NCBI GenBank assembly: GCA_963169745.1 | Contig: CAUJCU010000017.1 | Span: 124,001 to 188,000 of the forward strand | Length of the DNA stretch: 64,000 bases | Direction: 5' to 3' | Origin: Bacteroidota bacterium | GTDB lineage: Bacteria > Bacteroidota > Bacteroidia > UBA4408 | Part shown: positions 1 through 64,000 of the stretch, piece after piece | Layout: every line of letters begins with the position of its first letter | Position numbering within the stretch: position 1 is the first letter of the stretch | Translations under genes and position numbers: made by a program | Notes under the pieces: model-generated | Seen by the model: the letters and a program-made list of their open reading frames with translations, nothing else | Told to the model about the DNA's origin: nothing | The model's database searches: none

Positions 1-2204
1 GTTACACGGTATTCATCTAATTCAGAGCGTTTTCCGTATCCATTTGCCGACACAACTAAAATGTTAGTGTCTTTACTCTTAGCAGCAATCATGCCAATTA
101 CTTCGTCATTTTCGGGAGCCAGCCTAATAGCTCTTACGCCCGCGGCATTCCTTCCCATAGGGCGCACTTTTTCTTCGTTAAAACGAACCAGTTTGCCCCT
201 TCTGGAGGCAATAAGTATTTCGTCTTTACCACTGGTTAAATGTGCTTCGAGCAACATATCCCCTTCCTTAACAGTAATGGCATTAATACCGTTTTGGCGC
301 GGTCTGGAATAGGCTTCTAATGAGGTTTTCTTGATGGTTCCTTTCTGGGTACACATAATAATGTAATTGCTTTTAATATACTCGGTGTCTGTTAAGTCTT
401 TAACATTAATAAAAGCTTTTACTTTATCATTAGGAGCAATATTAATCATATTTTGTATTGCTCTTCCTTTGGCTGCTTTATTACCTTCAGGTATTTCAAA
501 GGCTCTAAGCCAGTAACATTTACCTTGTTCGGTAAAAAAGAGCATATAATTGTGTGTAGAAGCCACAAACATGTGTTCTAGGAAATCGGCATCGCGCGTT
601 GAAGAACCTTTAACGCCAACTCCGCCCCTATTTTGGGCTTTATATTCGGCTAAAGGTGTTCGTTTTATGTATCCCAAGTGAGAAATAGTAATAACAACAT
701 CTTCATCGGCAATCATATCCTCCATTCTAAAATCGTCTGCCGCATATACTATTTCACTTCTGCGCTCATCTCCGTACTTCTCTTTCATTTCAAGCATCTC
801 TGCTTTGATGACTTCCATTCTTAAACTCTCGTTATCCAATAAGCTTTTCAGATAGTTAATGGTTTTCATTAACGCATCATATTCTTCTTTGATCTTATCG
901 CGCTCTAAACCTGTTAAGGCTCTTAAACGCATATCTAAAATGGCTTTGGCTTGAATTTCAGAAAGCGCAAACTTACCCATTAACTGCTCCTGGGCCTCAT
1001 TAGGAGACGGGGCGTTTCGAATAATTGAAATAACTTCATCTAAATTATCCAAGGCAATAAGATAGCCTTCAAGAATATGGGCACGTTTTTCGGCTTGGGC
1101 TAACTCATAACGTGTTCTTCTAACAACAACTTCATGGCGGTGCTCCACATAATACTGAATCATATCTTTTAAATTCAGTAATACCGGGCGACCTTTTACT
1201 AGAGCAATGTTATTAACACTAAATGAACTTTGAAGTTCAGTGTATTTGTATAACTTATTGAGAACCACATTAGTTATAGCATCTCTCTTAATTTCATACA
1301 CAATACGCATTCCCTGTCTGTCACTTTCATCTCTAATATCTGAAATGCCTTCTATTTTCTTATCATTAATTAAATCGGCTGTTTTCTTTATCATTTCAGC
1401 TTTATTAATCATATAAGGGATTTCAGAAACAACAATTTTTTCACGCCCATTGGCATCAACCTCTATATTGGCTTTCGCTCTAATTACAACACGGCCTTTA
1501 CCGGTTAATAAGGCTTCCTTTACCCCTTCATAGCCATAAATAATACCTCCTGTAGGAAAATCAGGTGCCTTTACGTACTTTAAAAGATCTTCAATACTAA
1601 TATCTTTATTGTCAATATATGCAGCTATACCATCTACAATTTCTGATAAATTATGAGGAGGCATATTGGTAGCCATACCTACGGCAATACCCGAGGCGCC
1701 ATTTAGGAGTAAATTGGGTATTTTTGATGGCAAAACGGTAGGTTCTTCAAGCGTATCATCAAAGTTAAAACGCATATCAACCGTTTCTTTTTCAATATCA
1801 ACCAACATTTCTTCGGCAATCTTTTTAAGGCGGGCTTCAGTATAACGCATGGCAGCTGGGCTGTCACCATCTACCGAACCAAAATTACCTTGTCCATCAA
1901 CCAAAGGATATCTTAAACTCCATGGTTGAGCCATTCTAACCATGGTATCATAAACGGAGGCATCACCATGAGGGTGGTATTTTCCGAGTACTTCCCCAAC
2001 AATTCTGGCCGACTTTTTATGTGCTTTATTAGACAATACACCAAGTTCGTGCATTCCAAAAAGCACCCTGCGGTGCACTGGTTTTAGTCCGTCTCTTACA
2101 TCTGGTAAGGCTCTGGAAACGATAACCGACATAGAATAATCTATGTAGGCTGTTTTCATTTCTTCTTCAATGTTGATTTTAATGATTTTTTCTCCCTCTG
2201 CCAT
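1..2204 (-). CDS. gyrA: DNA gyrase subunit A (3' part cut by window edge)
   Basis: This is the subunit of the type IIA topoisomerase that cuts and rejoins DNA and, with GyrB, introduces negative supercoils. The start codon is at 2202-2204 and about 734 codons are visible before the left edge. The N-terminus ([20 protein letters not shown]) and the winged-helix region with [13 protein letters not shown] are typical. The catalytic tyrosine lies in AAMRYTE at about residue 123. The C-terminal beta-pinwheel begins with a GyrA-box form QNRGGVG, which favours GyrA over ParC. The other subunit type in this window (18330-20177) is a ParE, so the two belong to different enzymes. The 3' end is outside the window. 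Confidence 0.96.
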
Positions 2205-2256
2205 AATTCAACTTACTATAATTTATATGTGTTTTAAAATAAGTGCCGAAGATAGT

Positions 2257-2264
2257 CAAATTTA
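2257..2264 (-). promoter_or_regulatory. Bacteroidota-type -7 element upstream of gyrA
   Basis: On the minus strand this reads TAAATTTG, an exact match to the Bacteroidota -7 consensus TAnnTTTG, about 53 bases before the gyrA start codon. No well-placed TTTG (-33) box was found at the usual 19-base spacing, so the call rests on the -7 match and position only. Confidence 0.5.
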
Positions 2265-2449
2265 GAGTACTACAAATCAAAAAAAAGTAAAAAAAAGATG
2301 GCCCATTTCTTAACAGCAAATTGTTTAAATTAAATTATAGCATTTTTAGGTATAGTTTTTGGGAAACAGTATTATTGTTGAAAATTATATTAGTTTTACA
2401 ACTAAAATTATTAGTCCCTTTTAGAAATAAAATAAATCACTTTTAAGAT

Positions 2450-4981
2450 ATGGAAGCTAAGTTTTCGCCACGAGTTAAAGAAGTTATTACCTATAGTCGA
2501 GAAGAAGCTTTACGACTTGGTCATGACTACATAGGTACAGAACACCTGCTCTTAGGCATTATAAGAGACGGAGAAGGTACAGCCATTCAAATTTTACATG
2601 CACACAATGTTTCGCTCAATGAGCTTCGTAAATCTATTGAGGCCAACTTGCCAAAAGTTGCTAACCCCAATATGAACACGGCTAATATTCCTCTTGTTAA
2701 ACAAGCCGAAAAGGTCTTAAAATCGACCTATCTGGAAGCACGGGAGCATAAAAGCGAGCTCATTGGAACAGAACACTTGCTTTTAAGCATATTAAAAATT
2801 GAAGAAAATATGGCTGCAAACATTCTTAATCGTTTTGGAGTAACCTATGAGAGTGTAAAAAAAGTACTGATTAAAATGAATACCTCTACTGACTTTAAAG
2901 GAGAGCTCCCTAGCAATACCGGAGATGAAGATCCGGATGATGATGGAGGTACATTTAGCCAAAGTGCTAAAAAGGTTGTTGACCCAAAATCTAAAACACC
3001 TGTATTAGATAATTTTGGGCGCGATCTTACTAAAGCAGCAGAAGAAGATCGTCTTGACCCAATTGTTGGTCGTGAAAAGGAAATAGAACGTGTATCGCAA
3101 ATTCTTAGCCGAAGAAAGAAAAATAATCCTATTTTAATTGGTGAACCGGGAGTGGGTAAATCTGCAATAGCCGAAGGACTTGCCCTGCGTATTGTGCAAA
3201 AGAAAGTATCGCGGGTTTTATTTAACAAGCGTGTGGTTACATTAGATTTAGCTTCACTTGTTGCCGGAACAAAATACCGCGGACAATTTGAAGAACGTAT
3301 GAAGGCGGTAATGAATGAGTTGGAAAAATCTCCCGATGTTATTTTGTTTATTGATGAAATACACACAATAATTGGAGCCGGTGGGGCAAGTGGTTCCTTA
3401 GACGCCAGCAATATGTTTAAACCGGCACTGGCACGTGGCGAAATTCAATGTATTGGAGCAACAACATTAGACGAATACCGTCAGTATATTGAAAAAGACG
3501 GTGCCTTAGAAAGACGTTTTCAGAAGGTAATTATTGAACCGGCCAGTGCCGAAGAAACTTTGTCAATACTTAACAACATTAAGCCTAAGTACGAAGACCA
3601 CCATAATGTATCCTATACACCAGAAGCTTTGCAGGCTTGCGTATCGCTAACACAACGCTATATTAGTGACAGGCATTTACCCGACAAGGCCATTGATGCC
3701 CTTGACGAAGTAGGTGCGCGTGTGCATATTACCAATATAAATGTGCCTAAGAGTGTATTGGATATTGAGAAAAAAATTGAAGAAATTAAAATAGAAAAGA
3801 GCCGTGTAATTCGGAGTCAAAAATATGAAGAAGCGGCAAAGCTTAGAGATACCGAAAGGCAACTTCTTGAAGATTTGGAGAAAGCCAAAAAGGCTTGGGA
3901 GGATGAAACTAAAAATAACCGTCAAATAGTTACCGAGGACAATGTGGCAGAAGTTGTAGCAATGATGACCGGAGTGCCAGTGCAACGTATTGCCCAAAAT
4001 GAAAGTTCAAAACTTGTAAAAATGTATGACGAAATACATGATAAAGTTATTGGACAAAATGAAGCCATAAAAAAGATTGTTAAAGCTATTCAACGAAATA
4101 GAGCAGGCTTAAAAGACCCTAATAAACCAATTGGTTCATTCATCTTTTTAGGACCTACCGGGGTTGGAAAAACACAGCTTGCTAAAGTACTTTCGCGCTA
4201 TTTATTTGATAGCGATGATGCCTTAATACGTATTGATATGAGTGAATATATGGAAAAATTCGCTATCAGCCGTTTAATAGGGGCACCTCCAGGCTACGTG
4301 GGCTATGAAGAAGGCGGACAGTTAACCGAAAAAGTACGTAGAAAACCTTATTCAGTAATACTTTTAGACGAAATTGAGAAAGCGCACCCTGATGTTTTCA
4401 ACTTATTGTTGCAAGTGCTTGATGATGGTCAGATTACGGATAGTTTGGGAAGGAAAATTGATTTTAAAAATTCTATTATTATCATGACATCCAATATTGG
4501 TTCAAGGCAACTAAAAGAATTCGGGACTGGGGTTGGATTTAATACTTCTGCTAAATCGTCATCGGCTGAAATTCAGGCAAAGGGGGTTATTGAAAATGCT
4601 CTTAAAAAGGCTTTTGCACCTGAGTTTTTAAACCGTATTGATGATGTTGTGATGTTTAACAATTTAACACGCGAAGACATACATCAGATAATTGATATAG
4701 AGCTTAAAAATTTATATAAACGAATAGAAGATCTAGGTTATAAAATAAAACTTACAGAACCGGCTAAAGATTTTATTTCAGACAAAGGTTTTGACCCCAA
4801 TTATGGAGCGCGGCCATTAAAGAGGGCTATTCAAAAGTATTTAGAAGACCCTTTAGCTGAAGAAATTATAAAATCAAAACTAAATGAAGGTGATGTAATT
4901 GAGGTAGATTTTGATAAAGAAAAAGCAGAAATAACAATCCAAATTATTAAAGCCAAAAAGAAAAAATCTAAAGAAGAGTAA
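2450..4981 (+). CDS. clpC: ClpC-type AAA+ unfoldase of the Clp protease
   Basis: This HSP100 ATPase unfolds proteins and feeds them to ClpP in the cytoplasm. The 843 residues hold two Clp_N repeats (about 1-145), a first AAA+ module with Walker A GEPGVGKS near 231 and Walker B VILFIDEIHT near 297, and a UVR-like coiled linker (KYEEAAKLRDTERQL, about 450-470) that marks ClpC rather than ClpB. The second AAA+ module has GPTGVGKT near 568 and VILLDEIEKA near 634. A VGF tripeptide near 693 fits the ClpP-binding loop. It is transcribed away from gyrA and ends at a strong hairpin at 5006-5038, so it is probably monocistronic. Confidence 0.95.
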   Translation: MEAKFSPRVKEVITYSREEALRLGHDYIGTEHLLLGIIRDGEGTAIQILHAHNVSLNELRKSIEANLPKVANPNMNTANIPLVKQAEKVLKSTYLEAREHKSELIGTEHLLLSILKIEENMAANILNRFGVTYESVKKVLIKMNTSTDFKGELPSNTGDEDPDDDGGTFSQSAKKVVDPKSKTPVLDNFGRDLTKAAEEDRLDPIVGREKEIERVSQILSRRKKNNPILIGEPGVGKSAIAEGLALRIVQKKVSRVLFNKRVVTLDLASLVAGTKYRGQFEERMKAVMNELEKSPDVILFIDEIHTIIGAGGASGSLDASNMFKPALARGEIQCIGATTLDEYRQYIEKDGALERRFQKVIIEPASAEETLSILNNIKPKYEDHHNVSYTPEALQACVSLTQRYISDRHLPDKAIDALDEVGARVHITNINVPKSVLDIEKKIEEIKIEKSRVIRSQKYEEAAKLRDTERQLLEDLEKAKKAWEDETKNNRQIVTEDNVAEVVAMMTGVPVQRIAQNESSKLVKMYDEIHDKVIGQNEAIKKIVKAIQRNRAGLKDPNKPIGSFIFLGPTGVGKTQLAKVLSRYLFDSDDALIRIDMSEYMEKFAISRLIGAPPGYVGYEEGGQLTEKVRRKPYSVILLDEIEKAHPDVFNLLLQVLDDGQITDSLGRKIDFKNSIIIMTSNIGSRQLKEFGTGVGFNTSAKSSSAEIQAKGVIENALKKAFAPEFLNRIDDVVMFNNLTREDIHQIIDIELKNLYKRIEDLGYKIKLTEPAKDFISDKGFDPNYGARPLKRAIQKYLEDPLAEEIIKSKLNEGDVIEVDFDKEKAEITIQIIKAKKKKSKEE

Positions 4982-5005
4982 GTAATAAAAAGTTTTGTGT
5001 AGCGT

Positions 5006-5038
5006 AAAATAGCCACTGGGTAAACCTGTGGCTATTTT
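5006..5038 (+). terminator. Rho-independent terminator after clpC
   Basis: A perfect 11-base stem (5006-5016, AAAATAGCCAC, paired with 5028-5038) encloses an 11-base loop and ends in a T run, 25 bases after the clpC stop. The A-rich 5' arm and T-rich 3' arm could work in both directions. Confidence 0.88.
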
Positions 5039-5087
5039 TAATTTGCATCACCGGCTTATCTGATTTTTAATAAAATAAAAGATACCT

Positions 5088-5651
5088 ATGGCTAATATTT
5101 ATTATCAAGATAAAACATTTGAGCATGTTGTAACACTTGAAAAAGGTGATTATGAAAGTTGCACTTTTATTAATTGTAAGTTCGCTGACTTTAATTTTAC
5201 AGGCTTTCGTTTTTCACAATGTACGTTTAGTAATTGCAATTTGAGTATGATAAAGCTTGAAAAAACAGTTCTGCAACAAGTGCAATTTAGCCATTGCAAA
5301 ATGCTTGGAATACGTTTTGATTTATGCCACACTATAGGCCTTTCATTCTCATTTAATGAATGTTTTCTGAATCACAGCTCTTTCTATAGATTGAAAATAA
5401 AAGGAACCCTATTTAACAACTCTCAACTTCAGGAGGTAGATTTTACGGAATCAGATCTAACTGGAGCTATTTTTGCTCAATGCAATCTGGCACTTTCTGT
5501 TTTTGACCGCTGCATTATAGAAAAGGCCGATTTTAGAACAGCCTGCAATTACCAAATTTCACCACAAAGAAACCGTATTAAAAAAGCCTTATTTTCTCTT
5601 TCTGGCGTTGAAGGATTACTTCAAGAATATAATATTGTTATTGAAAAGTGA
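5088..5651 (+). CDS. Pentapeptide-repeat protein (Qnr/McbG-like fold)
   Basis: The 187-residue protein is built of pentapeptide repeats with F or L at the centre and C, N, D or S around it, for example CTFINCKFADFNFTGFRFSQ, which fold as a right-handed square beta-helix. A short non-repeat region (CFLNHSSFYRLKIKGTLF, about 92-109) interrupts the helix. The C-terminus (NRIKKALFSLSGVEGLLQEY) is the conserved tail of this bacterial family. Some relatives (Qnr, McbG, MfpA) mimic DNA and protect gyrase from inhibitors; whether this one does is inference. It begins after the clpC terminator and overlaps the next gene by 4 bases, implying translational coupling. Confidence 0.85.
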   Translation: MANIYYQDKTFEHVVTLEKGDYESCTFINCKFADFNFTGFRFSQCTFSNCNLSMIKLEKTVLQQVQFSHCKMLGIRFDLCHTIGLSFSFNECFLNHSSFYRLKIKGTLFNNSQLQEVDFTESDLTGAIFAQCNLALSVFDRCIIEKADFRTACNYQISPQRNRIKKALFSLSGVEGLLQEYNIVIEK

Positions 5652-6943
5652 GGCGACACAGTATTAAAATCGTATTTGCTTTTATTGCTGCTGTTTATAT
5701 TCTTGTAAGCATGAATATAAATTTTGGCAAAAACAAGTGGCAGGACGTGTTAGAAAGCGATGCCTGGGGCTATTATGCTTATTTGCCGGCAATATTTATT
5801 TACCATGATTTAAACTTTAATTTTAATGACAAGGTAATGCACGGTGGCCACTTCAATGAGCGATTGGCTTACGAATACCGAATTTTGCATAACAACCGCT
5901 TAGGAAATAAATATTTTTGTGGTACGGCATTGCTTATATCTCCCTTTTTTGTGGGGGCTCATTACCTTTCTAAATTAAATCATCATCCTTTAGATGGATA
6001 CAGCCGTAGTTATATATTAGCGGTAAATATGGCGGCTGTTTTTTATGCTTTAGCCGGGCTCTATTTCTTGTTTTTGCTTTTGAATTATTATACCTCAAAT
6101 TTAAGGGTTAAAATTATTTGTTTGTTAGCTATTGCTTTTGGCACACAAGTTTTTTATTACTCTTTTGCAGAGCCCGGAATGTCGCATGTATATTCTTTTT
6201 TTACTATTAATTTGTTTTTATGGGGTGTTAAATCTTTCTTTGATAGCTACCAAAAAAAATACTTATTTATTGCCTCACTCGCATTAGGAATTGTTTTTCT
6301 TATCCGACCGTTTAATCTTATTATTCTTTTAAGTATTCCTTTTTTAGCGGGTAGTTATATTAAGTTTATTGATGGCCTGCAACAAGTATGGGTAAATAAA
6401 AAGGTAAGCGCTATAGCTTTTTTGTTGTTTCTTTCAGTGGCTTTAATTCAGGCTATTATTTATTATTTGCAAATGAAGTTATGGTGGGTTGACTCCTACC
6501 CCGGTGAGCATTTTAATTTTTTGAAGCCTAATATGTTAAATGCTTTATTTAGCTTCAGAAAGGGATTGTTTATTTACACTCCTCTTATTTTATTGGCACA
6601 TGCAGGCTTATTCTTTATTTTTCGCAATAATAAATGGCTCTTTTTTACCTACTTATTTTTCTTTTTCGTATTAACCTATCTGCTTAGTTCTTGGTGGATG
6701 TGGTACTATGGAGGAGGATTTTCTTTACGTCCATTTATTGACTATTTTGGTTTATTTGCTGTTTTACTGGCGGTATTTTTAGATCAAACGAAATATCGAA
6801 ATTTTACCTTAGGGATTATTTTTATACTTGTAGTATGGTGTCAAATACAAACATACCAATACCGGTACTTTGTTATTCATTGGAGCGATATGAACAAAGA
6901 TATGTACTTTGATGCGGTACAAAAAATTCCGGATTTGTTTTAA
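5648..6943 (+). CDS. Polytopic membrane protein, probable GT-C-type glycosyltransferase
   Basis: This 431-residue integral membrane protein has around ten hydrophobic segments. Its N-terminal loop holds an acidic cluster (ESDAWGYYAYLPAIF, about residues 37-51), which resembles the first extracytoplasmic loop of GT-C-fold mannosyltransferase-like enzymes (PMT/ArnT/RgtA relatives) that use polyprenyl-linked sugars. The exact family was not recognised. The chosen GTG start at 5648 overlaps the stop of the pentapeptide gene (GTGA); an internal ATG at 5711 would cut into the first transmembrane helix. The downstream subtilase is convergent, with only 9 bases between the stops. Confidence 0.6.
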   Translation: MRRHSIKIVFAFIAAVYILVSMNINFGKNKWQDVLESDAWGYYAYLPAIFIYHDLNFNFNDKVMHGGHFNERLAYEYRILHNNRLGNKYFCGTALLISPFFVGAHYLSKLNHHPLDGYSRSYILAVNMAAVFYALAGLYFLFLLLNYYTSNLRVKIICLLAIAFGTQVFYYSFAEPGMSHVYSFFTINLFLWGVKSFFDSYQKKYLFIASLALGIVFLIRPFNLIILLSIPFLAGSYIKFIDGLQQVWVNKKVSAIAFLLFLSVALIQAIIYYLQMKLWWVDSYPGEHFNFLKPNMLNALFSFRKGLFIYTPLILLAHAGLFFIFRNNKWLFFTYLFFFFVLTYLLSSWWMWYYGGGFSLRPFIDYFGLFAVLLAVFLDQTKYRNFTLGIIFILVVWCQIQTYQYRYFVIHWSDMNKDMYFDAVQKIPDLF

Positions 6944-6952
6944 GTCTTGCTG

Positions 6953-8638
6953 CTACTCTTTTATAAATTTACGTACCAAGCTTTTAGTGTTTCCGGCTTG
7001 TAGCTGAATAAAGTAAAGTCCCGCTTGTAAGCCTTGCAAATCAACTATGTGAGCGTGGTAGCCGGCACTAAAATTACTACGCACACTATTTTTCACAAGT
7101 CTTCCTGACAGGTCTAAAATATTAATTTGTAAATTATCGGGTTGAGGCATTTTGTAAAAAAGCTGCAAATACTCTTGAGCCGGATTGGGTTGTAGTTCAA
7201 AATCTGAAAATAAATTATTAGCTATTTCGTTTTTCGTGTTAGAAGTTATTATACAATAATTATTTATTGCCTCAAGTGCTTTAAATAAGTTCAATCGGCC
7301 TCCTGTAACGCTTTGACCTTGCATTGAAGGAATTACATCAACCTGATCAAGCATAAATTGCTTAAAAAGAAGTGCAATTGAATCAGGATAATTTTTGTAG
7401 TCTTCTAATAAGTGAGGGCAGGCGGCAGAAATCATTAAGCCCACAGCTCCTGCCACATGAGGTGTCGCCATCGAGGTTCCGGTTAAATTACCATAAGCTT
7501 CATTTTGCATAGTGCTAAAAATTAATGTTCCGGGTGCTGCTAAATCAATAGTTGTAGCACCATATCCGGCATTAGAGTATTTAACATCATTACGGGTAGA
7601 ATTGGTAACTGATAACAGATGATTGCTGGGGCAACCTGTAGGAATATCACTGGTAACATCAATATTGTAGTTTGCATTTGCTGTTGCACCGGCACTTAAA
7701 ATACCTACAGCACCCAGTGAATCGTACATGGCACACCAAATTGGATAGTTTGCAGGTTGGCCATAGTCAACTCCAAAAGAGGAATTAGTGGCCACAACAA
7801 AGGCACCTTGCGCTCCGTTGGTTTGGTTATACAATTGTCTTTGTTTAAAAACATAAGAGTAAGCTTCAACAACTATAGATTCTACTCCACTAGAGCCTTT
7901 AATTCCCATAACTTTAGCATTCCAATTAATACCGGCCACTCCTATTCCATTGTTCCCTTTTGCGGCTACTGTTCCGGATACATGTGTTCCGTGCTGATCT
8001 ACAGGTATTGTGCCCGTGCCGTTTGAAGCATTCCATCCTTTCACATCATCAATGTACCCGTTTCCATCATCATCTATATTGTTGTTTGGAATTTCGCCAT
8101 AGTTAACCCAAAAGTTTAAATCGGGATGCGAAAAGTCAAATCCTCCATCTATTACTGCAACAACTACTGTATCACCAGCAGTAGTAATACCACCGGTGCA
8201 CAACTCCCAAGCCTCGGGAGCATCAATATCGGCATCAGCCACACCCCCATTTTGCCCGGTATTGTTCATATCCCATTGGCTTCCATTCAAGTAATAGTAA
8301 TCATTAGGTTCTAACACTCTTGGCAGCACATAGTGATTAAATTGTACTGCTTTAGTTTTAATATGAGCATTTACTACTCTCAATATTTCATTTTCTTGTA
8401 TTTTATTTTCATTGAAATGAAGTAACCATATACACAAAGGTTCAGATAAGAGTGAGCTTGATTTTAGCTCATAATTAGCATCAAACGACAATAAAAAGTC
8501 ATTTATATCAGTTCCTTTAGTAAGTTGAACAATCAGTTCACCGGGAACATGGTCATTAGAATTTTGAGCTTTTAACTGATTAAAAGTAGCTTGCCCGAAT
8601 AATAATACGGTTAAGAGTAAAGTATTTTTAAAATTCAT
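6953..8638 (-). CDS. Secreted subtilisin-like serine protease (S8) with T9SS sorting domain
   Basis: The 561-residue protein begins with a signal peptide ending near LKAQ and a propeptide-like segment (VPGELIVQLTKG). The S8 catalytic domain follows, with the triad in VVAVIDGGFD (Asp, about 164), HGTHVSGTVA (His, about 217) and GTSMATPHVAGA (Ser, about 388). Calcium-site-like DDDGNGYIDD lies between Asp and His. The last 85 or so residues form a Por-type C-terminal sorting domain (LQPNPAQEYL ... LQAGLYFIQL), which directs T9SS export and surface attachment. It probably degrades extracellular protein. The start codon at 8638 precedes the signal peptide directly. Confidence 0.93.
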   Translation of the reverse strand: MNFKNTLLLTVLLFGQATFNQLKAQNSNDHVPGELIVQLTKGTDINDFLLSFDANYELKSSSLLSEPLCIWLLHFNENKIQENEILRVVNAHIKTKAVQFNHYVLPRVLEPNDYYYLNGSQWDMNNTGQNGGVADADIDAPEAWELCTGGITTAGDTVVVAVIDGGFDFSHPDLNFWVNYGEIPNNNIDDDGNGYIDDVKGWNASNGTGTIPVDQHGTHVSGTVAAKGNNGIGVAGINWNAKVMGIKGSSGVESIVVEAYSYVFKQRQLYNQTNGAQGAFVVATNSSFGVDYGQPANYPIWCAMYDSLGAVGILSAGATANANYNIDVTSDIPTGCPSNHLLSVTNSTRNDVKYSNAGYGATTIDLAAPGTLIFSTMQNEAYGNLTGTSMATPHVAGAVGLMISAACPHLLEDYKNYPDSIALLFKQFMLDQVDVIPSMQGQSVTGGRLNLFKALEAINNYCIITSNTKNEIANNLFSDFELQPNPAQEYLQLFYKMPQPDNLQINILDLSGRLVKNSVRSNFSAGYHAHIVDLQGLQAGLYFIQLQAGNTKSLVRKFIKE

Positions 8639-8734
8639 GAATAATAAAAAGTATGTTTTCGTTAAATAAATTAAATTGAAAGTCCAAAAATCAAAAAAAA
8701 TAAGTAATTAACTAATAATAAAGTAGTATAATTT

Positions 8735-8742
8735 TATGTTTG
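8735..8742 (+). promoter_or_regulatory. Bacteroidota-type -7 element of the HlyD-permease-TolC operon
   Basis: TATGTTTG matches the TAnnTTTG consensus exactly. It lies 18 bases before the ATG at 8761. A longer reading frame from a TTG at 8740 would start inside this element, which argues for the ATG start and a short leader. No clear -33 TTTG box is seen. Confidence 0.55.
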
Positions 8743-8760
8743 TACAGAAAATTAACAAAT

Positions 8761-10014
8761 ATGCCTAAAAAGAAAATAATTATAATATCACTAATTACGC
8801 TCACTTTATTATTTGTGGTTCGTTATTTAATGCAAGGTGCCGATCACGACAAAGATATTTTTACCGAAGTAAAACAAGGAGATTTCGATATTAATGTTTT
8901 TACAACTGGCGAGTTAGAAGCCAAAAACTCAGTAGATATACAAGGCCCAACATCTGTGCGGCAGTTAGGTATCTGGCAAATAAAAATATCCGATTTGGTT
9001 CCCGAAGGTACTAATGTAAAAGAAGGGGAATATGTAGGGGCTTTGGATAAATCAGAAATATCAACCAAAATAAAAGAAGCCGAAAGCGAGTTAGACAAAA
9101 TACAAAGTCAATACACGCAAACAAAATTAGATACCACACTACAAATGCGGCAATCGCGTGATGAGCTTATAAATATGCAGTTTGACATGCAACAAAAAGA
9201 AATAACACTCGAACAATCAGCATACGAACCTCCGGCTACCATTAGACAAGCGCAACTTGATTTAGAAAAAAGCAAACGCACATTTGAACAGGCTAAAAAA
9301 AACAATATTTTAAAAGAAAAACAATTGGCTGCCAAAATGCAGGAAGTTTCGGCTTCCTTGCAACAAACACAAAATAAGCTAGACTTACTTCAAAATACCT
9401 TACAGCAATTTACGGTAGTGGCTCCCAAAGATGGAATGGTTATTTATCAGCGCGAGTGGAGTGGTAAAAAAAAGGGAGTGGGCAGTACGGTAAGCCCTTG
9501 GGAATCTACTGTAGCCACCCTGCCTGATTTAAGTGTTATGATTAGCAGAACCTATGTAAACGAAGTAGATATACGAAAAATTAAAATGAACCAAAAAGTA
9601 GCAATTACTCTTGATGCCTATCCTGAAAAGAAACTTAGCGGTATTGTAACTGCTGTTGCTAATGTTGGAGAGCAAAACCCAAAATCTGATGCCAAGGTTT
9701 TTGAAGTAACCATTCAAATCAATGAAAAAGACACTACACTTCGTCCGAGTATGACTACCGGAAATAATATAGCTGTTGATAAAATTAAAAATGTATTATT
9801 TATACCTTTAGAAGCCATACACAACGATGGTGATAGCCTAACATACGTATATGCCCAGGATGGCAGAAAACTCTTAAAAAAAGAAATAATAGTAGGTGCC
9901 ACGAACGAAAATAATGCTATTGTTAAGGCTGGCTTAAATAAAGGAGAAATGATTTTTCTATCGATACCTGAAAACAAAGATGAGCTGAATATAATAAAAA
10001 TGCAAAGCAGGTAA
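8761..10014 (+). CDS. HlyD-family periplasmic adaptor of an export system
   Basis: The 417-residue protein is the periplasmic bridge between an inner-membrane transporter and a TolC-type outer-membrane channel. It has an N-terminal membrane anchor (IIIISLITLTLLFVV), a lipoyl-like barrel-sandwich half (SVRQLGIWQIKISDLVPEGT), a long coiled-coil hairpin (about residues 100-220, rich in Q, K, E), the second lipoyl half near DGMVIYQREW, and beta-barrel and membrane-proximal domains. The ATG was preferred over an upstream TTG because of the promoter at 8735. Its stop overlaps the permease start by one base (TAATG). Substrate is unknown. Confidence 0.87.
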   Translation: MPKKKIIIISLITLTLLFVVRYLMQGADHDKDIFTEVKQGDFDINVFTTGELEAKNSVDIQGPTSVRQLGIWQIKISDLVPEGTNVKEGEYVGALDKSEISTKIKEAESELDKIQSQYTQTKLDTTLQMRQSRDELINMQFDMQQKEITLEQSAYEPPATIRQAQLDLEKSKRTFEQAKKNNILKEKQLAAKMQEVSASLQQTQNKLDLLQNTLQQFTVVAPKDGMVIYQREWSGKKKGVGSTVSPWESTVATLPDLSVMISRTYVNEVDIRKIKMNQKVAITLDAYPEKKLSGIVTAVANVGEQNPKSDAKVFEVTIQINEKDTTLRPSMTTGNNIAVDKIKNVLFIPLEAIHNDGDSLTYVYAQDGRKLLKKEIIVGATNENNAIVKAGLNKGEMIFLSIPENKDELNIIKMQSR

Positions 10015-11351
10015 TGGATCAACGATTTTATTTAAATTTACAAATAGCTCTTGAAGCCATTAAAGCAAATAAAATACGGTCGTTGCTTACCGCTTTGGGT
10101 ATTATTTTTGGAGTAGCTGCAGTAATTGCTATGCTTGCTATTGGAAATGGAGCTCAACAAGAAATTTTAGAACAAATAAAATTAGTGGGGGTAAACAATA
10201 TTCTTATTACACCTCTTAAAGAACAAACGGAGAAAAAAGTTGAAGACAATTCTAAAGAAGAGAAAAAGAAATTTTCGCCAGGTTTGGGAATAGCTGATGC
10301 TAAAAGTATTGCTGAAATTGTTCCGCATGTTGTGGCATTAAGTCCAGAAATAATTGTGGAAACCAATTTTGTTTCGGATGGTACATCCCGTTCGGGAAAA
10401 CTAATTGGAGTGGAACCTGATTATTTTAAAATTACAAATTTTAAAATACAGAACGGTAAAATGTTTAATCAGGATCAAATAAAAAATGGAGCGCAAGTCT
10501 GTATTATTGGAAAAGATATTGAGGCAAAATTCTTTAGTAAAAAATCAGCTATAGGTTCCTATTTAAAATGTGGTTCATTGTGGTTGCAGGTGGTGGGTGT
10601 TCTCGAGGAAATAAAAATTAGTAAAGGTTCAATTAAAAGCTTAGGTATTCGTGATTATAATATGGATGTTTATACACCACTAAAAACAGTATTAATCAGA
10701 TATAAAAACCGCTCGTTGATAACAAAAGCTACCTTAGGAGGAGGTATATCTAACGATGAATTTGAAGAAAGTTCGAATACTGAAGAAGAACCAAAGAACA
10801 TTCATCAATTAGACCGTATTATAGTACAATTAGATAGCAGCAATAGACTAGAGCCTAGTGCCGAGATCATTAGCAGAATATTGCAAAGAAGGCATTATAC
10901 CGTTACTGATTTCGAAATTAATGTTCCTATTTTATTGTTAAAGCAACAACAAAGAACAAAAGATATTTTTAATTTGGTTTTAGGTGCTATTGCCGGAATT
11001 TCTCTATTAGTTGGAGGTATTGGCATTATGAATATTATGTTAGCATCGGTGTTGGAACGTATAAAAGAAATTGGAATTAGGCTCTCTATAGGTGCCACAA
11101 AAAAAGATATTATTCAACAATTTGTTTTTGAATCGGTACTTATTAGTATAGGAGGCGGGATAGCCGGCATCATTCTAGGTATTATTTTAAGCAAAACCGT
11201 ATCTATTATGGCCAATATTCCAACTATAATATCATTAGGTAGTATTCTAATTTCTTTTGGAGTGTCGGCCCTAATTGGTTTAATTTTTGGAATTACCCCG
11301 GCTAAAAATGCTGCTAAACAAGACCCTATTAAATCGCTTCGTTATGAATAA
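10014..11351 (+). CDS. MacB/FtsX-type ABC transporter permease
   Basis: The 445-residue protein has the MacB topology: one N-terminal transmembrane helix (SLLTALGIIFGVAAVIAMLA), a large periplasmic MacB_PCD domain (about 50-310), then three C-terminal helices of the FtsX domain with the conserved LERIKEIGIRLSIGATKKDI loop. Such permeases transmit ATP-driven movement to the adaptor and TolC channel to push substrates out of the periplasm. The family normally pairs with a cytoplasmic ATPase or a fused nucleotide-binding domain. Neither is present here or next door, so the ATPase must be encoded elsewhere. It overlaps both neighbours, indicating one operon. Confidence 0.88.
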   Translation: MDQRFYLNLQIALEAIKANKIRSLLTALGIIFGVAAVIAMLAIGNGAQQEILEQIKLVGVNNILITPLKEQTEKKVEDNSKEEKKKFSPGLGIADAKSIAEIVPHVVALSPEIIVETNFVSDGTSRSGKLIGVEPDYFKITNFKIQNGKMFNQDQIKNGAQVCIIGKDIEAKFFSKKSAIGSYLKCGSLWLQVVGVLEEIKISKGSIKSLGIRDYNMDVYTPLKTVLIRYKNRSLITKATLGGGISNDEFEESSNTEEEPKNIHQLDRIIVQLDSSNRLEPSAEIISRILQRRHYTVTDFEINVPILLLKQQQRTKDIFNLVLGAIAGISLLVGGIGIMNIMLASVLERIKEIGIRLSIGATKKDIIQQFVFESVLISIGGGIAGIILGIILSKTVSIMANIPTIISLGSILISFGVSALIGLIFGITPAKNAAKQDPIKSLRYE

Positions 11352-12831
11352 AAACCGGACATATACCCTGTTTTTGGGCTTTATCATTTTAGTGTTTTGT
11401 TTCATTGCAAACACTTCTGAAACTTATGGTCAAAATAAAGCTTTAACCTTACAAGAAGTTATTGATTTATCTTTAAAACAATCGCCTCAGGCTACTTTAG
11501 CTGCTACATCATATCGTAATAAGTACTGGGTTTATAAAACGTACAAATCAAATTATATGCCCCAATTAAGGCTAAATGCAACCTTACCTGAATTAACTCG
11601 CTCCTACCAAAATGTCGATCAGAATGACGGTTCTTATGCCTTTCGTTTAAGAAGCGCTTCTACATCCTCAGTTGGTTTAAATTTATCACAGAATGTAGGC
11701 ATTACCGGAGGGCAAATTTTTTTAGGAAGCACTTTAGATCGCTTGGATTTGTTTGGTACTGTAAACTCCACAAGCTATTTATCGAGCCCCTTTATAATTG
11801 GGTTTAACCAGCCCATATTTGGTTTTAATAGTTTAAAATGGCAAAAAAAAATTGAGCCCTTAAAGTATGAGGAATCTATAAAAGCCTATAATGAAGAGAT
11901 GGAGCAAGTTTGCATTAGGGCAAGTGATTTGTTTTTTAATTTATTGATGGCCCAAAATATGGTGCAAATGCAAGAAAAAAATTTAAGTAATACCGATACG
12001 CTTTATAAAATATCGTTGGGGCGTTACAATTTGGGAAAAATTGCTGAGAATGAGTTGTTGCAAATGGAACTCAGTTTAATGAATGCTAAGACTAATTTAG
12101 CACAAGCTCAATTAGATGTAGAGTTAAGCACCTTACAACTAAAAACATATTTAAAATTTAAAGGAGATGAAAATTTTGAACTAAAAACTCCTGCCCTACT
12201 CCCACTCTTTGAAGTTAATGAAAGTAAAGCACTGGCTGAAGCTATAGCTAACCGTCAACAAATTACTTCATTTCGCAGGCAGCGCTTAGAAGCTGAGAGT
12301 GAGGTGGCTCGTGCTAAAGGAGAACGTTTTAATATTGGGTTAAATGCCTCTTACGGTTTAACACAAAGTGCTGTAACTATTGATAATGTTTATTTAAAGC
12401 CATTAGAACAACAAAGGCTTCGTTTTGGGATAGATATTCCCATAGTTGATTGGGGGCGTGCAAATGCTCAAATTCAAACAGCTATTGCCAATAAAGAGCT
12501 TATTGAAACTCAAATGGAACAAGCTGAACAAAATTTTAAACAAGAAGTTTTTCTAGCAGTTAAACAACTAAACATGTATCGCCAAAAGTTACTTATTGCC
12601 CAAAAATCGGATAGTATTACACAAAAAAGATACGATATTACAATAAAGCGATATTTGATAGGAAAAATAGGAATGACCGAATTAAATATGGCTATTACCG
12701 ATGTAAACCAAACCAAGCAGGATTATATTATGGCCTTGCGATCATACTGGAATGCATTTTTTGAATTACGAAGAAAAACGCTTTACGACTTTGAACGCAA
12801 TCAGCCCATATTATACTCGAATAAAAAGTAA
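11344..12831 (+). CDS. TolC-family outer-membrane efflux protein
   Basis: The 495-residue protein is the outer-membrane channel of the tripartite exporter encoded by the three overlapping genes. It has a signal peptide (LFLGFIILVFCFIA, cleavage near TYGQ) and two structural repeats with long amphipathic helices (about 190-290 and 390-480), the usual TolC pattern, including RYNLGKIAENELLQMELSLM. The start at 11344 gives a proper signal peptide; the frame stays open upstream to 11287 but that part would lie inside the permease gene and lacks a signal. It overlaps the permease end by 8 bases. Confidence 0.87.
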   Translation: MNKNRTYTLFLGFIILVFCFIANTSETYGQNKALTLQEVIDLSLKQSPQATLAATSYRNKYWVYKTYKSNYMPQLRLNATLPELTRSYQNVDQNDGSYAFRLRSASTSSVGLNLSQNVGITGGQIFLGSTLDRLDLFGTVNSTSYLSSPFIIGFNQPIFGFNSLKWQKKIEPLKYEESIKAYNEEMEQVCIRASDLFFNLLMAQNMVQMQEKNLSNTDTLYKISLGRYNLGKIAENELLQMELSLMNAKTNLAQAQLDVELSTLQLKTYLKFKGDENFELKTPALLPLFEVNESKALAEAIANRQQITSFRRQRLEAESEVARAKGERFNIGLNASYGLTQSAVTIDNVYLKPLEQQRLRFGIDIPIVDWGRANAQIQTAIANKELIETQMEQAEQNFKQEVFLAVKQLNMYRQKLLIAQKSDSITQKRYDITIKRYLIGKIGMTELNMAITDVNQTKQDYIMALRSYWNAFFELRRKTLYDFERNQPILYSNKK

Positions 12832-12875
12832 GTATAATTTTTTTAATTTAGCCCTTTAAAATCTTATCCCATCTT

Positions 12876-13931
12876 ATGTCAAAAATTACAGCATTTTTTA
12901 AGAACTACAAATCAGATCAAATTCAGAAACCCTATATTATTGCCGAAGCAGGAGTTAATCATGAAGGGAGTATGGATTTGGCAAAACGCCTGATTGATGA
13001 AGCTGCCGAAGGAGGTGCAGATGCCATTAAATTTCAAACCTACAGAGCCGATACAATAGCCAGTAAGGACAGCCCTTATTATTGGGATATTAGTAAAGAG
13101 CCCACCAGAAGCCAACACGAGTTATTTAAAAAATATGATAAGTTTTGGAAAAAAGAATATGAAGCCCTGAAAGTTTATTGTGATAAGGCGGGTATTGAGT
13201 TTATGAGTACACCTTTTGATGTTGAGTCAGCCCATTTTTTAAATGACTTAATGCCCGTTTTTAAAATTTCTTCTTCAGACATCACTAATTTCAATTTTAT
13301 TGAGTTGCAATGCGCTTTTGGCAAGCCCATAATTCTATCAACAGGAGCTGCTCATTTATGGGAAGTTCAGGAGGCCGTGGACATTATTGAAAAACACGGA
13401 AATACCTTGTGTTTAATGCACTGTGTACTAAACTACCCTACCCCTAATAAAAATGCTAACTTAGGAATGATATGGGATTTACAAAAAAAATTTCCTCAGC
13501 ATGTTCCCGGATACAGCGACCATACACTGCCGCAGCAAATGGAAGTAATTCATACTTCGGTTTTACTTGGGGCAGCTGTTATTGAAAAGCATTTTACACA
13601 TGATAAAACTTTGCCGGGCAACGATCATTACCATGCAATGGATAAAGAAGATTTAAAAGAATTTTGGCGCAGATGGCAATTTACTCAAGAACTTTTGGGA
13701 TCTTTTAAATTAGAAGCTTTACCCGATGAAGAACCGGCCCGCAAAAATGCCAGACGAAGTTTGGTAGCCGCCAAAGACATAGCTGAAGGAAAAACAATAG
13801 CTGCAACTGATTTAACTTGGAAGCGCCCAGCACATGGAATAAGTGCTAAATTTTATAAGGATTTAATCGGAAAAAAGGCACTGCGAAATATAGGTGAAGA
13901 CGAAGTGTTGAAGTGGAATATGTTTAACTGA
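12876..13931 (+). CDS. NeuB-family sialic-acid-type synthase with C-terminal SAF domain
   Basis: The 351-residue protein has the NeuB TIM barrel (about 15-270), starting with PYIIAEAGVNHEGSMDLAKR and including DAIKFQTYRADTI, FKISSSDITN, PGYSDHT and AAVIEKHFTHDK. A SAF (antifreeze-like) domain follows (about 285-350, with RRSLVAAKDIAEGKTI). Family members condense phosphoenolpyruvate with N-acetylmannosamine or a related 6-deoxy sugar to make sialic, pseudaminic or legionaminic acids for surface glycans. Which product is made cannot be read from this sequence, and no CMP-transferase or epimerase gene is adjacent. It follows the TolC gene by 44 bases and may share its transcript. Confidence 0.88.
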   Translation: MSKITAFFKNYKSDQIQKPYIIAEAGVNHEGSMDLAKRLIDEAAEGGADAIKFQTYRADTIASKDSPYYWDISKEPTRSQHELFKKYDKFWKKEYEALKVYCDKAGIEFMSTPFDVESAHFLNDLMPVFKISSSDITNFNFIELQCAFGKPIILSTGAAHLWEVQEAVDIIEKHGNTLCLMHCVLNYPTPNKNANLGMIWDLQKKFPQHVPGYSDHTLPQQMEVIHTSVLLGAAVIEKHFTHDKTLPGNDHYHAMDKEDLKEFWRRWQFTQELLGSFKLEALPDEEPARKNARRSLVAAKDIAEGKTIAATDLTWKRPAHGISAKFYKDLIGKKALRNIGEDEVLKWNMFN

Positions 13932-13985
13932 AAGGAATTAGCTTCAATACTATTTATTGCAAAAAATTAAAGGAAACCTAATTTT

Positions 13986-13993
13986 TACTTTTG
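13986..13993 (+). promoter_or_regulatory. Bacteroidota-type -7 element of the acyl-CoA reductase/nth operon
   Basis: TACTTTTG matches TAnnTTTG exactly and lies 26 bases before the ATG at 14020. The transcription start expected a few bases downstream would fall within the palindrome at 13995-14011. Confidence 0.5.
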
Positions 13994-13994
13994 G

Positions 13995-14011
13995 TTATTC
14001 CTAAGGAATAA
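13995..14011 (+). promoter_or_regulatory. Palindrome over the predicted transcription start, candidate operator
   Basis: TTATTCCT and AGGAATAA form a perfect 8-base inverted repeat around a single A. It follows the -7 element directly and ends 8 bases before the ATG at 14020, so it could bind a dimeric regulator or form a small leader hairpin. The function is inferred from position. Confidence 0.35.
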
Positions 14012-14019
14012 AGGATGTT

Positions 14020-15093
14020 ATGGAGGATTGCGCAAGAAAAATTAAAGCACTAACCGGTGTTGGAAATTATTTGAAAGATTTTATACAGGGACACTGTTCT
14101 TATAGTAAGACAGACCTTTATAATCACTTTTATAAACAAACGCTCCATATAATTGAACAAGCCGAGAAAAGTAACCCCTGGTTTACACGAAACAATATTT
14201 TATTGTCACTTCAGTATTGGTCACAAGTTTTAAACGAAAATGACTTACACGACTGGCTAAAACACTATAGTATAACAGCTCACAAGCCTAAAAAAATAGG
14301 TGTTATAATGGCTGGAAATATACCTATGGTAGGCTTTCATGATTTGTTATGTGTTTATTTAAGTGGTCATATTTTTGAAGGGAAACTATCATCAGATGAT
14401 CGCGTTCTTATACCGCACCTAATTCAAATACTACATACTTTTGATCCGCAAAGTAAGCATGAAATCCATTTTAACGAACAATTTTTAAAAAACATGGATG
14501 CATACATTGGAACAGGAAGTACCAATACATCGCGTTATTTTGAATATTATTTTCGAAATAAACCACACATTATCAGGCGCAATCGTAATGGTGTAGCGAT
14601 ATTAACAGGAAAAGAAGAAAAGACAGATTTTATAAAGTTAGGTCAAGATATATTTTATTTTTTTGGGTTAGGTTGTCGCAATGTTTCAAAACTTTTTGTC
14701 CCCAAAGGCTATGATTTTAAGTCTTTTTTTGAAGGTATATTTTCTTATCACGAAATTCTAAATCACCATAAATACCAAAATAATATAGCTTATTATAGAA
14801 CTGTTTATTTAATGGAAAATCATAAATTATGGGATAATAATTTTCTTATTTTAAAAGAAGACAAAGGATTTAGCTCTCCGGTTTCTGTGGTATTTTACGA
14901 ATACTATTCGGATTATGAAAGCCTGGAAACTCTGTTACAATTGCACCAAGAACAATTACAATGTGTTCTTTGCAAAGAACCTATGGGGAACAATTCAATC
15001 CCTTTCGGAACCTCACAAACACCCGCATTAAACGATTATCCTGATGGGATAAATACCCTAGAGTTTTTAATAAATTTAAACCAGTTCAATTGA
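14020..15093 (+). CDS. LuxC-like acyl-CoA reductase family protein
   Basis: The 357-residue protein resembles the short LuxC/acyl-CoA reductase family, which has an aldehyde-dehydrogenase-like fold and reduces acyl-CoA or acylated enzyme to aldehyde with NAD(P)H. The motifs seen are IGVIMAGNIPMVGFHDLL (about 91-108), a nucleotide-binding-like YIGTGSTNTSRYFEYYF, and GLGCRNVSKLF near 226, whose Cys is in the place of the catalytic Cys. It has a short N-terminus compared with luminous-bacterium LuxC. There are no LuxA, B or D homologues here, so bioluminescence is not implied. It overlaps nth by 4 bases. Confidence 0.78.
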   Translation: MEDCARKIKALTGVGNYLKDFIQGHCSYSKTDLYNHFYKQTLHIIEQAEKSNPWFTRNNILLSLQYWSQVLNENDLHDWLKHYSITAHKPKKIGVIMAGNIPMVGFHDLLCVYLSGHIFEGKLSSDDRVLIPHLIQILHTFDPQSKHEIHFNEQFLKNMDAYIGTGSTNTSRYFEYYFRNKPHIIRRNRNGVAILTGKEEKTDFIKLGQDIFYFFGLGCRNVSKLFVPKGYDFKSFFEGIFSYHEILNHHKYQNNIAYYRTVYLMENHKLWDNNFLILKEDKGFSSPVSVVFYEYYSDYESLETLLQLHQEQLQCVLCKEPMGNNSIPFGTSQTPALNDYPDGINTLEFLINLNQFN

Positions 15094-15740
15094 CAATTAA
15101 AGAGCGATACGAAAAAATATTACACTATTTTGAAACAAACAATCCTAAAGCAGAAACGGAATTACATTATGAAAATCCTTTTCAGTTATTGGTAGCTGTA
15201 ATACTTTCGGCACAATGTACTGATAAAAGGGTAAATATGACAACCCCGCTCCTCTTTAAAAGTATGCCTAATGTTCAGGTAATGGCAACCGCTAGTGTTG
15301 ATGAAATTTTTGGATTAATTAAAAGTATTAGTTATCCTAACAATAAGGCAAAACATTTAAAAGGAATGGCTCAAATGCTTCTCGATAAATACAATGGGAA
15401 AGTGCCTGAAACTGTTGAAGAGTTGCAAAAATTGCCGGGTGTAGGACGAAAAACAGCAAATGTTATTGCTTCTGTGGTATATAACAAACCCACTATGGCT
15501 GTTGATACTCATGTTTTTCGTGTATCGGCACGTATTGGTCTTACGAACAATGCAAAAACGCCACTTCAAGCCGAGTTGCAATTATTAAAATACATTCCCG
15601 TTTATCAGGTGGCCAAGGCACACCACTGGTTAATTTTACATGGACGCTATATCTGCATAGCACGAACTCCTAAGTGTGCTATTTGTCCTCTTACAGCTTG
15701 GTGTAAATATTATAAACATACTTATTTAAAATCACTGTAA
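15090..15740 (+). CDS. nth: Endonuclease III (DNA glycosylase/AP lyase)
   Basis: The base-excision repair enzyme removes oxidised pyrimidines and nicks the abasic site. The 216-residue protein has the helix-hairpin-helix LPGVGRKTANVI with the catalytic Lys, the catalytic Asp in AVDTHVFRVSARIGL, and a C-terminal [4Fe-4S] loop with Cys spacing C-X6-C-X2-C-X5-C (CIARTPKCAICPLTAWC). A TTG start is used, overlapping the upstream stop (TTGA) and implying translational coupling. Its 3' end overlaps the convergent cca gene by 19 bases. Confidence 0.95.
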   Translation: MTIKERYEKILHYFETNNPKAETELHYENPFQLLVAVILSAQCTDKRVNMTTPLLFKSMPNVQVMATASVDEIFGLIKSISYPNNKAKHLKGMAQMLLDKYNGKVPETVEELQKLPGVGRKTANVIASVVYNKPTMAVDTHVFRVSARIGLTNNAKTPLQAELQLLKYIPVYQVAKAHHWLILHGRYICIARTPKCAICPLTAWCKYYKHTYLKSL

Positions 15741-17179
15741 GAAGTACTATCGGTAATTGGGTTTAGTCCTAAAGTTTTAGCAAATTCAATCATAAATTTT
15801 TGTGCTTCTTCAAAGTTGTTGGCAATTATTCCTTCAAGAATCGCTTCTCGTATGGCATTTTTTATCAAGCCAATTTCTTTTGAGGGTTTTATGCCATAGG
15901 CTTGCATTATATCTTCACCACTTATTGGAGGCTGCCAGTTTCGCAAATGATCTTTCTCTTCTACTTGTATAAGTTTTTGCTTTACAATTTCAAAGTTAGC
16001 TAAATGACGCCCCCTTTTAAATTCATTTTTAGTAGTAATATCAGCTTCGCACAATAACATTAAGTCATCAATATCTTCACCCGCTTCAAATAATAAACGT
16101 CTTACAGCACTGTCAGTTATAATTTCTTTAGAAAGAACTATTGGACGCAAATGAAGCAGGACTAACTTTTGCACATACTTCATTTTGTCATTCATAGGAA
16201 GTTTTAAAGCCGCGAAAATTTTAGGAACCATCCGTGCTCCTTTATCCTCATGCCCATGAAATGTCCATCCATTTATATCATCAAACCGTTTCGTTTGTGG
16301 TTTTGCAATATCGTGTAATATGGCCGCCCACCGTAACCATAAATTAGTTGAATGTTTACTTATGTTATCCAGCACCTCTAGGGTATGATAAAAATTATCT
16401 TTATGTGATTTTCCCTTTATGGTATCAACACCTTGAAGCAAGGTCAATTGTGGAAATATCAAGTGTAAGAGTCCGGTATCAAATAATAATTTAAACCCTT
16501 TTGAAGGCTCAGAAGCCAGAATGATTTTGTTTAGTTCGTCTGTTATTCTTTCCTTAGAAATAATGCCTATTCGATCTTTATTGTTTTTAATCGCTTCAAT
16601 ACAAGATTCATCAATGGTAAAATTTAACTGTGTAGCAAAACGTATAGCCCGCATCATACGCAAAGGATCATCACTAAATGTATGCTGCGGATTTACTGGT
16701 GTTACAATAATTCCTGCTTCTAATTTATTTAAACCATTAAAAGGGTCAATTAATTTCCCATAATCATCTTGGTTTAAGCTAATAGCTAATGTATTAATTG
16801 TAAAGTCTCTACGATTTTGATCGTCATGTAGCGTTCCTTTTTCTACTTGAGGGTTTCGGGTATGATGTTGATAGGATTCTTTTCGGGCTCCTACAAACTC
16901 TAGTTCCAGATCTTTATACTTGAACATTGCTGTTCCGAAAGTTTTAAAAATATTTACTTTTATATTTTTATCTAATACGGCAGCTATTTTTTCAGCAGCC
17001 AAGGTGCCATCACCAACTACTACAAAATCAATATCCTTGCAATGCCGACCTAATATCGAATCTCGAACATAACCTCCAATAACATAACAAGGCATTTCCA
17101 ATTTATGGCAAACCTGAGATACGACTTTAAAAAAATCAGGGGTCAGAAATTTGCTGAAATCAGCATTCACTTTTGACAT
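15722..17179 (-). CDS. cca: tRNA nucleotidyltransferase (CCA-adding enzyme, HD type)
   Basis: The enzyme builds or repairs the CCA end of tRNAs using CTP and ATP. The 485-residue protein has the class II nucleotidyltransferase motif YVIGGYVRDSILGR followed by KDIDFVVVGDG (metal-binding DxD, about 48-55), the RRDFTINTLAISL segment, an RNA-binding head region, and an HD domain (HKDNFYHTLEVLDN ... AAILHDIAKPQTKRF). It is the last gene of the ychF-parE-glycosyltransferase-cca run; its start lies inside the end of the glycosyltransferase gene (13-base overlap). Confidence 0.94.
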   Translation of the reverse strand: MSKVNADFSKFLTPDFFKVVSQVCHKLEMPCYVIGGYVRDSILGRHCKDIDFVVVGDGTLAAEKIAAVLDKNIKVNIFKTFGTAMFKYKDLELEFVGARKESYQHHTRNPQVEKGTLHDDQNRRDFTINTLAISLNQDDYGKLIDPFNGLNKLEAGIIVTPVNPQHTFSDDPLRMMRAIRFATQLNFTIDESCIEAIKNNKDRIGIISKERITDELNKIILASEPSKGFKLLFDTGLLHLIFPQLTLLQGVDTIKGKSHKDNFYHTLEVLDNISKHSTNLWLRWAAILHDIAKPQTKRFDDINGWTFHGHEDKGARMVPKIFAALKLPMNDKMKYVQKLVLLHLRPIVLSKEIITDSAVRRLLFEAGEDIDDLMLLCEADITTKNEFKRGRHLANFEIVKQKLIQVEEKDHLRNWQPPISGEDIMQAYGIKPSKEIGLIKNAIREAILEGIIANNFEEAQKFMIEFAKTLGLNPITDSTSYSDFK

Positions 17180-18303
17180 TCTGTTTTATATAAGTTGTAT
17201 ATATTGGCGGCACAAACTTCAGGTCTAAATTGCTGTGCATAAGCAAATCCATTAGTAATCATTTTTTGCCTTAGTACTTGATCTGTTAGAACATTTTCAA
17301 TAGCACGGGCAATTTCTTCTTCATTTTCGGGGTCAACATAAACACTGTCTGGTCCGGCTGTTTCAATAAAACATCCGCCCCGGGTAGTAATAACAGGTAC
17401 CTTTGAAACTAAAGCTTCTAAAATTGGAATACCAAAACCCTCATACAATGAGGGGTAAATGAAGGCTTTTGCTTTGCGGTAAATTAAAGGCAAAAGACTA
17501 TTATTTACGCTTTTCATAAAAATTACTCTTCGTGCAAGCCCAAATCTATCCACATAGTCACTTACTTCTTTACTGTATGCTGTTTCTTTTCCAACCACAA
17601 CTAATGTCACTTTCATGGTTTTATCCAATTCGTGAATAGCTTTTATTAAAGCAGATAAATTTTTTCGCTTTTCAATAGTTCCCACATACAACACATAATC
17701 GTCAGGAAGTAAATTTTCAGGAGAAGCAGCATTTTCTATGGAGTTGCTTTCTATAAAAAAGTTTTCATCACAGGTTTGATAAACAACATTAATTTTTTCT
17801 TCAGGTACCTGCAAAAATTCTATCAAATCATTTTTAGTTTGTAAACTTGCTGCAATTATAGCATCAGCTACTTCTACAGCTTTTTTCATTTTAACGGTAT
17901 AAATTTTACGATCGGCAGCCGTGTAAAAATCGGGATACCGCATAAAAATTAAGTCATGAATGGTAACAATTTTTTTAGCCTTCATTTTATGGCTGTTCAT
18001 AGGAAGCTCATTACTTAGGCCATGATAAACATCTAATTCAAGCGAGTTGGATTTTTTAGTAATTCTATAAGAACGCCACCAACCGGAAAACTCTTTAGCA
18101 AAAAAGCTTTCAGGTTCAATAAGATATATATTTGATCGCCTGGCTAAAAAATCATGTAACTTATAGCGGCCACTGCCGGGGTTAAAAATAAAATAATCCT
18201 CGAGGGGGTAGTTTAGAACTAAACTACGTATAAGGTTACGAGCGTAATTACCTAAGCCACTTTTATTACTAAAAGCTCTTTTTGCATCAAAGCCAATTTT
18301 CAT
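17167..18303 (-). CDS. Glycosyltransferase family 4 (GT-B fold)
   Basis: The 378-residue cytoplasmic or membrane-associated enzyme has a GT-B fold. The N-terminal acceptor domain begins MKIGFDAKRAFSNKSGLGNY, and the C-terminal donor domain contains YVLYVGTIEKRKNLSALIKA and the nucleotide-sugar motif FIYPSLYEGFGIPILEAL (E-x7-E type, about 285-302), followed by VPVITTRGG. This is the retaining GT4 pattern. The acceptor and sugar are not predictable; polysaccharide or lipid glycosylation is likely. It sits 26 bases after parE and overlaps cca, so operon membership looks positional rather than functional. Confidence 0.88.
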   Translation of the reverse strand: MKIGFDAKRAFSNKSGLGNYARNLIRSLVLNYPLEDYFIFNPGSGRYKLHDFLARRSNIYLIEPESFFAKEFSGWWRSYRITKKSNSLELDVYHGLSNELPMNSHKMKAKKIVTIHDLIFMRYPDFYTAADRKIYTVKMKKAVEVADAIIAASLQTKNDLIEFLQVPEEKINVVYQTCDENFFIESNSIENAASPENLLPDDYVLYVGTIEKRKNLSALIKAIHELDKTMKVTLVVVGKETAYSKEVSDYVDRFGLARRVIFMKSVNNSLLPLIYRKAKAFIYPSLYEGFGIPILEALVSKVPVITTRGGCFIETAGPDSVYVDPENEEEIARAIENVLTDQVLRQKMITNGFAYAQQFRPEVCAANIYNLYKTECQK

Positions 18304-18329
18304 AATTTTAATATTCTTTCAATCTATAC

Positions 18330-20177
18330 TCAAGTAGCTTCTGCCACTAAATCCTTTTCAACTTTAAGGTTATCAATAATAAAGCCTTGTCGTTCAGGAG
18401 TATTTTTTCCCATATAAAACTGTAATAAATTCTCTAAATTAACAGCTTTTGAAATAATAACAGGATCTAACCGTATATCTTTCCCAATAAAGTGTATAAA
18501 TTCATCGGGCGATATTTCACCTAAGCCTTTAAATCGGGTTATTTCCGGCTTGGGGCCAAGCTTTTGAATAGCTTGAACACGCTCTTGTTCATTGTAGCAA
18601 TAAATTGTTTCTTTTTTGTTGCGAACCCGAAATAATGGCGTTTGTAAAATGTATAAATGGCCATTCTTTACCAAATCGGGGAAAAACTGTAAAAAGAAAG
18701 TAATTAACAGGAGTCTGATATGCATTCCATCTACGTCTGCATCGGTTGCTAAAACAATATTATTATAGCGCAAATCGTCCATTCCATCTTCAATATTTAA
18801 TGCACTTTGAAGTAAATTAAACTCTTCGTTCTCATATACTATTTTTTTAGTTAGCCCATAGGCATTTAAAGGCTTTCCTTTTAAACTAAATACCGCTTGA
18901 GTATTTACATCACGAGTTTTTGTAATGCTTCCACTGGCTGAATCGCCCTCACAAATAAATAAAGTAGTTTCTAAGGCTCTTTCATCATTGCTGTTAAAGT
19001 GTATGCGGCAGTCGCGAAGCTTTTTATTGTGCAAACTTGCTTTCTTGGCTCTTTCGCGAGCCAACTTTCTAATTCCAGAAAGTTCCTTTCGTTCTTTCTC
19101 GCTTTGAACTATTTTTTGCAGCAGAAGCTCAGCTGTTTCTGGGTTTTTATGCAAATAGTTATCTAATGCTTCTTTAACAAAATCGTTGACAAAAGCTCTA
19201 ATCGACATACCATCGGGAGCAATAACCTGCGAGCCTAGCTTCGTTTTTGTTTGCGACTCAAAAACAGGCTCTTGAACTTTAACACTTATAGCAGCAACAA
19301 TAGAAGCTCTAACATCTACAGCTTCAAACTCTTTTTTATAAAACTCACGAATTGTTTTAACTACGGCTTCGCGAAAGGCCCCCTGATGGGTTCCTCCCTG
19401 GGTGGTGTGCTGGCCGTTAACAAACGAGTAATACTCTTCTCCATATTGCGTACCGTGAGTAAAAGCTACCTCAATGTCATAGCCTTTAAGATGAACAATG
19501 GGATATAAGATATTACCACTTAGGTTTTGGTTTAATAAGTCATGTAGTCCATTTTCTGAGTAAAACTTATTACCGTTCAAATAAATAGTTAGCCCAGTAT
19601 TTAAATACACATAATTCCAGCACATTTTTTCAACATATTCCATCAAAAAATGGTAATTGCCAAATATCTTTTCGTCTGGTATAAAAATTACTTGCGTTCC
19701 TCGTCTTTGCGAACTTTCTGAAATTGCTTCATCCTTGGTTAGTACCCCTCCTTCAAATTCTGCTGATTTTACTTTTTCATCTCGTACAGATTGTACTTTA
19801 AAAAATGAAGATAAAGCGTTAACAGCTTTAGTACCTACACCATTTAAACCGACTGATTTTTTAAATGCTTCGCTATCATATTTAGCTCCGGTATTTATCT
19901 TAGAAACCACATCAACCACTTTCCCTAAAGGTATTCCACGACCATAATCGCGCACTTTTACCATTTTATCTTTTATGGTAATTTCAATGGTTTTACCGTA
20001 ACCCATTACATATTCATCAATACAATTATCTATGGTTTCTTTGATCAATATATAAATTCCATCATCTTGCGAGGAACCATCTCCCAGTTTCCCGATATAC
20101 ATCCCTGGCCTTAATCGAATATGCTCTTTCCAATCAAGGGTTTTTATACTATCTTCATTGTAATTTGATTCCGTCAT
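18330..20177 (-). CDS. parE: DNA topoisomerase IV subunit B (ParE/GyrB family)
   Basis: This is the ATPase subunit of a type IIA topoisomerase, decatenating sister chromosomes with ParC. The 615-residue protein has the GHKL ATP site ([46 protein letters not shown]), the transducer domain with [23 protein letters not shown], and a TOPRIM domain with [12 protein letters not shown] and [12 protein letters not shown]. Its length fits the Bacteroidota ParE class and it lacks the insertion of large GyrB forms. No parC lies adjacent. It is 24 bases after ychF in the minus-strand operon. Confidence 0.92.
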
Positions 20178-20201
20178 TCTTTAAAATTTCTCACTATAAA
20201 G

Positions 20202-21302
20202 TTACACATTAAATCTGAAGTGCATAACATCTCCATCAGCCACTACATATTCTTTGCCTTCAATACGTAGTTTTCCATTATCGCGACAGCTTGACTCTGA
20301 CCCATACTTTACATAATCATCATAAGCTATAACTTCGGCTCTAATAAATCCTTTTTCAAAATCACTGTGAATAACCCCGGCAGCTTGTGGCGCAGTCATA
20401 CCTTGTGTTATGGTCCAGGCTCTTACCTCTTTAACCCCTGCCGTAAAATAGGTACTTAAATTTAATAGCTTATAGGCCGATTTAATTAATTTATTCACTC
20501 CCGGCTCATCAAGTCCAATATCTTTTAAAAACGATTGCCTGTCATCATAACTGTCTAATGAAGCTATTTCGGCCTCCATAGCAGCTGTAATCATAATAAT
20601 TTCTGCTTCTTCAAACTTAACCGCTTCTTTAACGGCATCTACATACTTGTTTCCGGTTAGCACAGAGGCTTCATCAACATTACAAACATACATAACAGGC
20701 TTGGCAGTAAGTAAATGTATATCGGCAATATACTTCTTGTCTTCTGGTGCTACAGGTGCAGAGCGTGCTGCCTGCCCGCTTTCTAAATGTTTTTTGTAAA
20801 TTTCCAATACCTCCAAGGCTCTTTTTGCTTCTTTGTCACCTCCGGTTTTGGCCATTTTCTCAACCCGCTGTATTTTTTTATCAACTGACTCTATATCTTT
20901 AAAAATCAATTCGTAATCAATTGTTTCTTTATCACGTACCGGGTTTATTTGTCCATCAACATGCACAACATTAGGGTCGTCAAAACATCTTAACACATGC
21001 AAAATGGCATTTGTATCACGAATATTTCCTAAAAATTGATTCCCTAAACCTTCACCTTTGCTAGCTCCTTTAACCAATCCAGCAATATCTACAATTTCAA
21101 CAGTAGTGGGAACAACCCGTTCAGGCTTTACCAATTGTTCTAAAACAGACAAACGATTATCGGGCACAGTAATAACTCCAATATTGGGCTCAATGGTGCA
21201 AAACGGAAAATTTGCAGCTTGCGCCTTAGCATTTGACAAACAATTAAAAAGAGTTGATTTCCCAACATTCGGTAACCCTACTATACCACATTGTAATCCC
21301 AT
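20202..21302 (-). CDS. ychF: YchF/OLA1 family P-loop ATPase
   Basis: The 366-residue protein is a conserved ribosome-associated NTPase of the Obg group that prefers ATP. It shows Walker A GLPNVGKSTLF at about 8, the switch region FPFCTIEPNIGV, DIAGLVKGASKGEGLGN, an altered G4 motif NVDE in place of NKxD (the reason for the loss of GTP specificity), a helical insert (about 120-180) and a C-terminal TGS domain. It is the first gene of the minus-strand operon with parE, a glycosyltransferase and cca. Confidence 0.95.
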   Translation of the reverse strand: MGLQCGIVGLPNVGKSTLFNCLSNAKAQAANFPFCTIEPNIGVITVPDNRLSVLEQLVKPERVVPTTVEIVDIAGLVKGASKGEGLGNQFLGNIRDTNAILHVLRCFDDPNVVHVDGQINPVRDKETIDYELIFKDIESVDKKIQRVEKMAKTGGDKEAKRALEVLEIYKKHLESGQAARSAPVAPEDKKYIADIHLLTAKPVMYVCNVDEASVLTGNKYVDAVKEAVKFEEAEIIMITAAMEAEIASLDSYDDRQSFLKDIGLDEPGVNKLIKSAYKLLNLSTYFTAGVKEVRAWTITQGMTAPQAAGVIHSDFEKGFIRAEVIAYDDYVKYGSESSCRDNGKLRIEGKEYVVADGDVMHFRFNV

Positions 21303-21351
21303 ACGTAACTTATTATTTTGTGCTTATGTTTTCTTAAAAATTTTGAAAGTG

Positions 21352-21359
21352 CAAATATA
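21352..21359 (-). promoter_or_regulatory. Bacteroidota-type -7 element upstream of ychF
   Basis: On the minus strand this reads TATATTTG, an exact TAnnTTTG match, 50 bases before the ychF start. It would drive the ychF-parE-glycosyltransferase-cca operon. A -33 box at standard spacing is not evident. Confidence 0.5.
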
Positions 21360-21490
21360 CTTAAAATAAGCTGCTTTATGAACTTGGCATTGGGGTTAAG
21401 TTTTTGGAGTTTTCAACAATTTATAAAGTTTATGAACAAGCCAGTTTTTCAGCAGCAATTGCTTTATTTTCGTGCAAAATTTTAATGTTT

Positions 21491-22342
21491 ATGAAGGCTT
21501 CTGTTAAAGAATTAGAAGATTTATGCTTGCAAGTAAGACGTGATATTGTAAGAATGGTACATGCCGTTAACTCTGGGCATCCGGGAGGTTCATTAGGGTG
21601 CACAGAATATATGGTGGCTTTATATTTTAATATTATGAATCATAAGTCCACTTCTTTTGACATGGACGGGATTAATCAAGATGTTTTCGTTTTATCTAAT
21701 GGTCATATTTCACCTGTTTTTTACAGTGTTTTAGCACGCTCAGGATACTTTGATATAGCCGAGCTGGCAAGTTTTCGTAAGTTAAATTCTCGCTTGCAAG
21801 GACACCCAACCACACACGAGCATTTACCGGGTGTACGTATTGCAAGCGGTTCGCTTGGACAAGGTATGAGTGTAGCTATTGGGGCTGCTTTGGCAAAAAA
21901 AATGAATAACGATGCATCATTGGTGTATTCATTACATGGTGATGGTGAACTTCAAGAAGGTCAAATATGGGAAGCTGCTCTTTTTGCATCGGCAAACAAA
22001 GTAGATAATTTAATATGTACTGTTGATTATAATGGACAGCAAATAGATGGCTCAACCGAAAAAGTATTGAGTTTAGGAAACATAACTCAAAAATTTGAAG
22101 CTTTTGGCTGGTTAGTTCTTGAACTTCAAGAAGGAAATAACATAACACAGGTTATTGCAGGGCTTGAAAAAGCTAAAGCCATGACCGGGAAAGGAAAACC
22201 TGTTATGATTATAATGCATACAGAAATGGGTTATGGCGTTGATTTTATGATGGGAAGTCATAAATGGCATGGTGTAGCCCCTAATAACGAGCAATTGGCA
22301 GATGCATTAAAACAACTTCCCGAAACCCTTGGTGATTATTAA
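21491..22342 (+). CDS. Transketolase, N-terminal (thiamine diphosphate-binding) subunit
   Basis: The 283-residue protein is the N-terminal half of a split transketolase (pentose phosphate pathway). It carries HAVNSGHPGGSLG, LSNGHISP, GSLGQGMSVAIGAA and the thiamine-diphosphate/Mg motif HGDGELQEGQIWEAA to VDYNGQQ, and ends after HKWHGVAPN. The partner C-terminal subunit, often the next gene in related genomes, is not here; a CvfB-like gene follows after 5 bases. The start was set at ATG 21491 (another ATG is at 21485); the frame is open back to 21404, but upstream residues look non-homologous and include a TATTTTCG promoter-like element. Confidence 0.88.
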   Translation: MKASVKELEDLCLQVRRDIVRMVHAVNSGHPGGSLGCTEYMVALYFNIMNHKSTSFDMDGINQDVFVLSNGHISPVFYSVLARSGYFDIAELASFRKLNSRLQGHPTTHEHLPGVRIASGSLGQGMSVAIGAALAKKMNNDASLVYSLHGDGELQEGQIWEAALFASANKVDNLICTVDYNGQQIDGSTEKVLSLGNITQKFEAFGWLVLELQEGNNITQVIAGLEKAKAMTGKGKPVMIIMHTEMGYGVDFMMGSHKWHGVAPNNEQLADALKQLPETLGDY

Positions 22343-22347
22343 GTAAA

Positions 22348-22995
22348 ATGAGTACCTCTAATCCATTAAGATACGGTGATTTTGCTTATCTGAGAGTGAA
22401 ACAAGTGTCTAAATTCGGTGCTTTTTTAGATACCGGAACTCACAAAGACATACTACTCCCTTTTCACGAACAATCACAGAAAATTGAAATGGGAAAGAGC
22501 TATATGGTGGCGATTATTATGGATACGCAAACCGAGAGACCTATTGCTACTCAAAATTTTAAAAAATACATCAACCTCGATACATCATCACTTCAATCCG
22601 GCATGGAAGTGGATATTCTCATTAGTCATTTCACCAAATTGGGGGCTAACGCAATAATAAATAATGAGTTTGAAGGCTTGCTTTACAAGAATCAAATTTA
22701 TACAAAATTAAATATAGGAGATCGGTTAAAAGCCTATATTAAAGAAATAAGAGATAATGGAAAAGTTGATTTAGCCTTAAGCAAACCAGGAATAGCCGCT
22801 ATGGAAGATGACATCCAAAAGGTTATACTCTATTTGAAAAACCATCATCATTTTGCCCCTTTAGGTGATTATTCTGAGCCTTCTGTAATATACAGAGAAT
22901 TGGGAATAAGCAAAAAAGCATTTAAAAAAGCCATTGGCATCCTATACAAAAAGAAATTAATAAACATTACAGACTCCGGTATTGAGCTGCTATAG
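22348..22995 (+). CDS. CvfB-like S1-domain RNA-binding protein (short form)
   Basis: The 215-residue protein matches the S1-like RNA-binding family typified by CvfB. It has an OB-fold starting LRVKQVSKFGAFLDTGTHKDILLPFHEQ, a second S1-like unit (GMEVDILISHFTKLGANAII and IGDRLKAYIKEIRDNGKVDLALSKPG), and a C-terminal winged helix (YRELGISKKAFKKAIGILYKK). CvfB proteins are usually nearer 280 residues with an extra N-terminal S1 domain, which is missing here; the ATG at 22348 fits closely behind the transketolase stop, so this looks like the true length. Its role is probably RNA-related but unproven. Confidence 0.78.
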   Translation: MSTSNPLRYGDFAYLRVKQVSKFGAFLDTGTHKDILLPFHEQSQKIEMGKSYMVAIIMDTQTERPIATQNFKKYINLDTSSLQSGMEVDILISHFTKLGANAIINNEFEGLLYKNQIYTKLNIGDRLKAYIKEIRDNGKVDLALSKPGIAAMEDDIQKVILYLKNHHHFAPLGDYSEPSVIYRELGISKKAFKKAIGILYKKKLINITDSGIELL

Positions 22996-23132
22996 CGTAT
23001 TTATTTTAATTTTAATATTTTAGAAACAACTTTTTTGTCTTATGATTAAATGTTGGTCATTTTAAAGTTTGATTGAGTTTGCCATGTTCAAGAATCAATT
23101 TTTTTTGTATAACGGTATCTTTTATTCAAAAT

Positions 23133-23164
23133 AAGAACGCCTTTCTTTTCTGAAAGACGGTCTT
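23133..23164. terminator. Hairpin between convergent cvfB-like and S74 genes
   Basis: Arms 23133-23145 and 23152-23164 pair over 13 positions with one mismatch and one G-T pair around a 6-base loop. It lies between two convergent genes, so it could end either transcript. There is no strong T run after it. A weaker inverted repeat (TTCAAAA, 23173-23179 with 23186-23192) lies next to the minus gene. Confidence 0.45.
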
Positions 23165-23204
23165 AAATTATATTCAAAAGAGCTATTTTGAATTACCAAA
23201 AAAA

Positions 23205-25796
23205 TTATTTTGTGTTCACCATTTTCTTGGTGTCAACACTGTTGCCGTCCGCTACGAGTGAATAGGAGTATGTACCGGCACTTAAATTAGAAGAATACAC
23301 TTCTAACTGACCAACACCTCTTGTTTCGATCAATACGGTTTTAATCACTGACCCCTGCTGGTCAAAGAAAATAATTTCGGCCTGTTTGACTTCGGTTGGG
23401 ATAGTATATCTTATAGTGGTTTTTTCTTTGAAAGGATTAGGTTCGTTTTGGTTCAATACAATCCTGTTTACACTTGAAAGATCAACTTTGAGGCTGTTAA
23501 ATTCAGAATTATTTTCATTTTGATTTATTTGCCCGCTTCTGTTGCCATCAGGGTTAACTCTACAGCATTCGTCCAAACGTTGCATCATTTCATCAATTTT
23601 TTGTGCTTGCTGCTCTAATGCTTGAGTCAATTCTTGATTTTTATTTTCTAATTCTTGATTTTTTGCGTCCAATTCTTTTATTGCATTAATAGAAGTGTAT
23701 AAAACTGCATTTGTATTAACTCTGTAAATTGGTACTATAGCTTCTGTGGTATCAGACGGGTTATTTAACCTGTAATTATAAGTATCTACTGCATCAGGAA
23801 TCTGCTGCATCACTTCTTGTGCCATCACACCAACGTAAACCTTTGAAGTATCTGTAATTCCAACTTTTCCGTTATAAGTATATGACTTTACATTAACATT
23901 TCTAATCGCATCTAAACCTAGACTATAGTCGTTAACATTACTTTTAATTCTTGTATCTGAAGGAACATTGTAGGCTTGAGCCAATACTTCACCATTTACC
24001 GCTAAAGTAGTATTAGGACCTAATGGTGCAAACTGGTTTACTCCAATATTACCCAATCTGCCTACGTCAAAAACCGGAACTATATTATTAATACCGGTAT
24101 TGTTGCAGAAATTAGCTCCACCGGCAGTTGGAGGACCAATTATTCTCAAGTACGATGCATTTTGATATAACAAGCCGGTTTGAATATACATGGCACATGC
24201 ATTAGTGGGGTCATCATCTCTGATATTTCCTGGTCTGATACGAAAAAATGTCGGGTTAGGGTTTCTGGCCTGCCATATATCGTTTGTGTAGATACGCCCC
24301 CAGTGATGAGTGTAATCTCCTAAATAGGCTCCGGTAAAAGTACATGCTATAGGTACTCCTCCGGTAGTCATTGTTGTTGTATTTGGAAAAATAGTGTCGC
24401 CACCAATTGCAAGCCTGTCCGCTGCCTGATTCGCAGGTTCAATACCTGCAATATTTGCACCTGCAATTGATGATGTTAATCTCACTCCAACATTATTGCT
24501 TGCCACTGCTTCCACAAGCCCTAATCCTGTATGCCCTACCGATTGAATAACAGCATTCTCATAGCCCAGTGTACCGTTTGTGAACATTCTAAAAGCTTGT
24601 TCCTGCGCTCCGGCTACCGATCTGTCTCTGGCGGTTCCAAAGAAAAAATTTCTTGTGCCGGCACCACTGCTTACATCAACATGTAAACGCGCATCCACTG
24701 TATTTTGTGCATTGGCATTGCTTCTTCCAATACCTGTATTTCCTTCTATTAATGCGCCATCAGCAGGTGCATTTACAGTGTTCCCGGCATAATTACTGCC
24801 TATTTTGGCATTACCTGCTACATTCAGTTTTGCTCTGATATTGTTATTTGCACCGGTACCAATGCCAATATTATTTATGTATGTGCCACTTGGCACTTCG
24901 TAAACACCGCTTGCACAAAGGTTATTTGTTGCGGCATCTTTTTTCATTAAAAAATCATTAGGAACACTTGTACAATAGTTTACACCGCCACCGCCTGTGC
25001 CCTGCTTATCATCTACCAGTATTACATCTCCGTTGGAATTTACGCTGAGTATCTTGTCCGTAGTATTGGTAATGCTGCTGCTGGCATTGGTGAGGTCGGT
25101 AAAACGCAGGCCGCTGTTGCCGCTGGTGCCATGGGTGATTTCTAATTTGTTATTTGGTGAGGTTGTATTTATACCCACATTGCCATTCCCCAAAATGCGC
25201 ATGCGTTCGGCAGCATTGGTGTTAAACAGCATGGGTAAATTTTCCTGCTGGTTAAATACCGCATGGCCATTGCTGCCCCCGCCCAATATCCCAATTTGAA
25301 AACCATCGCTTGAGGTTGTGCCTGTGCCGCTATTGGTATATTGCATTCTTACCGCATTGGTGCTTCCATCACTGATATGAAGTTTCTGTTGTGCAGTATG
25401 TGTTCCTATCATTAGTTGAATATTATCAAAAGTTGTTACGCTTGGGTCTCCGCCAAATGAGATTGCTGAATTTGTAGATGTTATATCATCTGATGTTGTT
25501 AAATAACTTGACCCCAAAACAAGCGAGTGATTTCCAACCCTGATTACTCTGGCATGGATACTGTCAACATCTAAAACACTATCTATTGCAGCCGAATACA
25601 TGAAATTTACCCTTCCATTGGGTTTGACCTTAAAAGAAGAAATATTATTCGCCTTAAACATCAAGTTTTGAGCATTAGTGGTTCCTACAAAATCTGTATC
25701 ATTTACCGAGTTCCCCCTTAACGACCAATTGGATTGGGCATTAGATTTTGTAATACAAAAAAGCATTACAAATAAAAATAAAAGTTTTTGTCTCAT
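23205..25796 (-). CDS. Secreted protein with S74 tail-fibre chaperone domain and T9SS sorting domain (set 2, gene C)
   Basis: The 863-residue protein has a signal peptide (LLFLFVMLFCITKSNAQ), a long low-complexity beta region with repeated VGIN/IGTG-type turns typical of trimeric fibres, and a peptidase S74 intramolecular chaperone domain with the self-cleavage dyad in SDTRIK (Ser and Lys five apart, about residues 613-618) and YVGVMAQEVMQQIPDA. A coiled coil (ELDAKNQELENKNQELTQAL) and a Por-type sorting domain (LNQNEPNPFKEKTTI) follow. S74 domains in phage fibres trim themselves after trimer assembly; combination with a T9SS signal suggests a surface fibre. The start was moved to the Met before the signal peptide. 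Confidence 0.82.
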   Translation of the reverse strand: MRQKLLFLFVMLFCITKSNAQSNWSLRGNSVNDTDFVGTTNAQNLMFKANNISSFKVKPNGRVNFMYSAAIDSVLDVDSIHARVIRVGNHSLVLGSSYLTTSDDITSTNSAISFGGDPSVTTFDNIQLMIGTHTAQQKLHISDGSTNAVRMQYTNSGTGTTSSDGFQIGILGGGSNGHAVFNQQENLPMLFNTNAAERMRILGNGNVGINTTSPNNKLEITHGTSGNSGLRFTDLTNASSSITNTTDKILSVNSNGDVILVDDKQGTGGGGVNYCTSVPNDFLMKKDAATNNLCASGVYEVPSGTYINNIGIGTGANNNIRAKLNVAGNAKIGSNYAGNTVNAPADGALIEGNTGIGRSNANAQNTVDARLHVDVSSGAGTRNFFFGTARDRSVAGAQEQAFRMFTNGTLGYENAVIQSVGHTGLGLVEAVASNNVGVRLTSSIAGANIAGIEPANQAADRLAIGGDTIFPNTTTMTTGGVPIACTFTGAYLGDYTHHWGRIYTNDIWQARNPNPTFFRIRPGNIRDDDPTNACAMYIQTGLLYQNASYLRIIGPPTAGGANFCNNTGINNIVPVFDVGRLGNIGVNQFAPLGPNTTLAVNGEVLAQAYNVPSDTRIKSNVNDYSLGLDAIRNVNVKSYTYNGKVGITDTSKVYVGVMAQEVMQQIPDAVDTYNYRLNNPSDTTEAIVPIYRVNTNAVLYTSINAIKELDAKNQELENKNQELTQALEQQAQKIDEMMQRLDECCRVNPDGNRSGQINQNENNSEFNSLKVDLSSVNRIVLNQNEPNPFKEKTTIRYTIPTEVKQAEIIFFDQQGSVIKTVLIETRGVGQLEVYSSNLSAGTYSYSLVADGNSVDTKKMVNTK

Positions 25797-25797
25797 G

Positions 25798-27057
25798 TTA
25801 ATTTGATTTAGGATTAATAATAAATTTGAATGGGTGATAATTAGATTGGTTAAGTGATAATATATACATACCCGCATTAAAACTATTGCAATCAATAGAG
25901 GTTTTTGAACTTAGTTGTCCCTGTTTGATTGTTTTGCCTGTAATATCTATTATCCTGTAATCAACAGGTTCATTTAAATTGAAAATGCTTAAAACATTGT
26001 CTTTTAAAATAATATCAGGATTGTTTTTTGTCTCAAAATAATTTGTTGTTGCTGTTAAGGTATCCACATGAATATAGTCCACCATAGTCAATGTATCAGC
26101 ACAGCCGCCATGTTTGTATCCAATAAATGTTACATCATAATTTCCGGTGACAAGGTAACAGATATTGGCAGGATTTAATTGATTTGAAATAGCGGGAAAA
26201 CCATTTTCAAATATCCATTGGCAGGAATCATAAGCTATATCCGTCTGAATATGAAAGCTGATACAGGAACCCTCTGTTACAACTGTTGAATCTGCCACAA
26301 TTTGCATTACCTGCTCTTTCACATGCTCGCAATAAAGGCTGTCGGCAGATACACAAACATCATCAATATAGTAGTAAGACAGGCAGGTTGGATATGCTGA
26401 ACTCAACATCAAACTGTCAACATTACCCATCTCAAAAAAATTGCCTATTAGGAAGGTGTTGTATGCAGAATCAGCAATAAAACTACCTCTTATGGTTTGC
26501 CAACCTATTGAGTCTGTGATGACATTGCTTGCATATACGGCAGAGAGATTATTAATGAATGGTGGAGGAAGGCTATTAATAAAGGTATATCCATTTCCAT
26601 CTGTTAAGTCCTGAGTAAAAAATTTCATTCCAAGTTTATTAGTGGCACAATAAGAGTTATATTCAGAACTTGAAACTTTTAATGAAACGAAATATTTAGT
26701 ACCAATGCTTAATGGCTGACTCAGTAGTCCACCAATATATTCTCTGTTGTTTAATGATGTTTGATTCGGTTGTAAGAAACTTGCATAACTTGCAAGTCCT
26801 GCAATAGAATTGCCAGTGCTTGCACACTGAAATCCAGCAAAGTTCAATGGAACCCCTCTATTATTTGCTGTATCGTCAGCATGAAAGAAATCGGCAGTGT
26901 TATAATTCAAATCCCATCCATCAAAAAGCCATGGATAAACCCATCCCTGAGGACAACAAGTTGAAGACTCAAAACTTGGATTAGGCACTAAATTAACCTG
27001 TGCTTTTGCACTAAAAACAGCAAAAAATAAACATAAAATAAGCAGGTAATTTTTCAT
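25798..27057 (-). CDS. Secreted protein with PKD-like domain and T9SS sorting domain (set 2, gene B)
   Basis: The 419-residue protein starts with signal peptide MKNYLLILCLFFAVFSAKAQ, then VNLVPNPSFE, the opening of a carbohydrate-binding/jelly-roll-like region (about 20-230) with repeated ITDSIGWQTIRGSFIADSAY. A PKD-like domain (CYLVTGNYDVTFIGYKHGG, about 315-345) and a Por C-terminal domain follow. Its first 20 or so codons and upstream DNA are nearly identical to gene B of set 1 (29167-30162), while the C-terminal halves differ in domain content. The spacing to gene A (13 bases) is the same in both sets. Binding function is inferred only. Confidence 0.75.
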   Translation of the reverse strand: MKNYLLILCLFFAVFSAKAQVNLVPNPSFESSTCCPQGWVYPWLFDGWDLNYNTADFFHADDTANNRGVPLNFAGFQCASTGNSIAGLASYASFLQPNQTSLNNREYIGGLLSQPLSIGTKYFVSLKVSSSEYNSYCATNKLGMKFFTQDLTDGNGYTFINSLPPPFINNLSAVYASNVITDSIGWQTIRGSFIADSAYNTFLIGNFFEMGNVDSLMLSSAYPTCLSYYYIDDVCVSADSLYCEHVKEQVMQIVADSTVVTEGSCISFHIQTDIAYDSCQWIFENGFPAISNQLNPANICYLVTGNYDVTFIGYKHGGCADTLTMVDYIHVDTLTATTNYFETKNNPDIILKDNVLSIFNLNEPVDYRIIDITGKTIKQGQLSSKTSIDCNSFNAGMYILSLNQSNYHPFKFIINPKSN

Positions 27058-27070
27058 GTTAATTTGTTTT

Positions 27071-28522
27071 TTAATGGTTAATGATAATTTTTTTAGAAAT
27101 TGATTTATTGTTTGACCATATTTGAAGAAAATAAATACCATTAGGAATCTGGCTTGTATTTATAGATTGAATCAGCTGGTTCCCTTTAAAATCCAACACC
27201 AACTGGCCTTTATAATCATAAAGTAAGTAGCTGTTATTCTCCGTAAATTTATGGTTGATGGTTATAAATTCGTTTGCCGGGTTAGGGTAAACATTAATCA
27301 AATTATCAGTTTGACATAAATTATTATCAGCAGTGACTATATTATTAAAGTAATAATTAGAATAAATGGGCATGCTAAAATTACATGGTCTTTGAAGAGC
27401 CAATGCGTTATACTCAAAATTGCAACCTGCCCCTAATATATTTGGTTGGTGAATGATGTGAATACTATCTGTAAAACCACCGGTTTTTGAAACATAAATT
27501 TTACCATCTGGGCCTAATTGCATGTGTCCTAAACCCTGCAATACAGGAGGACCAAAATAGGTTTGCCAAGTATAAATCGAATTTGATATTGCTGTAGAAT
27601 CGTAAACAGAAAGGTCTATTTGCTGAATACAATTATTGCCTATTCCTGTTACCAAACAAGCGTATAAAAATCTACTATCCGGTGAAAATTCATATCCATA
27701 TGTAAAATAGTTGCTTCCTATAGCAATACTATCATTTTGGGGTCTGATTTTATTTGACAATTGCCCTGTTGAGTTATTGAACAAATAAAATTCTCCTACA
27801 CCCCTGTTAAAAATTTGCCCATTTGGAGAAAATCTTCCACTACCCCCCATATTTTCATCATCAAAAGGAGAGATAACCATATTAGCGGTATCAGGTCCTG
27901 CACTTGTTATTGGAATCATTAATAATTTCGAAGTATTTTGTGGTGGTGAAAAATATTTTGAATAAGCTAACCAGTAATCTGTTCCATTAGCATGTTTTGT
28001 AATAGCCATTCCTTGGGTGGCATTCGGCATAACTAATATGTTTTTTTGCCCCACCACCACAGCACCTTTACCGTTATCCAAAGTCATATCCACCACTGAA
28101 TAACGCAAGCCGTTAACGCATTGGTCGGCCACACATCCATTTACAAATACAAAGTATTGTGTGCTGCTGCCCGGTCGTGGAATTATTTGTGATGATACCA
28201 TGGTGTTTTTATCGCATAATAAACCCGCACCATTCAACATAGGTTGGTGCAAAGCATTCCACAATGTATCTCCATTACAGTAAAACAATAAGTTACCATC
28301 GGTGTCGCTCATACAGGAGTTGCCTTCATAAGTTATTCCATGGCTTCCTGTGAACACACTGGCCTGGTAGTTATTGTTTTTATCAAAGTTTAAACCTGCT
28401 GCATGCCCAAAGCGCCAGTTAACAGTTCGGTTTAATTCAAAACCCTGTGCTTTGCAGTTAACATCTAAAAGGATTAAGCTAAATAATAAGCAGGTGATGA
28501 GGCAAAAAGTATTTTTTTTCAT
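27071..28522 (-). CDS. Secreted WD40-like/beta-propeller-type T9SS protein (set 2, gene A)
   Basis: The 483-residue protein has a signal peptide, then NRTVNWRFGHAAGLNFD and GNSCMSDTDGNLLFYCNGDTLWNA, the pattern of a Bacteroidota family of secreted proteins with propeller-like repeats (FSPDSRFLYACL, MQLGPDGKIYVSKTGG). It ends in a Por sorting domain (INVYPNPANEFITINH). It is about 75-80% identical by eye to gene A of set 1 (30176-31618). The start was set at MKKNTF (28522); another Met seven codons earlier is possible. The function of the family is unknown. Confidence 0.75.
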   Translation of the reverse strand: MKKNTFCLITCLLFSLILLDVNCKAQGFELNRTVNWRFGHAAGLNFDKNNNYQASVFTGSHGITYEGNSCMSDTDGNLLFYCNGDTLWNALHQPMLNGAGLLCDKNTMVSSQIIPRPGSSTQYFVFVNGCVADQCVNGLRYSVVDMTLDNGKGAVVVGQKNILVMPNATQGMAITKHANGTDYWLAYSKYFSPPQNTSKLLMIPITSAGPDTANMVISPFDDENMGGSGRFSPNGQIFNRGVGEFYLFNNSTGQLSNKIRPQNDSIAIGSNYFTYGYEFSPDSRFLYACLVTGIGNNCIQQIDLSVYDSTAISNSIYTWQTYFGPPVLQGLGHMQLGPDGKIYVSKTGGFTDSIHIIHQPNILGAGCNFEYNALALQRPCNFSMPIYSNYYFNNIVTADNNLCQTDNLINVYPNPANEFITINHKFTENNSYLLYDYKGQLVLDFKGNQLIQSINTSQIPNGIYFLQIWSNNKSISKKIIINH

Positions 28523-28588
28523 TTTTTCAACTTTATAAAGCAAATTTATGATATTTTAAAAAGCAAACTGAAAAAAGTAACAATTAAC

Positions 28589-29161
28589 TTACATTGCTTT
28601 TAAAATACGCATACGTTCAGTGGCATTGGTATTAAATAACATAGGTAAATTTTCCTGCTGGTTAAATACCGCATGGCCATTGCTGCCCCCGCCTAATATA
28701 CCAATTTGAAAACCATCGCTTGAGGTTGTGCCTGTGCCGCTATTGGTATATTGCATTCTTACAGCATTGGTGCTTCCATCGCTGATATGTAATTTTTGTT
28801 GCCCAACCTGCGTGCCAATGGTAACTTGAATATCATCAAAAGTTGTAACCGATGTTTCTCCTCCAAATGATATTAGGGAATTTGTTGACGTAATATCATC
28901 TGTTCCACTGCCTGGAAACCCACCTAGCCACAAAGAACTTGGCCCTACATGAATTCGACCCAAAACTCTCAGGCTATCAGTAGTTATCTGCCCTTTTACA
29001 TGCAAAGGAACAGTAGGATTATTTAAACCTATCCCCACTTTTCTGAAAGTGTAATTTGTACTGTCTCCCGTTGAATGCCACTGAAGTGTATCTTCCTGTG
29101 CAAATCCATTTACAGCGAATTGAAAAATAGCCAAAAGCAAAATAACTGTTCTTGTTTTCAT
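28589..29161 (-). CDS. Truncated paralogue of the S74 fibre protein (set 1, gene C)
   Basis: The 190-residue product has a signal peptide (VILLLAIFQFAVNGFAQ). A stretch from SLISFGGETSVTTFDDIQ to NATERMRIL is nearly identical to residues of the full-length C protein at 23205-25796. It then ends abruptly (RMRILKAM) where the long version continues RMRILGNGNVGIN. The fibre body, S74 chaperone, coiled coil and T9SS signal are all absent, so it cannot assemble like its paralogue and is probably a broken copy. The break lies just upstream of set 2 gene A, as expected if unequal recombination joined two sets here. Confidence 0.7.
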   Translation of the reverse strand: MKTRTVILLLAIFQFAVNGFAQEDTLQWHSTGDSTNYTFRKVGIGLNNPTVPLHVKGQITTDSLRVLGRIHVGPSSLWLGGFPGSGTDDITSTNSLISFGGETSVTTFDDIQVTIGTQVGQQKLHISDGSTNAVRMQYTNSGTGTTSSDGFQIGILGGGSNGHAVFNQQENLPMLFNTNATERMRILKAM

Positions 29162-29166
29162 TTGAA

Positions 29167-30162
29167 TTAGTTTTTAGTTAAGATTAGTTTTTGATTGAAT
29201 TTGTAGAAACTATTTTGAATTTCTATATAAAACATACCATTAAAATTGTCTGGTATAGTAATTTCATATTGTTTGTTATTTACCTCAATGAATCTTTCAT
29301 ATATTATAGTTCCATATAAAGAATATATCCTGAGTACATAATTTCCGAAAGGGACATTTTCAATGTTTGTTTTTCCACCGGCCGGATTGGGGAAGATTTT
29401 AGCTGTATTTTCATTGATTATTTCCAATTTTTTCGTAACTAAATTACAGGTATTGCTATCAGTAGAGATACAAATATTATCTACAAAATAATAAGACCAA
29501 CGGTTGTTGATATTACTTGAATCTAAGCACATAAAATTAGAATTTGCATTATCATAAAATCTTCCTATTAAAAAATGAGTGTATGCTGAATCTGCAATAA
29601 AAGAGCCTGATATTTTAGTCCAACTTAGTGTATCTGTTATTACATCATCTAAATTTATTTGTGAGAAATTATTTACAAAAGGTAAATTATTTGAAATTAA
29701 AGGGCTTGGAAAAGAATAGGTAAAAAATTTCATCCCTATGTTGTTGGTGCCACACATAATATTTGGACTTGGAGGATTGCCATCTGCCAATGAAACATAA
29801 AAAGTAACGAAATATGTTTGACCAACTACTAAAGCAGAACTTAATGATCTACCAAAGAATTCTTTTGCAGAAGGATTTAATTGGCCAAAACTGTAAAAAC
29901 CAAAATATCCATTTCCATGATGAGGATATTGTGAACCCCAAGCATTGGTTGGGGTGGACACAGGTAGCTGATTTACCCCACAAGAATTAAAATAATCTGC
30001 TGAATTTACGTTCATTGTCCAACCTGTGGCGTATCTGGTAAGGCCACTAAATTCAGGGCAAGTATCAAATTGTTCAAAACTTGGATTAGGCACTAAATTA
30101 ACCTGTGCTTTTGCACTAAAAACAGCAAAAAATAAACATAAAATAAGCAGGTAATTTTTCAT
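29167..30162 (-). CDS. Secreted jelly-roll-like protein with T9SS sorting domain (set 1, gene B)
   Basis: The 331-residue protein shares the signal peptide and VNLVPNPSFE opening with gene B of set 2 but lacks the PKD-like domain. Its middle region has ITDTLSWTKISGSFIADSAY, parallel to the set 2 paralogue, and it ends with a Por domain (KIFPNPAGGKTNIENV). The start at 30162 was chosen because the signal peptide begins there; the frame runs open further upstream into the end of gene A. It lies 13 bases after gene A and 5 bases before the truncated gene C. Confidence 0.74.
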   Translation of the reverse strand: MKNYLLILCLFFAVFSAKAQVNLVPNPSFEQFDTCPEFSGLTRYATGWTMNVNSADYFNSCGVNQLPVSTPTNAWGSQYPHHGNGYFGFYSFGQLNPSAKEFFGRSLSSALVVGQTYFVTFYVSLADGNPPSPNIMCGTNNIGMKFFTYSFPSPLISNNLPFVNNFSQINLDDVITDTLSWTKISGSFIADSAYTHFLIGRFYDNANSNFMCLDSSNINNRWSYYFVDNICISTDSNTCNLVTKKLEIINENTAKIFPNPAGGKTNIENVPFGNYVLRIYSLYGTIIYERFIEVNNKQYEITIPDNFNGMFYIEIQNSFYKFNQKLILTKN

Positions 30163-30175
30163 GTTAATTTGTTTT

Positions 30176-31618
30176 TTAATGGTTAATGATAATTTTTTTA
30201 GAAATTGATTTGCTGTTTGAACATATTTGAAGAAAATAAATACCATTAGGAACCTGGCTGGTATTGATAGTTTGAATGAGCTGGTTTCCCTTAAAACCTA
30301 ACACCAACTGCCCTCTAAAATCATAAAGCATATAATTACGGTTATCTGTATATTTATGATTAACAGTCAGGTATTCATCGGCAGGGTTAGGATAAATATT
30401 AATTACGCTTTCTGTTGCCGTCATATTAGTTTGAGCGGTTATTATGTTGTTAAAATAATAATCGGGATAAATGGGCATGCTGAAATTACAAGGTCGTTGA
30501 AGCGCTAAAGCATTAAATTCAAAATTGCAACCCGCACCTAAAATATTGGGTTGATGGATAATATGAATGGTATCTGTAAAGCCACCTGTTTTGGCAATGT
30601 AAATTTTACCATCTGGAGCTAACTGCATGTGTCCCATACCCATTAAAACAGGAGGTCCTGTATATATTTGAAACGAAAAAATAGAGTTACTAATTGCAAT
30701 AGAATCGAATACCGCTAAGTCAAATTGCTGAATACAATCTAAACCAATAGTAGAAACCAAATTCGTGTATAAAAAACGATTATTAGGTGAAAACTCAAAT
30801 CCATATATAAAGTAGTTACTACCAGGTCCAATACTATCATTTTGGGGTCTGATTTTATTTGATAGCTGCCCAGTAAAATTATTAAATAAATAAAATTCTC
30901 CCCCTCCCCTTGTAAAGATTTGACCATTTGGTGAAAATCGACCAGAGGCATTCCCTTCAGCGATTGTTTCAATAATATTAGTTGTGTCTGGACCGATATT
31001 CGATATTGGAATCATTACAACTTTTGTTTGATTTTGTGGAGAAGGAAAATATTTTGTATATGCTAACCAGTAATCTATACCATTACCATGTTTGGTAATA
31101 GCCATGCCCTGGTAAGCGTTAGGTATAACCAACATGTTTTTCTGCCCGGGCACTACTGCGCCTTTTCCGTTATCTAATGCCATATCCACAACAGAATAGC
31201 GCAAGCCGTTAATGCATTGGTCGGCCACACAGCCATTCACAAACACAAAATACTGCGTAATGCTGCCAGGGCGTGGAATTATTTGTGAAGATACCTTAGT
31301 ATTTTTATCGCAAAGCAAGCCAGCACCATTTAACATAGGTTGGTGCAAAGCATTCCATAAGGTATCACCGTTGCAGTAAAGCAATAAATTACCATCGGTG
31401 TCGCTCATACAGGAGTTCCCTTCATAAGTTATTCCATGGCTTCCTGTAAACACACTTGCCTGGTAATTATTGTTTTTATCAAAATTCAACCCTGCCGCAT
31501 GTCCAAAACGCCAGTTTACAGTTCTGTTTAATTCAAAACCCTGTGAAAAGCTCTCTAAGTTATGCAAACACAAATTAATAATAATTATTAAAATTGTGAT
31601 AATTGTATTTATTTTCAT
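30176..31618 (-). CDS. Secreted WD40-like/beta-propeller-type T9SS protein (set 1, gene A)
   Basis: The 480-residue protein has an N-terminal hydrophobic signal (ITILIIIINLCLHNLESFSQ) and the same body as gene A of set 2: NRTVNWRFGHAAGLNFD, propeller-like units and a Por sorting domain (INIYPNPADEYLTVNH). Signal peptides of the two A copies are unrelated although the mature proteins are close, a mosaic pattern. It is the first gene of the minus-strand run. The IS element at 31661-33051 begins only 43 bases upstream, so its original promoter has probably been displaced. Confidence 0.75.
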   Translation of the reverse strand: MKINTIITILIIIINLCLHNLESFSQGFELNRTVNWRFGHAAGLNFDKNNNYQASVFTGSHGITYEGNSCMSDTDGNLLLYCNGDTLWNALHQPMLNGAGLLCDKNTKVSSQIIPRPGSITQYFVFVNGCVADQCINGLRYSVVDMALDNGKGAVVPGQKNMLVIPNAYQGMAITKHGNGIDYWLAYTKYFPSPQNQTKVVMIPISNIGPDTTNIIETIAEGNASGRFSPNGQIFTRGGGEFYLFNNFTGQLSNKIRPQNDSIGPGSNYFIYGFEFSPNNRFLYTNLVSTIGLDCIQQFDLAVFDSIAISNSIFSFQIYTGPPVLMGMGHMQLAPDGKIYIAKTGGFTDTIHIIHQPNILGAGCNFEFNALALQRPCNFSMPIYPDYYFNNIITAQTNMTATESVINIYPNPADEYLTVNHKYTDNRNYMLYDFRGQLVLGFKGNQLIQTINTSQVPNGIYFLQICSNSKSISKKIIINH

Positions 31619-31660
31619 TTTAGCAACATTTTTGGCTTAATTTTACATTTTTTTACACAT

Positions 31661-31674
31661 AGTGTCCGATAAAA
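31661..31674 (+). repeat. IS left terminal inverted repeat
   Basis: AGTGTCCGATAAAA, matched exactly by the complement of 33038-33051. It is the end next to the transposase stop codon and lies 43 bases upstream of the start of secreted gene A of set 1. Confidence 0.85.
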
Positions 31675-31755
31675 ATACAAATTAATCCATTTTCTTTTTG
31701 AAAGCTTTGAAATTACTGATTTAGATTTCTCGATTTCAAATGTAAGCCCCTTTTT

Positions 31756-32964
31756 TTATGAGCTGTTAAATTTCAGCTGAAGTTGAGCGTCATATTCTTT
31801 GAGCCAATCTTTCTCTGGGTTTTCAAGAAATCTTATCAGGTGAATGTAGTTAAATAGATGTAATCTACAAAAGCTTGCAAGGTTAGAGAATGCCCATTTA
31901 CGTTTAACTTTCTTGTGTATTACTGTCAGTAAGAGATTTACAATCAGTGTACACCAAATTTGTATTTTGATGGCGTTTTCATTATCTCCAAGGAAAAATC
32001 TCAGAGGAAAGTTTTGTTTGAGCTGTTTGAACAGTAGTTCTATTTGCCAGCGTTTCTTGTAAATCAGTGCGATATGCCCGGCATTCATTCCGTTTAAATT
32101 TGTAATAAATTCAAAACAGCGCTTGTTTTCATCGTCCCTGTAGGCAATTTTTCGCAATTCCATGGTTTTTATATAAGTCCCATTTTCTTTGACTTCCACA
32201 CGAATAATCTCATCTTTTATCACTCCATCATCGATATAAGAAGCGATGTCGTTTTCCTTTACAGATTCATAAGAGGCATTTGATTTTAAGCGTGTAACAA
32301 AGAAAATCTCATTCTCTGTAAATTTATCAAAGGTTTTGTAATCATTGTAACCCTTATCAAACACAACAATTTTACCCTTTTCTAGTTGAATATGCTTCAA
32401 AAATTGCTTATCGTGCGTTGTGGCAGCAGAGAACCAAATAAGTTTAGGAACTCTTTCTTGAAGGTTGATTTGTGTGTGGACTTTTATGCCACCTTTTCTC
32501 TATCCTGTATTAGGCTCCCTTCCAACACAACTCAAAATGTCTTTAAACAAGGATATGGTACTGGAGTCAATGACTTCTAATCTGTTTTCCCAAGCATACG
32601 ACTGTCGGCTGTCCGAGATAATCGGATGGAATTCTTTGAGCAATGAGTATTAGATATCCTGAAATACCAAATGACTTCTGCGCTTGTTGGCATCGCTCAA
32701 TGTACTTTTATATGGGATGGATTTTAATTGAAAGTGATTCATTTTTCCTTTCAAACCAAGCATAGAGGCTGCAACTTCGCGCAATGAGGTGCAATGTGCA
32801 AATGTTGAAAATAACATACTTATCAAGTGATCTGAGGTGTCAAATTTCTTGACATAGTGATCTGATAAGTGTTTTTTACCGATGGTTCTGATTTTATTCA
32901 AATCAATTAAAGAAATCATCTGTCCGAAAACAGATTGTCCGAAAAAATAGTTACTTTTAGCCAT
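31756..32964 (-). pseudogene. IS4-family transposase with two in-frame stop codons
   Basis: Read in one unbroken frame, 402 codons give a DUF4372-type N-terminus (MAKSNYFFGQSVFGQMISLI) and a DDE transposase core: VIDSSTISLFKD (first Asp), VVFDKGYNDY (second Asp) and YKKRWQIELLFKQLKQ (Glu). A TAA at 32650-32652 (codon 105) and a TAG at 32500-32502 (codon 155) interrupt it, with no frameshift, so the gene is inactivated by point mutations only. Residues around the stops (DI*YSLLKEF and NTG*RKGGIKV) align with the intact family. Inactivation looks recent, and the intact ends could still be moved by a related transposase. Confidence 0.88.
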
Positions 32965-32994
32965 GTGATTTTGTACGCAAAACCAAATTACATT

Positions 32995-33028
32995 AAAGCG
33001 GGAAATCTTTCAAAGGAAATCCCGCTTT
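32995..33028. other. Hairpin at the 5' end of the IS transposase
   Basis: AAAGCGGGA (32995-33003) pairs with TCCCGCTTT (33020-33028) around a 16-base loop. It sits between the right inverted repeat and the transposase start. Hairpins here in IS elements often block translation of transposase mRNA made by read-through from outside; that role is inferred. Confidence 0.55.
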
Positions 33029-33037
33029 TCTAAAAAG

Positions 33038-33051
33038 TTTTATCGGACACT
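33038..33051 (-). repeat. IS right terminal inverted repeat
   Basis: The plus strand reads TTTTATCGGACACT, the reverse complement of the left end. The outer end falls 22 bases before the -7 element used by bshA, where a -33 box would be expected. Confidence 0.85.
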
Positions 33052-33072
33052 ACTTATAACGTTTCATAATTA

Positions 33073-33080
33073 TAACTTTG
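33073..33080 (+). promoter_or_regulatory. -7 element of bshA, 22 bases from the IS end
   Basis: TAACTTTG matches the TAnnTTTG consensus, 36 bases before the bshA ATG. At a 19-base spacer the -33 box would fall at 33050-33053, across the IS right end, and no TTTG is present there. Confidence 0.55.
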
Positions 33081-33115
33081 CTGTTACTTAATAAAGTATT
33101 TAGATTCGATTAGTT

Positions 33116-34282
33116 ATGAATATTGGTATAGTTTGTTATCCAACCTTTGGTGGTAGCGGTGTAGTAGCCACTGAATTAGGTAAAGCGCTTGCTAAAAAAG
33201 GTCACAAAGTTCATTTTATTTCATATAGCCAGCCGGTACGCCTTGATTATTTTTCTGAAAATATTTTTTATCACGAAGTCTCTGTAAGTGATTACCCTTT
33301 GTTTGATTATCAACCTTACGAATTAGTTTTAGCAAGTAAATTAGTAGATGTAGCTATTTTTGAAAATTTAGATTTACTACATGTACACTATGCTATTCCA
33401 CATGCTTCGGCTGCCTACATGGCTACTCGAATATTGACCAGCAAAGGCCGAAAAGTGCCTTTTATTACCACACTACACGGCACCGATATTACCCTAGTGG
33501 GTAAAGACCCATCATTTGAACCTGTTATTACTTTTGCAATAAGTCAAAGTGATGCTATAACTTCTGTATCTGAAAGCTTAAAGAAAGACACCTATAAGCA
33601 TTTTGGTGTCCGCAAACCCATTCATGTAATTCCCAATTTTGTTTGTATTAACGATTATGACTTGCTTTACCAAAAGCATTTTCCTGAGAGTATTGATAAA
33701 CATAAAAAGCACTTTGCCCCAAATGGGGAGAAAATATTAATGCACATCTCTAACTTTAGAAAAGTAAAACGTGTGGAAGATGTCCTGCAAATATTTAAAC
33801 TTGTTCGAAAAAACATACCCGTTAAATTGCTCCTCATTGGCGATGGTCCTGAACGTCCACATGTTGAGCGTTTATGCCGCGAGCTGAATATATGTGAAGA
33901 CGTAAAACTTTTAGGAAAAATTGTGAGCCCTGAAGAATATATATTACTAGCAGATGTTTTCTTGCTTCCTTCCGAAACCGAAAGCTTTGGTTTAGCCGCT
34001 CTAGAGGCTATGGCAAGTCATGTGCCGGTAATAAGCAGCAATGCCGGAGGATTGCCCGAAGTTAACGCCAACGGAATTTCAGGCTTTTTAAGCAATGTAG
34101 GTGATGTTGATGCTATGGCCCAAAACACCTTATCGGTGTTACAGAATGATGATACACTTAAAAGTTTTAGGGAAAAAGCTTACCAGCAGGCACTTCTATT
34201 CGATATTAATCTCATACTGCCCAAATACGAACAACTTTATCATGCCGTAATTGGGCAAAAACAAGCGGCCATACATGAATAA
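33116..34282 (+). CDS. bshA: N-acetyl-alpha-D-glucosaminyl L-malate synthase
   Basis: BshA joins GlcNAc from UDP-GlcNAc to L-malate, the first step of bacillithiol biosynthesis. The 388-residue GT-B protein starts MNIGIVCYPTFGGSGVVATE, the family signature, and continues with HVHYAIPHASAAYMA, FITTLHGTDITLVG, ISNFRKVKRVEDVL and the GT4 motif LPSETESFGLAALEAMA with VPVISSNAGGLPE. The second-step gene bshB1 is at 56533 in this window; bshC was not found. The next gene overlaps its end by 8 bases, suggesting co-expression with a thioredoxin-like protein. Confidence 0.94.
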   Translation: MNIGIVCYPTFGGSGVVATELGKALAKKGHKVHFISYSQPVRLDYFSENIFYHEVSVSDYPLFDYQPYELVLASKLVDVAIFENLDLLHVHYAIPHASAAYMATRILTSKGRKVPFITTLHGTDITLVGKDPSFEPVITFAISQSDAITSVSESLKKDTYKHFGVRKPIHVIPNFVCINDYDLLYQKHFPESIDKHKKHFAPNGEKILMHISNFRKVKRVEDVLQIFKLVRKNIPVKLLLIGDGPERPHVERLCRELNICEDVKLLGKIVSPEEYILLADVFLLPSETESFGLAALEAMASHVPVISSNAGGLPEVNANGISGFLSNVGDVDAMAQNTLSVLQNDDTLKSFREKAYQQALLFDINLILPKYEQLYHAVIGQKQAAIHE

Positions 34283-34763
34283 AAAAACAAGCGGATTTCT
34301 TCTTATTGCCTTGGCCATTGGCTTGTTTATCTATCAGTTAGTGAAATATATAATGCCGCCTAAAGTTAAAATTCGTCAAATAGAACTTGTTACTTCCGAT
34401 AACGTGCCATATAATATAGATTATTCTAATAAGGAATATGTAGTGGTCAGTTTTTTTACAACCTGGTGCAGTAGTTGCCACGAAGAATTTAAAAACATTC
34501 AGCAAGCCACTTTAAACGGAGAACTTAAAAATTTTCATTTTATAGCAGTAACCGATGAGCCTTTAGAAAAATTAAAAAAATACATAGTACGCTATAAATA
34601 TCAAGGCGTGGATTTTTTGCAATGCAAAAACAACTTAAGTTCATTGGGCGTTCATGCCTTTCCTACAGTTGTTGTTTTTGATTCAAATCAAAAAACTGTT
34701 TTCTCGCATATTGGAGCTGTTGACTGGGCTAACAAAGAGTGGATTAACAAGAACTTTAAATAA
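34275..34763 (+). CDS. Membrane-anchored thioredoxin-like protein
   Basis: The 162-residue protein has one N-terminal membrane segment (GFLLIALAIGLFIYQLVKYI) and a thioredoxin fold with the active site TTWCSSCHEEF (CxxC = CSSC, about residues 66-69) and the cis-Pro segment HAFPTVVVFD. It resembles TlpA/ResA-type extracytoplasmic thiol-disulfide reductases, although the CSSC sequence and short length make the exact subgroup uncertain. The ATG at 34275 overlaps the end of bshA; an upstream start would extend into that gene. The pairing with bshA fits a shared thiol-redox theme. Confidence 0.78.
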   Translation: MNKKTSGFLLIALAIGLFIYQLVKYIMPPKVKIRQIELVTSDNVPYNIDYSNKEYVVVSFFTTWCSSCHEEFKNIQQATLNGELKNFHFIAVTDEPLEKLKKYIVRYKYQGVDFLQCKNNLSSLGVHAFPTVVVFDSNQKTVFSHIGAVDWANKEWINKNFK

Positions 34764-34984
34764 TAAATACACAAAGGGTTCGTTTTTTTTTGTGAAATCA
34801 AGCACATTGCATGAACTGGAGTTGGTATAATCATAATGTGTGCAACCTCAAATTTTAAAGGGTATTCCATACAAGATTATCAAAAAAATATACTCGGCAA
34901 TACTGAATACTTTCTCTTTTCAATTTGTACGGGCAGGTATATCATTTATTTGTTGTAAACTTGCAACACTATCTTTTAAAAATT

Positions 34985-36670
34985 ATGGCAGACGATAAGA
35001 AAGTTATTTTTTCGATGGTTAAGGTGAGCAAAGTGTTCCCTCCTCAGAAACAAGTGCTAAAAGACATTTACCTATCCTTCTTTTATGGGGCAAAAATAGG
35101 TATTATTGGTCTTAATGGTTCCGGTAAATCAACCTTATTAAAAATTATTGCAGGAGTTGAAAAATCGTTTCAAGGCGAAGTTGTGTTTTCTCCAGGCTAT
35201 ACTGTTGGATATTTAGAGCAAGAACCGCACCTTGATGAAACTAAAACCGTTAAAGAAATAGTGATGGAAGGAGTACAAGAAACGGTTGATTTGTTAAAGG
35301 AATTTGAAGACATTAATTTAAAATTTGGCTTGCCTGAATATTACGAAGATGCTGATGCTATGGAAAAATTGATGAACAGGCAATCTGTAGTGCAAGATAA
35401 AATTGATGCTGTTAATGCTTGGGAATTAGACAATCAGTTAGAACGCGCTATGGATGCGCTTAGATGCCCCGAAGGAGATACTTCTGTTAAAGTTTTGAGT
35501 GGTGGAGAAAGAAGACGTGTGGCATTGTGTCGTTTGCTTCTTAAAAAGCCCGATATTCTTTTACTTGATGAGCCTACTAACCATTTAGATGCCGAATCTA
35601 TTGATTGGCTGGAGCAGTTTTTACAAAACTATGCCGGTACTGTTATTGCAATTACACACGACCGTTACTTTCTCGATAATGTTGCTGGATGGATTTTGGA
35701 ACTAGACCGTGGTGAAGGTATTCCATGGAAAGGAAATTACTCATCGTGGTTAGAGCAAAAAGGAAAGCGTTTAGCTCAAGAAGAAAAAACCGAGAGCAAA
35801 CGACAAAAAACATTGGCTCGTGAGTTAGAGTGGGTACGGCAAGGGGCCAAAGGCCGACAGGCTAAAAGCAAAGCTCGACTTCAGAATTACGACAAGCTTA
35901 TGAGTGAAGATGTAAAACAAAAAGAAGAAAAACTGGAAATATTTATACCTAATGGCCCCCGACTAGGAAACGAAGTAATTGAAGCCATTCAGGTTTCAAA
36001 AGCATATAATGACCGAATTTTGTATGAAAATTTGAACTTTAGCTTGCCCCCTGCCGGTATTGTTGGTATTATTGGTCCAAATGGAGCCGGAAAAACAACT
36101 TTATTTCGAATGATAATGGGAATGGAAAAACCAACTTCTGGCAGTTTTAAAATAGGCACCACTGTAAAACTTAGCTATGTAGATCAAAGCCATAAAGATA
36201 TAGACCCTAATAAAACTGTTTGGGAAATTATAAGCGGTGGAAACGAAAATATGGAATTAGGTGGAAAAATGATCAACTCTAGAGCTTATGTATCGCGTTT
36301 TAACTTTAATGGAGCCGACCAAGGAAAAAAATGTGGTATTCTTTCCGGTGGTGAACGTAACAGGCTCCATTTAGCAATGGCTCTTAAAGCAGAAGGCAAT
36401 GTATTGTTGTTAGATGAACCAACTAATGATATTGATGTAAATACACTTAGAGCTTTAGAAGAGGGCTTAGAGAGTTTTGCCGGGTGTGCTGTTATTATCA
36501 GTCACGACCGATGGTTTCTTGATCGTGTTTGCACTCATATACTGGCTTTTGAAGGTGATAGTACTGTTTATTACTTTGAAGGCGGATACTCAGAATATGA
36601 AGAAAATAAGAAAAAAAGACTGGGTAATATAGAGCCTAAAAGACCAAGATTTAAAAAACTTCACGTTTAA
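34985..36670 (+). CDS. ettA: ABC-F ATPase, energy-dependent translational throttle EttA type
   Basis: The 561-residue cytoplasmic protein has two ABC ATPase domains: GLNGSGKSTLL with VLSGGERRRVALCRLL and LLLDEPTNHLDAES, then GPNGAGKTTLFRMI with LSGGERNRLHLAMAL and LLLDEPTNDIDVNT. They are joined by the P-site tRNA-interaction motif linker (EWVRQGAKGRQAKSKARLQN). EttA gates entry of 70S ribosomes into elongation according to ATP/ADP. The ATG at 34985 (MADDKKVIFSM) is preferred; the frame is open upstream to 34925 but without similarity. A near-consensus -7 element (TAAACTTG, 34956-34963) precedes it. Confidence 0.93.
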   Translation: MADDKKVIFSMVKVSKVFPPQKQVLKDIYLSFFYGAKIGIIGLNGSGKSTLLKIIAGVEKSFQGEVVFSPGYTVGYLEQEPHLDETKTVKEIVMEGVQETVDLLKEFEDINLKFGLPEYYEDADAMEKLMNRQSVVQDKIDAVNAWELDNQLERAMDALRCPEGDTSVKVLSGGERRRVALCRLLLKKPDILLLDEPTNHLDAESIDWLEQFLQNYAGTVIAITHDRYFLDNVAGWILELDRGEGIPWKGNYSSWLEQKGKRLAQEEKTESKRQKTLARELEWVRQGAKGRQAKSKARLQNYDKLMSEDVKQKEEKLEIFIPNGPRLGNEVIEAIQVSKAYNDRILYENLNFSLPPAGIVGIIGPNGAGKTTLFRMIMGMEKPTSGSFKIGTTVKLSYVDQSHKDIDPNKTVWEIISGGNENMELGGKMINSRAYVSRFNFNGADQGKKCGILSGGERNRLHLAMALKAEGNVLLLDEPTNDIDVNTLRALEEGLESFAGCAVIISHDRWFLDRVCTHILAFEGDSTVYYFEGGYSEYEENKKKRLGNIEPKRPRFKKLHV

Positions 36671-36684
36671 TTCATGTGTCTGTT

Positions 36685-37665
36685 ATGGAATTTACCATAA
36701 AAGGGCCTTTAGCTGCTTATTCAGATAAAATTTCTATTCGAAACCCAATTGTCCTAATAGGTTCTTGTTTTTCTGAAAATATTGGAAAGCTCCTGCAAGA
36801 GATAGGTTTTGACACAACGGTTAACCCTTTTGGTATTGTTTACAATCCTTTGAGCATTGCTGAGCAGTTAAATTCTTTATCCGATAAAAAAATAATATCC
36901 CAAGCCGCTATTTATGAGTATCAAGGAAATTACTTGAGTTGGAAACATCATAGCCGCTTTAATTCGCCTTCTGTTAAAGAAATATGGAACCAAATTTCGT
37001 ATGAATTTGAAGTGGCATATCAAAAAATTACACAAGCCGAATGGCTTTTTCTAACTTTAGGATCAGCTTTTTATTATACTCTTAAAGAAAATAATGAACT
37101 AGTAAGTAACTGTCACAAATTACCGGCATCTTTTTTTAATAAAAACTTAGCTAGTCAAAAACAAATACATGAGCATCTTACTCATGCAATAATTAAGCTT
37201 AAACAATTAAATCCAAAGCTAAAAATAATGCTAAATGTTAGTCCTATACGCTATATTAAAGAAGGGTTACATCAGAACACTATAAGCAAAAGTACGCTTC
37301 ATTTGGCGGTGTCGCAAATTATTACCGAACTGAATGGAGTTTATTATTTTCCTTCCTATGAAATTGTTATAGACCAATTACGAGATTATCGCTTCTACAA
37401 ACCCGATATGACTCACCCAAATGAAACCGCCATTAACTTCATTTTTGATTTTTTTTCTGAAACCCTTTTTGATTCTGAAACTAAACTCATTATCAAGGAG
37501 ACTCAAAAATACATACAGTTTTGCAGACATAAACCCTTAAGCAAAAACTTGGCCGATATCAGGAAAATTGATGAAAAGAAAGAAGAAATGTACTTAAACT
37601 TACTGCAAAAATATCCTTTTCTTACCGCATTAAAAAGACCAGACAGGCATAATGCGCTGTCTTAG
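36685..37665 (+). CDS. GSCFA domain protein (SGNH-hydrolase-like)
   Basis: The 326-residue protein carries the GSCFA family signature: IVLIGSCFSENIGKLLQEIGFD followed by NPFGIVYNPLSI, LFLTLGSAFYY, LNVSPIRYIKEG and DMTHPNETAINFIFD. The family is related to SGNH/GDSL-type hydrolases, with Ser of GSCF and the DxxH-like DMTHPNE as likely catalytic parts, but the substrate is unknown. An ATG at 36685 was chosen; an in-frame GTG at 36676 is possible. It follows ettA by 14 bases and may be co-transcribed. Confidence 0.82.
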   Translation: MEFTIKGPLAAYSDKISIRNPIVLIGSCFSENIGKLLQEIGFDTTVNPFGIVYNPLSIAEQLNSLSDKKIISQAAIYEYQGNYLSWKHHSRFNSPSVKEIWNQISYEFEVAYQKITQAEWLFLTLGSAFYYTLKENNELVSNCHKLPASFFNKNLASQKQIHEHLTHAIIKLKQLNPKLKIMLNVSPIRYIKEGLHQNTISKSTLHLAVSQIITELNGVYYFPSYEIVIDQLRDYRFYKPDMTHPNETAINFIFDFFSETLFDSETKLIIKETQKYIQFCRHKPLSKNLADIRKIDEKKEEMYLNLLQKYPFLTALKRPDRHNALS

Positions 37666-37746
37666 GTTAGTGAAATATCGGAACAAATTTATTTTTTGTA
37701 ATATAAAATAATTTAAACCGCTCATTTATAGTTATAATAAATAAGT

Positions 37747-37777
37747 TTTGATAATTAAAAAAAAGAACGTAAATTTG
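37747..37777 (+). promoter_or_regulatory. Full Bacteroidota sigma promoter of rpsP
   Basis: A TTTG (-33) at 37747-37750 and TAAATTTG (-7) at 37770-37777 are separated by exactly 19 bases, the consensus arrangement in this phylum. The expected transcript start leaves a leader of about 35 bases before the rpsP ATG. Confidence 0.8.
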
Positions 37778-37820
37778 CACCCATTTTAAAAATAAATTAT
37801 TAACTAAAAACTAAAACAAA

Positions 37821-38354
37821 ATGCCTGTAAAGATTAGATTACAACGCCATGGTAAAAAAGCACATGCTTATTATCATATTGTAATTGCGGATGGTCGTGC
37901 ACCTCGGGATGGAAAATTTATTGAAAAATTAGGCACCTACAACCCAAACACCAATCCAGCAACAATTGACATTAACTTCGACAGTACCTTAAGGTGGCTT
38001 CAAAATGGGGCCCAACCTACCGATACATGTCGTGCTATATTGTCATACAAAGGAGTACTGTACAAACGCCACCTTAATGGAGGAGTTACCAAAGGAGCTT
38101 TAAGTCAAGAAGCAGCAGATGCTAAATTTGAAAAATGGCTCAATGAGAAACAAGCCAAAGTTGAGGGGAAAGTATCTTCGGTTAAAAATAAAAAAGACGA
38201 AGAAAGAAGAGCAACATTAAAAGCTGAAAGCGCTGTTAAAGATGCTAAAGCAGCCAAAGTTGCTGAAAAAATAGCAGCTCAACAAGCAGCCACTACAGCA
38301 AGTGCCGAAAACGCTGACACTGCTGCCACAGAAGAAGCTCAAACAGAAGCTTAA
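37821..38354 (+). CDS. rpsP: 30S ribosomal protein S16 with long C-terminal extension
   Basis: The N-terminal 80 or so residues are standard S16 ([40 protein letters not shown]). S16 in most bacteria is about 80-90 residues; this one has 177, with a Lys/Ala/Glu-rich tail ([20 protein letters not shown]) that is a known feature of Bacteroidota S16. The tail is probably disordered or helical and its role is not established. It has its own promoter and a strong terminator before rimM. Confidence 0.95.
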
Positions 38355-38365
38355 TATCAAATTTT

Positions 38366-38400
38366 AAAAAGCCGGTTTCTAATTAGAAGCCGGCTTTTTT
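38366..38400 (+). terminator. Strong Rho-independent terminator between rpsP and rimM
   Basis: AAAAAGCCGG pairs with CCGGCTTTTT, with an inner TTCT/AGAA stem, and is followed by more T residues. It lies 11 bases after the rpsP stop and would separate rpsP from rimM transcription. Confidence 0.92.
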
Positions 38401-38421
38401 TTGCCCTTATTTTTTTACTAA

Positions 38422-38967
38422 ATGGATACAAAAGCGGATTATTTTTATTTTGGTTATGTTACAAAATCTGTAGGTTACGAAGGAGTTTTCGCCCTAAAAA
38501 CAGAAACGGATAATATTCAAAACTACAAACGGTTAAAAACTATATTTATTGACCTTGCAAACACGCTTACACCTTTTTTTATTACAAATGTTCAAATTAA
38601 AGATACCGAGGTTATTTGGTTAAAAGCCGAAGGTTTTGACACCACTGACAGCATTCTTCCATTACTTAAAAAAGAGGTTTATTTACCCATAAGTCTTTTG
38701 CCGAAATTGGAAGGAAAGAAATTTTATTTTCATGAAATTATTGGCTTTGAAGTAATTGATTTAAACTATGGGGTTATTGGAATAGTAAAAGATATAATAG
38801 AACTACCACAACAAAATATTCTTCAAATTAAACACGGGTATCAAGAAATATTAGTACCTTTAAACGATGATATCTTAACCGAAGTTGACCGCACTTTAAA
38901 AACCCTAAAAATAAAAGCTCCTGAAGGATTAATAGATATATATATCAATAAAGACAATGATGAATAA
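38422..38967 (+). CDS. rimM: 16S rRNA processing/ribosome maturation factor RimM
   Basis: The 181-residue protein assists 30S head assembly. It has an N-terminal RimM domain (YFYFGYVTKSVGYEGVFALK) and a C-terminal PRC-barrel domain (FYFHEIIGFEVIDLNYGVIG ... QEILVPLNDDIL). It follows rpsP as in many genomes, but trmD and rplS, common partners, are absent and a terminator lies between the two. Its 3' end overlaps the next gene, a lipoprotein, by 11 bases. Confidence 0.9.
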   Translation: MDTKADYFYFGYVTKSVGYEGVFALKTETDNIQNYKRLKTIFIDLANTLTPFFITNVQIKDTEVIWLKAEGFDTTDSILPLLKKEVYLPISLLPKLEGKKFYFHEIIGFEVIDLNYGVIGIVKDIIELPQQNILQIKHGYQEILVPLNDDILTEVDRTLKTLKIKAPEGLIDIYINKDNDE

Positions 38968-39388
38968 ATTAGTTTGCTTAATGGCATTTACTCCATTTTT
39001 TCTTTTATACTCTTGTACTTCAAAGTTTAAAAAGAAAGATACCAACAACAAGCTAAAATTGGAGATTTTAGGGAACTATGAAGGCAATGCCAAACTTGGT
39101 TATCTCGTTGAGTCAGTGAAACTAAACGGTGATTTCCTTATTTTTAATATTGTTTATGAAGGAGGCTGTAAACCACATAGCTTCAGACTTATTGGGGATA
39201 GTCTCATTCTTAAATCTAAGCCTCCGCAAACCAACCTTTATTTGCTGCACGAAAACAATGGAGACAAGTGTACTGAAAAAATAAAGAAAGAACTTATATT
39301 TGATGTTTCTAGGCTTAAAAACTTTAAATACAACCCTTTAATTCTAAATATTGACCATTTAAATTCAGTAACTTATGAATATAAATAA
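38957..39388 (+). CDS. Small lipoprotein, NigD-like C-terminal pattern
   Basis: The 143-residue protein has a lipoprotein signal (LMAFTPFFLLYSC, lipobox Cys about residue 20), then a Ser/Lys-rich linker. The rest resembles a Bacteroidota secreted-lipoprotein pattern with EGGCKPHSFRLIGDS and HENNGDKCTEKIKKELIFDV, in which the two Cys probably form a disulfide. No function is known. It starts inside the rimM end and overlaps the following protease start by 14 bases, so these genes are translated together. Confidence 0.6.
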   Translation: MMNKLVCLMAFTPFFLLYSCTSKFKKKDTNNKLKLEILGNYEGNAKLGYLVESVKLNGDFLIFNIVYEGGCKPHSFRLIGDSLILKSKPPQTNLYLLHENNGDKCTEKIKKELIFDVSRLKNFKYNPLILNIDHLNSVTYEYK

Positions 39389-41888
39389 ATACCTTCTTTG
39401 GTGCCTATCTTTTGTGCTCCTTTTCTCTATTAAAAGCCAGGCTCAGTTTAGTGTTGGAGGTACTCCTAAAGGGTTTTCATCCAAAATTAAACAAGAGATT
39501 CCTATTATAAAAATGCAGGGTTTTGATGTAGAGGCCATGTTAGCTGAAGACGAAATTGTAAACACAAAAGGAAATGGTCCCTATCGTTTTGGAAAAAACT
39601 TTGATGTAAATCTTCACTTGAATAACTCCGGTAGTTGGATAAATTACCCCAATGGTGACCGTTTATGGCAGTTAGCTATAACATCGCCTCAAGCTTATTC
39701 TATTAATTTACAATTTTCATACTACCACTTACCACCCGATGCCGAACTTTATGTTTATAACAGCACTCACACAATGGTATTAGGTGCTTTTACCTACATT
39801 AACAACCAGGACGATGGTTTATTTGCCACTGATTTGGTTCAAGGTGAAAAAATTATTGTTGAGTACTATGAACCGGCACAAGTGCGTGGAATGGGTGTCT
39901 TTACCATAGGTACAGTAACCCATGCGTACCGTAATATTTTTAGTGATGAGTTTACAAAATCATTTGGAACATCGGGTGCTTGTCAATTTAATGTTGCTTG
40001 TCCTTTATCTGATGGGTGGGAAGAACAGATTCGTTCGGTAGTTATGTTAGTAAGTGGCGGAAGCGGTTTTTGCACCGGAGCTTTGGTAAATAATACAGCT
40101 AATGACGGAAAGCCCTATATTTTAACCGCTAATCACTGTGGAAGCAGTGGATTTGGCACCTGGGTGTTTCGTTTTAACTGGCAGTCGCCTACTTGCACCA
40201 ACCCGTCAAGCTCTCCTTCATATCAATCACTAACAGGTGCTGTTCAAAGAGCCTCATGGGCGGGGGCCGATATGAGCTTAGTCGAAATTACCGGTGGTTT
40301 AACGAATGGATCTATTCCTGATTCATATAATGCCTATTTCTCGGGCTGGTCTAATATTGACACTCCGGCCGATTCAGCTTTTGCTATTCATCATCCTGAT
40401 GGAGATATTAAAAAATTTTCGGTTGCTAAAAATCCAACACAAACCAGTACTATGGGCGGAGCAACATGCTGGAAGGCTCAATGGACAAAAGGCTGTACAG
40501 AGCCGGGTTCTTCTGGTTCTCCTTTATATGACCAAAACAAAAGAATTGTAGGACAGCTTTATGGTGGAAATTCGGCCTGTGGAGCCAGTCAAGCTAATAT
40601 GAATGACAATTATGGAAAATTTTCAGCTTCTTGGTTAGGCGGAAACACAAACAGTACACAATTAAAATATTGGCTCGATCCTGCTAACATAAACGCTTCA
40701 ACCCTTGATGGATTTGATCCTTTTGCAGTATCATTAACCCTTGATGCTAACCTAACAACTATTGTTTTTCCTAACTCAAACTTATCTACTTGCAGCACCA
40801 GTATTACACCATCTGTAAAAGTAAAAAACAATGGTATTAATGATATAACAAATTTTATCATTAACTACACCATAGATGGTGGAAGCCCAACTGCCTATAA
40901 TTGGAGTGGCAATTTGGCATCAGGGCAACTTATTACGGTAATATTACCCACTATAAACGGTCTCACAACCGGATCGCATACCTTATCCACAGAAGTAACT
41001 AACCCTAATGGTGCTACTGATTTGAATCCGGCTAATGATCAAAAACAAGTTGTGTTTAATATTATTGACCCTAACCCACAAACACAATTACCAATTTTTC
41101 AGGGTGCTGAATCCGGACAATTTCCAGGAAATAACTGGTCTATTGTAAATTCAGATAACGCAACTGCCTGGATTGTTACGAATACAGGAGGATTTGGCAC
41201 CTCTTCAAAGAGTTTTAAGTTCGATAATTATTCTGTTAACGCTGCAGGACAAAGTGATTTTATAGTAAGTCCATATATTGATTTAATTAATCAGGTAGCT
41301 CCGGTTCAAGCAACATTTGATTTGGCTTATGCCAGATATTATTCTAATCAGGCAAGCGACTCATTAATAGTTTCTGTATCTGATAACTGTGAAGAAAGCT
41401 GGACTCGTGTTTATAGCAAAGGTGGTGTTAATTTAGCAACTATTGGAGGCAATGGGGTGTATAATACGGGCCCTTTCACTCCCACATCAACACAATGGAG
41501 GCAAGAAACAATTGATTTAAACTCTTGTGCAGGAAAGGATAAAATTAAAATTCGATTTGAAAACAAATCAAATTATGGCAATAATATGTTTATTGATAAT
41601 ATAAACATTTTAGCTAGTGGCACTCCTGTTTTAGAACTAAATTCCAATAATAATTTAATTTCTTTATTTCCTAACCCAAGTGATGGAAAAGTATCTATAA
41701 TTACCGGAACAAATAATCAAATTAACGAAGTAAGTATTATAAACATACTGGGTGAAGAAATTTTAAATAAGAAAGGAATGAGCAGTACCAGCGTAGATTT
41801 AGATTTAAAATTACCGGTTGGCATATTTTTTGCAAAAGTTTATTTAAGTAACAAACAACAAGTTACAAAAAAATTAATTATTCAATAA
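39375..41888 (+). CDS. Secreted lysyl-endopeptidase-like serine protease with T9SS sorting domain
   Basis: The 837-residue protein has a signal peptide (YLLWCLSFVLLFSIKSQAQ), an N-terminal pro-region, and a trypsin-fold domain with His in PYILTANHCGSS (about 252), Asp in AGADMSLVEI, and Ser in GCTEPGSSGSPLYD (about 380), plus several Cys for disulfides as in Achromobacter lysyl endopeptidase. A CARDB-like segment (KVKNNGINDITNFIINYTID), a jelly-roll/MAM-like segment (GAESGQFPGNNWSIVNS) and a Por sorting domain (LFPNPSDGKVSII) follow. Lys specificity is suggested by family only. Confidence 0.87.
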   Translation: MNINKYLLWCLSFVLLFSIKSQAQFSVGGTPKGFSSKIKQEIPIIKMQGFDVEAMLAEDEIVNTKGNGPYRFGKNFDVNLHLNNSGSWINYPNGDRLWQLAITSPQAYSINLQFSYYHLPPDAELYVYNSTHTMVLGAFTYINNQDDGLFATDLVQGEKIIVEYYEPAQVRGMGVFTIGTVTHAYRNIFSDEFTKSFGTSGACQFNVACPLSDGWEEQIRSVVMLVSGGSGFCTGALVNNTANDGKPYILTANHCGSSGFGTWVFRFNWQSPTCTNPSSSPSYQSLTGAVQRASWAGADMSLVEITGGLTNGSIPDSYNAYFSGWSNIDTPADSAFAIHHPDGDIKKFSVAKNPTQTSTMGGATCWKAQWTKGCTEPGSSGSPLYDQNKRIVGQLYGGNSACGASQANMNDNYGKFSASWLGGNTNSTQLKYWLDPANINASTLDGFDPFAVSLTLDANLTTIVFPNSNLSTCSTSITPSVKVKNNGINDITNFIINYTIDGGSPTAYNWSGNLASGQLITVILPTINGLTTGSHTLSTEVTNPNGATDLNPANDQKQVVFNIIDPNPQTQLPIFQGAESGQFPGNNWSIVNSDNATAWIVTNTGGFGTSSKSFKFDNYSVNAAGQSDFIVSPYIDLINQVAPVQATFDLAYARYYSNQASDSLIVSVSDNCEESWTRVYSKGGVNLATIGGNGVYNTGPFTPTSTQWRQETIDLNSCAGKDKIKIRFENKSNYGNNMFIDNINILASGTPVLELNSNNNLISLFPNPSDGKVSIITGTNNQINEVSIINILGEEILNKKGMSSTSVDLDLKLPVGIFFAKVYLSNKQQVTKKLIIQ

Positions 41889-41899
41889 AAGCATTTACA

Positions 41900-42985
41900 A
41901 TGAAACTAAAACTTTCTATTTTTCTCTTCCTATTTTTAAATTCAACATTTATTATTAATGCACAAACAGGGAACTCTACATTAGAAATTTTCTCTGAGAA
42001 TGGTGATCCATTTGTGCTCGTTATGAATGGGATTCAACAGAATAAACAAGCTCAAACCAATGTAAAAATTGATAATTTGGCTATGGCTGCATACAAAATC
42101 CGAGTTATTTTTCAAAACACCGAACTAGGGGCTTTGAATGATAAAATCAATTTGGATTTTGGGGCGCATCAATCTTATGCCATTAAAAAGAAAAAAATTA
42201 GCAGTTTTCAAAAAAACTTAAAAACGGCCGGCAATAATATGGCTGAAAATTTTTCTATTAAAGACTCTACTGAGGCTAATGCAAAAAGAGCTGAAATTGA
42301 GAATCAAGATTCAAAATTTGTAATTCGTTTAATTAGTAAAGTGCCTACCGTTAATGATGCCTCTTATCAACAAACTCCTCCTCCACCTCCATCGCAGTCT
42401 GGAGCAGTTCGTAATAACACGCAGGTAACCACAACTACGGCTGTTCCGGCTCACCAAACTACTGTGGTGCAACAAACAACAACTACTACAGGCAATACTG
42501 CAGGCGTTAGTTCGAGTACCAATATGGGTGGAGCTAATGTGAATATGAATATTAATTTAGGAGGTGGAGTTAATGCAGCTTATTCAGAAACCACTACTAC
42601 ATCAACAACCGTACAGAGCACTGGAGGCGCACCGGTTCCTCAACAAAATGTATATGTCTTGCCGGGTTACAGTGGTCCAACAGGTTGCCCTTGGCCCATG
42701 AGTGAAGCTGAGTTTTCTCAAGCAAAAAACTCCATAAAATCTAAAAGTTTTGAAGACAGTAAACTTACCATGGCAAAACAAATATTCAACCATAATTGCT
42801 TGCTTTCCTCTCAAGTTAGAGATATGATAAATTTATTTGACTTTGAAGCTACTAAACTCGAATTTGCTAAATACGCCTATGGGCGCACTTTTGACATAGG
42901 AAACTACTACAAAGTAAACGATGCTTTTGAATTTGAGTCGTCTATTTCAGACTTAAACAACTATATTAACAGTTATAGAAGATAG
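41900..42985 (+). CDS. Secreted DUF4476-domain protein
   Basis: The 361-residue protein has a signal peptide (IFLFLFLNSTFIINAQ), an N-terminal beta-rich region, a central Thr/Gln/Pro-rich low-complexity stretch (about 155-250, with VVQQTTTTTGNTAG), and a C-terminal DUF4476 domain (MSEAEFSQAKNSIKSKSFED ... MINLFDFEATKLEFAKYAYG). The domain is common in Bacteroidota and of unknown function. No T9SS sorting domain is visible, so it is probably periplasmic or outer-membrane associated. It follows the protease by 11 bases and ends at a shared terminator. Confidence 0.78.
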   Translation: MKLKLSIFLFLFLNSTFIINAQTGNSTLEIFSENGDPFVLVMNGIQQNKQAQTNVKIDNLAMAAYKIRVIFQNTELGALNDKINLDFGAHQSYAIKKKKISSFQKNLKTAGNNMAENFSIKDSTEANAKRAEIENQDSKFVIRLISKVPTVNDASYQQTPPPPPSQSGAVRNNTQVTTTTAVPAHQTTVVQQTTTTTGNTAGVSSSTNMGGANVNMNINLGGGVNAAYSETTTTSTTVQSTGGAPVPQQNVYVLPGYSGPTGCPWPMSEAEFSQAKNSIKSKSFEDSKLTMAKQIFNHNCLLSSQVRDMINLFDFEATKLEFAKYAYGRTFDIGNYYKVNDAFEFESSISDLNNYINSYRR

Positions 42986-42993
42986 TTATTTAT

Positions 42994-43027
42994 ACCGCTT
43001 GGTTATTCTGCTAAATGACCAAGCGGT
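42994..43027. terminator. Bidirectional terminator between convergent genes
   Basis: ACCGCTTGGT (42994-43003) and ACCAAGCGGT (43018-43027) form a perfect 10-base stem with a 14-base loop. It begins 9 bases after the DUF4476 stop, runs into the end of the convergent acyltransferase gene, and could stop both transcripts. Confidence 0.88.
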
Positions 43028-43893
43028 TTTAATTGCCCTGGATTTCCGTAAACTAAGGTGTTTTCAGGAACATTTTTTGTAACAACAGCTCCTGCTGCTA
43101 CCACAGCATTCTTTCCAATATAAACCCCTTTTAATATTATGGAGTGCAAACCTACCCAACAATGATCTTCTATGGTTACTGAACTGCATTTTACCGTACT
43201 ATAATCTAATTTTGTTCCATTTGGGAAACCTGCTTCTACTTCCTTTGCCCGCACAGAACTGCTCACCGGATGCGAATTATTGTCAAATAAAACACAGTTA
43301 TAGGACATCATTACATGGTTACCTAAAGTAATGCTGCTCATGCAACTAACCATGGCTCCTTTGTTTATATTGCTGTTATCTCCTACCTTCATTTTTCCAT
43401 TTAAAATTCGGATGTTTGCATGTAAACTTACATTTTTGCCACATATCAAACTTCCTTCACTCATGTTCAAACCAGAATCTTCATTACCGGCCATAAGAAA
43501 ATAATCGTTTAAATTGATTTGTGCCTTTTTTATGACCCATTTTCCGTTGAAAACTCTAAAATTGGAGCCACAGTGAAAGTGTGACTCTGCAAAATGGAAA
43601 TGTGCATTTTTGAAATGTACCCGTTCACCAAAATGTAGGGTTGATGATGATGCATTTAGAACTGTTTGATAAGTAATAAAGTTTCCGGAGCAATGCAAAT
43701 AAGTATCTTCTAAAAAAAACTGGGAACTGGTAAAATCAGCATCGCCTTCAATTTCAATTTTTGAATTTACGTTTAATTGAATGACAGAATGTATATTAAA
43801 AAAAATTCTACCCTTTACTCTAAAATGTAAAGGTCTTGTTTTGGGAAAGTGCTTCCAAAATAACCATTTAATATAATTAAAGTAGCGGTGCAT
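43003..43893 (-). CDS. Left-handed beta-helix acyltransferase (hexapeptide repeat)
   Basis: The 296-residue protein has a C-terminal left-handed beta-helix of hexapeptide repeats typical of O- or N-acyltransferases (maltose/serine acetyltransferase relatives). It includes CVLFDNNSHPVSS with the likely catalytic His, CSSVTIEDHCWVGLHSIIL and VYIGKNAVVAAGAVVTKNV. The N-terminal half also contains isoleucine-rich strands but degenerate repeats. It probably acetylates a sugar in surface polysaccharide. The next gene upstream on this strand is an ATPase whose stop lies one base before this start, so the two are likely co-transcribed. Confidence 0.82.
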   Translation of the reverse strand: MHRYFNYIKWLFWKHFPKTRPLHFRVKGRIFFNIHSVIQLNVNSKIEIEGDADFTSSQFFLEDTYLHCSGNFITYQTVLNASSSTLHFGERVHFKNAHFHFAESHFHCGSNFRVFNGKWVIKKAQINLNDYFLMAGNEDSGLNMSEGSLICGKNVSLHANIRILNGKMKVGDNSNINKGAMVSCMSSITLGNHVMMSYNCVLFDNNSHPVSSSVRAKEVEAGFPNGTKLDYSTVKCSSVTIEDHCWVGLHSIILKGVYIGKNAVVAAGAVVTKNVPENTLVYGNPGQLKPLGHLAE

Positions 43894-43894
43894 A

Positions 43895-44446
43895 TTATAG
43901 TTGCTTAATTCTTTTTAAGTGTGAAAGTACAAAATTTGCTCGTTCCTTTACACTAGCTTTAGGAATTTCTAATATTTTGTATCCCAAATTAAAATAAGTT
44001 TCAGATATGACTTCGTGGAGCTGGCAAGCTGTTTTATAGTCTTCTTTTCTTTCAGCATCATTGGTAAATATTTGCTCCCAAGGCGATACAATAAATACAG
44101 TAAAATGATATTTACAGTTTCTAATAGTGTGTAAATAATAATCCGGAAAGGCTTGATGATCTTTAATAAAATAAGCAATTGTATCAGGCAATCCTCGATC
44201 AAAAAATACCCAATCATGCTCGGGTGCTTGATGAAATTCTTGTAAGCGTTTTTCAAAAACTATTTCGCTAAATGATGCTAAGTTTATCCAAGGAACATGA
44301 TTGCCCCCCGTTTTTAATTGCTCATCGATAACACCACGTGAAACTTCGTGCATACAAGAAAAACCTCTTTGCTCTAATTCCTGAATAATAGAAGTTTTAC
44401 CGAAACCCGGCCCTCCTGAAATAATTACTTTATTAGAATTAAGCAC
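43895..44446 (-). CDS. AAA-type NTPase (AAA_28 predicted ATPase/kinase-like)
   Basis: The 183-residue protein has Walker A ISGGPGFGKTSII near the N-terminus and an acidic Walker B-like WVFFDRGLPDTIAYF, plus Arg-rich HEVSRGVIDEQL, the pattern of the AAA_28 family related to P-loop kinases. Substrate and function are not known. The GTG at 44446 was chosen because a longer frame beginning with TTG at 44485 would start inside a promoter -7 element (44483-44490). The promoter and leader lie in repeat copy A, whose second copy is at 52671-52803. Confidence 0.7.
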   Translation of the reverse strand: MLNSNKVIISGGPGFGKTSIIQELEQRGFSCMHEVSRGVIDEQLKTGGNHVPWINLASFSEIVFEKRLQEFHQAPEHDWVFFDRGLPDTIAYFIKDHQAFPDYYLHTIRNCKYHFTVFIVSPWEQIFTNDAERKEDYKTACQLHEVISETYFNLGYKILEIPKASVKERANFVLSHLKRIKQL

Positions 44447-44466
44447 ACTTATTAGAATTACAACTT

Positions 44467-44598
44467 TACAAAAAGCAATGCTCAAAGTTACACCAAAATT
44501 GGCTATAAATGGCAGCTCTTATTTCGATTATGAGAACTGCAAGTAAAACGGTTTTTAATATTCAAAAATGATGGTTTGCTTCACATCTGGGTTAAGGC
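44467..44598 (+). repeat. Direct repeat copy A: osmC 3' end plus downstream DNA
   Basis: About 132 bases are about 85% identical (hand alignment) to 52671-52803. Read on the minus strand it encodes the last 13 codons of an OsmC protein (LNPDVKQTIIFEY then stop), followed by the DNA carrying the ATPase promoter. Most differences in the osmC part are silent. After 44598 the similarity ends, so the rest of this osmC copy is missing. Confidence 0.85.
44483..44490 (-). promoter_or_regulatory. -7 element of the AAA ATPase/acyltransferase pair
   Basis: On the minus strand this reads TAACTTTG, an exact TAnnTTTG match, in repeat copy A about 37 bases upstream of the ATPase GTG start. The matching place in copy B (52671-52803) reads TAAATATG, so the element was not kept there. 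Confidence 0.5.
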
Positions 44599-44675
44599 AT
44601 AACGGATTAGGTTTTTGCGATGGTGCGGAAATAGCATTCCGTCAGTTGAGTTTTGCACTAAAGTTAAATAGAAGC

Positions 44676-45440
44676 TCAGTCTTTTGTGTAATGTTTTTCA
44701 ATATAATTTATTGCTTGTTCTTGTGTGAGTATTGCAAAGTCTTTATAGCGATTATGAACATCAATAATTTCGTCTAAGGCTTGTAATACAAGTTCTTTGT
44801 TATCCCACGATTTAAGATGTTTAATGACTGTTTCAAGACACCCCTTTTTATATGCAATTTGTCCTAAAACGTGAACCAAAGTATTTTTAACTCTTGCTGT
44901 TTGGTCAAACTGGAGCTCTTTGAGCAATGGTAGTATGTCCTGCGGATGTGTCCGTCCCCGAAGCTCAATACCGTGACAAATTTCTCTACGAATTTCATTG
45001 TCTGAATGGTGCAAATAATTTTTCGCCCAGTTCAAAATAGGATTAGGGTTTTTCTCGCTCATTTTTTTAATAGAACCAATAACTGCATTTCTAACGATAT
45101 GATGTTTGTCAAAAAGTCCATTGTCAAAAAAGTGTTCAACACAGTCAAATTCTTTGATACCAATTTCTCCTGATGCATTGATGACGGTTTGTCTGACTTT
45201 CTCGTTGTCTGACTTGAAAAGTTTATCAAGTAGTTTTAAAATATTGGGTTGAAGGGTTGGGTTTCCCTTCCATATTTTTCCTATCGCCAAATATGCTGTT
45301 TTTCGTATGTATGTGTCTTCGTCTGAAAAATAATCTGTAATGCTGTTATTCTTTTCCTTTTGAACTTCCGCAAGAATATCCTTGTTTATTTTATCAACAA
45401 GTTGATGTCGTTGCTCTTTATTTAGGTCGTAAAATCCCAT
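44676..45440 (-). CDS. HEAT-repeat (DNA alkylation repair-like) protein
   Basis: The 254-residue all-helical protein consists of HEAT/ALK-type repeats, for example YIRKTAYLAIGKIWKGNPTL, KVRQTVINASGEIGIKEFDC and EIRREICHGIELRGRTHPQD. This pattern is shared with AlkD/AlkC DNA glycosylases and with HEAT scaffold proteins. The catalytic Trp/Asp set of AlkD could not be placed with confidence, so glycosylase activity is not claimed. The start was moved to MGFYDLNKEQ, which fits the repeat boundary. It is the first gene inside the accessory block next to repeat A. Confidence 0.68.
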   Translation of the reverse strand: MGFYDLNKEQRHQLVDKINKDILAEVQKEKNNSITDYFSDEDTYIRKTAYLAIGKIWKGNPTLQPNILKLLDKLFKSDNEKVRQTVINASGEIGIKEFDCVEHFFDNGLFDKHHIVRNAVIGSIKKMSEKNPNPILNWAKNYLHHSDNEIRREICHGIELRGRTHPQDILPLLKELQFDQTARVKNTLVHVLGQIAYKKGCLETVIKHLKSWDNKELVLQALDEIIDVHNRYKDFAILTQEQAINYIEKHYTKD

Positions 45441-45582
45441 TATTTTCTTTTCGGTTAAGTCAGTCTGTTGGTTTCTGTAAGGTCGTACATAGAGTTGCAC
45501 CTTATGCTATTTAGGCTCGGTTAAAAGTCAATTCTCTTTTGTTCCATACTATTTATTAGTTCAAAGCACCAAAGCATTTTCA

Positions 45583-45963
45583 TCAGGATATATCTATTAG
45601 CTGAACGATTTTATTATCTTGAAATTTAAAAATAGACTTACTTGTTAATGCAAGTTTCTGTCCTTTTTTTAATCCGTTTGGAAGGTCCATTGCCCAAACA
45701 GCCAAGTATTCAATTTCGAATTCAGTTTCACTAATATCGTGCTTCATTGCGGTTATTCTTTGTTCTCTTGTTTCAAAATATAATCTCGCTTTTTCTGCCT
45801 GTTGTTTAAAGTCCGTAATTCCATTTAATATCATATTGACTTCATTATTTTGAATGTTCTGAAAAACGATTTCATCCTTGAAATCAAGCGTCATTTTTTC
45901 TATGTCAAAACTATTATAGCCGGCTATATAATTTCTGATAATCTGCTCTCGCTGTTCGTTCAT
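45583..45963 (-). CDS. SnoaL/NTF2-like domain protein
   Basis: The 126-residue protein has the cone-shaped NTF2-like fold: an N-terminal helix pair (EQREQIIRNYIAGYNSFDIE), a strand region with KDEIVFQNIQNNEV, a helix (TDFKQQAEKARLYFE), and a curved beta-sheet ending with IFKFQDNKIVQLIDIS. SnoaL-like proteins include small-molecule hydratases, isomerases and non-catalytic binding proteins. No ligand is implied by context. It is one of the single-domain genes of the accessory block. Confidence 0.65.
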   Translation of the reverse strand: MNEQREQIIRNYIAGYNSFDIEKMTLDFKDEIVFQNIQNNEVNMILNGITDFKQQAEKARLYFETREQRITAMKHDISETEFEIEYLAVWAMDLPNGLKKGQKLALTSKSIFKFQDNKIVQLIDIS

Positions 45964-46089
45964 GTTGCCAATAGTTTAATATTTATGGTTGTTCCATTAC
46001 AATGGCCGATGATATCCGATCAATGACATAAATAATAGTTTTATTATTTTTCTATCCGTCTGTAGTTAGGAGTTCATTGATATTCTTGG

Positions 46090-46500
46090 TCAATTATTCT
46101 CTGTATATTGTTTGAAATTATTCAGTATTGCTTGCCAACCCTTTTCCTGCATCTCTATTGAGTTTGTAGTTTCCGGGTCAAAAATTACGGTAACTTTTGT
46201 CATCCCGTTTTGCTCATTGAACTCAACGGTTGCTTGTCGTCCACCAAACTCATAAGAAAAACTTTTCCCCACATCTATTTTTGTATAATTAGCCTCGAAG
46301 TCGAAACCAAAACTTCCGTCTTTGGCTTCCATTCTTGCTATATACCGCCCACCGATTTTCATGTCATTTGAGGCTGAAGGGCAATGCCAGCTTGGGTCGG
46401 CAAAGTTCCAGTTTACAATATGTGCCGGGTTGGTATAGTATTCCCAAACTTTTTTCTTGCTTGCATTTATGGTAGCAGTAACCGTTATTTTGTTTTCCAT
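46090..46500 (-). CDS. AHSA1/SRPBCC-family (START-like) protein
   Basis: The 136-residue protein belongs to the activator-of-Hsp90 ATPase/SRPBCC superfamily: it opens with ITVTATINASKKKVWEYYTNPAHIVNW, then DPSWHCPSASNDMKIGGRYI and MEAKDGSFGFDFEANYTKID, and ends with EMQEKGWQAILNNFKQYTEN. The fold encloses a hydrophobic ligand pocket. The physiological ligand is unknown. It is followed within 10 bases by the broken YdeI-like gene's 3' end. Confidence 0.78.
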   Translation of the reverse strand: MENKITVTATINASKKKVWEYYTNPAHIVNWNFADPSWHCPSASNDMKIGGRYIARMEAKDGSFGFDFEANYTKIDVGKSFSYEFGGRQATVEFNEQNGMTKVTVIFDPETTNSIEMQEKGWQAILNNFKQYTENN

Positions 46501-46510
46501 TTTTTATTTA

Positions 46511-47080
46511 TTAGTGAAATTTCTTTTTTTCTTTTATCATTTGTATAATTTCATTCATGCGCTTGGCTCTTGTTTCAGGTTTCTTTGCTGTTTGCAAGCG
46601 AAAATTAATTGCAAATTTATTTGACTTGTTGAGAGCATTGTAAAAAGCCTTTGCTTCTTTGTCTTTATTCAATTCCTTCATTAAATCTTCATCATCATGC
46701 ATCGTAGTATGAGAATCGTAAGCCTTAGCCAATCTGCCATCTTTCTTTGCTTTTTCAAATTCGGCAAAACCTCATGGCATCATTTTTCCTTCTTTAATAA
46801 GCGTTTCCACAATTCCTATATTCCGTTTCGACCAAATGCTTTGAGACCGTCTTGGCGTATATTTCTGTAAGTATGATTGTTCATCATGACTTTTTCTTTG
46901 TCCATCTATCCAACCAAAACAAAGCGCTTCGGCTAAGGCTTGTTCAATAGTAACGGTTTCTATACCCGCATGTTTTTTATAGACCTGCAACCAAATACCT
47001 ACCTGCAATTCTTGGTTTCTTTCCAACCAGTTTCGCCATGCACTACGGGATTTAAAAGATTTTATTTTTGCTTCTATCAT
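46511..47080 (-). pseudogene. YdeI/OmpD-associated family protein split by one in-frame stop
   Basis: Two halves are in the same frame with a TGA at 46772-46774 (codon 103) between them. The first (MIEAKIKSFKSRSAWRNWLE, ALCFGWIDGQRKS) and second (GFAEFEKAKKDGRLAKAYDS, NKSNKFAINFRLQTAKKPET) together match the YdeI-like family of about 190 residues. There is no frameshift. A Ser (TCA) or Gly (GGA) codon at this place would differ by one base. A short re-initiated peptide from the Met at 46732 is possible. It could also be sequence error. Confidence 0.75.
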
Positions 47081-47092
47081 TCAGAATTGCTG

Positions 47093-47554
47093 TTAATACT
47101 CTTTTTTAATCACAAAAAATGATCCTCTTAATGTACCTGCCAATTTTGATTTTTGACGTGCAAATTTAAATTTACTCAGTTCTTCTGGTATATCCATACC
47201 TTCTGAAAGCTTGAAGCCAACAGCTCTTTTTTTAGGGTTTTCCAAAGTATAAAGTACATTGATACTAAGACCACTTTCGTAAAAAACAAATACCCATTTG
47301 ATTCCATCAACCAATAATGATGCGGTTTCTAACGGTTTAGAAGTAATTACTATATTGCGTTCTTCTTTCAAAATATTGTGCACCCAATCTAAAGATTCTT
47401 TGCTTTCAGAAACTGGAGTTGTTACAAATTCTGCTTTGTATTTGTTGTAGAAATAACGAGCTTCATTTGCTCGCAATCCCGCAAGGGCAGCTACTACGGG
47501 TGAAGATTCAAAGCCAATCTCACTTACATTTTTAAAATCTACTAAATAGCTCAT
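47093..47554 (-). CDS. Conserved-looking hypothetical protein
   Basis: This 153-residue protein was not recognised. It has no signal peptide or membrane segment. Its composition is a mix of strands and helices: a helix with PVVAALAGLRANEARYFYNK, an internal hydrophobic strand (KWVFVFYESGLSINVLYTLE) and a basic C-terminus (KFARQKSKLAGTLRGSFFVI). It lies 12 bases before the YdeI-like gene and may share its transcript. Confidence 0.5.
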   Translation of the reverse strand: MSYLVDFKNVSEIGFESSPVVAALAGLRANEARYFYNKYKAEFVTTPVSESKESLDWVHNILKEERNIVITSKPLETASLLVDGIKWVFVFYESGLSINVLYTLENPKKRAVGFKLSEGMDIPEELSKFKFARQKSKLAGTLRGSFFVIKKEY

Positions 47555-47623
47555 GGTGATTTTTTTTGTATTAAAATTTAGTATTGTTCTTCATTCAATT
47601 TTATTTCTTTTTTATGCCAAGAT

Positions 47624-48526
47624 TTATTTGTTAACATTTTGCTTTTGGTCAAGGAATTTCTCAATTAATGGAACCATAAAGTCACTTGCTTTATAGTCAG
47701 CATGTAAACTAGTTATTTCACCTATATATGCTCCATGTCCACCCGGAATAATTGCCAATTTACAGTTCGGAATTAGTTTGGACATAGCCACAATATGTTC
47801 GGAAGTTGCCACATCTTGGTCGCCATTTATAAGTAAAACAGGAGCTTTAATTGATTTTATTTGTTCGTCTGTAAAGTCTTGTAGGTTAATTACTCGGTCA
47901 GCACATTTTTGATACATAGTAATAAGTTTCGTGCTGTCAGGATTTACTTTCATAAAAGCTTCTTTGTATTGCTTGGGCATTTGCTCAAAAGTTCCATTTC
48001 TCATAAACTCCCAAAACTGTGGGAAAGTCCCGTTACGCTTAAGTAAAACAGAACCTGCAATAACTTTATTACAAACTTCCGGGTGTCTGATTGCAATTTG
48101 CAATGCTGTGTTGCCACCATTGCTAAAACCAAAAATATCTGCTTTATGAACGCTTAAATTTTTAAGAAGAGCAGCAACATCGTCTGCATCTTGTTCAAAT
48201 GAAATAGGAGTATTACGGTCTCCGGTTCGTCCATGAGCCTGTAGTTCAACGCAAATGAGTTGTCGGTCATTTGAGAACAGTGGAATTACTCTACCGAAAG
48301 TTGTCTGAATAGTTGAACCGCCACCATGTATAAGCACAAGGGGCTTACCTTGTCCATAAATTTCATAATACATTTTTATTCCGTTTACTTCGGAATAACC
48401 ACTTTTCATTGTTGCTTTCTCTGTAGCTGATGACATCATATTGTTATTTGTTGCTTCTTTCTTGTTCTCATTACATGCTGTCAAAGTCAAAACTGTCAGT
48501 ACGATATATGTAATTCTTCTTTTCAT
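47624..48526 (-). CDS. Alpha/beta-hydrolase lipoprotein
   Basis: The 300-residue protein has a lipoprotein signal (VLTVLTLTACNENKK, lipobox Cys about residue 18) and a standard alpha/beta-hydrolase domain: oxyanion-hole HGGGSTIQ, nucleophile elbow FGFSNGGNTAL (Ser about 146), acid near LLINGDQDVAT, and His in IPGGHGAYIG. The sequence resembles secreted esterase or epoxide-hydrolase-like proteins. Substrate is not predictable. Repeat element R1 lies directly upstream of its start. Confidence 0.8.
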   Translation of the reverse strand: MKRRITYIVLTVLTLTACNENKKEATNNNMMSSATEKATMKSGYSEVNGIKMYYEIYGQGKPLVLIHGGGSTIQTTFGRVIPLFSNDRQLICVELQAHGRTGDRNTPISFEQDADDVAALLKNLSVHKADIFGFSNGGNTALQIAIRHPEVCNKVIAGSVLLKRNGTFPQFWEFMRNGTFEQMPKQYKEAFMKVNPDSTKLITMYQKCADRVINLQDFTDEQIKSIKAPVLLINGDQDVATSEHIVAMSKLIPNCKLAIIPGGHGAYIGEITSLHADYKASDFMVPLIEKFLDQKQNVNK

Positions 48527-48552
48527 ACCATTGTCTTACTTAAAGTTTGGTA

Positions 48553-48740
48553 GTCGCCCTTCATTGACCGCCAACAACAGTCCGTCTAATAACTTAATTT
48601 TATCATCAATTGTTTTGCTAAACTAAGAAAATAAATCCGTTTTCAAATACTGTAAAATGAGAGTTATTTTAGAGGGAGAGTACTTTTTTTAAAAAAATAT
48701 AATGCCGCGAAATGGCTTCTCAGAACAAGAAAATAAAGGA
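48553..48740 (+). repeat. Repeat element R1 (leader plus MASQNKK start)
   Basis: About 188 bases are alignable, roughly 75-80% identical by eye, with R2 at 49621-49816. Both end with an ATG followed by GCTTCTCAGAA, and both begin 27-38 bases upstream of a minus-strand gene. After the first seven codons of the plus-strand reading frame the two copies diverge fully. Confidence 0.75.
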
Positions 48741-48996
48741 CCAACTCTTTGAGGATCTTTTTGAGCCGCTTTTGGTCAAGGATATTAAAAATTCTACGCA
48801 AGTTGTAGGCCGTGAAGATGCGTCCCTCATCGGCAGAAACTCGCGATTATCCTTTTTGGGTCATGATGCAGTAAAAATCCTATTTATTAAGCAATTAAAA
48901 CGGACACAACACCTTAAAATCAGTATGATATTTTTTGACAGTTTGGTTGTTTGGGTATTGTCGAAGTGGCGGATTATTTGCGTTAAAGTCCAATAG
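48712..48996 (+). CDS. Small plus-strand ORF starting in repeat R1, unknown
   Basis: The 94-residue product begins MASQNKKIKDQLFEDLFEPL and shows helical stretches (LLVKDIKNSTQVVGREDASL, GHDAVKILFIKQLKRT), then a hydrophobic tail (ISMIFFDSLVVWVLSKW). It has higher GC than its surroundings. The sudden change after KRT suggests a truncated or fused protein. It is opposite in orientation to the neighbouring genes. No family was recognised, so it is a weak call. Confidence 0.35.
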   Translation: MASQNKKIKDQLFEDLFEPLLVKDIKNSTQVVGREDASLIGRNSRLSFLGHDAVKILFIKQLKRTQHLKISMIFFDSLVVWVLSKWRIICVKVQ

Positions 48997-49043
48997 AATT
49001 GCTACTGTTGAATTTAGCTCAAATGTTTCATAGAAGCAATTCT
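48995..49043. terminator. Inverted repeat after the R1 ORF
   Basis: AGAATTGCT (48995-49003) is matched perfectly by AGCAATTCT (49035-49043), with a 31-base loop. It covers the end of the plus ORF and precedes the convergent unknown gene at 49104-49583. GGCGG at 48968-48972 and CCGCC at 49045-49049 add a further outer match. Confidence 0.4.
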
Positions 49044-49103
49044 GCCGCCTTTTTTGTAATACCGTGTTGGTGATTTGTTGTTTTTATTCGTTTTCGTGTC
49101 TGT

Positions 49104-49583
49104 TTACGCTGTCCCTGCAATAACGCCCGACATAGAAGCTATAAAATAATTCGCTGCGTAAACACTAAGTAAAACCAATAAAATGTCTTGCGGTTTTTTG
49201 TCATATGAAATATTGTAATTGTAATTGAACTTACTCCAATTAAATTGTGGGTCAAGCAAAATTAGCATTTGGTTGTCTTTGTCGGCAACAATGTATTTGT
49301 TTAAAAACACACCTTTTACTTTAAAAACATATTCTTTTTCGACTTGAAATGCAATCACAATTTGTCCATGCCAATTCATTTTCAAGTTTGCAATTTCTGT
49401 CCCGTTTTTTGTTACGTTAATACTTGTTCCAAAAATGCCAACAGATTTGATGTTATAAGAGTCTGAATTTGTCAATTTAATTTCTGCTTTATGAGAAAAC
49501 AAGCTTTCATAAATCAGTTCGCCTAATTGTTGTCCATTGTCTGTTAGTTGAAACGTTTTTTTGTCTGTCGATTTTGCTTCCAT
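49104..49583 (-). CDS. Hypothetical protein, tubby/LURP-one-like pattern
   Basis: The 159-residue protein has alternating strands with KNGTEIANLKMNWHGQIVIA, KVKGVFLNKYIVADKDNQ and LLDPQFNWSKFNYNYNISYD, which resembles the beta-barrel of LURP-one/tubby-like proteins (inference from pattern only). A hydrophobic C-terminal segment (LLVLLSVYAANYFIASMSGV) follows and may anchor it in the membrane. Repeat R2 lies directly upstream of its start. Confidence 0.5.
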   Translation of the reverse strand: MEAKSTDKKTFQLTDNGQQLGELIYESLFSHKAEIKLTNSDSYNIKSVGIFGTSINVTKNGTEIANLKMNWHGQIVIAFQVEKEYVFKVKGVFLNKYIVADKDNQMLILLDPQFNWSKFNYNYNISYDKKPQDILLVLLSVYAANYFIASMSGVIAGTA

Positions 49584-49620
49584 TTTATTTGTTATATGAG
49601 GTTTCTTTTTAGTGTTGTTT

Positions 49621-49816
49621 GTCGTCCAACATTGACCACCAACTGCAGTCTGTCCTATAACTTAATTTTATCATCAATTGTTTTGCTAAACTTAGCAAAT
49701 AAATTCGATTTCAGGCATTTGAAACGAGGCTTGTTTTAGAAGACGAATAACTTGTTTTGAAAAGAAAATACCGGATAAAGGCTAAAAATGGCTTCTCAGA
49801 ATAAGAAAAAATAGGA
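49621..49816 (+). repeat. Repeat element R2 (leader plus MASQNKK start)
   Basis: This is the second copy of the R1 element, containing an intact palindrome TTTGCTAA-AC-TTAGCAAA (49682-49699) that is degraded in R1. Its plus-strand frame starts MASQNKKK and stops. R2 begins 38 bases upstream of the minus gene at 49104-49583. Confidence 0.75.
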
Positions 49817-49849
49817 CATAGAATCGCAAAAACCTATTAAATAAAAACC

Positions 49850-49981
49850 ATGGCAGCAACAATCTTAATGAAAGCAGTTAAAATTCCAAGCATCTTGGGT
49901 AAGGGAAATTGTGTGCATAAGCCAAGTAAATCATCCTCAAACAAGCGAAATAGCCCAAGCGGCAACTATAAAACGGACTAA
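49850..49981 (+). CDS. Possible 43-residue peptide downstream of R2
   Basis: The reading frame starts MAATILMKAVKIPSILGKGN and ends with a Ser/Lys/Asn-rich tail. It has no family match. It sits between the R2 leader and a strong terminator, so it may be a real short transcript, but coding is not proven. A second overlapping frame also stays open here, so a frameshifted gene is possible. Confidence 0.2.
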   Translation: MAATILMKAVKIPSILGKGNCVHKPSKSSSNKRNSPSGNYKTD

Positions 49982-50049
49982 AACACAAAGAACAAAAGCT
50001 ACAAAACCTCCTACATAAAAAATACTGGTTTCGCTGAACACCGAATAGC

Positions 50050-50103
50050 AAAAAGCCCTGAAGTGTTTCCTCCTCTCAAGGCTTTTTCGCATTAGGGCTT
50101 TTT
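50050..50103. terminator. Nested terminator hairpins
   Basis: AAAAAGCCCT (50050-50059) pairs perfectly with AGGGCTTTTT (50094-50103), and the alternative AAAAAGCC can pair with GGCTTTTT at 50080-50087. The T run continues after it. It ends the R2 transcript on plus and, with its A-rich left arm, could end the minus gene at 50127-51041. Confidence 0.75.
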
Positions 50104-50126
50104 TCTATTTGGCATAATGTTATGTT

Positions 50127-51041
50127 TTAGTGCTTCTTTATTATTTTAATTTTCTTAATATTATCTTCACTTTCAATTCTTAACAAGTAAATTCCTGCGT
50201 TTAAATCTGACAAATCAATGGTTTGATTGTTGTTATTGACTTGTATTCGTTTAACTGTCTGTCCTAAGCTATTCAATACAATTAATCCAAATTGTTGTAA
50301 TCGATTATTTCCGATGTGAATTATGTCAGTAAATGGATTGGGATAAATTTTGAAGTCAAAAAGTTCCAACTGGTTAACACTAAGGACAATGTTTACATAA
50401 CAGTTTGGATAACTTTGGTGTTGCCAAACCTGTTGATTATTCGAAAATGTGCAAGTAACCAACATTGAATCTGGTATTTCTTGGCTAAACTTTTCTGGAA
50501 AATTTGGAAATAGTGGTCCGTGAATACTTCCTATGCTTTCAATCCAAATTTCGTTAAGTTCATCAAATGCTTGAAGGGTAGGTTCTTCAAATTTTAGGCG
50601 TCTGTAGTAAACCCCATCAATTTGAATACTGTCAACATTAATAACTTGTAACCACTCGGGATACATTCCATATAAATCAAAAAGTACGCTGTCGCCAACG
50701 TTCAGAGAGAAGTCATACAAGGTATCAAGCTGGTTCAATGTGTCAAGATAGAATACTTTGTCGTTTTCTGCCTTAATTAAACCACGATATATAAGATTAC
50801 TTTGAAACAATGAATCATTGGTAGAATAGAGCTTAAACCATTGTTCGCTGTTTATTAATGTGTCGCCTTGAAAGCCGTAAACTGTTGTCGTTGTAGCCAC
50901 AAAGTTTGGATTTTGTTGATTTGCGGCAGGATAGGTTTTTGCAACATTCCATTTTGAATCTAAATTGTCAAAATGATTAATTACTTGTCCCAAAAGAATT
51001 GAGGGAAGCATTAAGATTGAAAAAACAATTGTCGTTTTCAT
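50127..51041 (-). CDS. Secreted T9SS-sorted protein, unknown function
   Basis: The 304-residue protein has a signal peptide (TTIVFSILMLPSILLGQ), a middle region without a recognised domain (with TTTTVYGFQGDTLINSEQWF, NLNVGDSVLFDLYG-like segments and one Cys-bearing region) and a Por C-terminal sorting domain (FKIYPNPFTDIIHIGN ... LNAGIYLLRI). Secretion through T9SS is supported by that domain; the function is not. The start was set at the Met of the signal peptide, 69 bases into a longer open frame. Confidence 0.72.
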   Translation of the reverse strand: MKTTIVFSILMLPSILLGQVINHFDNLDSKWNVAKTYPAANQQNPNFVATTTTVYGFQGDTLINSEQWFKLYSTNDSLFQSNLIYRGLIKAENDKVFYLDTLNQLDTLYDFSLNVGDSVLFDLYGMYPEWLQVINVDSIQIDGVYYRRLKFEEPTLQAFDELNEIWIESIGSIHGPLFPNFPEKFSQEIPDSMLVTCTFSNNQQVWQHQSYPNCYVNIVLSVNQLELFDFKIYPNPFTDIIHIGNNRLQQFGLIVLNSLGQTVKRIQVNNNNQTIDLSDLNAGIYLLRIESEDNIKKIKIIKKH

Positions 51042-51378
51042 ATCTTTTAGTTTTTGGGTGTCTCTTGTTTTAACCTTCTGACTAACGTAAAAACAACCAA
51101 TGTAAATCAATTAGTTACAATTTTCAATTCTTTATTAGTCAGTCCAAATTTAGTGATTTGCTTTTGTCTTCTTTTCACAATTCCCTATTTACTTTTTTTT
51201 GTCTAAAAATAAATAACCTTCCGGGTTGATGTGTGGCTCATTTTTTAAAACCATCTACCATATAATTACTCCAAGTTTTACTCATTGTCATTTTTATATA
51301 TTTATAATAGTATTCGTGATTCGCTTCGCTTAATTCGGGCAGTTGCACTTATAGCAGAAACTCAACCTTTTCTAAAAT
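51042..51378. other. 337-base gap between the T9SS gene and the LRR gene
   Basis: No coding region is supported. A minus-strand TAAATTTG (-7 type) lies at 51145-51152, about 100 bases upstream of the T9SS gene start, and may be its promoter. The rest is AT-rich with a short GC-richer stretch around 51318-51348. Confidence 0.4.
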
Positions 51379-52557
51379 TTATTCTTTCACAATTTTACTT
51401 CGCTCAGTTACTTGTCCGTTGTTGTTGGTACATATTAAAAAATAAATACCTGTTGGTTGGTCAGAAAGATCAAGGGTATTCACGTTTTTTCTGTCCATAA
51501 TAATTTGGCCTGTTACATTAGTTAGGTGCACATTGGTCTTACCCGAAAAATAAATTTGACCCTTTGTTGGTTTTGGGTAAACTGAAGTTGCCAAAGAAAG
51601 AAAATTTTCGTTAATGCCTGTTGAGCAGTTTTCACTGAAACTTGCTGTTGCATCAATTTGTGTCCAGTTAGAAGTGCTGTAAGCTACATTATCAACTTGA
51701 ATACAAATGAGGTTGGGGTTGTTCCTAGCATCGAAATTCAAATTTGAAAAATTACTATTGTTCCCATTCTTTACATTTAATGTTGTTAATTGATTGTTGT
51801 TACACCACAAATAATTCAAAACAGTATTTGCTGAAACATCTAATGAAGTTAATTGATTACCAGAACAACCCAAAAAAGATAAAGCAGTATTTGCTGAAAG
51901 ATCTAATGTTGTTAATTGATTATTACGACAAATTAAGTTAATCAAATCGGTGTTTGCTGAAACATCTAATGAAGTTAATTGATTAAGCTGACACATCAAA
52001 ATAGTTAATGCCGTATTTGCTGAAACATTCAATGTAGTTAATTGATTATAGTCGCAATTCAAAAATTCCAAAGCCGTATTTGCTGAAACATTCAAGGCTG
52101 TTAATTGATTTGTGCCACAATCAAACGTTTCCAAAGCCGCATTTGCTGCAACATCTAATGTTATTAATTGATTGTTGTTGCAACGCAAGTCGGTCAAAGC
52201 GGTATTTGCTGAAAAATTCAATGCTGTTAATTGATTGTGGTTACAACGCAAATCGGTTAAAGCGGTGTTTGCAGAAACATCTAATGAAGTTAATTGATTA
52301 AAGGAACAATACAACTTAGTTAAAGTAGTAAATGCTTCTATCCCTGTTAAGTCTGTGATAGACATACCTGAGCAATCTATTGTACCTGTAAAAGCACTTG
52401 CCTCGTTTACTTGTATTTCGGCATCACTATTGGTGTTGATGTTCGTGTTGCCCACTAAATAGGATTTAAAATTAGCATCGGGAATATTTACATTTTGGGC
52501 ATTCACCAGCATTGTGCTTCCTAATGCCAATATTAAGCTTAAGTAAATCTTTTTCAT
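51379..52557 (-). CDS. Secreted leucine-rich-repeat protein with T9SS sorting domain
   Basis: The 392-residue protein has a signal peptide (IYLSLILALGSTMLVNAQ), an N-terminal cap (NVNIPDANFKSYLVGNTNIN), nine tandem 21-residue LRR units of the form LTxLDVSANTALxxLxCxxNQ, and a C-terminal Por domain (ATSVYPKPTKGQIYFSG). Such proteins bind other proteins or glycans at the cell surface. The DNA shows a 63-base tandem period in this region. The start was moved to the signal peptide; the frame runs upstream to 52644. It is the last gene of the accessory block before repeat B. Confidence 0.85.
   Translation of the reverse strand: MKKIYLSLILALGSTMLVNAQNVNIPDANFKSYLVGNTNINTNSDAEIQVNEASAFTGTIDCSGMSITDLTGIEAFTTLTKLYCSFNQLTSLDVSANTALTDLRCNHNQLTALNFSANTALTDLRCNNNQLITLDVAANAALETFDCGTNQLTALNVSANTALEFLNCDYNQLTTLNVSANTALTILMCQLNQLTSLDVSANTDLINLICRNNQLTTLDLSANTALSFLGCSGNQLTSLDVSANTVLNYLWCNNNQLTTLNVKNGNNSNFSNLNFDARNNPNLICIQVDNVAYSTSNWTQIDATASFSENCSTGINENFLSLATSVYPKPTKGQIYFSGKTNVHLTNVTGQIIMDRKNVNTLDLSDQPTGIYFLICTNNNGQVTERSKIVKE
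51764..52330 (-). repeat. 63-base tandem repeats encoding LRR units
   Basis: Nine consecutive units of 63 bases (21 codons) encode the LRR array of the gene at 51379-52557. A shared plus-strand core near GTTAATTGATT recurs every 63 bases. Copies differ at several positions, so this is not a CRISPR array. Confidence 0.85.
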
Positions 52558-52597
52558 AATCTTGTTTTTTAAAATGAATATTAAAAATTGACTATAA

Positions 52598-52605
52598 CAA
52601 ATATA
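52598..52605 (-). promoter_or_regulatory. -7 element upstream of the LRR gene
   Basis: The minus strand reads TATATTTG, an exact TAnnTTTG match, 41 bases before the LRR start codon at 52557. No -33 TTTG at the standard spacing was seen. Confidence 0.45.
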
Positions 52606-52670
52606 AAAGATTTTAGCAGAATTACTCCCTTTTTTAAGAAACAAAAGTTAAGATTAGCTGCAAAATTCCA

Positions 52671-52803
52671 TACAAAAAGCAATACTCATATTTACACCAA
52701 AATTGGCTATAAATTGCTGGCTCATATTTCAATTATGGCAGGTGCAAGTAAAACAGCTTCTAATATTCAAAAGTGATGGTTTGCTTCACATCTGGGTTGA
52801 GAC
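52671..52803 (+). repeat. Direct repeat copy B: osmC 3' end plus downstream DNA
   Basis: This is the counterpart of 44467-44598 in the same orientation. It contains the 3' end of the intact osmC gene (52760 onward) and the DNA beyond its stop. Copies A and B bracket about 8.1 kb of accessory genes. The match begins TACAAAAAGCAAT in both. Confidence 0.85.
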
Positions 52804-53164
52804 TTAAAGCAACAGGACAAGTACGGGCAGCATGTTCTAAAATAGTTTTTTGCTTTGCTGAATAATTGTTATCGGGCATTTTAAATAAAACCACAATTTC
52901 GGCAACTTTACGGGGATTTGACTGCATTATTTTGGTAATACTCACTTTAGTATTATCCATTTTTATTTGATGTGTGTGAGCAGCAATTCCCATAATTGTT
53001 AACATACAACACCCTAAGGCATTGCTCATTAAGTCTGTGGGACTAAAGGCCTCCCCTTTTCCGTGGTTATCAACCGGTGCATCTGTTATAATTTTTGTTC
53101 CCGAAGCGAGATGTACAGATTCTGTTCTAAGATTTCCTAAATAGGTAATTTCTGATGTAGGCAT
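52760..53164 (-). CDS. OsmC/Ohr-family peroxide-response protein
   Basis: The 134-residue protein belongs to the OsmC family of thiol-dependent peroxidases. It has both redox Cys: one in NALGCCMLTIMGIAA (about 51-52) and one in HAARTCPVALSLNPDV (about 117). The N-terminus has a strand pattern (TYLGNLRTESVHLASGTKI). Members reduce organic hydroperoxides, using dihydrolipoyl or bacillithiol-type thiols in some species. The intact copy ends here; its last codons also occur as a fragment in repeat A. Confidence 0.85.
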   Translation of the reverse strand: MPTSEITYLGNLRTESVHLASGTKIITDAPVDNHGKGEAFSPTDLMSNALGCCMLTIMGIAAHTHQIKMDNTKVSITKIMQSNPRKVAEIVVLFKMPDNNYSAKQKTILEHAARTCPVALSLNPDVKQTITFEY

Positions 53165-53220
53165 AAGATATAATTTATGCGGTAAAAATAAGGTTAATAT
53201 GCCAAATATTTAGAATTTAC

Positions 53221-53251
53221 TTTGTACTGTAAATTGCATTGTTTAACTTTG
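53221..53251 (+). promoter_or_regulatory. Full Bacteroidota sigma promoter of the OMP-lipA region
   Basis: A TTTG (53221-53224) and TAACTTTG (53244-53251) are separated by exactly 19 bases, a perfect match to the phylum consensus. The ATG at 53267 follows with a leader of about 10-15 bases. Confidence 0.8.
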
Positions 53252-53266
53252 TTCATCATAAAAATA

Positions 53267-54034
53267 ATGAATAAAAAAGGCTTACATCTGTTTGTTTTTG
53301 CTTTATTGCTCTATCCCGTTTACGCCCAATCACAAATGGTAACCGGTAGTGATATTGACGCTCCAGGCATTCAAATGCGCAACGAGTCCTATTTTGGAAT
53401 CAACATAAATACCCATGGTTGGGGTTTTTCATATCGAAAAGGTAATCACATAACCGGTACTTTAAAAAAAATGATGGATTTTGATTTTGTCAACTATCGT
53501 CATCCCAAAGAAATAAAAGTGCGCAATGTATCCGGTTCATACAATTCAAAAAGCTACTACTACGGAAAACTTAATAATGCTACCTTGCTAAGGGCCGGTT
53601 ACGGTCTTCAAAAAGTAATTTATGATGCCGAACTTCCCGGTTCATTGGAAATTCGCCTGAATTACTATGCCGGAGCCTCAATTGGACTTTTAAAACCTGT
53701 TTATTTAGAAGTTTATAAACAATCTATAGCCGTGCCTGACCGTTATGAGTTGGTAACAGAAAAATACGATCCCAATAGCCATTTTACAGATAATATATTT
53801 GGCCGAGCTCCATTTATAAGAGGTATTAATGAAATTAGTTTAAACCCTGGTGTTTATGGAAAGTTTGGTGTGAATTTTGAATATGCTGCTGATGCCGAAG
53901 TAGTACGAGCTGTTGAGGCGGGTGTTATTCTCGACTACCACCCTAAACCTATGCCAATTATGGCTTTTAATACCAATAACCCCTTAATTCTGTCGTTTTA
54001 TGTAACGATAAACTGGGGTAAAAGATGGATATAA
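53267..54034 (+). CDS. Secreted outer-membrane-type protein, unknown
   Basis: The 255-residue protein has a signal peptide ([18 protein letters not shown]) and alternating amphipathic strands with many aromatic and Tyr residues ([52 protein letters not shown]), ending in an aromatic C-terminal residue pattern like an outer-membrane beta-barrel. No named family was recognised. The start was chosen at the signal peptide Met, which also lies just after the promoter. It is 10 bases upstream of lipA. Confidence 0.6.
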
Positions 54035-54044
54035 TGATTTACTT

Positions 54045-54926
54045 ATGTTAGTTGAAGAAAACAATTTAACAACCACCACAATTGCAGTAACCAAAAAACC
54101 CGAATGGCTAAGAGTAAAACTCCCAACAGGAAAAGAATATTCTGAGGTCAGGAAAATTGTTACCGAGCACAAACTGCACACCATTTGCCAAAGCGGTAAC
54201 TGCCCGAATATGGGCGAATGTTGGGGTGCCGGAACAGCCACTTTTATGATATTAGGAAATATCTGCACGCGCTCCTGCGGCTTCTGTGCTGTTGCCACCG
54301 GAAGGCCTTTAGCGGTTGACCTTGATGAACCAAGACGTGTAGCAGAATCTGTTAAGTTAATGAAAATTAAACATTGTGTAATTACTTCCGTAGATCGTGA
54401 TGATTTAAAAGACGGAGGCAGTATTATTTGGGCTGAAACGGTAAATGAAATTCGGAAAACAAGTCCGGGAACAACTTTAGAAACATTAATCCCCGACTTT
54501 CAGGGCAAATGGGAAAATTTGCAACACATTATTGATGTAGCCCCCGAAATTGTGTCGCACAATATGGAGACTGTACGCAGACTTACCAAACAAGTACGCA
54601 TACAAGCTAAATATGATCGTAGTTTAGAAGTACTTTCCCGACTTAGTGCAGCAGGAATGAAAGCAAAGTCTGGAATTATGCTTGGTTTGGGCGAAACCGA
54701 AGATGAAATAATTGAATCAATGCGTGACCTACGTGCAAGCGATGTTAAAATACTTACTATTGGTCAATACCTGCAACCTACCCCTAAACATTTGCCTGTT
54801 AAAGAATTTATTAAACCCGAACAATTTGCTAAACTTAAACGCATTGGTCTTGATTTAGGTTTTCGGTATGTAGAGAGCGGCCCATTGGTGCGATCATCTT
54901 ACCACGCTGAAAAGCATCTCTATTAA
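54045..54926 (+). CDS. lipA: Lipoyl synthase
   Basis: This radical-SAM enzyme inserts two sulfurs into octanoyl groups on lipoate-dependent enzymes. The 293-residue protein has the auxiliary cluster Cys set [12 protein letters not shown], the radical SAM motif [10 protein letters not shown] (CxxxCxxC), [30 protein letters not shown] and the C-terminal RSSYHAEK whose Ser ligates the auxiliary cluster. It is separated by 10 bases from the preceding OMP-type gene, so co-transcription is likely. Confidence 0.96.
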
Positions 54927-54982
54927 AATGAAACCCGCCTTTGGTTAAGGCTGTTCTGATTTACGAACGTAAACTAAAAAAA

Positions 54983-55975
54983 ATGAGAATAGGAATAAAT
55001 GGCTTAGGCAGAATAGGCAGAACCCTACTTCGTGTATGTTTCGAGCACCATAAAATTACCCCTGTAGTTATTAATGAACTTAGCGATAATGCCACATTGG
55101 CGCATCTTATAAAATACGATTCCGTGCATGGAAAATTTAATGGTGAAATTCAGTATAACGATGAAGGAATAATTGTTAACGGTCATTTTATTGCGGTAAG
55201 CCATCAAAATAATATTGAAAATATTAACTGGAAAAAATACCAACTCGATGCGGTGTGTGAATGTACCGGTCATTTTTTAGATCGAGATTCAGCACAAAAA
55301 CATATACTTCAGGGAGCCAAACGCGTCATTTTATCAGCCCCGCCAAAAGAAAGCAGTATAAAAACTATTGTTTTAGGTGTTAACGAACATTTAATTAATA
55401 TAGAAGATACAATTATTTCTAATGCCTCATGCACCACTAACTCGGCTGCTCCCTTAATTAAAGTTATTAACGATCTTTGGAGTATTAAAGCGGCTTTTAT
55501 TAGCACCACGCACTCCTATACCGGAGATCAGCGTTTAATAGATGCCCCGCATCATGATTTAAGAAGAGCAAGAGCTGCTGCCTTGTCCATTATTCCAACA
55601 ACAACCGGTGCTGCAAAAGCCCTTACAAAAGTTTTCCCCACTCTAGAGGGTAAAATTGGAGGTGGCGGAATAAGAGTCCCTGTGCCCGATGGCTCACTCA
55701 CTGACATAACTATGATTTTAGGCACTCCGGTTACCGAAGAAGAAGTAAACCGAATTTTTAAAAAAGCTGCCGAAACAAATTTTAAAGGAATTATTGAATA
55801 CACCCAAGACCCTGTTGTTTCTACAGATATTATAGGCAACACCCACTCTGTTGTATTCGATTCGCTTCTTACCTCGGTAGTTGGCCCAATGGTAAAAGTA
55901 GTAGGCTGGTATGATAATGAAGTGGGCTATTGCAACCGTTTGCACGACCTTTTATTAAAAATTCATTCGCTTTAA
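54983..55975 (+). CDS. gap: Type I glyceraldehyde-3-phosphate dehydrogenase
   Basis: The glycolytic NAD(P)-dependent enzyme catalyses the G3P to 1,3-bisphosphoglycerate step. The 330-residue protein has the Rossmann motif MRIGINGLGRIGRTLLR, the active-site Cys in ISNASCTTNSAAP (about 148), His in STTHSYTGDQRLID, and WYDNEVGYCNRL near the end. The ATG at 54983 starts the Rossmann strand directly; the frame is open upstream to 54941 without family support. Glycolytic or gluconeogenic preference cannot be told. It follows lipA by 56 bases. Confidence 0.94.
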   Translation: MRIGINGLGRIGRTLLRVCFEHHKITPVVINELSDNATLAHLIKYDSVHGKFNGEIQYNDEGIIVNGHFIAVSHQNNIENINWKKYQLDAVCECTGHFLDRDSAQKHILQGAKRVILSAPPKESSIKTIVLGVNEHLINIEDTIISNASCTTNSAAPLIKVINDLWSIKAAFISTTHSYTGDQRLIDAPHHDLRRARAAALSIIPTTTGAAKALTKVFPTLEGKIGGGGIRVPVPDGSLTDITMILGTPVTEEEVNRIFKKAAETNFKGIIEYTQDPVVSTDIIGNTHSVVFDSLLTSVVGPMVKVVGWYDNEVGYCNRLHDLLLKIHSL

Positions 55976-55985
55976 TAACTGAATT

Positions 55986-56531
55986 ATGTTATCGTATTTC
56001 TTATTCTTAATTTCATGTTTTATGCCTTTATCAAATCAACACCAAGCGTCACACAGTATATACGATTATTCAGTAACAGCTATTGATGGTAAAATTTTTG
56101 ATTTTAAAAGTTTAAAAGGGAAAAAAATCATTATTGTAAATACTGCTTCAGAATGTGGGAATACCCCACAGTATGCCGAACTTGAGAAAATATACGAACA
56201 ATACAAAACAAAGAATTTGGTTATTATTGGCTTTCCTTCAAATGATTTTGGGAAACAAGAACCAGGTACTAATGATGAAATTCATACATTTTGTTCCTTA
56301 AATTATAAAGTAACATTTCCAATGATGTCAAAAACTGTTGTTAAAGGTAACGATATGGCCCCCCTATTCAAATGGCTTACACAAAAAAAGCTAAACGGGA
56401 TACAAGATGCTCCTATTACTTGGAATTTTCAGAAATTTCTGATAAATGAAAAAGGAGAATGGGTTGCAAGTATTGCCCCTCAAATAAAGCCCTTAGAATC
56501 GCAGGAATTATTAACTTTTATCTCTAAGTAA
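55986..56531 (+). CDS. Glutathione-peroxidase-family thiol peroxidase (secreted or anchored)
   Basis: The 181-residue protein has an N-terminal hydrophobic segment (LSYFLFLISCFMPLSN) with a Cys, possibly a signal peptide or lipobox, and a Gpx fold with the peroxidatic Cys in VNTASECGNTPQYAELEKIY (a Cys form, not selenocysteine), the Gln-bearing GFPSNDFGKQEPG and Trp in WNFQKFLI. The second Cys in EIHTFCSLN fits an atypical 2-Cys thioredoxin-dependent enzyme. It is followed after 1 base by bshB1, consistent with thiol-peroxide defence. Confidence 0.85.
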   Translation: MLSYFLFLISCFMPLSNQHQASHSIYDYSVTAIDGKIFDFKSLKGKKIIIVNTASECGNTPQYAELEKIYEQYKTKNLVIIGFPSNDFGKQEPGTNDEIHTFCSLNYKVTFPMMSKTVVKGNDMAPLFKWLTQKKLNGIQDAPITWNFQKFLINEKGEWVASIAPQIKPLESQELLTFISK

Positions 56532-56532
56532 A

Positions 56533-57252
56533 TTGAAAATAGATATTTTAGCCTTTGCAGCCCATCCTGATGATGTTGAATTAGGCTGTTCGGCAACACT
56601 CATAAAACATCAAAAGGCAGGTTTTAAAACAGGTATAATTGACCTTACTGCCGGAGAGTTAGGAACACGTGGCAGCAAAGAAATACGTGCATCAGAATCT
56701 GACAAAGCATCGGCCATATTAAAAATAAGTATTCGTGAAAATTTAGGGTTTAAAGATGGTTTTTTTCAAAATAATGAAGCGCATATAATGCCTGTTATAA
56801 AAATGATTCGGAAATACAAACCTAACATTGTGTTGGCTAATGCCATAGATGACCGCCACCCGGACCATGGTAGGGCAGCAAAATTGTTGTATGATGCCTG
56901 TTTTTATTCCGGCCTGTCGAAAATTAATACTGTTGATGATATAGGGAACAATCAGACTGCATGGCGTCCAAAGGCCTTGTATCATTATATCCAATACAAT
57001 TATATTAAACCTGATTTTGTTATTGATATATCAAACGAAATGGAACAAAAATTAGAAGCAGTTATGGCTTACTCTTCACAGTTTTTCAATCCAAATTCCA
57101 ATGAACCGGAAACCCCTATAAGCTCCCTTTCATTTTTTAATGGCTTAAAAGAACGGGCATCCGATCTGGGTAGAATGATTGGAGTAAAATATGCCGAAGG
57201 TTTTACAAGCACCCGTTTAATAGGCGCAGAACTGTTAACAGATTTAATATAA
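56533..57252 (+). CDS. bshB1: Bacillithiol biosynthesis deacetylase BshB1
   Basis: BshB1 removes the acetyl group from GlcNAc-malate, the second step of bacillithiol synthesis. The 239-residue zinc hydrolase has the LmbE/PIG-L motif AFAAHPDDVELGCSATL near the start and VLANAIDDRHPDHGRAA, with the AHPDD and HPDH zinc ligands. It has a TTG start at 56533, one base after the Gpx stop. The first-step gene, bshA, lies 22 kb away at 33116 and bshC is absent, so the pathway is scattered. Confidence 0.92.
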   Translation: MKIDILAFAAHPDDVELGCSATLIKHQKAGFKTGIIDLTAGELGTRGSKEIRASESDKASAILKISIRENLGFKDGFFQNNEAHIMPVIKMIRKYKPNIVLANAIDDRHPDHGRAAKLLYDACFYSGLSKINTVDDIGNNQTAWRPKALYHYIQYNYIKPDFVIDISNEMEQKLEAVMAYSSQFFNPNSNEPETPISSLSFFNGLKERASDLGRMIGVKYAEGFTSTRLIGAELLTDLI

Positions 57253-57287
57253 ATCATCATCTTTGTGTTGTTAAGCAACAACTCAAT

Positions 57288-59222
57288 ATGCTAATGACTG
57301 ACCCAAGTGATGATTACGCTAAAGGATTAGGTATTCTGCAAAAATACTGGGGTCATCAAAACTTTCGTGATTTGCAATGGGATATTATTTCCTGTGTTTT
57401 ACAAAAGAAAGACACCATTGCCTTACTACCCACCGGTGGTGGTAAATCTATTTGCTTTCAGATACCCGCATTGCTCATGCCCGGTTTATGTGTGGTGGTT
57501 ACTCCACTTATTGCACTTATGAAAGACCAAGTAATGCAGCTCAATAAAAAAGGCATAACCGCTATTTCATTACACAGTGGTATGAGTCGCAGAGAAATAG
57601 ACATAGCCATAGGAAACTGTATTCAAAAGCAATATAAATTCCTTTATGTATCACCCGAGCGCCTTCAAACAGAATCATTTTTAGCCTTAGTAGATAGAAT
57701 GAATGTATCATTAATTGCCATTGACGAAGCACATTGTATTTCTCAATGGGGATATGATTTTAGACCTTCCTATTTAAAGATAACTACGTTCACTGAATTA
57801 ATACCTCAAGTTCCTATAATTGCGCTTACTGCTACTGCTACAAAAAAAGTAGTTGATGATTTAAGCCAAAAATTAATACTGTATAATCCCATTTTTTTTA
57901 AAAAGAGTTTTGAACGTAAAAATTTGGCTTATATGGTGTTATATGAAGAAAATAAATTGGAGCGTTTACTTAAAATTGCTACTACTATTCAGGGAACAGG
58001 TATTATCTATGCCAGAAACAGGAGATTATCACAAGATATCAGCAACTATTTAAACTTAAACGGAATTTCAGCTACTTTTTATAATGCAGGATTAACAGCC
58101 GAGCAACGTGACAATCGGCAAAGTGATTGGATTAACAACAAAGTTAAAGTAATGGTATGTACCAATGCTTTTGGGATGGGGATTGATAAACCCGATGTGC
58201 GTTATGTAATTCATTATAGCCCACCCGAAAATATAGAAAATTACTTTCAAGAGGCAGGACGAGCCGGTCGTGACGGAAAAAAGTCATACGCAGTCATGTT
58301 GTTCGAAAAGTCGAACCGTTTTGAATTATCACAACAAATAGAAACCTCATTTCCCCCTTTGCATGATATAAAGAGAGTATACCAGGGTTTATCTAACTAT
58401 TTTCAAATAGCAGTAGGTGTTACCCCCGAAAATACATTTGATTTTGATATAGCTCATTTTTGTGAAACCTATGACTTAAAACAAAGTATGGTCTATTTTG
58501 CTATGAAACTATTGGAGCGAGATGCTTACATTTCACTTACCGAAGAAATAAATATGCCTTCGCGAATTAAGTTTCAGGTAAACCGTACAGCTTTGTATAA
58601 TTTTCAGGTGTATCATTTTAAGTATGATGAGTTTATTAAGCTGCTGCTTCGCTCCTATGCCGGAGTATTTGATAATTTTATTACTATCAACGAAACGGAA
58701 TTAGCAAAAAGGTATGGAAGCAAAAAATCTGAAATTATAAAAAATCTTGAATTTCTGGATTCCAGGAAAATATTGAGTTATTTACCTCAGAAAAGTATTC
58801 CTCAACTCCATTTTACGGCATCTCGTGTTGATGCTAAAAGACTCATTTTAAGTAAGGAAGTTTATATCGACCGTAAGGAGTTAGCATTGAAAAAGATGGA
58901 AGCTATTTTGGGGTATGCAGAACAATCAGATACCTGCCGCAGTGTTTTGCTTTTAAAGTATTTTGAGGAAGAAATGCCTAAAAAATGTGGACAATGTGAT
59001 GTGTGTATTGCTGAAAGAAAAGCTGAATTGAATAATATGCTTATTCAAAAATTAAGTAATCAAATAATGTCTATTATTCAAAAAGAACCTATAAGTATAA
59101 AACAGCTTATGAACCATTTTAAGAAATTTCAAGAAGCCGATGTTCTCGAAACTTTAAACTGGCTATTTGAAGTGAACGAAGTGTTCGAAAAAAACGGACT
59201 TCTATATATCAAAGAGAAATAA
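57288..59222 (+). CDS. recQ: RecQ-family ATP-dependent DNA helicase
   Basis: The 644-residue 3'-5' helicase acts in recombination and replication-fork repair. It has Walker A ALLPTGGGKSICFQIP (about 46), DEAH box AIDEAHCISQWGYDFRPSY, VIALTATATKKV, TNAFGMGIDKPDVRYVIHY and QEAGRAGRDGKKS. The RQC zinc-binding region follows (CRSVLLLKYFEEEMPKKCGQCDVC). A C-terminal HRDC domain is not evident. Two ATGs (57288 and 57294) are possible starts. Confidence 0.95.
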   Translation: MLMTDPSDDYAKGLGILQKYWGHQNFRDLQWDIISCVLQKKDTIALLPTGGGKSICFQIPALLMPGLCVVVTPLIALMKDQVMQLNKKGITAISLHSGMSRREIDIAIGNCIQKQYKFLYVSPERLQTESFLALVDRMNVSLIAIDEAHCISQWGYDFRPSYLKITTFTELIPQVPIIALTATATKKVVDDLSQKLILYNPIFFKKSFERKNLAYMVLYEENKLERLLKIATTIQGTGIIYARNRRLSQDISNYLNLNGISATFYNAGLTAEQRDNRQSDWINNKVKVMVCTNAFGMGIDKPDVRYVIHYSPPENIENYFQEAGRAGRDGKKSYAVMLFEKSNRFELSQQIETSFPPLHDIKRVYQGLSNYFQIAVGVTPENTFDFDIAHFCETYDLKQSMVYFAMKLLERDAYISLTEEINMPSRIKFQVNRTALYNFQVYHFKYDEFIKLLLRSYAGVFDNFITINETELAKRYGSKKSEIIKNLEFLDSRKILSYLPQKSIPQLHFTASRVDAKRLILSKEVYIDRKELALKKMEAILGYAEQSDTCRSVLLLKYFEEEMPKKCGQCDVCIAERKAELNNMLIQKLSNQIMSIIQKEPISIKQLMNHFKKFQEADVLETLNWLFEVNEVFEKNGLLYIKEK

Positions 59223-59228
59223 ACTGAT

Positions 59229-60449
59229 TTACATATCTAATTTTCGTAAGTCTGGGGCATATTTTGCGGTAAAACCTACAACCCCAATGGTAATTAAGCC
59301 GCCATAAATAACCGAAGGTACCAAGCCAAAAACTCGAGCTGCCAGTCCACTTTCAAAAGATCCTAACTCATTACTCAAACTTATGAAAATACTGTTTACT
59401 GATGATACCCGACCACGCATGTCGTCAGGAGTGCTCAATTGAACTACTGTTTGCCTGATAACAACAGATATATTATCAACCGCTCCACTTAATGCGAGTA
59501 CCAAAACAGATAAATAAAAATTTTTACTTAAAGCAAAAACGATCATACACAAGCCAAAGACAGCAACCGATAAAAGTAAAATTTTACCGGCCCCCTTTGC
59601 CGGAGGTCTTTTCATCATGATAATAGCCATTAACACGGCACCAATTGCGGGTGCTGAGCGTAGTACGCCTAATCCTTGTGCGCCACAATTATAGATTTCT
59701 GCTGCAAAAACAGGCAACAAGGCTACTGCGCCTCCAAACAAAACAGCAAACAAATCCAACGAAATGGAGTGAATAATAATTTGATTTCCAAAAACAAACT
59801 TGATGCCCCCCGACAATCGTTTAAGTGTGCTTTCTTTGCTTGTATTGGAATATTCCTGATGATAAGTAATTGCAGCAAATAAAAAGAAAGAAATAATTTG
59901 TAATAAAAGTATAAATCCCATACTGAGGGTCATTCCCCAAAAACCATAAATAATACCTCCTACAGCAGGTCCAAGAACTGCAGCAAAATGAAAAGCAGTA
60001 GTGTTCCATGTTGTGGCATTTGTAAATATTTCAACCGGAACAAGGTTAGGCATCATAGCCTGTGAAGCGGGACCAAAAAAACCTCGTGCCAAGCCAATAA
60101 TAACAACTACAGAGTAGTATCCCCACAATAAGGAAGATGGATTTATGAGGGAGTGGTTAAAACTAAGATAGAATAAAAAGCAACTTGCTGCAGAAATTAG
60201 TAAAGTGCTTCCTAAGACCATTTTTTTTCGGCTAAACGTATCGGCCATATTACCAGCAAAAAGCACAATGCTTACAAAAGGAATAATTTCTGCAATTCCA
60301 ATTAGGCCTAATGATAAGGGGTCTTTAGTAATATCGTATATCATCCAGCTTAATATCAAATTTTGCATTTGAACAGAAAAAGTAAGAAAAAACCTTCCGA
60401 GCACATATTTGCGAAAAGATTTAATCTTTAGAACTTCAAAAGCTGACAT
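59229..60449 (-). CDS. MFS transporter (EntS/macrolide-efflux-like)
   Basis: The 406-residue inner-membrane protein has about twelve transmembrane helices, with the MFS motif A between helices 2 and 3 (AGNMADTFSRKKMVLGST) and a similar central region (RGFFGPASQAMMPNLVP). The pattern is that of the MFS_3/EntS group, which exports siderophores, macrolides and other small molecules. Its start overlaps the stop of the ABM-domain gene (ATGA type), so the two are translationally coupled. It converges with recQ, with 6 bases between them. Confidence 0.85.
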   Translation of the reverse strand: MSAFEVLKIKSFRKYVLGRFFLTFSVQMQNLILSWMIYDITKDPLSLGLIGIAEIIPFVSIVLFAGNMADTFSRKKMVLGSTLLISAASCFLFYLSFNHSLINPSSLLWGYYSVVVIIGLARGFFGPASQAMMPNLVPVEIFTNATTWNTTAFHFAAVLGPAVGGIIYGFWGMTLSMGFILLLQIISFFLFAAITYHQEYSNTSKESTLKRLSGGIKFVFGNQIIIHSISLDLFAVLFGGAVALLPVFAAEIYNCGAQGLGVLRSAPAIGAVLMAIIMMKRPPAKGAGKILLLSVAVFGLCMIVFALSKNFYLSVLVLALSGAVDNISVVIRQTVVQLSTPDDMRGRVSSVNSIFISLSNELGSFESGLAARVFGLVPSVIYGGLITIGVVGFTAKYAPDLRKLDM

Positions 60450-60751
60450 TACCTTTTAACTGAACTATTAAAAAGTATTTCTGTAGTCCAGGCTTCTGGC
60501 TTTGCGCCAAACAAAACCTTTGTACTTGCCCATACGGTATTAAATAATTCGGATTGACGATACAGCTCTAAATATTTTTCATGTTCCCATTCACTAATTG
60601 TAAAAAATACAGGGCTGTGGTGCTGTTTAATGAGTTTGAGTGAAATGCAGCCTTCGGCACGGGCAATATGTTCTTTATATTGTTCAAAAAGATGTTCAAA
60701 ATCTTGTGTACTTTCTTGTTTAAAAGTCATTTTTACTATACGAATTATCAT
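60449..60751 (-). CDS. Antibiotic-biosynthesis-monooxygenase-like (ABM) domain protein
   Basis: The 100-residue protein has the dimeric alpha/beta-barrel ABM pattern: a first strand IIRIVKMTFKQESTQDFEHL, a helix, LIKQHHSPVFFTISEWEHEKY and SELFNTVWASTKVLF. Relatives are small monooxygenases or heme-degrading enzymes; catalytic residues cannot be assigned. It lies between a SAM hydrolase gene and the MFS exporter on one minus-strand operon. Start codon 60751 gives the full first strand. Confidence 0.7.
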   Translation of the reverse strand: MIIRIVKMTFKQESTQDFEHLFEQYKEHIARAEGCISLKLIKQHHSPVFFTISEWEHEKYLELYRQSELFNTVWASTKVLFGAKPEAWTTEILFNSSVKR

Positions 60752-60765
60752 TACAGTTCATTAGT

Positions 60766-61572
60766 TTAATTTTCACCAAAACGGATAATTATTTTATCGT
60801 GTCTGTTCAGGCCTAAATATTGTTTGGCACTACCATTACTAATAGCTATTTCAAGCCTATCCAAAGAGTTAAAATGAATCAGTAAATCTCCTCCTTTTTT
60901 GTCTTCGTAGTGACTATTTAACTTCGTTGTTTCATGTCCTTTTATCTCTATACGAAACGAAGCTCCCTTACCCGTGTTTTCAAAAAGCTCACGACTAATG
61001 TTTGTAATACAATTTCCAAACTTGTCAATATGCCATATATAACCAAAAATGGTTTGATCTCGTACATAAGAATTAAACAAAACAACTTGCTTGTAATTTT
61101 GAATTAATTCTCCTGAATTTTCAGGTTCTTTTTGTTGGATAATACGTTGTATAGCCGGCAAATAAAAGTCTTTAAACGGAAATGAGCTTTTTTGTCCTAA
61201 CAGGTTTTCTGTAATTTTTACAATATATGTCGGCTGCTCCGTAAACAAAACAGAAAATAAGCCGTTGTCAGGCCCTATGAAAAAATGATTCTGATATTTA
61301 CATAAAAGTAATGGTGCCTTAATATGCGATTCATTGTTAATTAAAATACAGTGAATAGTTCCTTCAGGAAAAAAATGAAAACAATTATGCAACACTTCTC
61401 CTGCTTTAAATGAATCATAATCGGGTATTTGATGCGTTATGTCAACAATATTATTAGGTTTTACCGTGCGGTGTATAACACCTTTAATAATAGCAACGTA
61501 AAAATCTTGTAATCCTAAATCACTAGTTAATGTAATAATGGGTATTTCAGGATAAACTACTGACAAAGTCAA
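60766..61572 (-). CDS. SAM hydrolase/SAM-hydroxide adenosyltransferase family (DUF62) protein
   Basis: The 268-residue protein belongs to the SAM hydroxide adenosyltransferase family, which splits S-adenosylmethionine to adenosine and methionine and is related to fluorinase and chlorinase. It has the N-terminal IITLTSDLGLQDFYVAIIKGVI, NIVDITHQIPDYDSFKAGEVL, HFFIGPDNGLFSVLF and WHIDKFGNCITNIS. The long aromatic insert needed for fluorinase was not seen, so halogenase activity is not implied. A TTG start is used (61572); an alternative start cannot be excluded. Confidence 0.85.
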   Translation of the reverse strand: MTLSVVYPEIPIITLTSDLGLQDFYVAIIKGVIHRTVKPNNIVDITHQIPDYDSFKAGEVLHNCFHFFPEGTIHCILINNESHIKAPLLLCKYQNHFFIGPDNGLFSVLFTEQPTYIVKITENLLGQKSSFPFKDFYLPAIQRIIQQKEPENSGELIQNYKQVVLFNSYVRDQTIFGYIWHIDKFGNCITNISRELFENTGKGASFRIEIKGHETTKLNSHYEDKKGGDLLIHFNSLDRLEIAISNGSAKQYLGLNRHDKIIIRFGEN

Positions 61573-61598
61573 ATACTTTTTTTTGTAATTTTAAGCCG

Positions 61599-61606
61599 CA
61601 AAATTA
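61599..61606 (-). promoter_or_regulatory. -7 element upstream of the SAM hydrolase operon
   Basis: The minus strand reads TAATTTTG, an exact TAnnTTTG match, about 27 bases before the TTG start of the SAM hydrolase gene. A -33 box with standard spacing was not found. Confidence 0.45.
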
Positions 61607-61638
61607 GTTATTTTACACTAAAAATTGAATTATATCCT

Positions 61639-62604
61639 TTGACTGAACGATTTTTTGAACTAGACAGCATTAGCCCTATTGAATTTTACGGAGTTAACGA
61701 TAGCAAACTTCAAATTTTTCAAAAATATTTTCCTAAAGTTAAGATTATTGGACGTGGTTCCAGTATAAAAATTATAGGTGAAGAAAAATTTATAAACGAA
61801 TTTTACACTGTACTCGAAAAGCTTGAAGAATACTTTCACCGTTTTGGCAAATTGCATGAAAGCGATATTGTAAAGATGCTTGGAAAACAAGAATTTGAAA
61901 CAAGTAGTACTGTTACTGAAAGTTTTGTAATAGACAACAATATTCTTTTATACGGAACGAATGGCACGATAGTAAAGGCACGTACTGCCAATCAGTCAAA
62001 AATGGTAGAGCAAATTACTCAAAAAGATATGCTGTTCGCTATTGGCCCGGCAGGTACAGGAAAAACTTATACAGCAGTTGCATTAGCTGTTCGTGCACTA
62101 AAAAATAAAGAAGTGAAACGCATTGTTTTAACACGTCCTGCTGTTGAGGCTGGTGAAAATTTAGGTTTTTTACCCGGTGACTTAAAAGAAAAACTTGACC
62201 CCTATTTGCAGCCCCTTTATGACGCTTTACGCGATATGATTCCGTCTGAAAAACTAAATCAACATATTGAAAATGGAGTTATCCAAATAGCTCCATTGGC
62301 TTTTATGCGTGGGCGTACCTTAGACCATGCCTTTGTGATATTAGACGAAGCACAAAATGCAACACAAAGCCAAATGAAAATGTTTTTAACACGAATGGGC
62401 AGTAGTGCTAAATTTATAATTACCGGTGATATGACACAAGTAGATTTGCCTAAAAATCAACCCTCTGGGCTTGCTCAAGCAGTTAAATTACTAAATCATA
62501 TAAATGGGATTGCTTTTGTTTATTTAGACGCTACAGATGTAATTAGACATCAATTGGTTAAGAATATAATTGTGGCTTATAATCAAGAACAACAGAAAGA
62601 TTAA
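61639..62604 (+). CDS. PhoH-family ATPase
   Basis: The 321-residue protein has an N-terminal KH-like RNA-binding half (FFELDSISPIEFYGVNDSKL, KVKIIGRGSSIKIIGEE) and a PhoH P-loop ATPase domain with GPAGTGKTYTAVA, VLTRPAVEAGENLGFLPGDL, VILDEAQNATQSQMKMFLTR and FIITGDMTQVDLP. PhoH proteins are linked to RNA metabolism and stress. It begins with TTG at 61639; the following residues match family N-termini. It diverges from the SAM hydrolase gene, with 66 bases between the starts. Confidence 0.93.
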   Translation: MTERFFELDSISPIEFYGVNDSKLQIFQKYFPKVKIIGRGSSIKIIGEEKFINEFYTVLEKLEEYFHRFGKLHESDIVKMLGKQEFETSSTVTESFVIDNNILLYGTNGTIVKARTANQSKMVEQITQKDMLFAIGPAGTGKTYTAVALAVRALKNKEVKRIVLTRPAVEAGENLGFLPGDLKEKLDPYLQPLYDALRDMIPSEKLNQHIENGVIQIAPLAFMRGRTLDHAFVILDEAQNATQSQMKMFLTRMGSSAKFIITGDMTQVDLPKNQPSGLAQAVKLLNHINGIAFVYLDATDVIRHQLVKNIIVAYNQEQQKD

Positions 62605-62818
62605 TAAAGTGAAACCGAACTTTATTAAAAACAAGAACACTCGTTTTTTATATTGGTCTATAATTTGTTTAGTATCTATATGAGTAACCAAACCGATGAA
62701 ATCTTATGCCCCACAAAGTTTGCAAATAAAGCCCTTTAGGTATGTACATCAAAGTTTAACACCAACCAGGCAAATATCATCAACTTGTTCTAATTCACCT
62801 TTCCAGTCCTGAAATATA
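62605..62818. other. Gap between phoH and the T9SS gene
   Basis: No full gene is present. It contains a scar of a SpoIIE-type phosphatase C-terminus on minus (62749-62817) and a 19-codon plus frame (62680-62739) too short to call. No clear hairpin terminator was seen. Confidence 0.5.
62749..62817 (-). pseudogene. Remnant of a SpoIIE/PP2C-type phosphatase C-terminus
   Basis: On the minus strand the frame reads IFQDWKGELEQVDDICLVGVKL then a stop (TGA at 62749-62751). The W-x-G-x-x-x-Q-x-D-D-I-x-x-x-G pattern is the usual C-terminal signature of Bacteroidota SpoIIE-domain protein phosphatases. The rest of such a gene is absent: the frame runs upstream into the end of the T9SS gene, a deletion or recombination scar. 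Confidence 0.5.
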
Positions 62819-63886
62819 TTAATTTTTCACAAACTTTAAACCATTTCCTTTTTCTGTTTGAATATAGTATATACCGTTTATGAGCTTGCTTACGTCAATG
62901 CTATTTTTTCCAACCTTTAAATGCTCTTCTGCAACAGTTTCTCCCAACAAGTTTAGTATTAGAATTTTAGTGTTTTCTTCGGAGTTAATGTTCAAAATTG
63001 AATGTGTTGGGTTCGGAAAAATTTCAATTGATACAATAGGTTTTTCGGTAAGTCCCACAGTAAATTCCGAATTAAAAGTATATTCCCATGAGTTGGGATT
63101 GCCGGTAGAATTAAGATTTAAACTTGCTAAGTTAAATCCGTTTTCTGCATACCAATGATAACTTATTTGTGGAGAAACTAAACCGGTAGTGCTGCTCATA
63201 GCCCAAACTCCATTAGTTTTTTCCCATGTTGTATCGATATTTGTTGTCGTTTTCTTCACTCTTAAGGCATTAAAAGAGCCCAAAGGGGTAATTAGTGTCC
63301 CCCAACCATCACAGTCAAAATCATTAGTTCTGTAATACCTAATATGTGTTGAATCTACGCCTAAAGGTGATGTTGGGGTTTGTAACGCATATTGCTCCTG
63401 TATATAATTATTTATGTTAGTAGTGCCGTATTGTGTTGGAAATGGCAATACTCTAGTGTACGGAATTTCATAAACAGTTGCATCATTAACAACTCCTGGA
63501 TAAGATGTATGATAAGTTGATCCTAAATAATCAAAACCATTTGAGTTTATATTTACAAAAAAATTTATAGTCATAGTAAACCCTGGCGCATTATTTATTA
63601 TTACAGTACCTTTAAGATTGGCTGTAGGAAACAAAGAGTCGGACGATATACTTGTATAGCCATCTGAATGTAAGTCTTGTAAGTTTCCTGAGGAATAAGC
63701 AGAAAAATCCCATGTTTGATTCGTTCCTGAGTTTCCCGGAGAAATACCCGTTGTTCCATTGCTGGTGTCTGAAAGTTGGTGATAGTTAACTTCACCATAG
63801 TAAAAATTTGCCTGGTTAATAACAATTTGTGCATTTGTAAGCATCGTTAAACAAAGCAATCCAAAAGTAAAAGTAATTTTTTTCAT
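62819..63886 (-). CDS. Secreted T9SS-sorted protein, unknown function
   Basis: The 355-residue protein has a signal peptide (ITFTFGLLCLTMLTNAQ), a beta-rich body beginning IVINQANFYYGEVNYHQLSD and containing GNSGTNQTWDFSAYSSG, and a Por C-terminal sorting domain (SIEIFPNPTHSILNIN ... LINGIYYIQTEKGNG). No enzyme motif was recognised. The start at the signal peptide was preferred over one at 63925. The stop lies two bases from the phosphatase scar, implying a recombination event at its 3' side. Confidence 0.72.
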   Translation of the reverse strand: MKKITFTFGLLCLTMLTNAQIVINQANFYYGEVNYHQLSDTSNGTTGISPGNSGTNQTWDFSAYSSGNLQDLHSDGYTSISSDSLFPTANLKGTVIINNAPGFTMTINFFVNINSNGFDYLGSTYHTSYPGVVNDATVYEIPYTRVLPFPTQYGTTNINNYIQEQYALQTPTSPLGVDSTHIRYYRTNDFDCDGWGTLITPLGSFNALRVKKTTTNIDTTWEKTNGVWAMSSTTGLVSPQISYHWYAENGFNLASLNLNSTGNPNSWEYTFNSEFTVGLTEKPIVSIEIFPNPTHSILNINSEENTKILILNLLGETVAEEHLKVGKNSIDVSKLINGIYYIQTEKGNGLKFVKN

Positions 63887-64000
63887 GTTCTTAATTTTAA
63901 ATGGGTTAATAAATTGTTTAATCAAAAATATTGAAAAAGCACTACTCCTGAAATACTACTTTAGTAGTAATTTTTACTATTTTTAGTTGCGCCCTCTAAT
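63887..64000. other. Upstream region of the T9SS gene, end of window
   Basis: AT-rich DNA with a perfect 7-base inverted repeat (TACTACT, 63954-63960, and AGTAGTA, 63963-63969) about 70 bases upstream of the start codon at 63886. It could be an operator or a terminator of an upstream gene outside the window. No coding region is seen. Confidence 0.35.

Follow-up and report, generated by a model that had tools for sequence, protein, structure and literature searches.

The locus described here raises the question of how two neighbouring sets of genes can be identical over one short stretch and hardly alignable over the next. It lies within a window of 64,000 nucleotides (the whole stretch of DNA analysed, from contig CAUJCU010000017.1) in the genome of a member of the Bacteroidota assembled into 24 contigs totalling 3.0 Mb. 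A sequence-only reading of the window had proposed a tandem duplication of a set of secreted T9SS genes, A, B and C, with mosaic divergence between the sets, and had attributed the mosaic to recombination between conserved blocks. In many Bacteroidota a large share of the surface consists of T9SS proteins, and to our knowledge variation of that surface has been little described outside Porphyromonas gingivalis.

Gene content of the two sets

Six open reading frames on the minus strand make up the locus, in the order A2-B2-C2 / A1-B1-C1:

30176..31618, minus strand: A2, 480 aa; predicted to be secreted, beta-propeller-like (fold class via the A1 model), T9SS type A sorting domain
29167..30162, minus strand: B2, 331 aa; predicted to be secreted, jelly roll (CBM-like), T9SS sorting domain
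28589..29161, minus strand: C2, 190 aa; truncated C, which stops at the end of the block common to C1
27071..28522, minus strand: A1, 483 aa; like A2, to which it has 77% aa identity
25798..27057, minus strand: B1, 419 aa; like B2 plus an insert of ~90 aa, weakly PKD-like
23205..25796, minus strand: C1, 863 aa; full-length, with S74 chaperone domain, coiled coil and a sub-threshold T9SS sorting domain

These frames confirm the common gene order and the A-B gap of 13 nt in both sets; the B-C gap is 5 nt in set 2 vs. 1 nt in set 1. The sets are indeed adjacent, but the duplication is not a full one: C2 (190 vs. 863 aa) is without the S74, coiled-coil and sorting domains of C1, and set 2 is thus an incomplete copy. 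Each upstream B gene, like the truncated C, has a start codon and an open frame. The 12-mer AAATTAACATGA has three copies in the window (0.09 expected), at the starts of B1, B2 and C1.

The description of these genes as T9SS genes holds for A and B, since a T9SS sorting domain was found above the Pfam cut-off on A1, A2, B1 and B2, in each case of type A and accompanied by a leader (read by eye; helical in the models). It is less secure for C, as C1 falls just under the threshold (22.3 vs. 23 bits for NCBIfam, 23.4 vs. 27 bits for Pfam) and C2 has no such domain. From their sequences A and B are T9SS-type cargo, predicted to be secreted. The S74 domain of C1 scored 45.1 bits against a Pfam cut-off of 22 and is lacking in C2. 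The PKD-like insert is present in B1, but its identity as PKD is weak, the match to the Pfam family (E=0.027) being below the cut-off. No curated Pfam family matched the B body. The model of A1 (pLDDT 81) is a beta-propeller for which the best fold match was an archaeal YVTN propeller (1l0q), and that of B (pLDDT 84.5) is a jelly roll resembling CBM4/CBM16 (3k4z, 2zex) followed by the sorting domain; given the low whole-chain TM-scores and 11-13% identity, both are resemblances at the level of fold class only.

Conserved blocks and divergent payloads

The two copies are direct repeats, and within them two conserved blocks, here termed arms, enclose a divergent payload:

26969..27147, minus strand: 5' arm of unit 1; A1 end, 13-nt gap and B1 leader
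30074..30252, minus strand: 5' arm of unit 2; A2 end, 13-nt gap and B2 leader; pairs with 26969-27147 at an offset of 3105
25234..25370, minus strand: 3' arm of unit 1; core of the block within C1
28644..28780, minus strand: 3' arm of unit 2; core of the block within C2; pairs with 25234-25370 at an offset of 3410
25371..26968, minus strand: payload 1; B1 body and variable C1 N-terminus, divergent from payload 2
28781..30073, minus strand: payload 2; B2 body and variable C2 N-terminus, divergent from payload 1

The patchy identity described earlier was borne out. An exact run of 138 bp spans the A-B junction (26969-27106 = 30074-30211) and reaches 27147 with 3 mismatches, and the C block, which is 86% identical at the nucleotide level, contains a 137-bp core in which 3 positions differ (25234-25370 = 28644-28780). 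Low identity was likewise found where it had been reported, in the B bodies (about 38% aa) and the first 20 codons of A (45%), whilst the A bodies are about 80% identical in nucleotides and the C N-termini are hardly alignable. The divergence is therefore not uniform across the sets.

Related sets in congeners

Among eight genomes sampled from its order, the window genome alone has close A genes. The congener G001 has B3-C3 (locus L121), Bh with a truncated Ch (L122) and Bi-Ci, which runs off the end of its contig (L123); with these B-C sets, some of which have a truncated C, A was not found, and neither congener G002 nor G003 gave an A match at E<=1e-40. Set number hence varies among relatives, with two sets here, B-C sets in G001 and no A in G002 and G003, and the same two sets are not a feature of every relative. 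B2 and the N-terminus of C2 are nearer to the G001 sets than to B1 and C1, the nearest relative of B2 being Bh (66% aa identity). The truncation points differ, lying on C1 numbering near codon 202 in C2, 227 in C3 and 300 in Ch.

A further set, with A3 and B3, was found at locus L075 (G346:C19) in a genome from another family. The GC content of this contig changes from ~50% to 35% at a tRNA-Ser (L075 5284), and the 4,534 bp that follow match G001 at 99.98% identity. Because of this switch and this identity the L075 set was treated as belonging to the window's genus; the contig may represent a very recent island at tRNA-Ser, or may be chimeric. The A3 gene is missing in the G001 assembly, in which a contig terminates beside the A3 position. 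Between A3 and B3, a C1-type N-terminus is fused to a B1-type tail, an arrangement which, judged by its sequence, is a deletion scar. DNA resembling the A3 upstream region was also found upstream of Bh and Bi, and the leader of Bi is A-like and different from the other B leaders, which indicates gene loss and leader exchange.

Two further features of the G001 loci were observed. A 353-bp repeat, 97% identical, is located beside the truncated C of L122 (7999-8351) and upstream of B in L123 (7507-7855); were the two contig ends to join, a B-C tandem would have a copy of it on either side. An AAA-like ATPase gene between short repeats (L121 1806-3666) adjoins the truncated C3, and a 172-bp piece related to this region is found upstream of Bh in L122; the ATPase region is possibly a mobile element that helped to truncate C3.

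Age of the sets and tests for recombination

Between A1 and A2, dS ranges from 0.86 to saturation across four parts of A, and falls to 0.07 over the final 27 codons and to 0.00 across the B leader. With the A bodies at such values the sets must be old, and on this synonymous divergence they are judged to be far older than a recent duplication, the short common stretches having been copied between them recently. A simple tandem duplication is therefore too simple an account, given the age of the sets and the greater similarity of B2 to a G001 gene than to B1. The longest run of identical synonymous codons between the sets was 52 (p<=1e-4 against shuffles).

In a three-way comparison of set 1, set 2 and the L075 set, the closest pair changed along the genes. 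Sets 1 and 2 were closest over A codons 41-140, the A end and B leader, and C 161-200, set 2 and the L075 set over A codons 1-20 and C 21-110, and set 1 and the L075 set over A codons 281-400. Excursion tests on the informative sites gave p-values down to 5e-5, the limit set by the shuffles; with synonymous sites only, the test was significant in A for one of three choices of recombinant (p=1.5e-4) and in C for two of three (p=0.013 and 0.016).

Tracts of identical synonymous codons (p-values without correction for multiple pairs) were significant in all five within-genome pairs from the window and G001 vs. one of eight cross-genome pairs. Over A and the B leader, the run of 52 in the window (p=1e-4) compares with 14 and 10 in the cross-genome pairs (p=0.08 and 0.31). 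In C, the run was significant for C1-C2 in the window (p=0.0014) and for C3-Ci (p=0.0002), Ch-Ci (p=0.0006) and C3-Ch (p=0.0068) in G001, and for C2-Ci alone (p=0.010) among the six cross-genome pairs; the C block has been homogenised separately in the two genomes. Because the tracts follow the genome in this way, their likely source is within-genome homologous recombination and not just selection. The near-saturated A bodies beside identical blocks, the switches of nearest relative and the within-genome tracts together support the earlier proposal of recombination between conserved blocks.

Proposed mechanism and alternative explanations

The locus thus has two arms with a divergent payload between them, the arms have been homogenised recently within the genome, and the truncated C precedes the full one, an order that recurs elsewhere (see below). 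The reading we favour, at a probability of roughly 0.52, is that of a two-unit T9SS-type array, the units of which exchange sequence by homologous recombination via the two arms. The 5' arm would be formed by the A end and B leader and the 3' arm by the block inside C, with the payload between them comprising the B body together with some 110 codons at the start of C. As the C of the upstream unit is truncated at the 3' arm, its payload could pass into the complete unit by copying or crossing over; recombination via both arms would then place the other B body and C head ahead of the complete C, and recombination via one arm would lead to the loss or gain of units. In the window, the full-length S74 C is found in the last unit only. 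Ordinary homologous recombination would be enough for this; besides the IS transposase described below, no recombinase was found in the locus. Direct observation covers homogenisation of the arms and not exchange of payload into the full C. We infer a donor role for the truncated unit, a surface location for the proteins and a benefit of exchange in varying secreted proteins.

The most serious competitor is a tandem birth-and-death process, in which a duplication ending inside C left a dead C remnant upstream and a full C at the end, and was followed by divergence and by incidental gene conversion where similarity still sufficed, with no diversifying function. The truncated-then-full order arises automatically from any duplication with its right end inside C, the truncation points vary among C2, C3 and Ch, and a broken C paralogue is present elsewhere in the genome, all of which suit such a history. 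However, it does not by itself explain saturated payloads between near-identical arms, and it leaves unexplained why arrays so laid out, in which leader and C block are homogenised, occur in several families; we regard it as a live possibility that falls short of even odds.

Import from a related species, either of a whole set or of its B-C part, with the mosaic marking where foreign DNA entered, is unlikely. It would account for the similarity of B2 and the C2 N-terminus to the G001 sets, an IS element abuts A2, and the L075 set sits in low-GC sequence that begins at a tRNA-Ser, on a contig from a different family, but import alone would not make the two sets of one genome identical in two separate tracts, and the L075 contig, 99.98% identical to G001 over 4.5 kb, may be chimeric. 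Short stretches could also be kept identical if purifying selection acted on them as a leader, as a coupling signal, or as an element in DNA or RNA, and the B leader and NLVPNPSFE motif are fairly conserved across genomes too. At those synonymous sites, nevertheless, cross-genome pairs differ, and the leader of Bi in G001 is a wholly different one, which makes selection a very improbable source of the identity.

The IS element lies directly upstream of A2:

31653..33059, minus strand: interrupted IS4-like element; DUF4372 and DDE transposase, two ORFs

Its inverted ends are TGTCCGATAAAA, and it is probably a neighbour that stands outside the mechanism. Several other candidates were considered and rejected. 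Site-specific inversion of the shufflon or tail-fibre invertase type was discarded as there were no suitable inverted repeats, the IS ends being the only clear pair. Phage or plasmid cargo was set aside since A was unmatched in the phage collection and viral contigs, and plasmids gave only partial matches (25-37%). No reservoir of additional sets was found in the rest of the genome, either by DNA or by A protein, and a scan of genome contigs gave one distant sorting-domain match only. The genome does have a second C paralogue (L082, G000:C13:1-16000, 6653-9178), with ~50-63% aa identity to C1 and broken into three frames. Nor did the B body and C head behave as a matched pair, as their correlation in a Mantel test (0.56 vs. 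0.54 for the C arm) was unspecific and their linkage not above general relatedness.

Arrays in other Bacteroidia

Relatives of A were found in 68 of 395 sampled Bacteroidia genomes (E<=1e-40) and relatives of B in 214 of the 395 (E<=1e-15). The loci analysed were chosen from the best B hits, so the frequencies of arrangements among them are unrepresentative. In L076, L085 and L086 the gene next after A is C, and many loci have a full C after B. A truncated-then-full order with common C blocks was found in L128 (three truncated C units, then one full), L146 (one, then one full), L130 (four, then one B with a full-length S74 C), L133 and L170, the last C of the latter two being split between frames with the S74-type end present. 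As L128, L130 and L170 come from one genus, the cases cover five families, that of the window included. The exception is L129, in which the order is B-C-B-C and both C genes are full; in L126 three truncated units run to the contig end, where the end of the array is unseen. In four further candidates (L175, L179, L190 and L194) the common C block was not found and they were left out of the count. The S74 domain is carried by C1 and by the full C of L076, L128, L129, L130 and L133, with coiled-coil-like matches after it in C1 and L129.

In L130, the C N-termini have mostly 40-65% nucleotide identity, with two similar pairs, whilst three of the four truncated C genes have the block common to the full C, mostly at 93-100%, the fourth being without it. 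Homogenisation also extends to upstream regions and, in some units, to the B leaders (L126, L130). The wider claim, that Bacteroidia widely exchange cassettes of the carbohydrate-binding-like B and the variable C head, by homologous recombination via two arms, into one complete secreted fibre gene, is advanced tentatively, as something possible but short of probable.

The B family (alignment A6) is large, has the NLVPNPSFE motif and is often found in tandem. In L127 (5060-8091), three tandem B genes have sorting domains which are 88-100% identical in places and bodies which differ; there the homogenised part is the 3' end of B and not the leader.

Comparison with known systems

In P. gingivalis, the adhesin domains of the gingipains and HagA, as well as other surface proteins, show domain rearrangement and allelic exchange, for which gene conversion was proposed by the authors (PMC5266723). 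The present locus is similar in that it involves mosaic variation of T9SS-type, putative surface proteins in the same phylum, but in P. gingivalis the domains belong to single large proteins, with alleles between strains (PMC5266723), whereas here separate A and B genes and the C N-terminus are arranged in tandem units, with truncated C genes ahead of a full one. A parallel in layout is vlsE of Borrelia, in which contiguous partial copies lie beside one complete gene and the variable part lies between conserved stretches (PMC11499132). In that same account the vls cassettes are silent and their conversion has been observed (PMC11499132); the upstream B genes here are complete, each with its start codon and leader, and any switching of them is hypothetical. 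The layout of a silent-cassette system, with partial copies adjoining one complete gene, was found in the window, L128, L130, L133, L146 and L170, and within-genome recombination tracts between copies, also expected of such a system, were found as well.

The S74 domain (Peptidase_S74, chaperone of endosialidase) occurs in phage tail fibres. Unlike these, the C genes lie on the chromosome, encode a signal peptide and a T9SS-like C-terminus, and are paired with A or B. Rearrangement of T9SS surface proteins and silent-cassette arrays are both already known; the part that appears to be new is the B-C array with its truncated-then-full order, no published description of B-C arrays ending in one S74 gene having been found in the open-access literature. 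The recurring arrays suggest an apparently undescribed way to vary secreted proteins. If this is true, surface diversification would be recognisable in a sequence from a series of truncated 5' units before a single complete fibre gene; the bacteria may gain from such diversification against phages or predators, or in the choice of substrate. Attention is also drawn to a widespread B family whose body is without a curated Pfam match.
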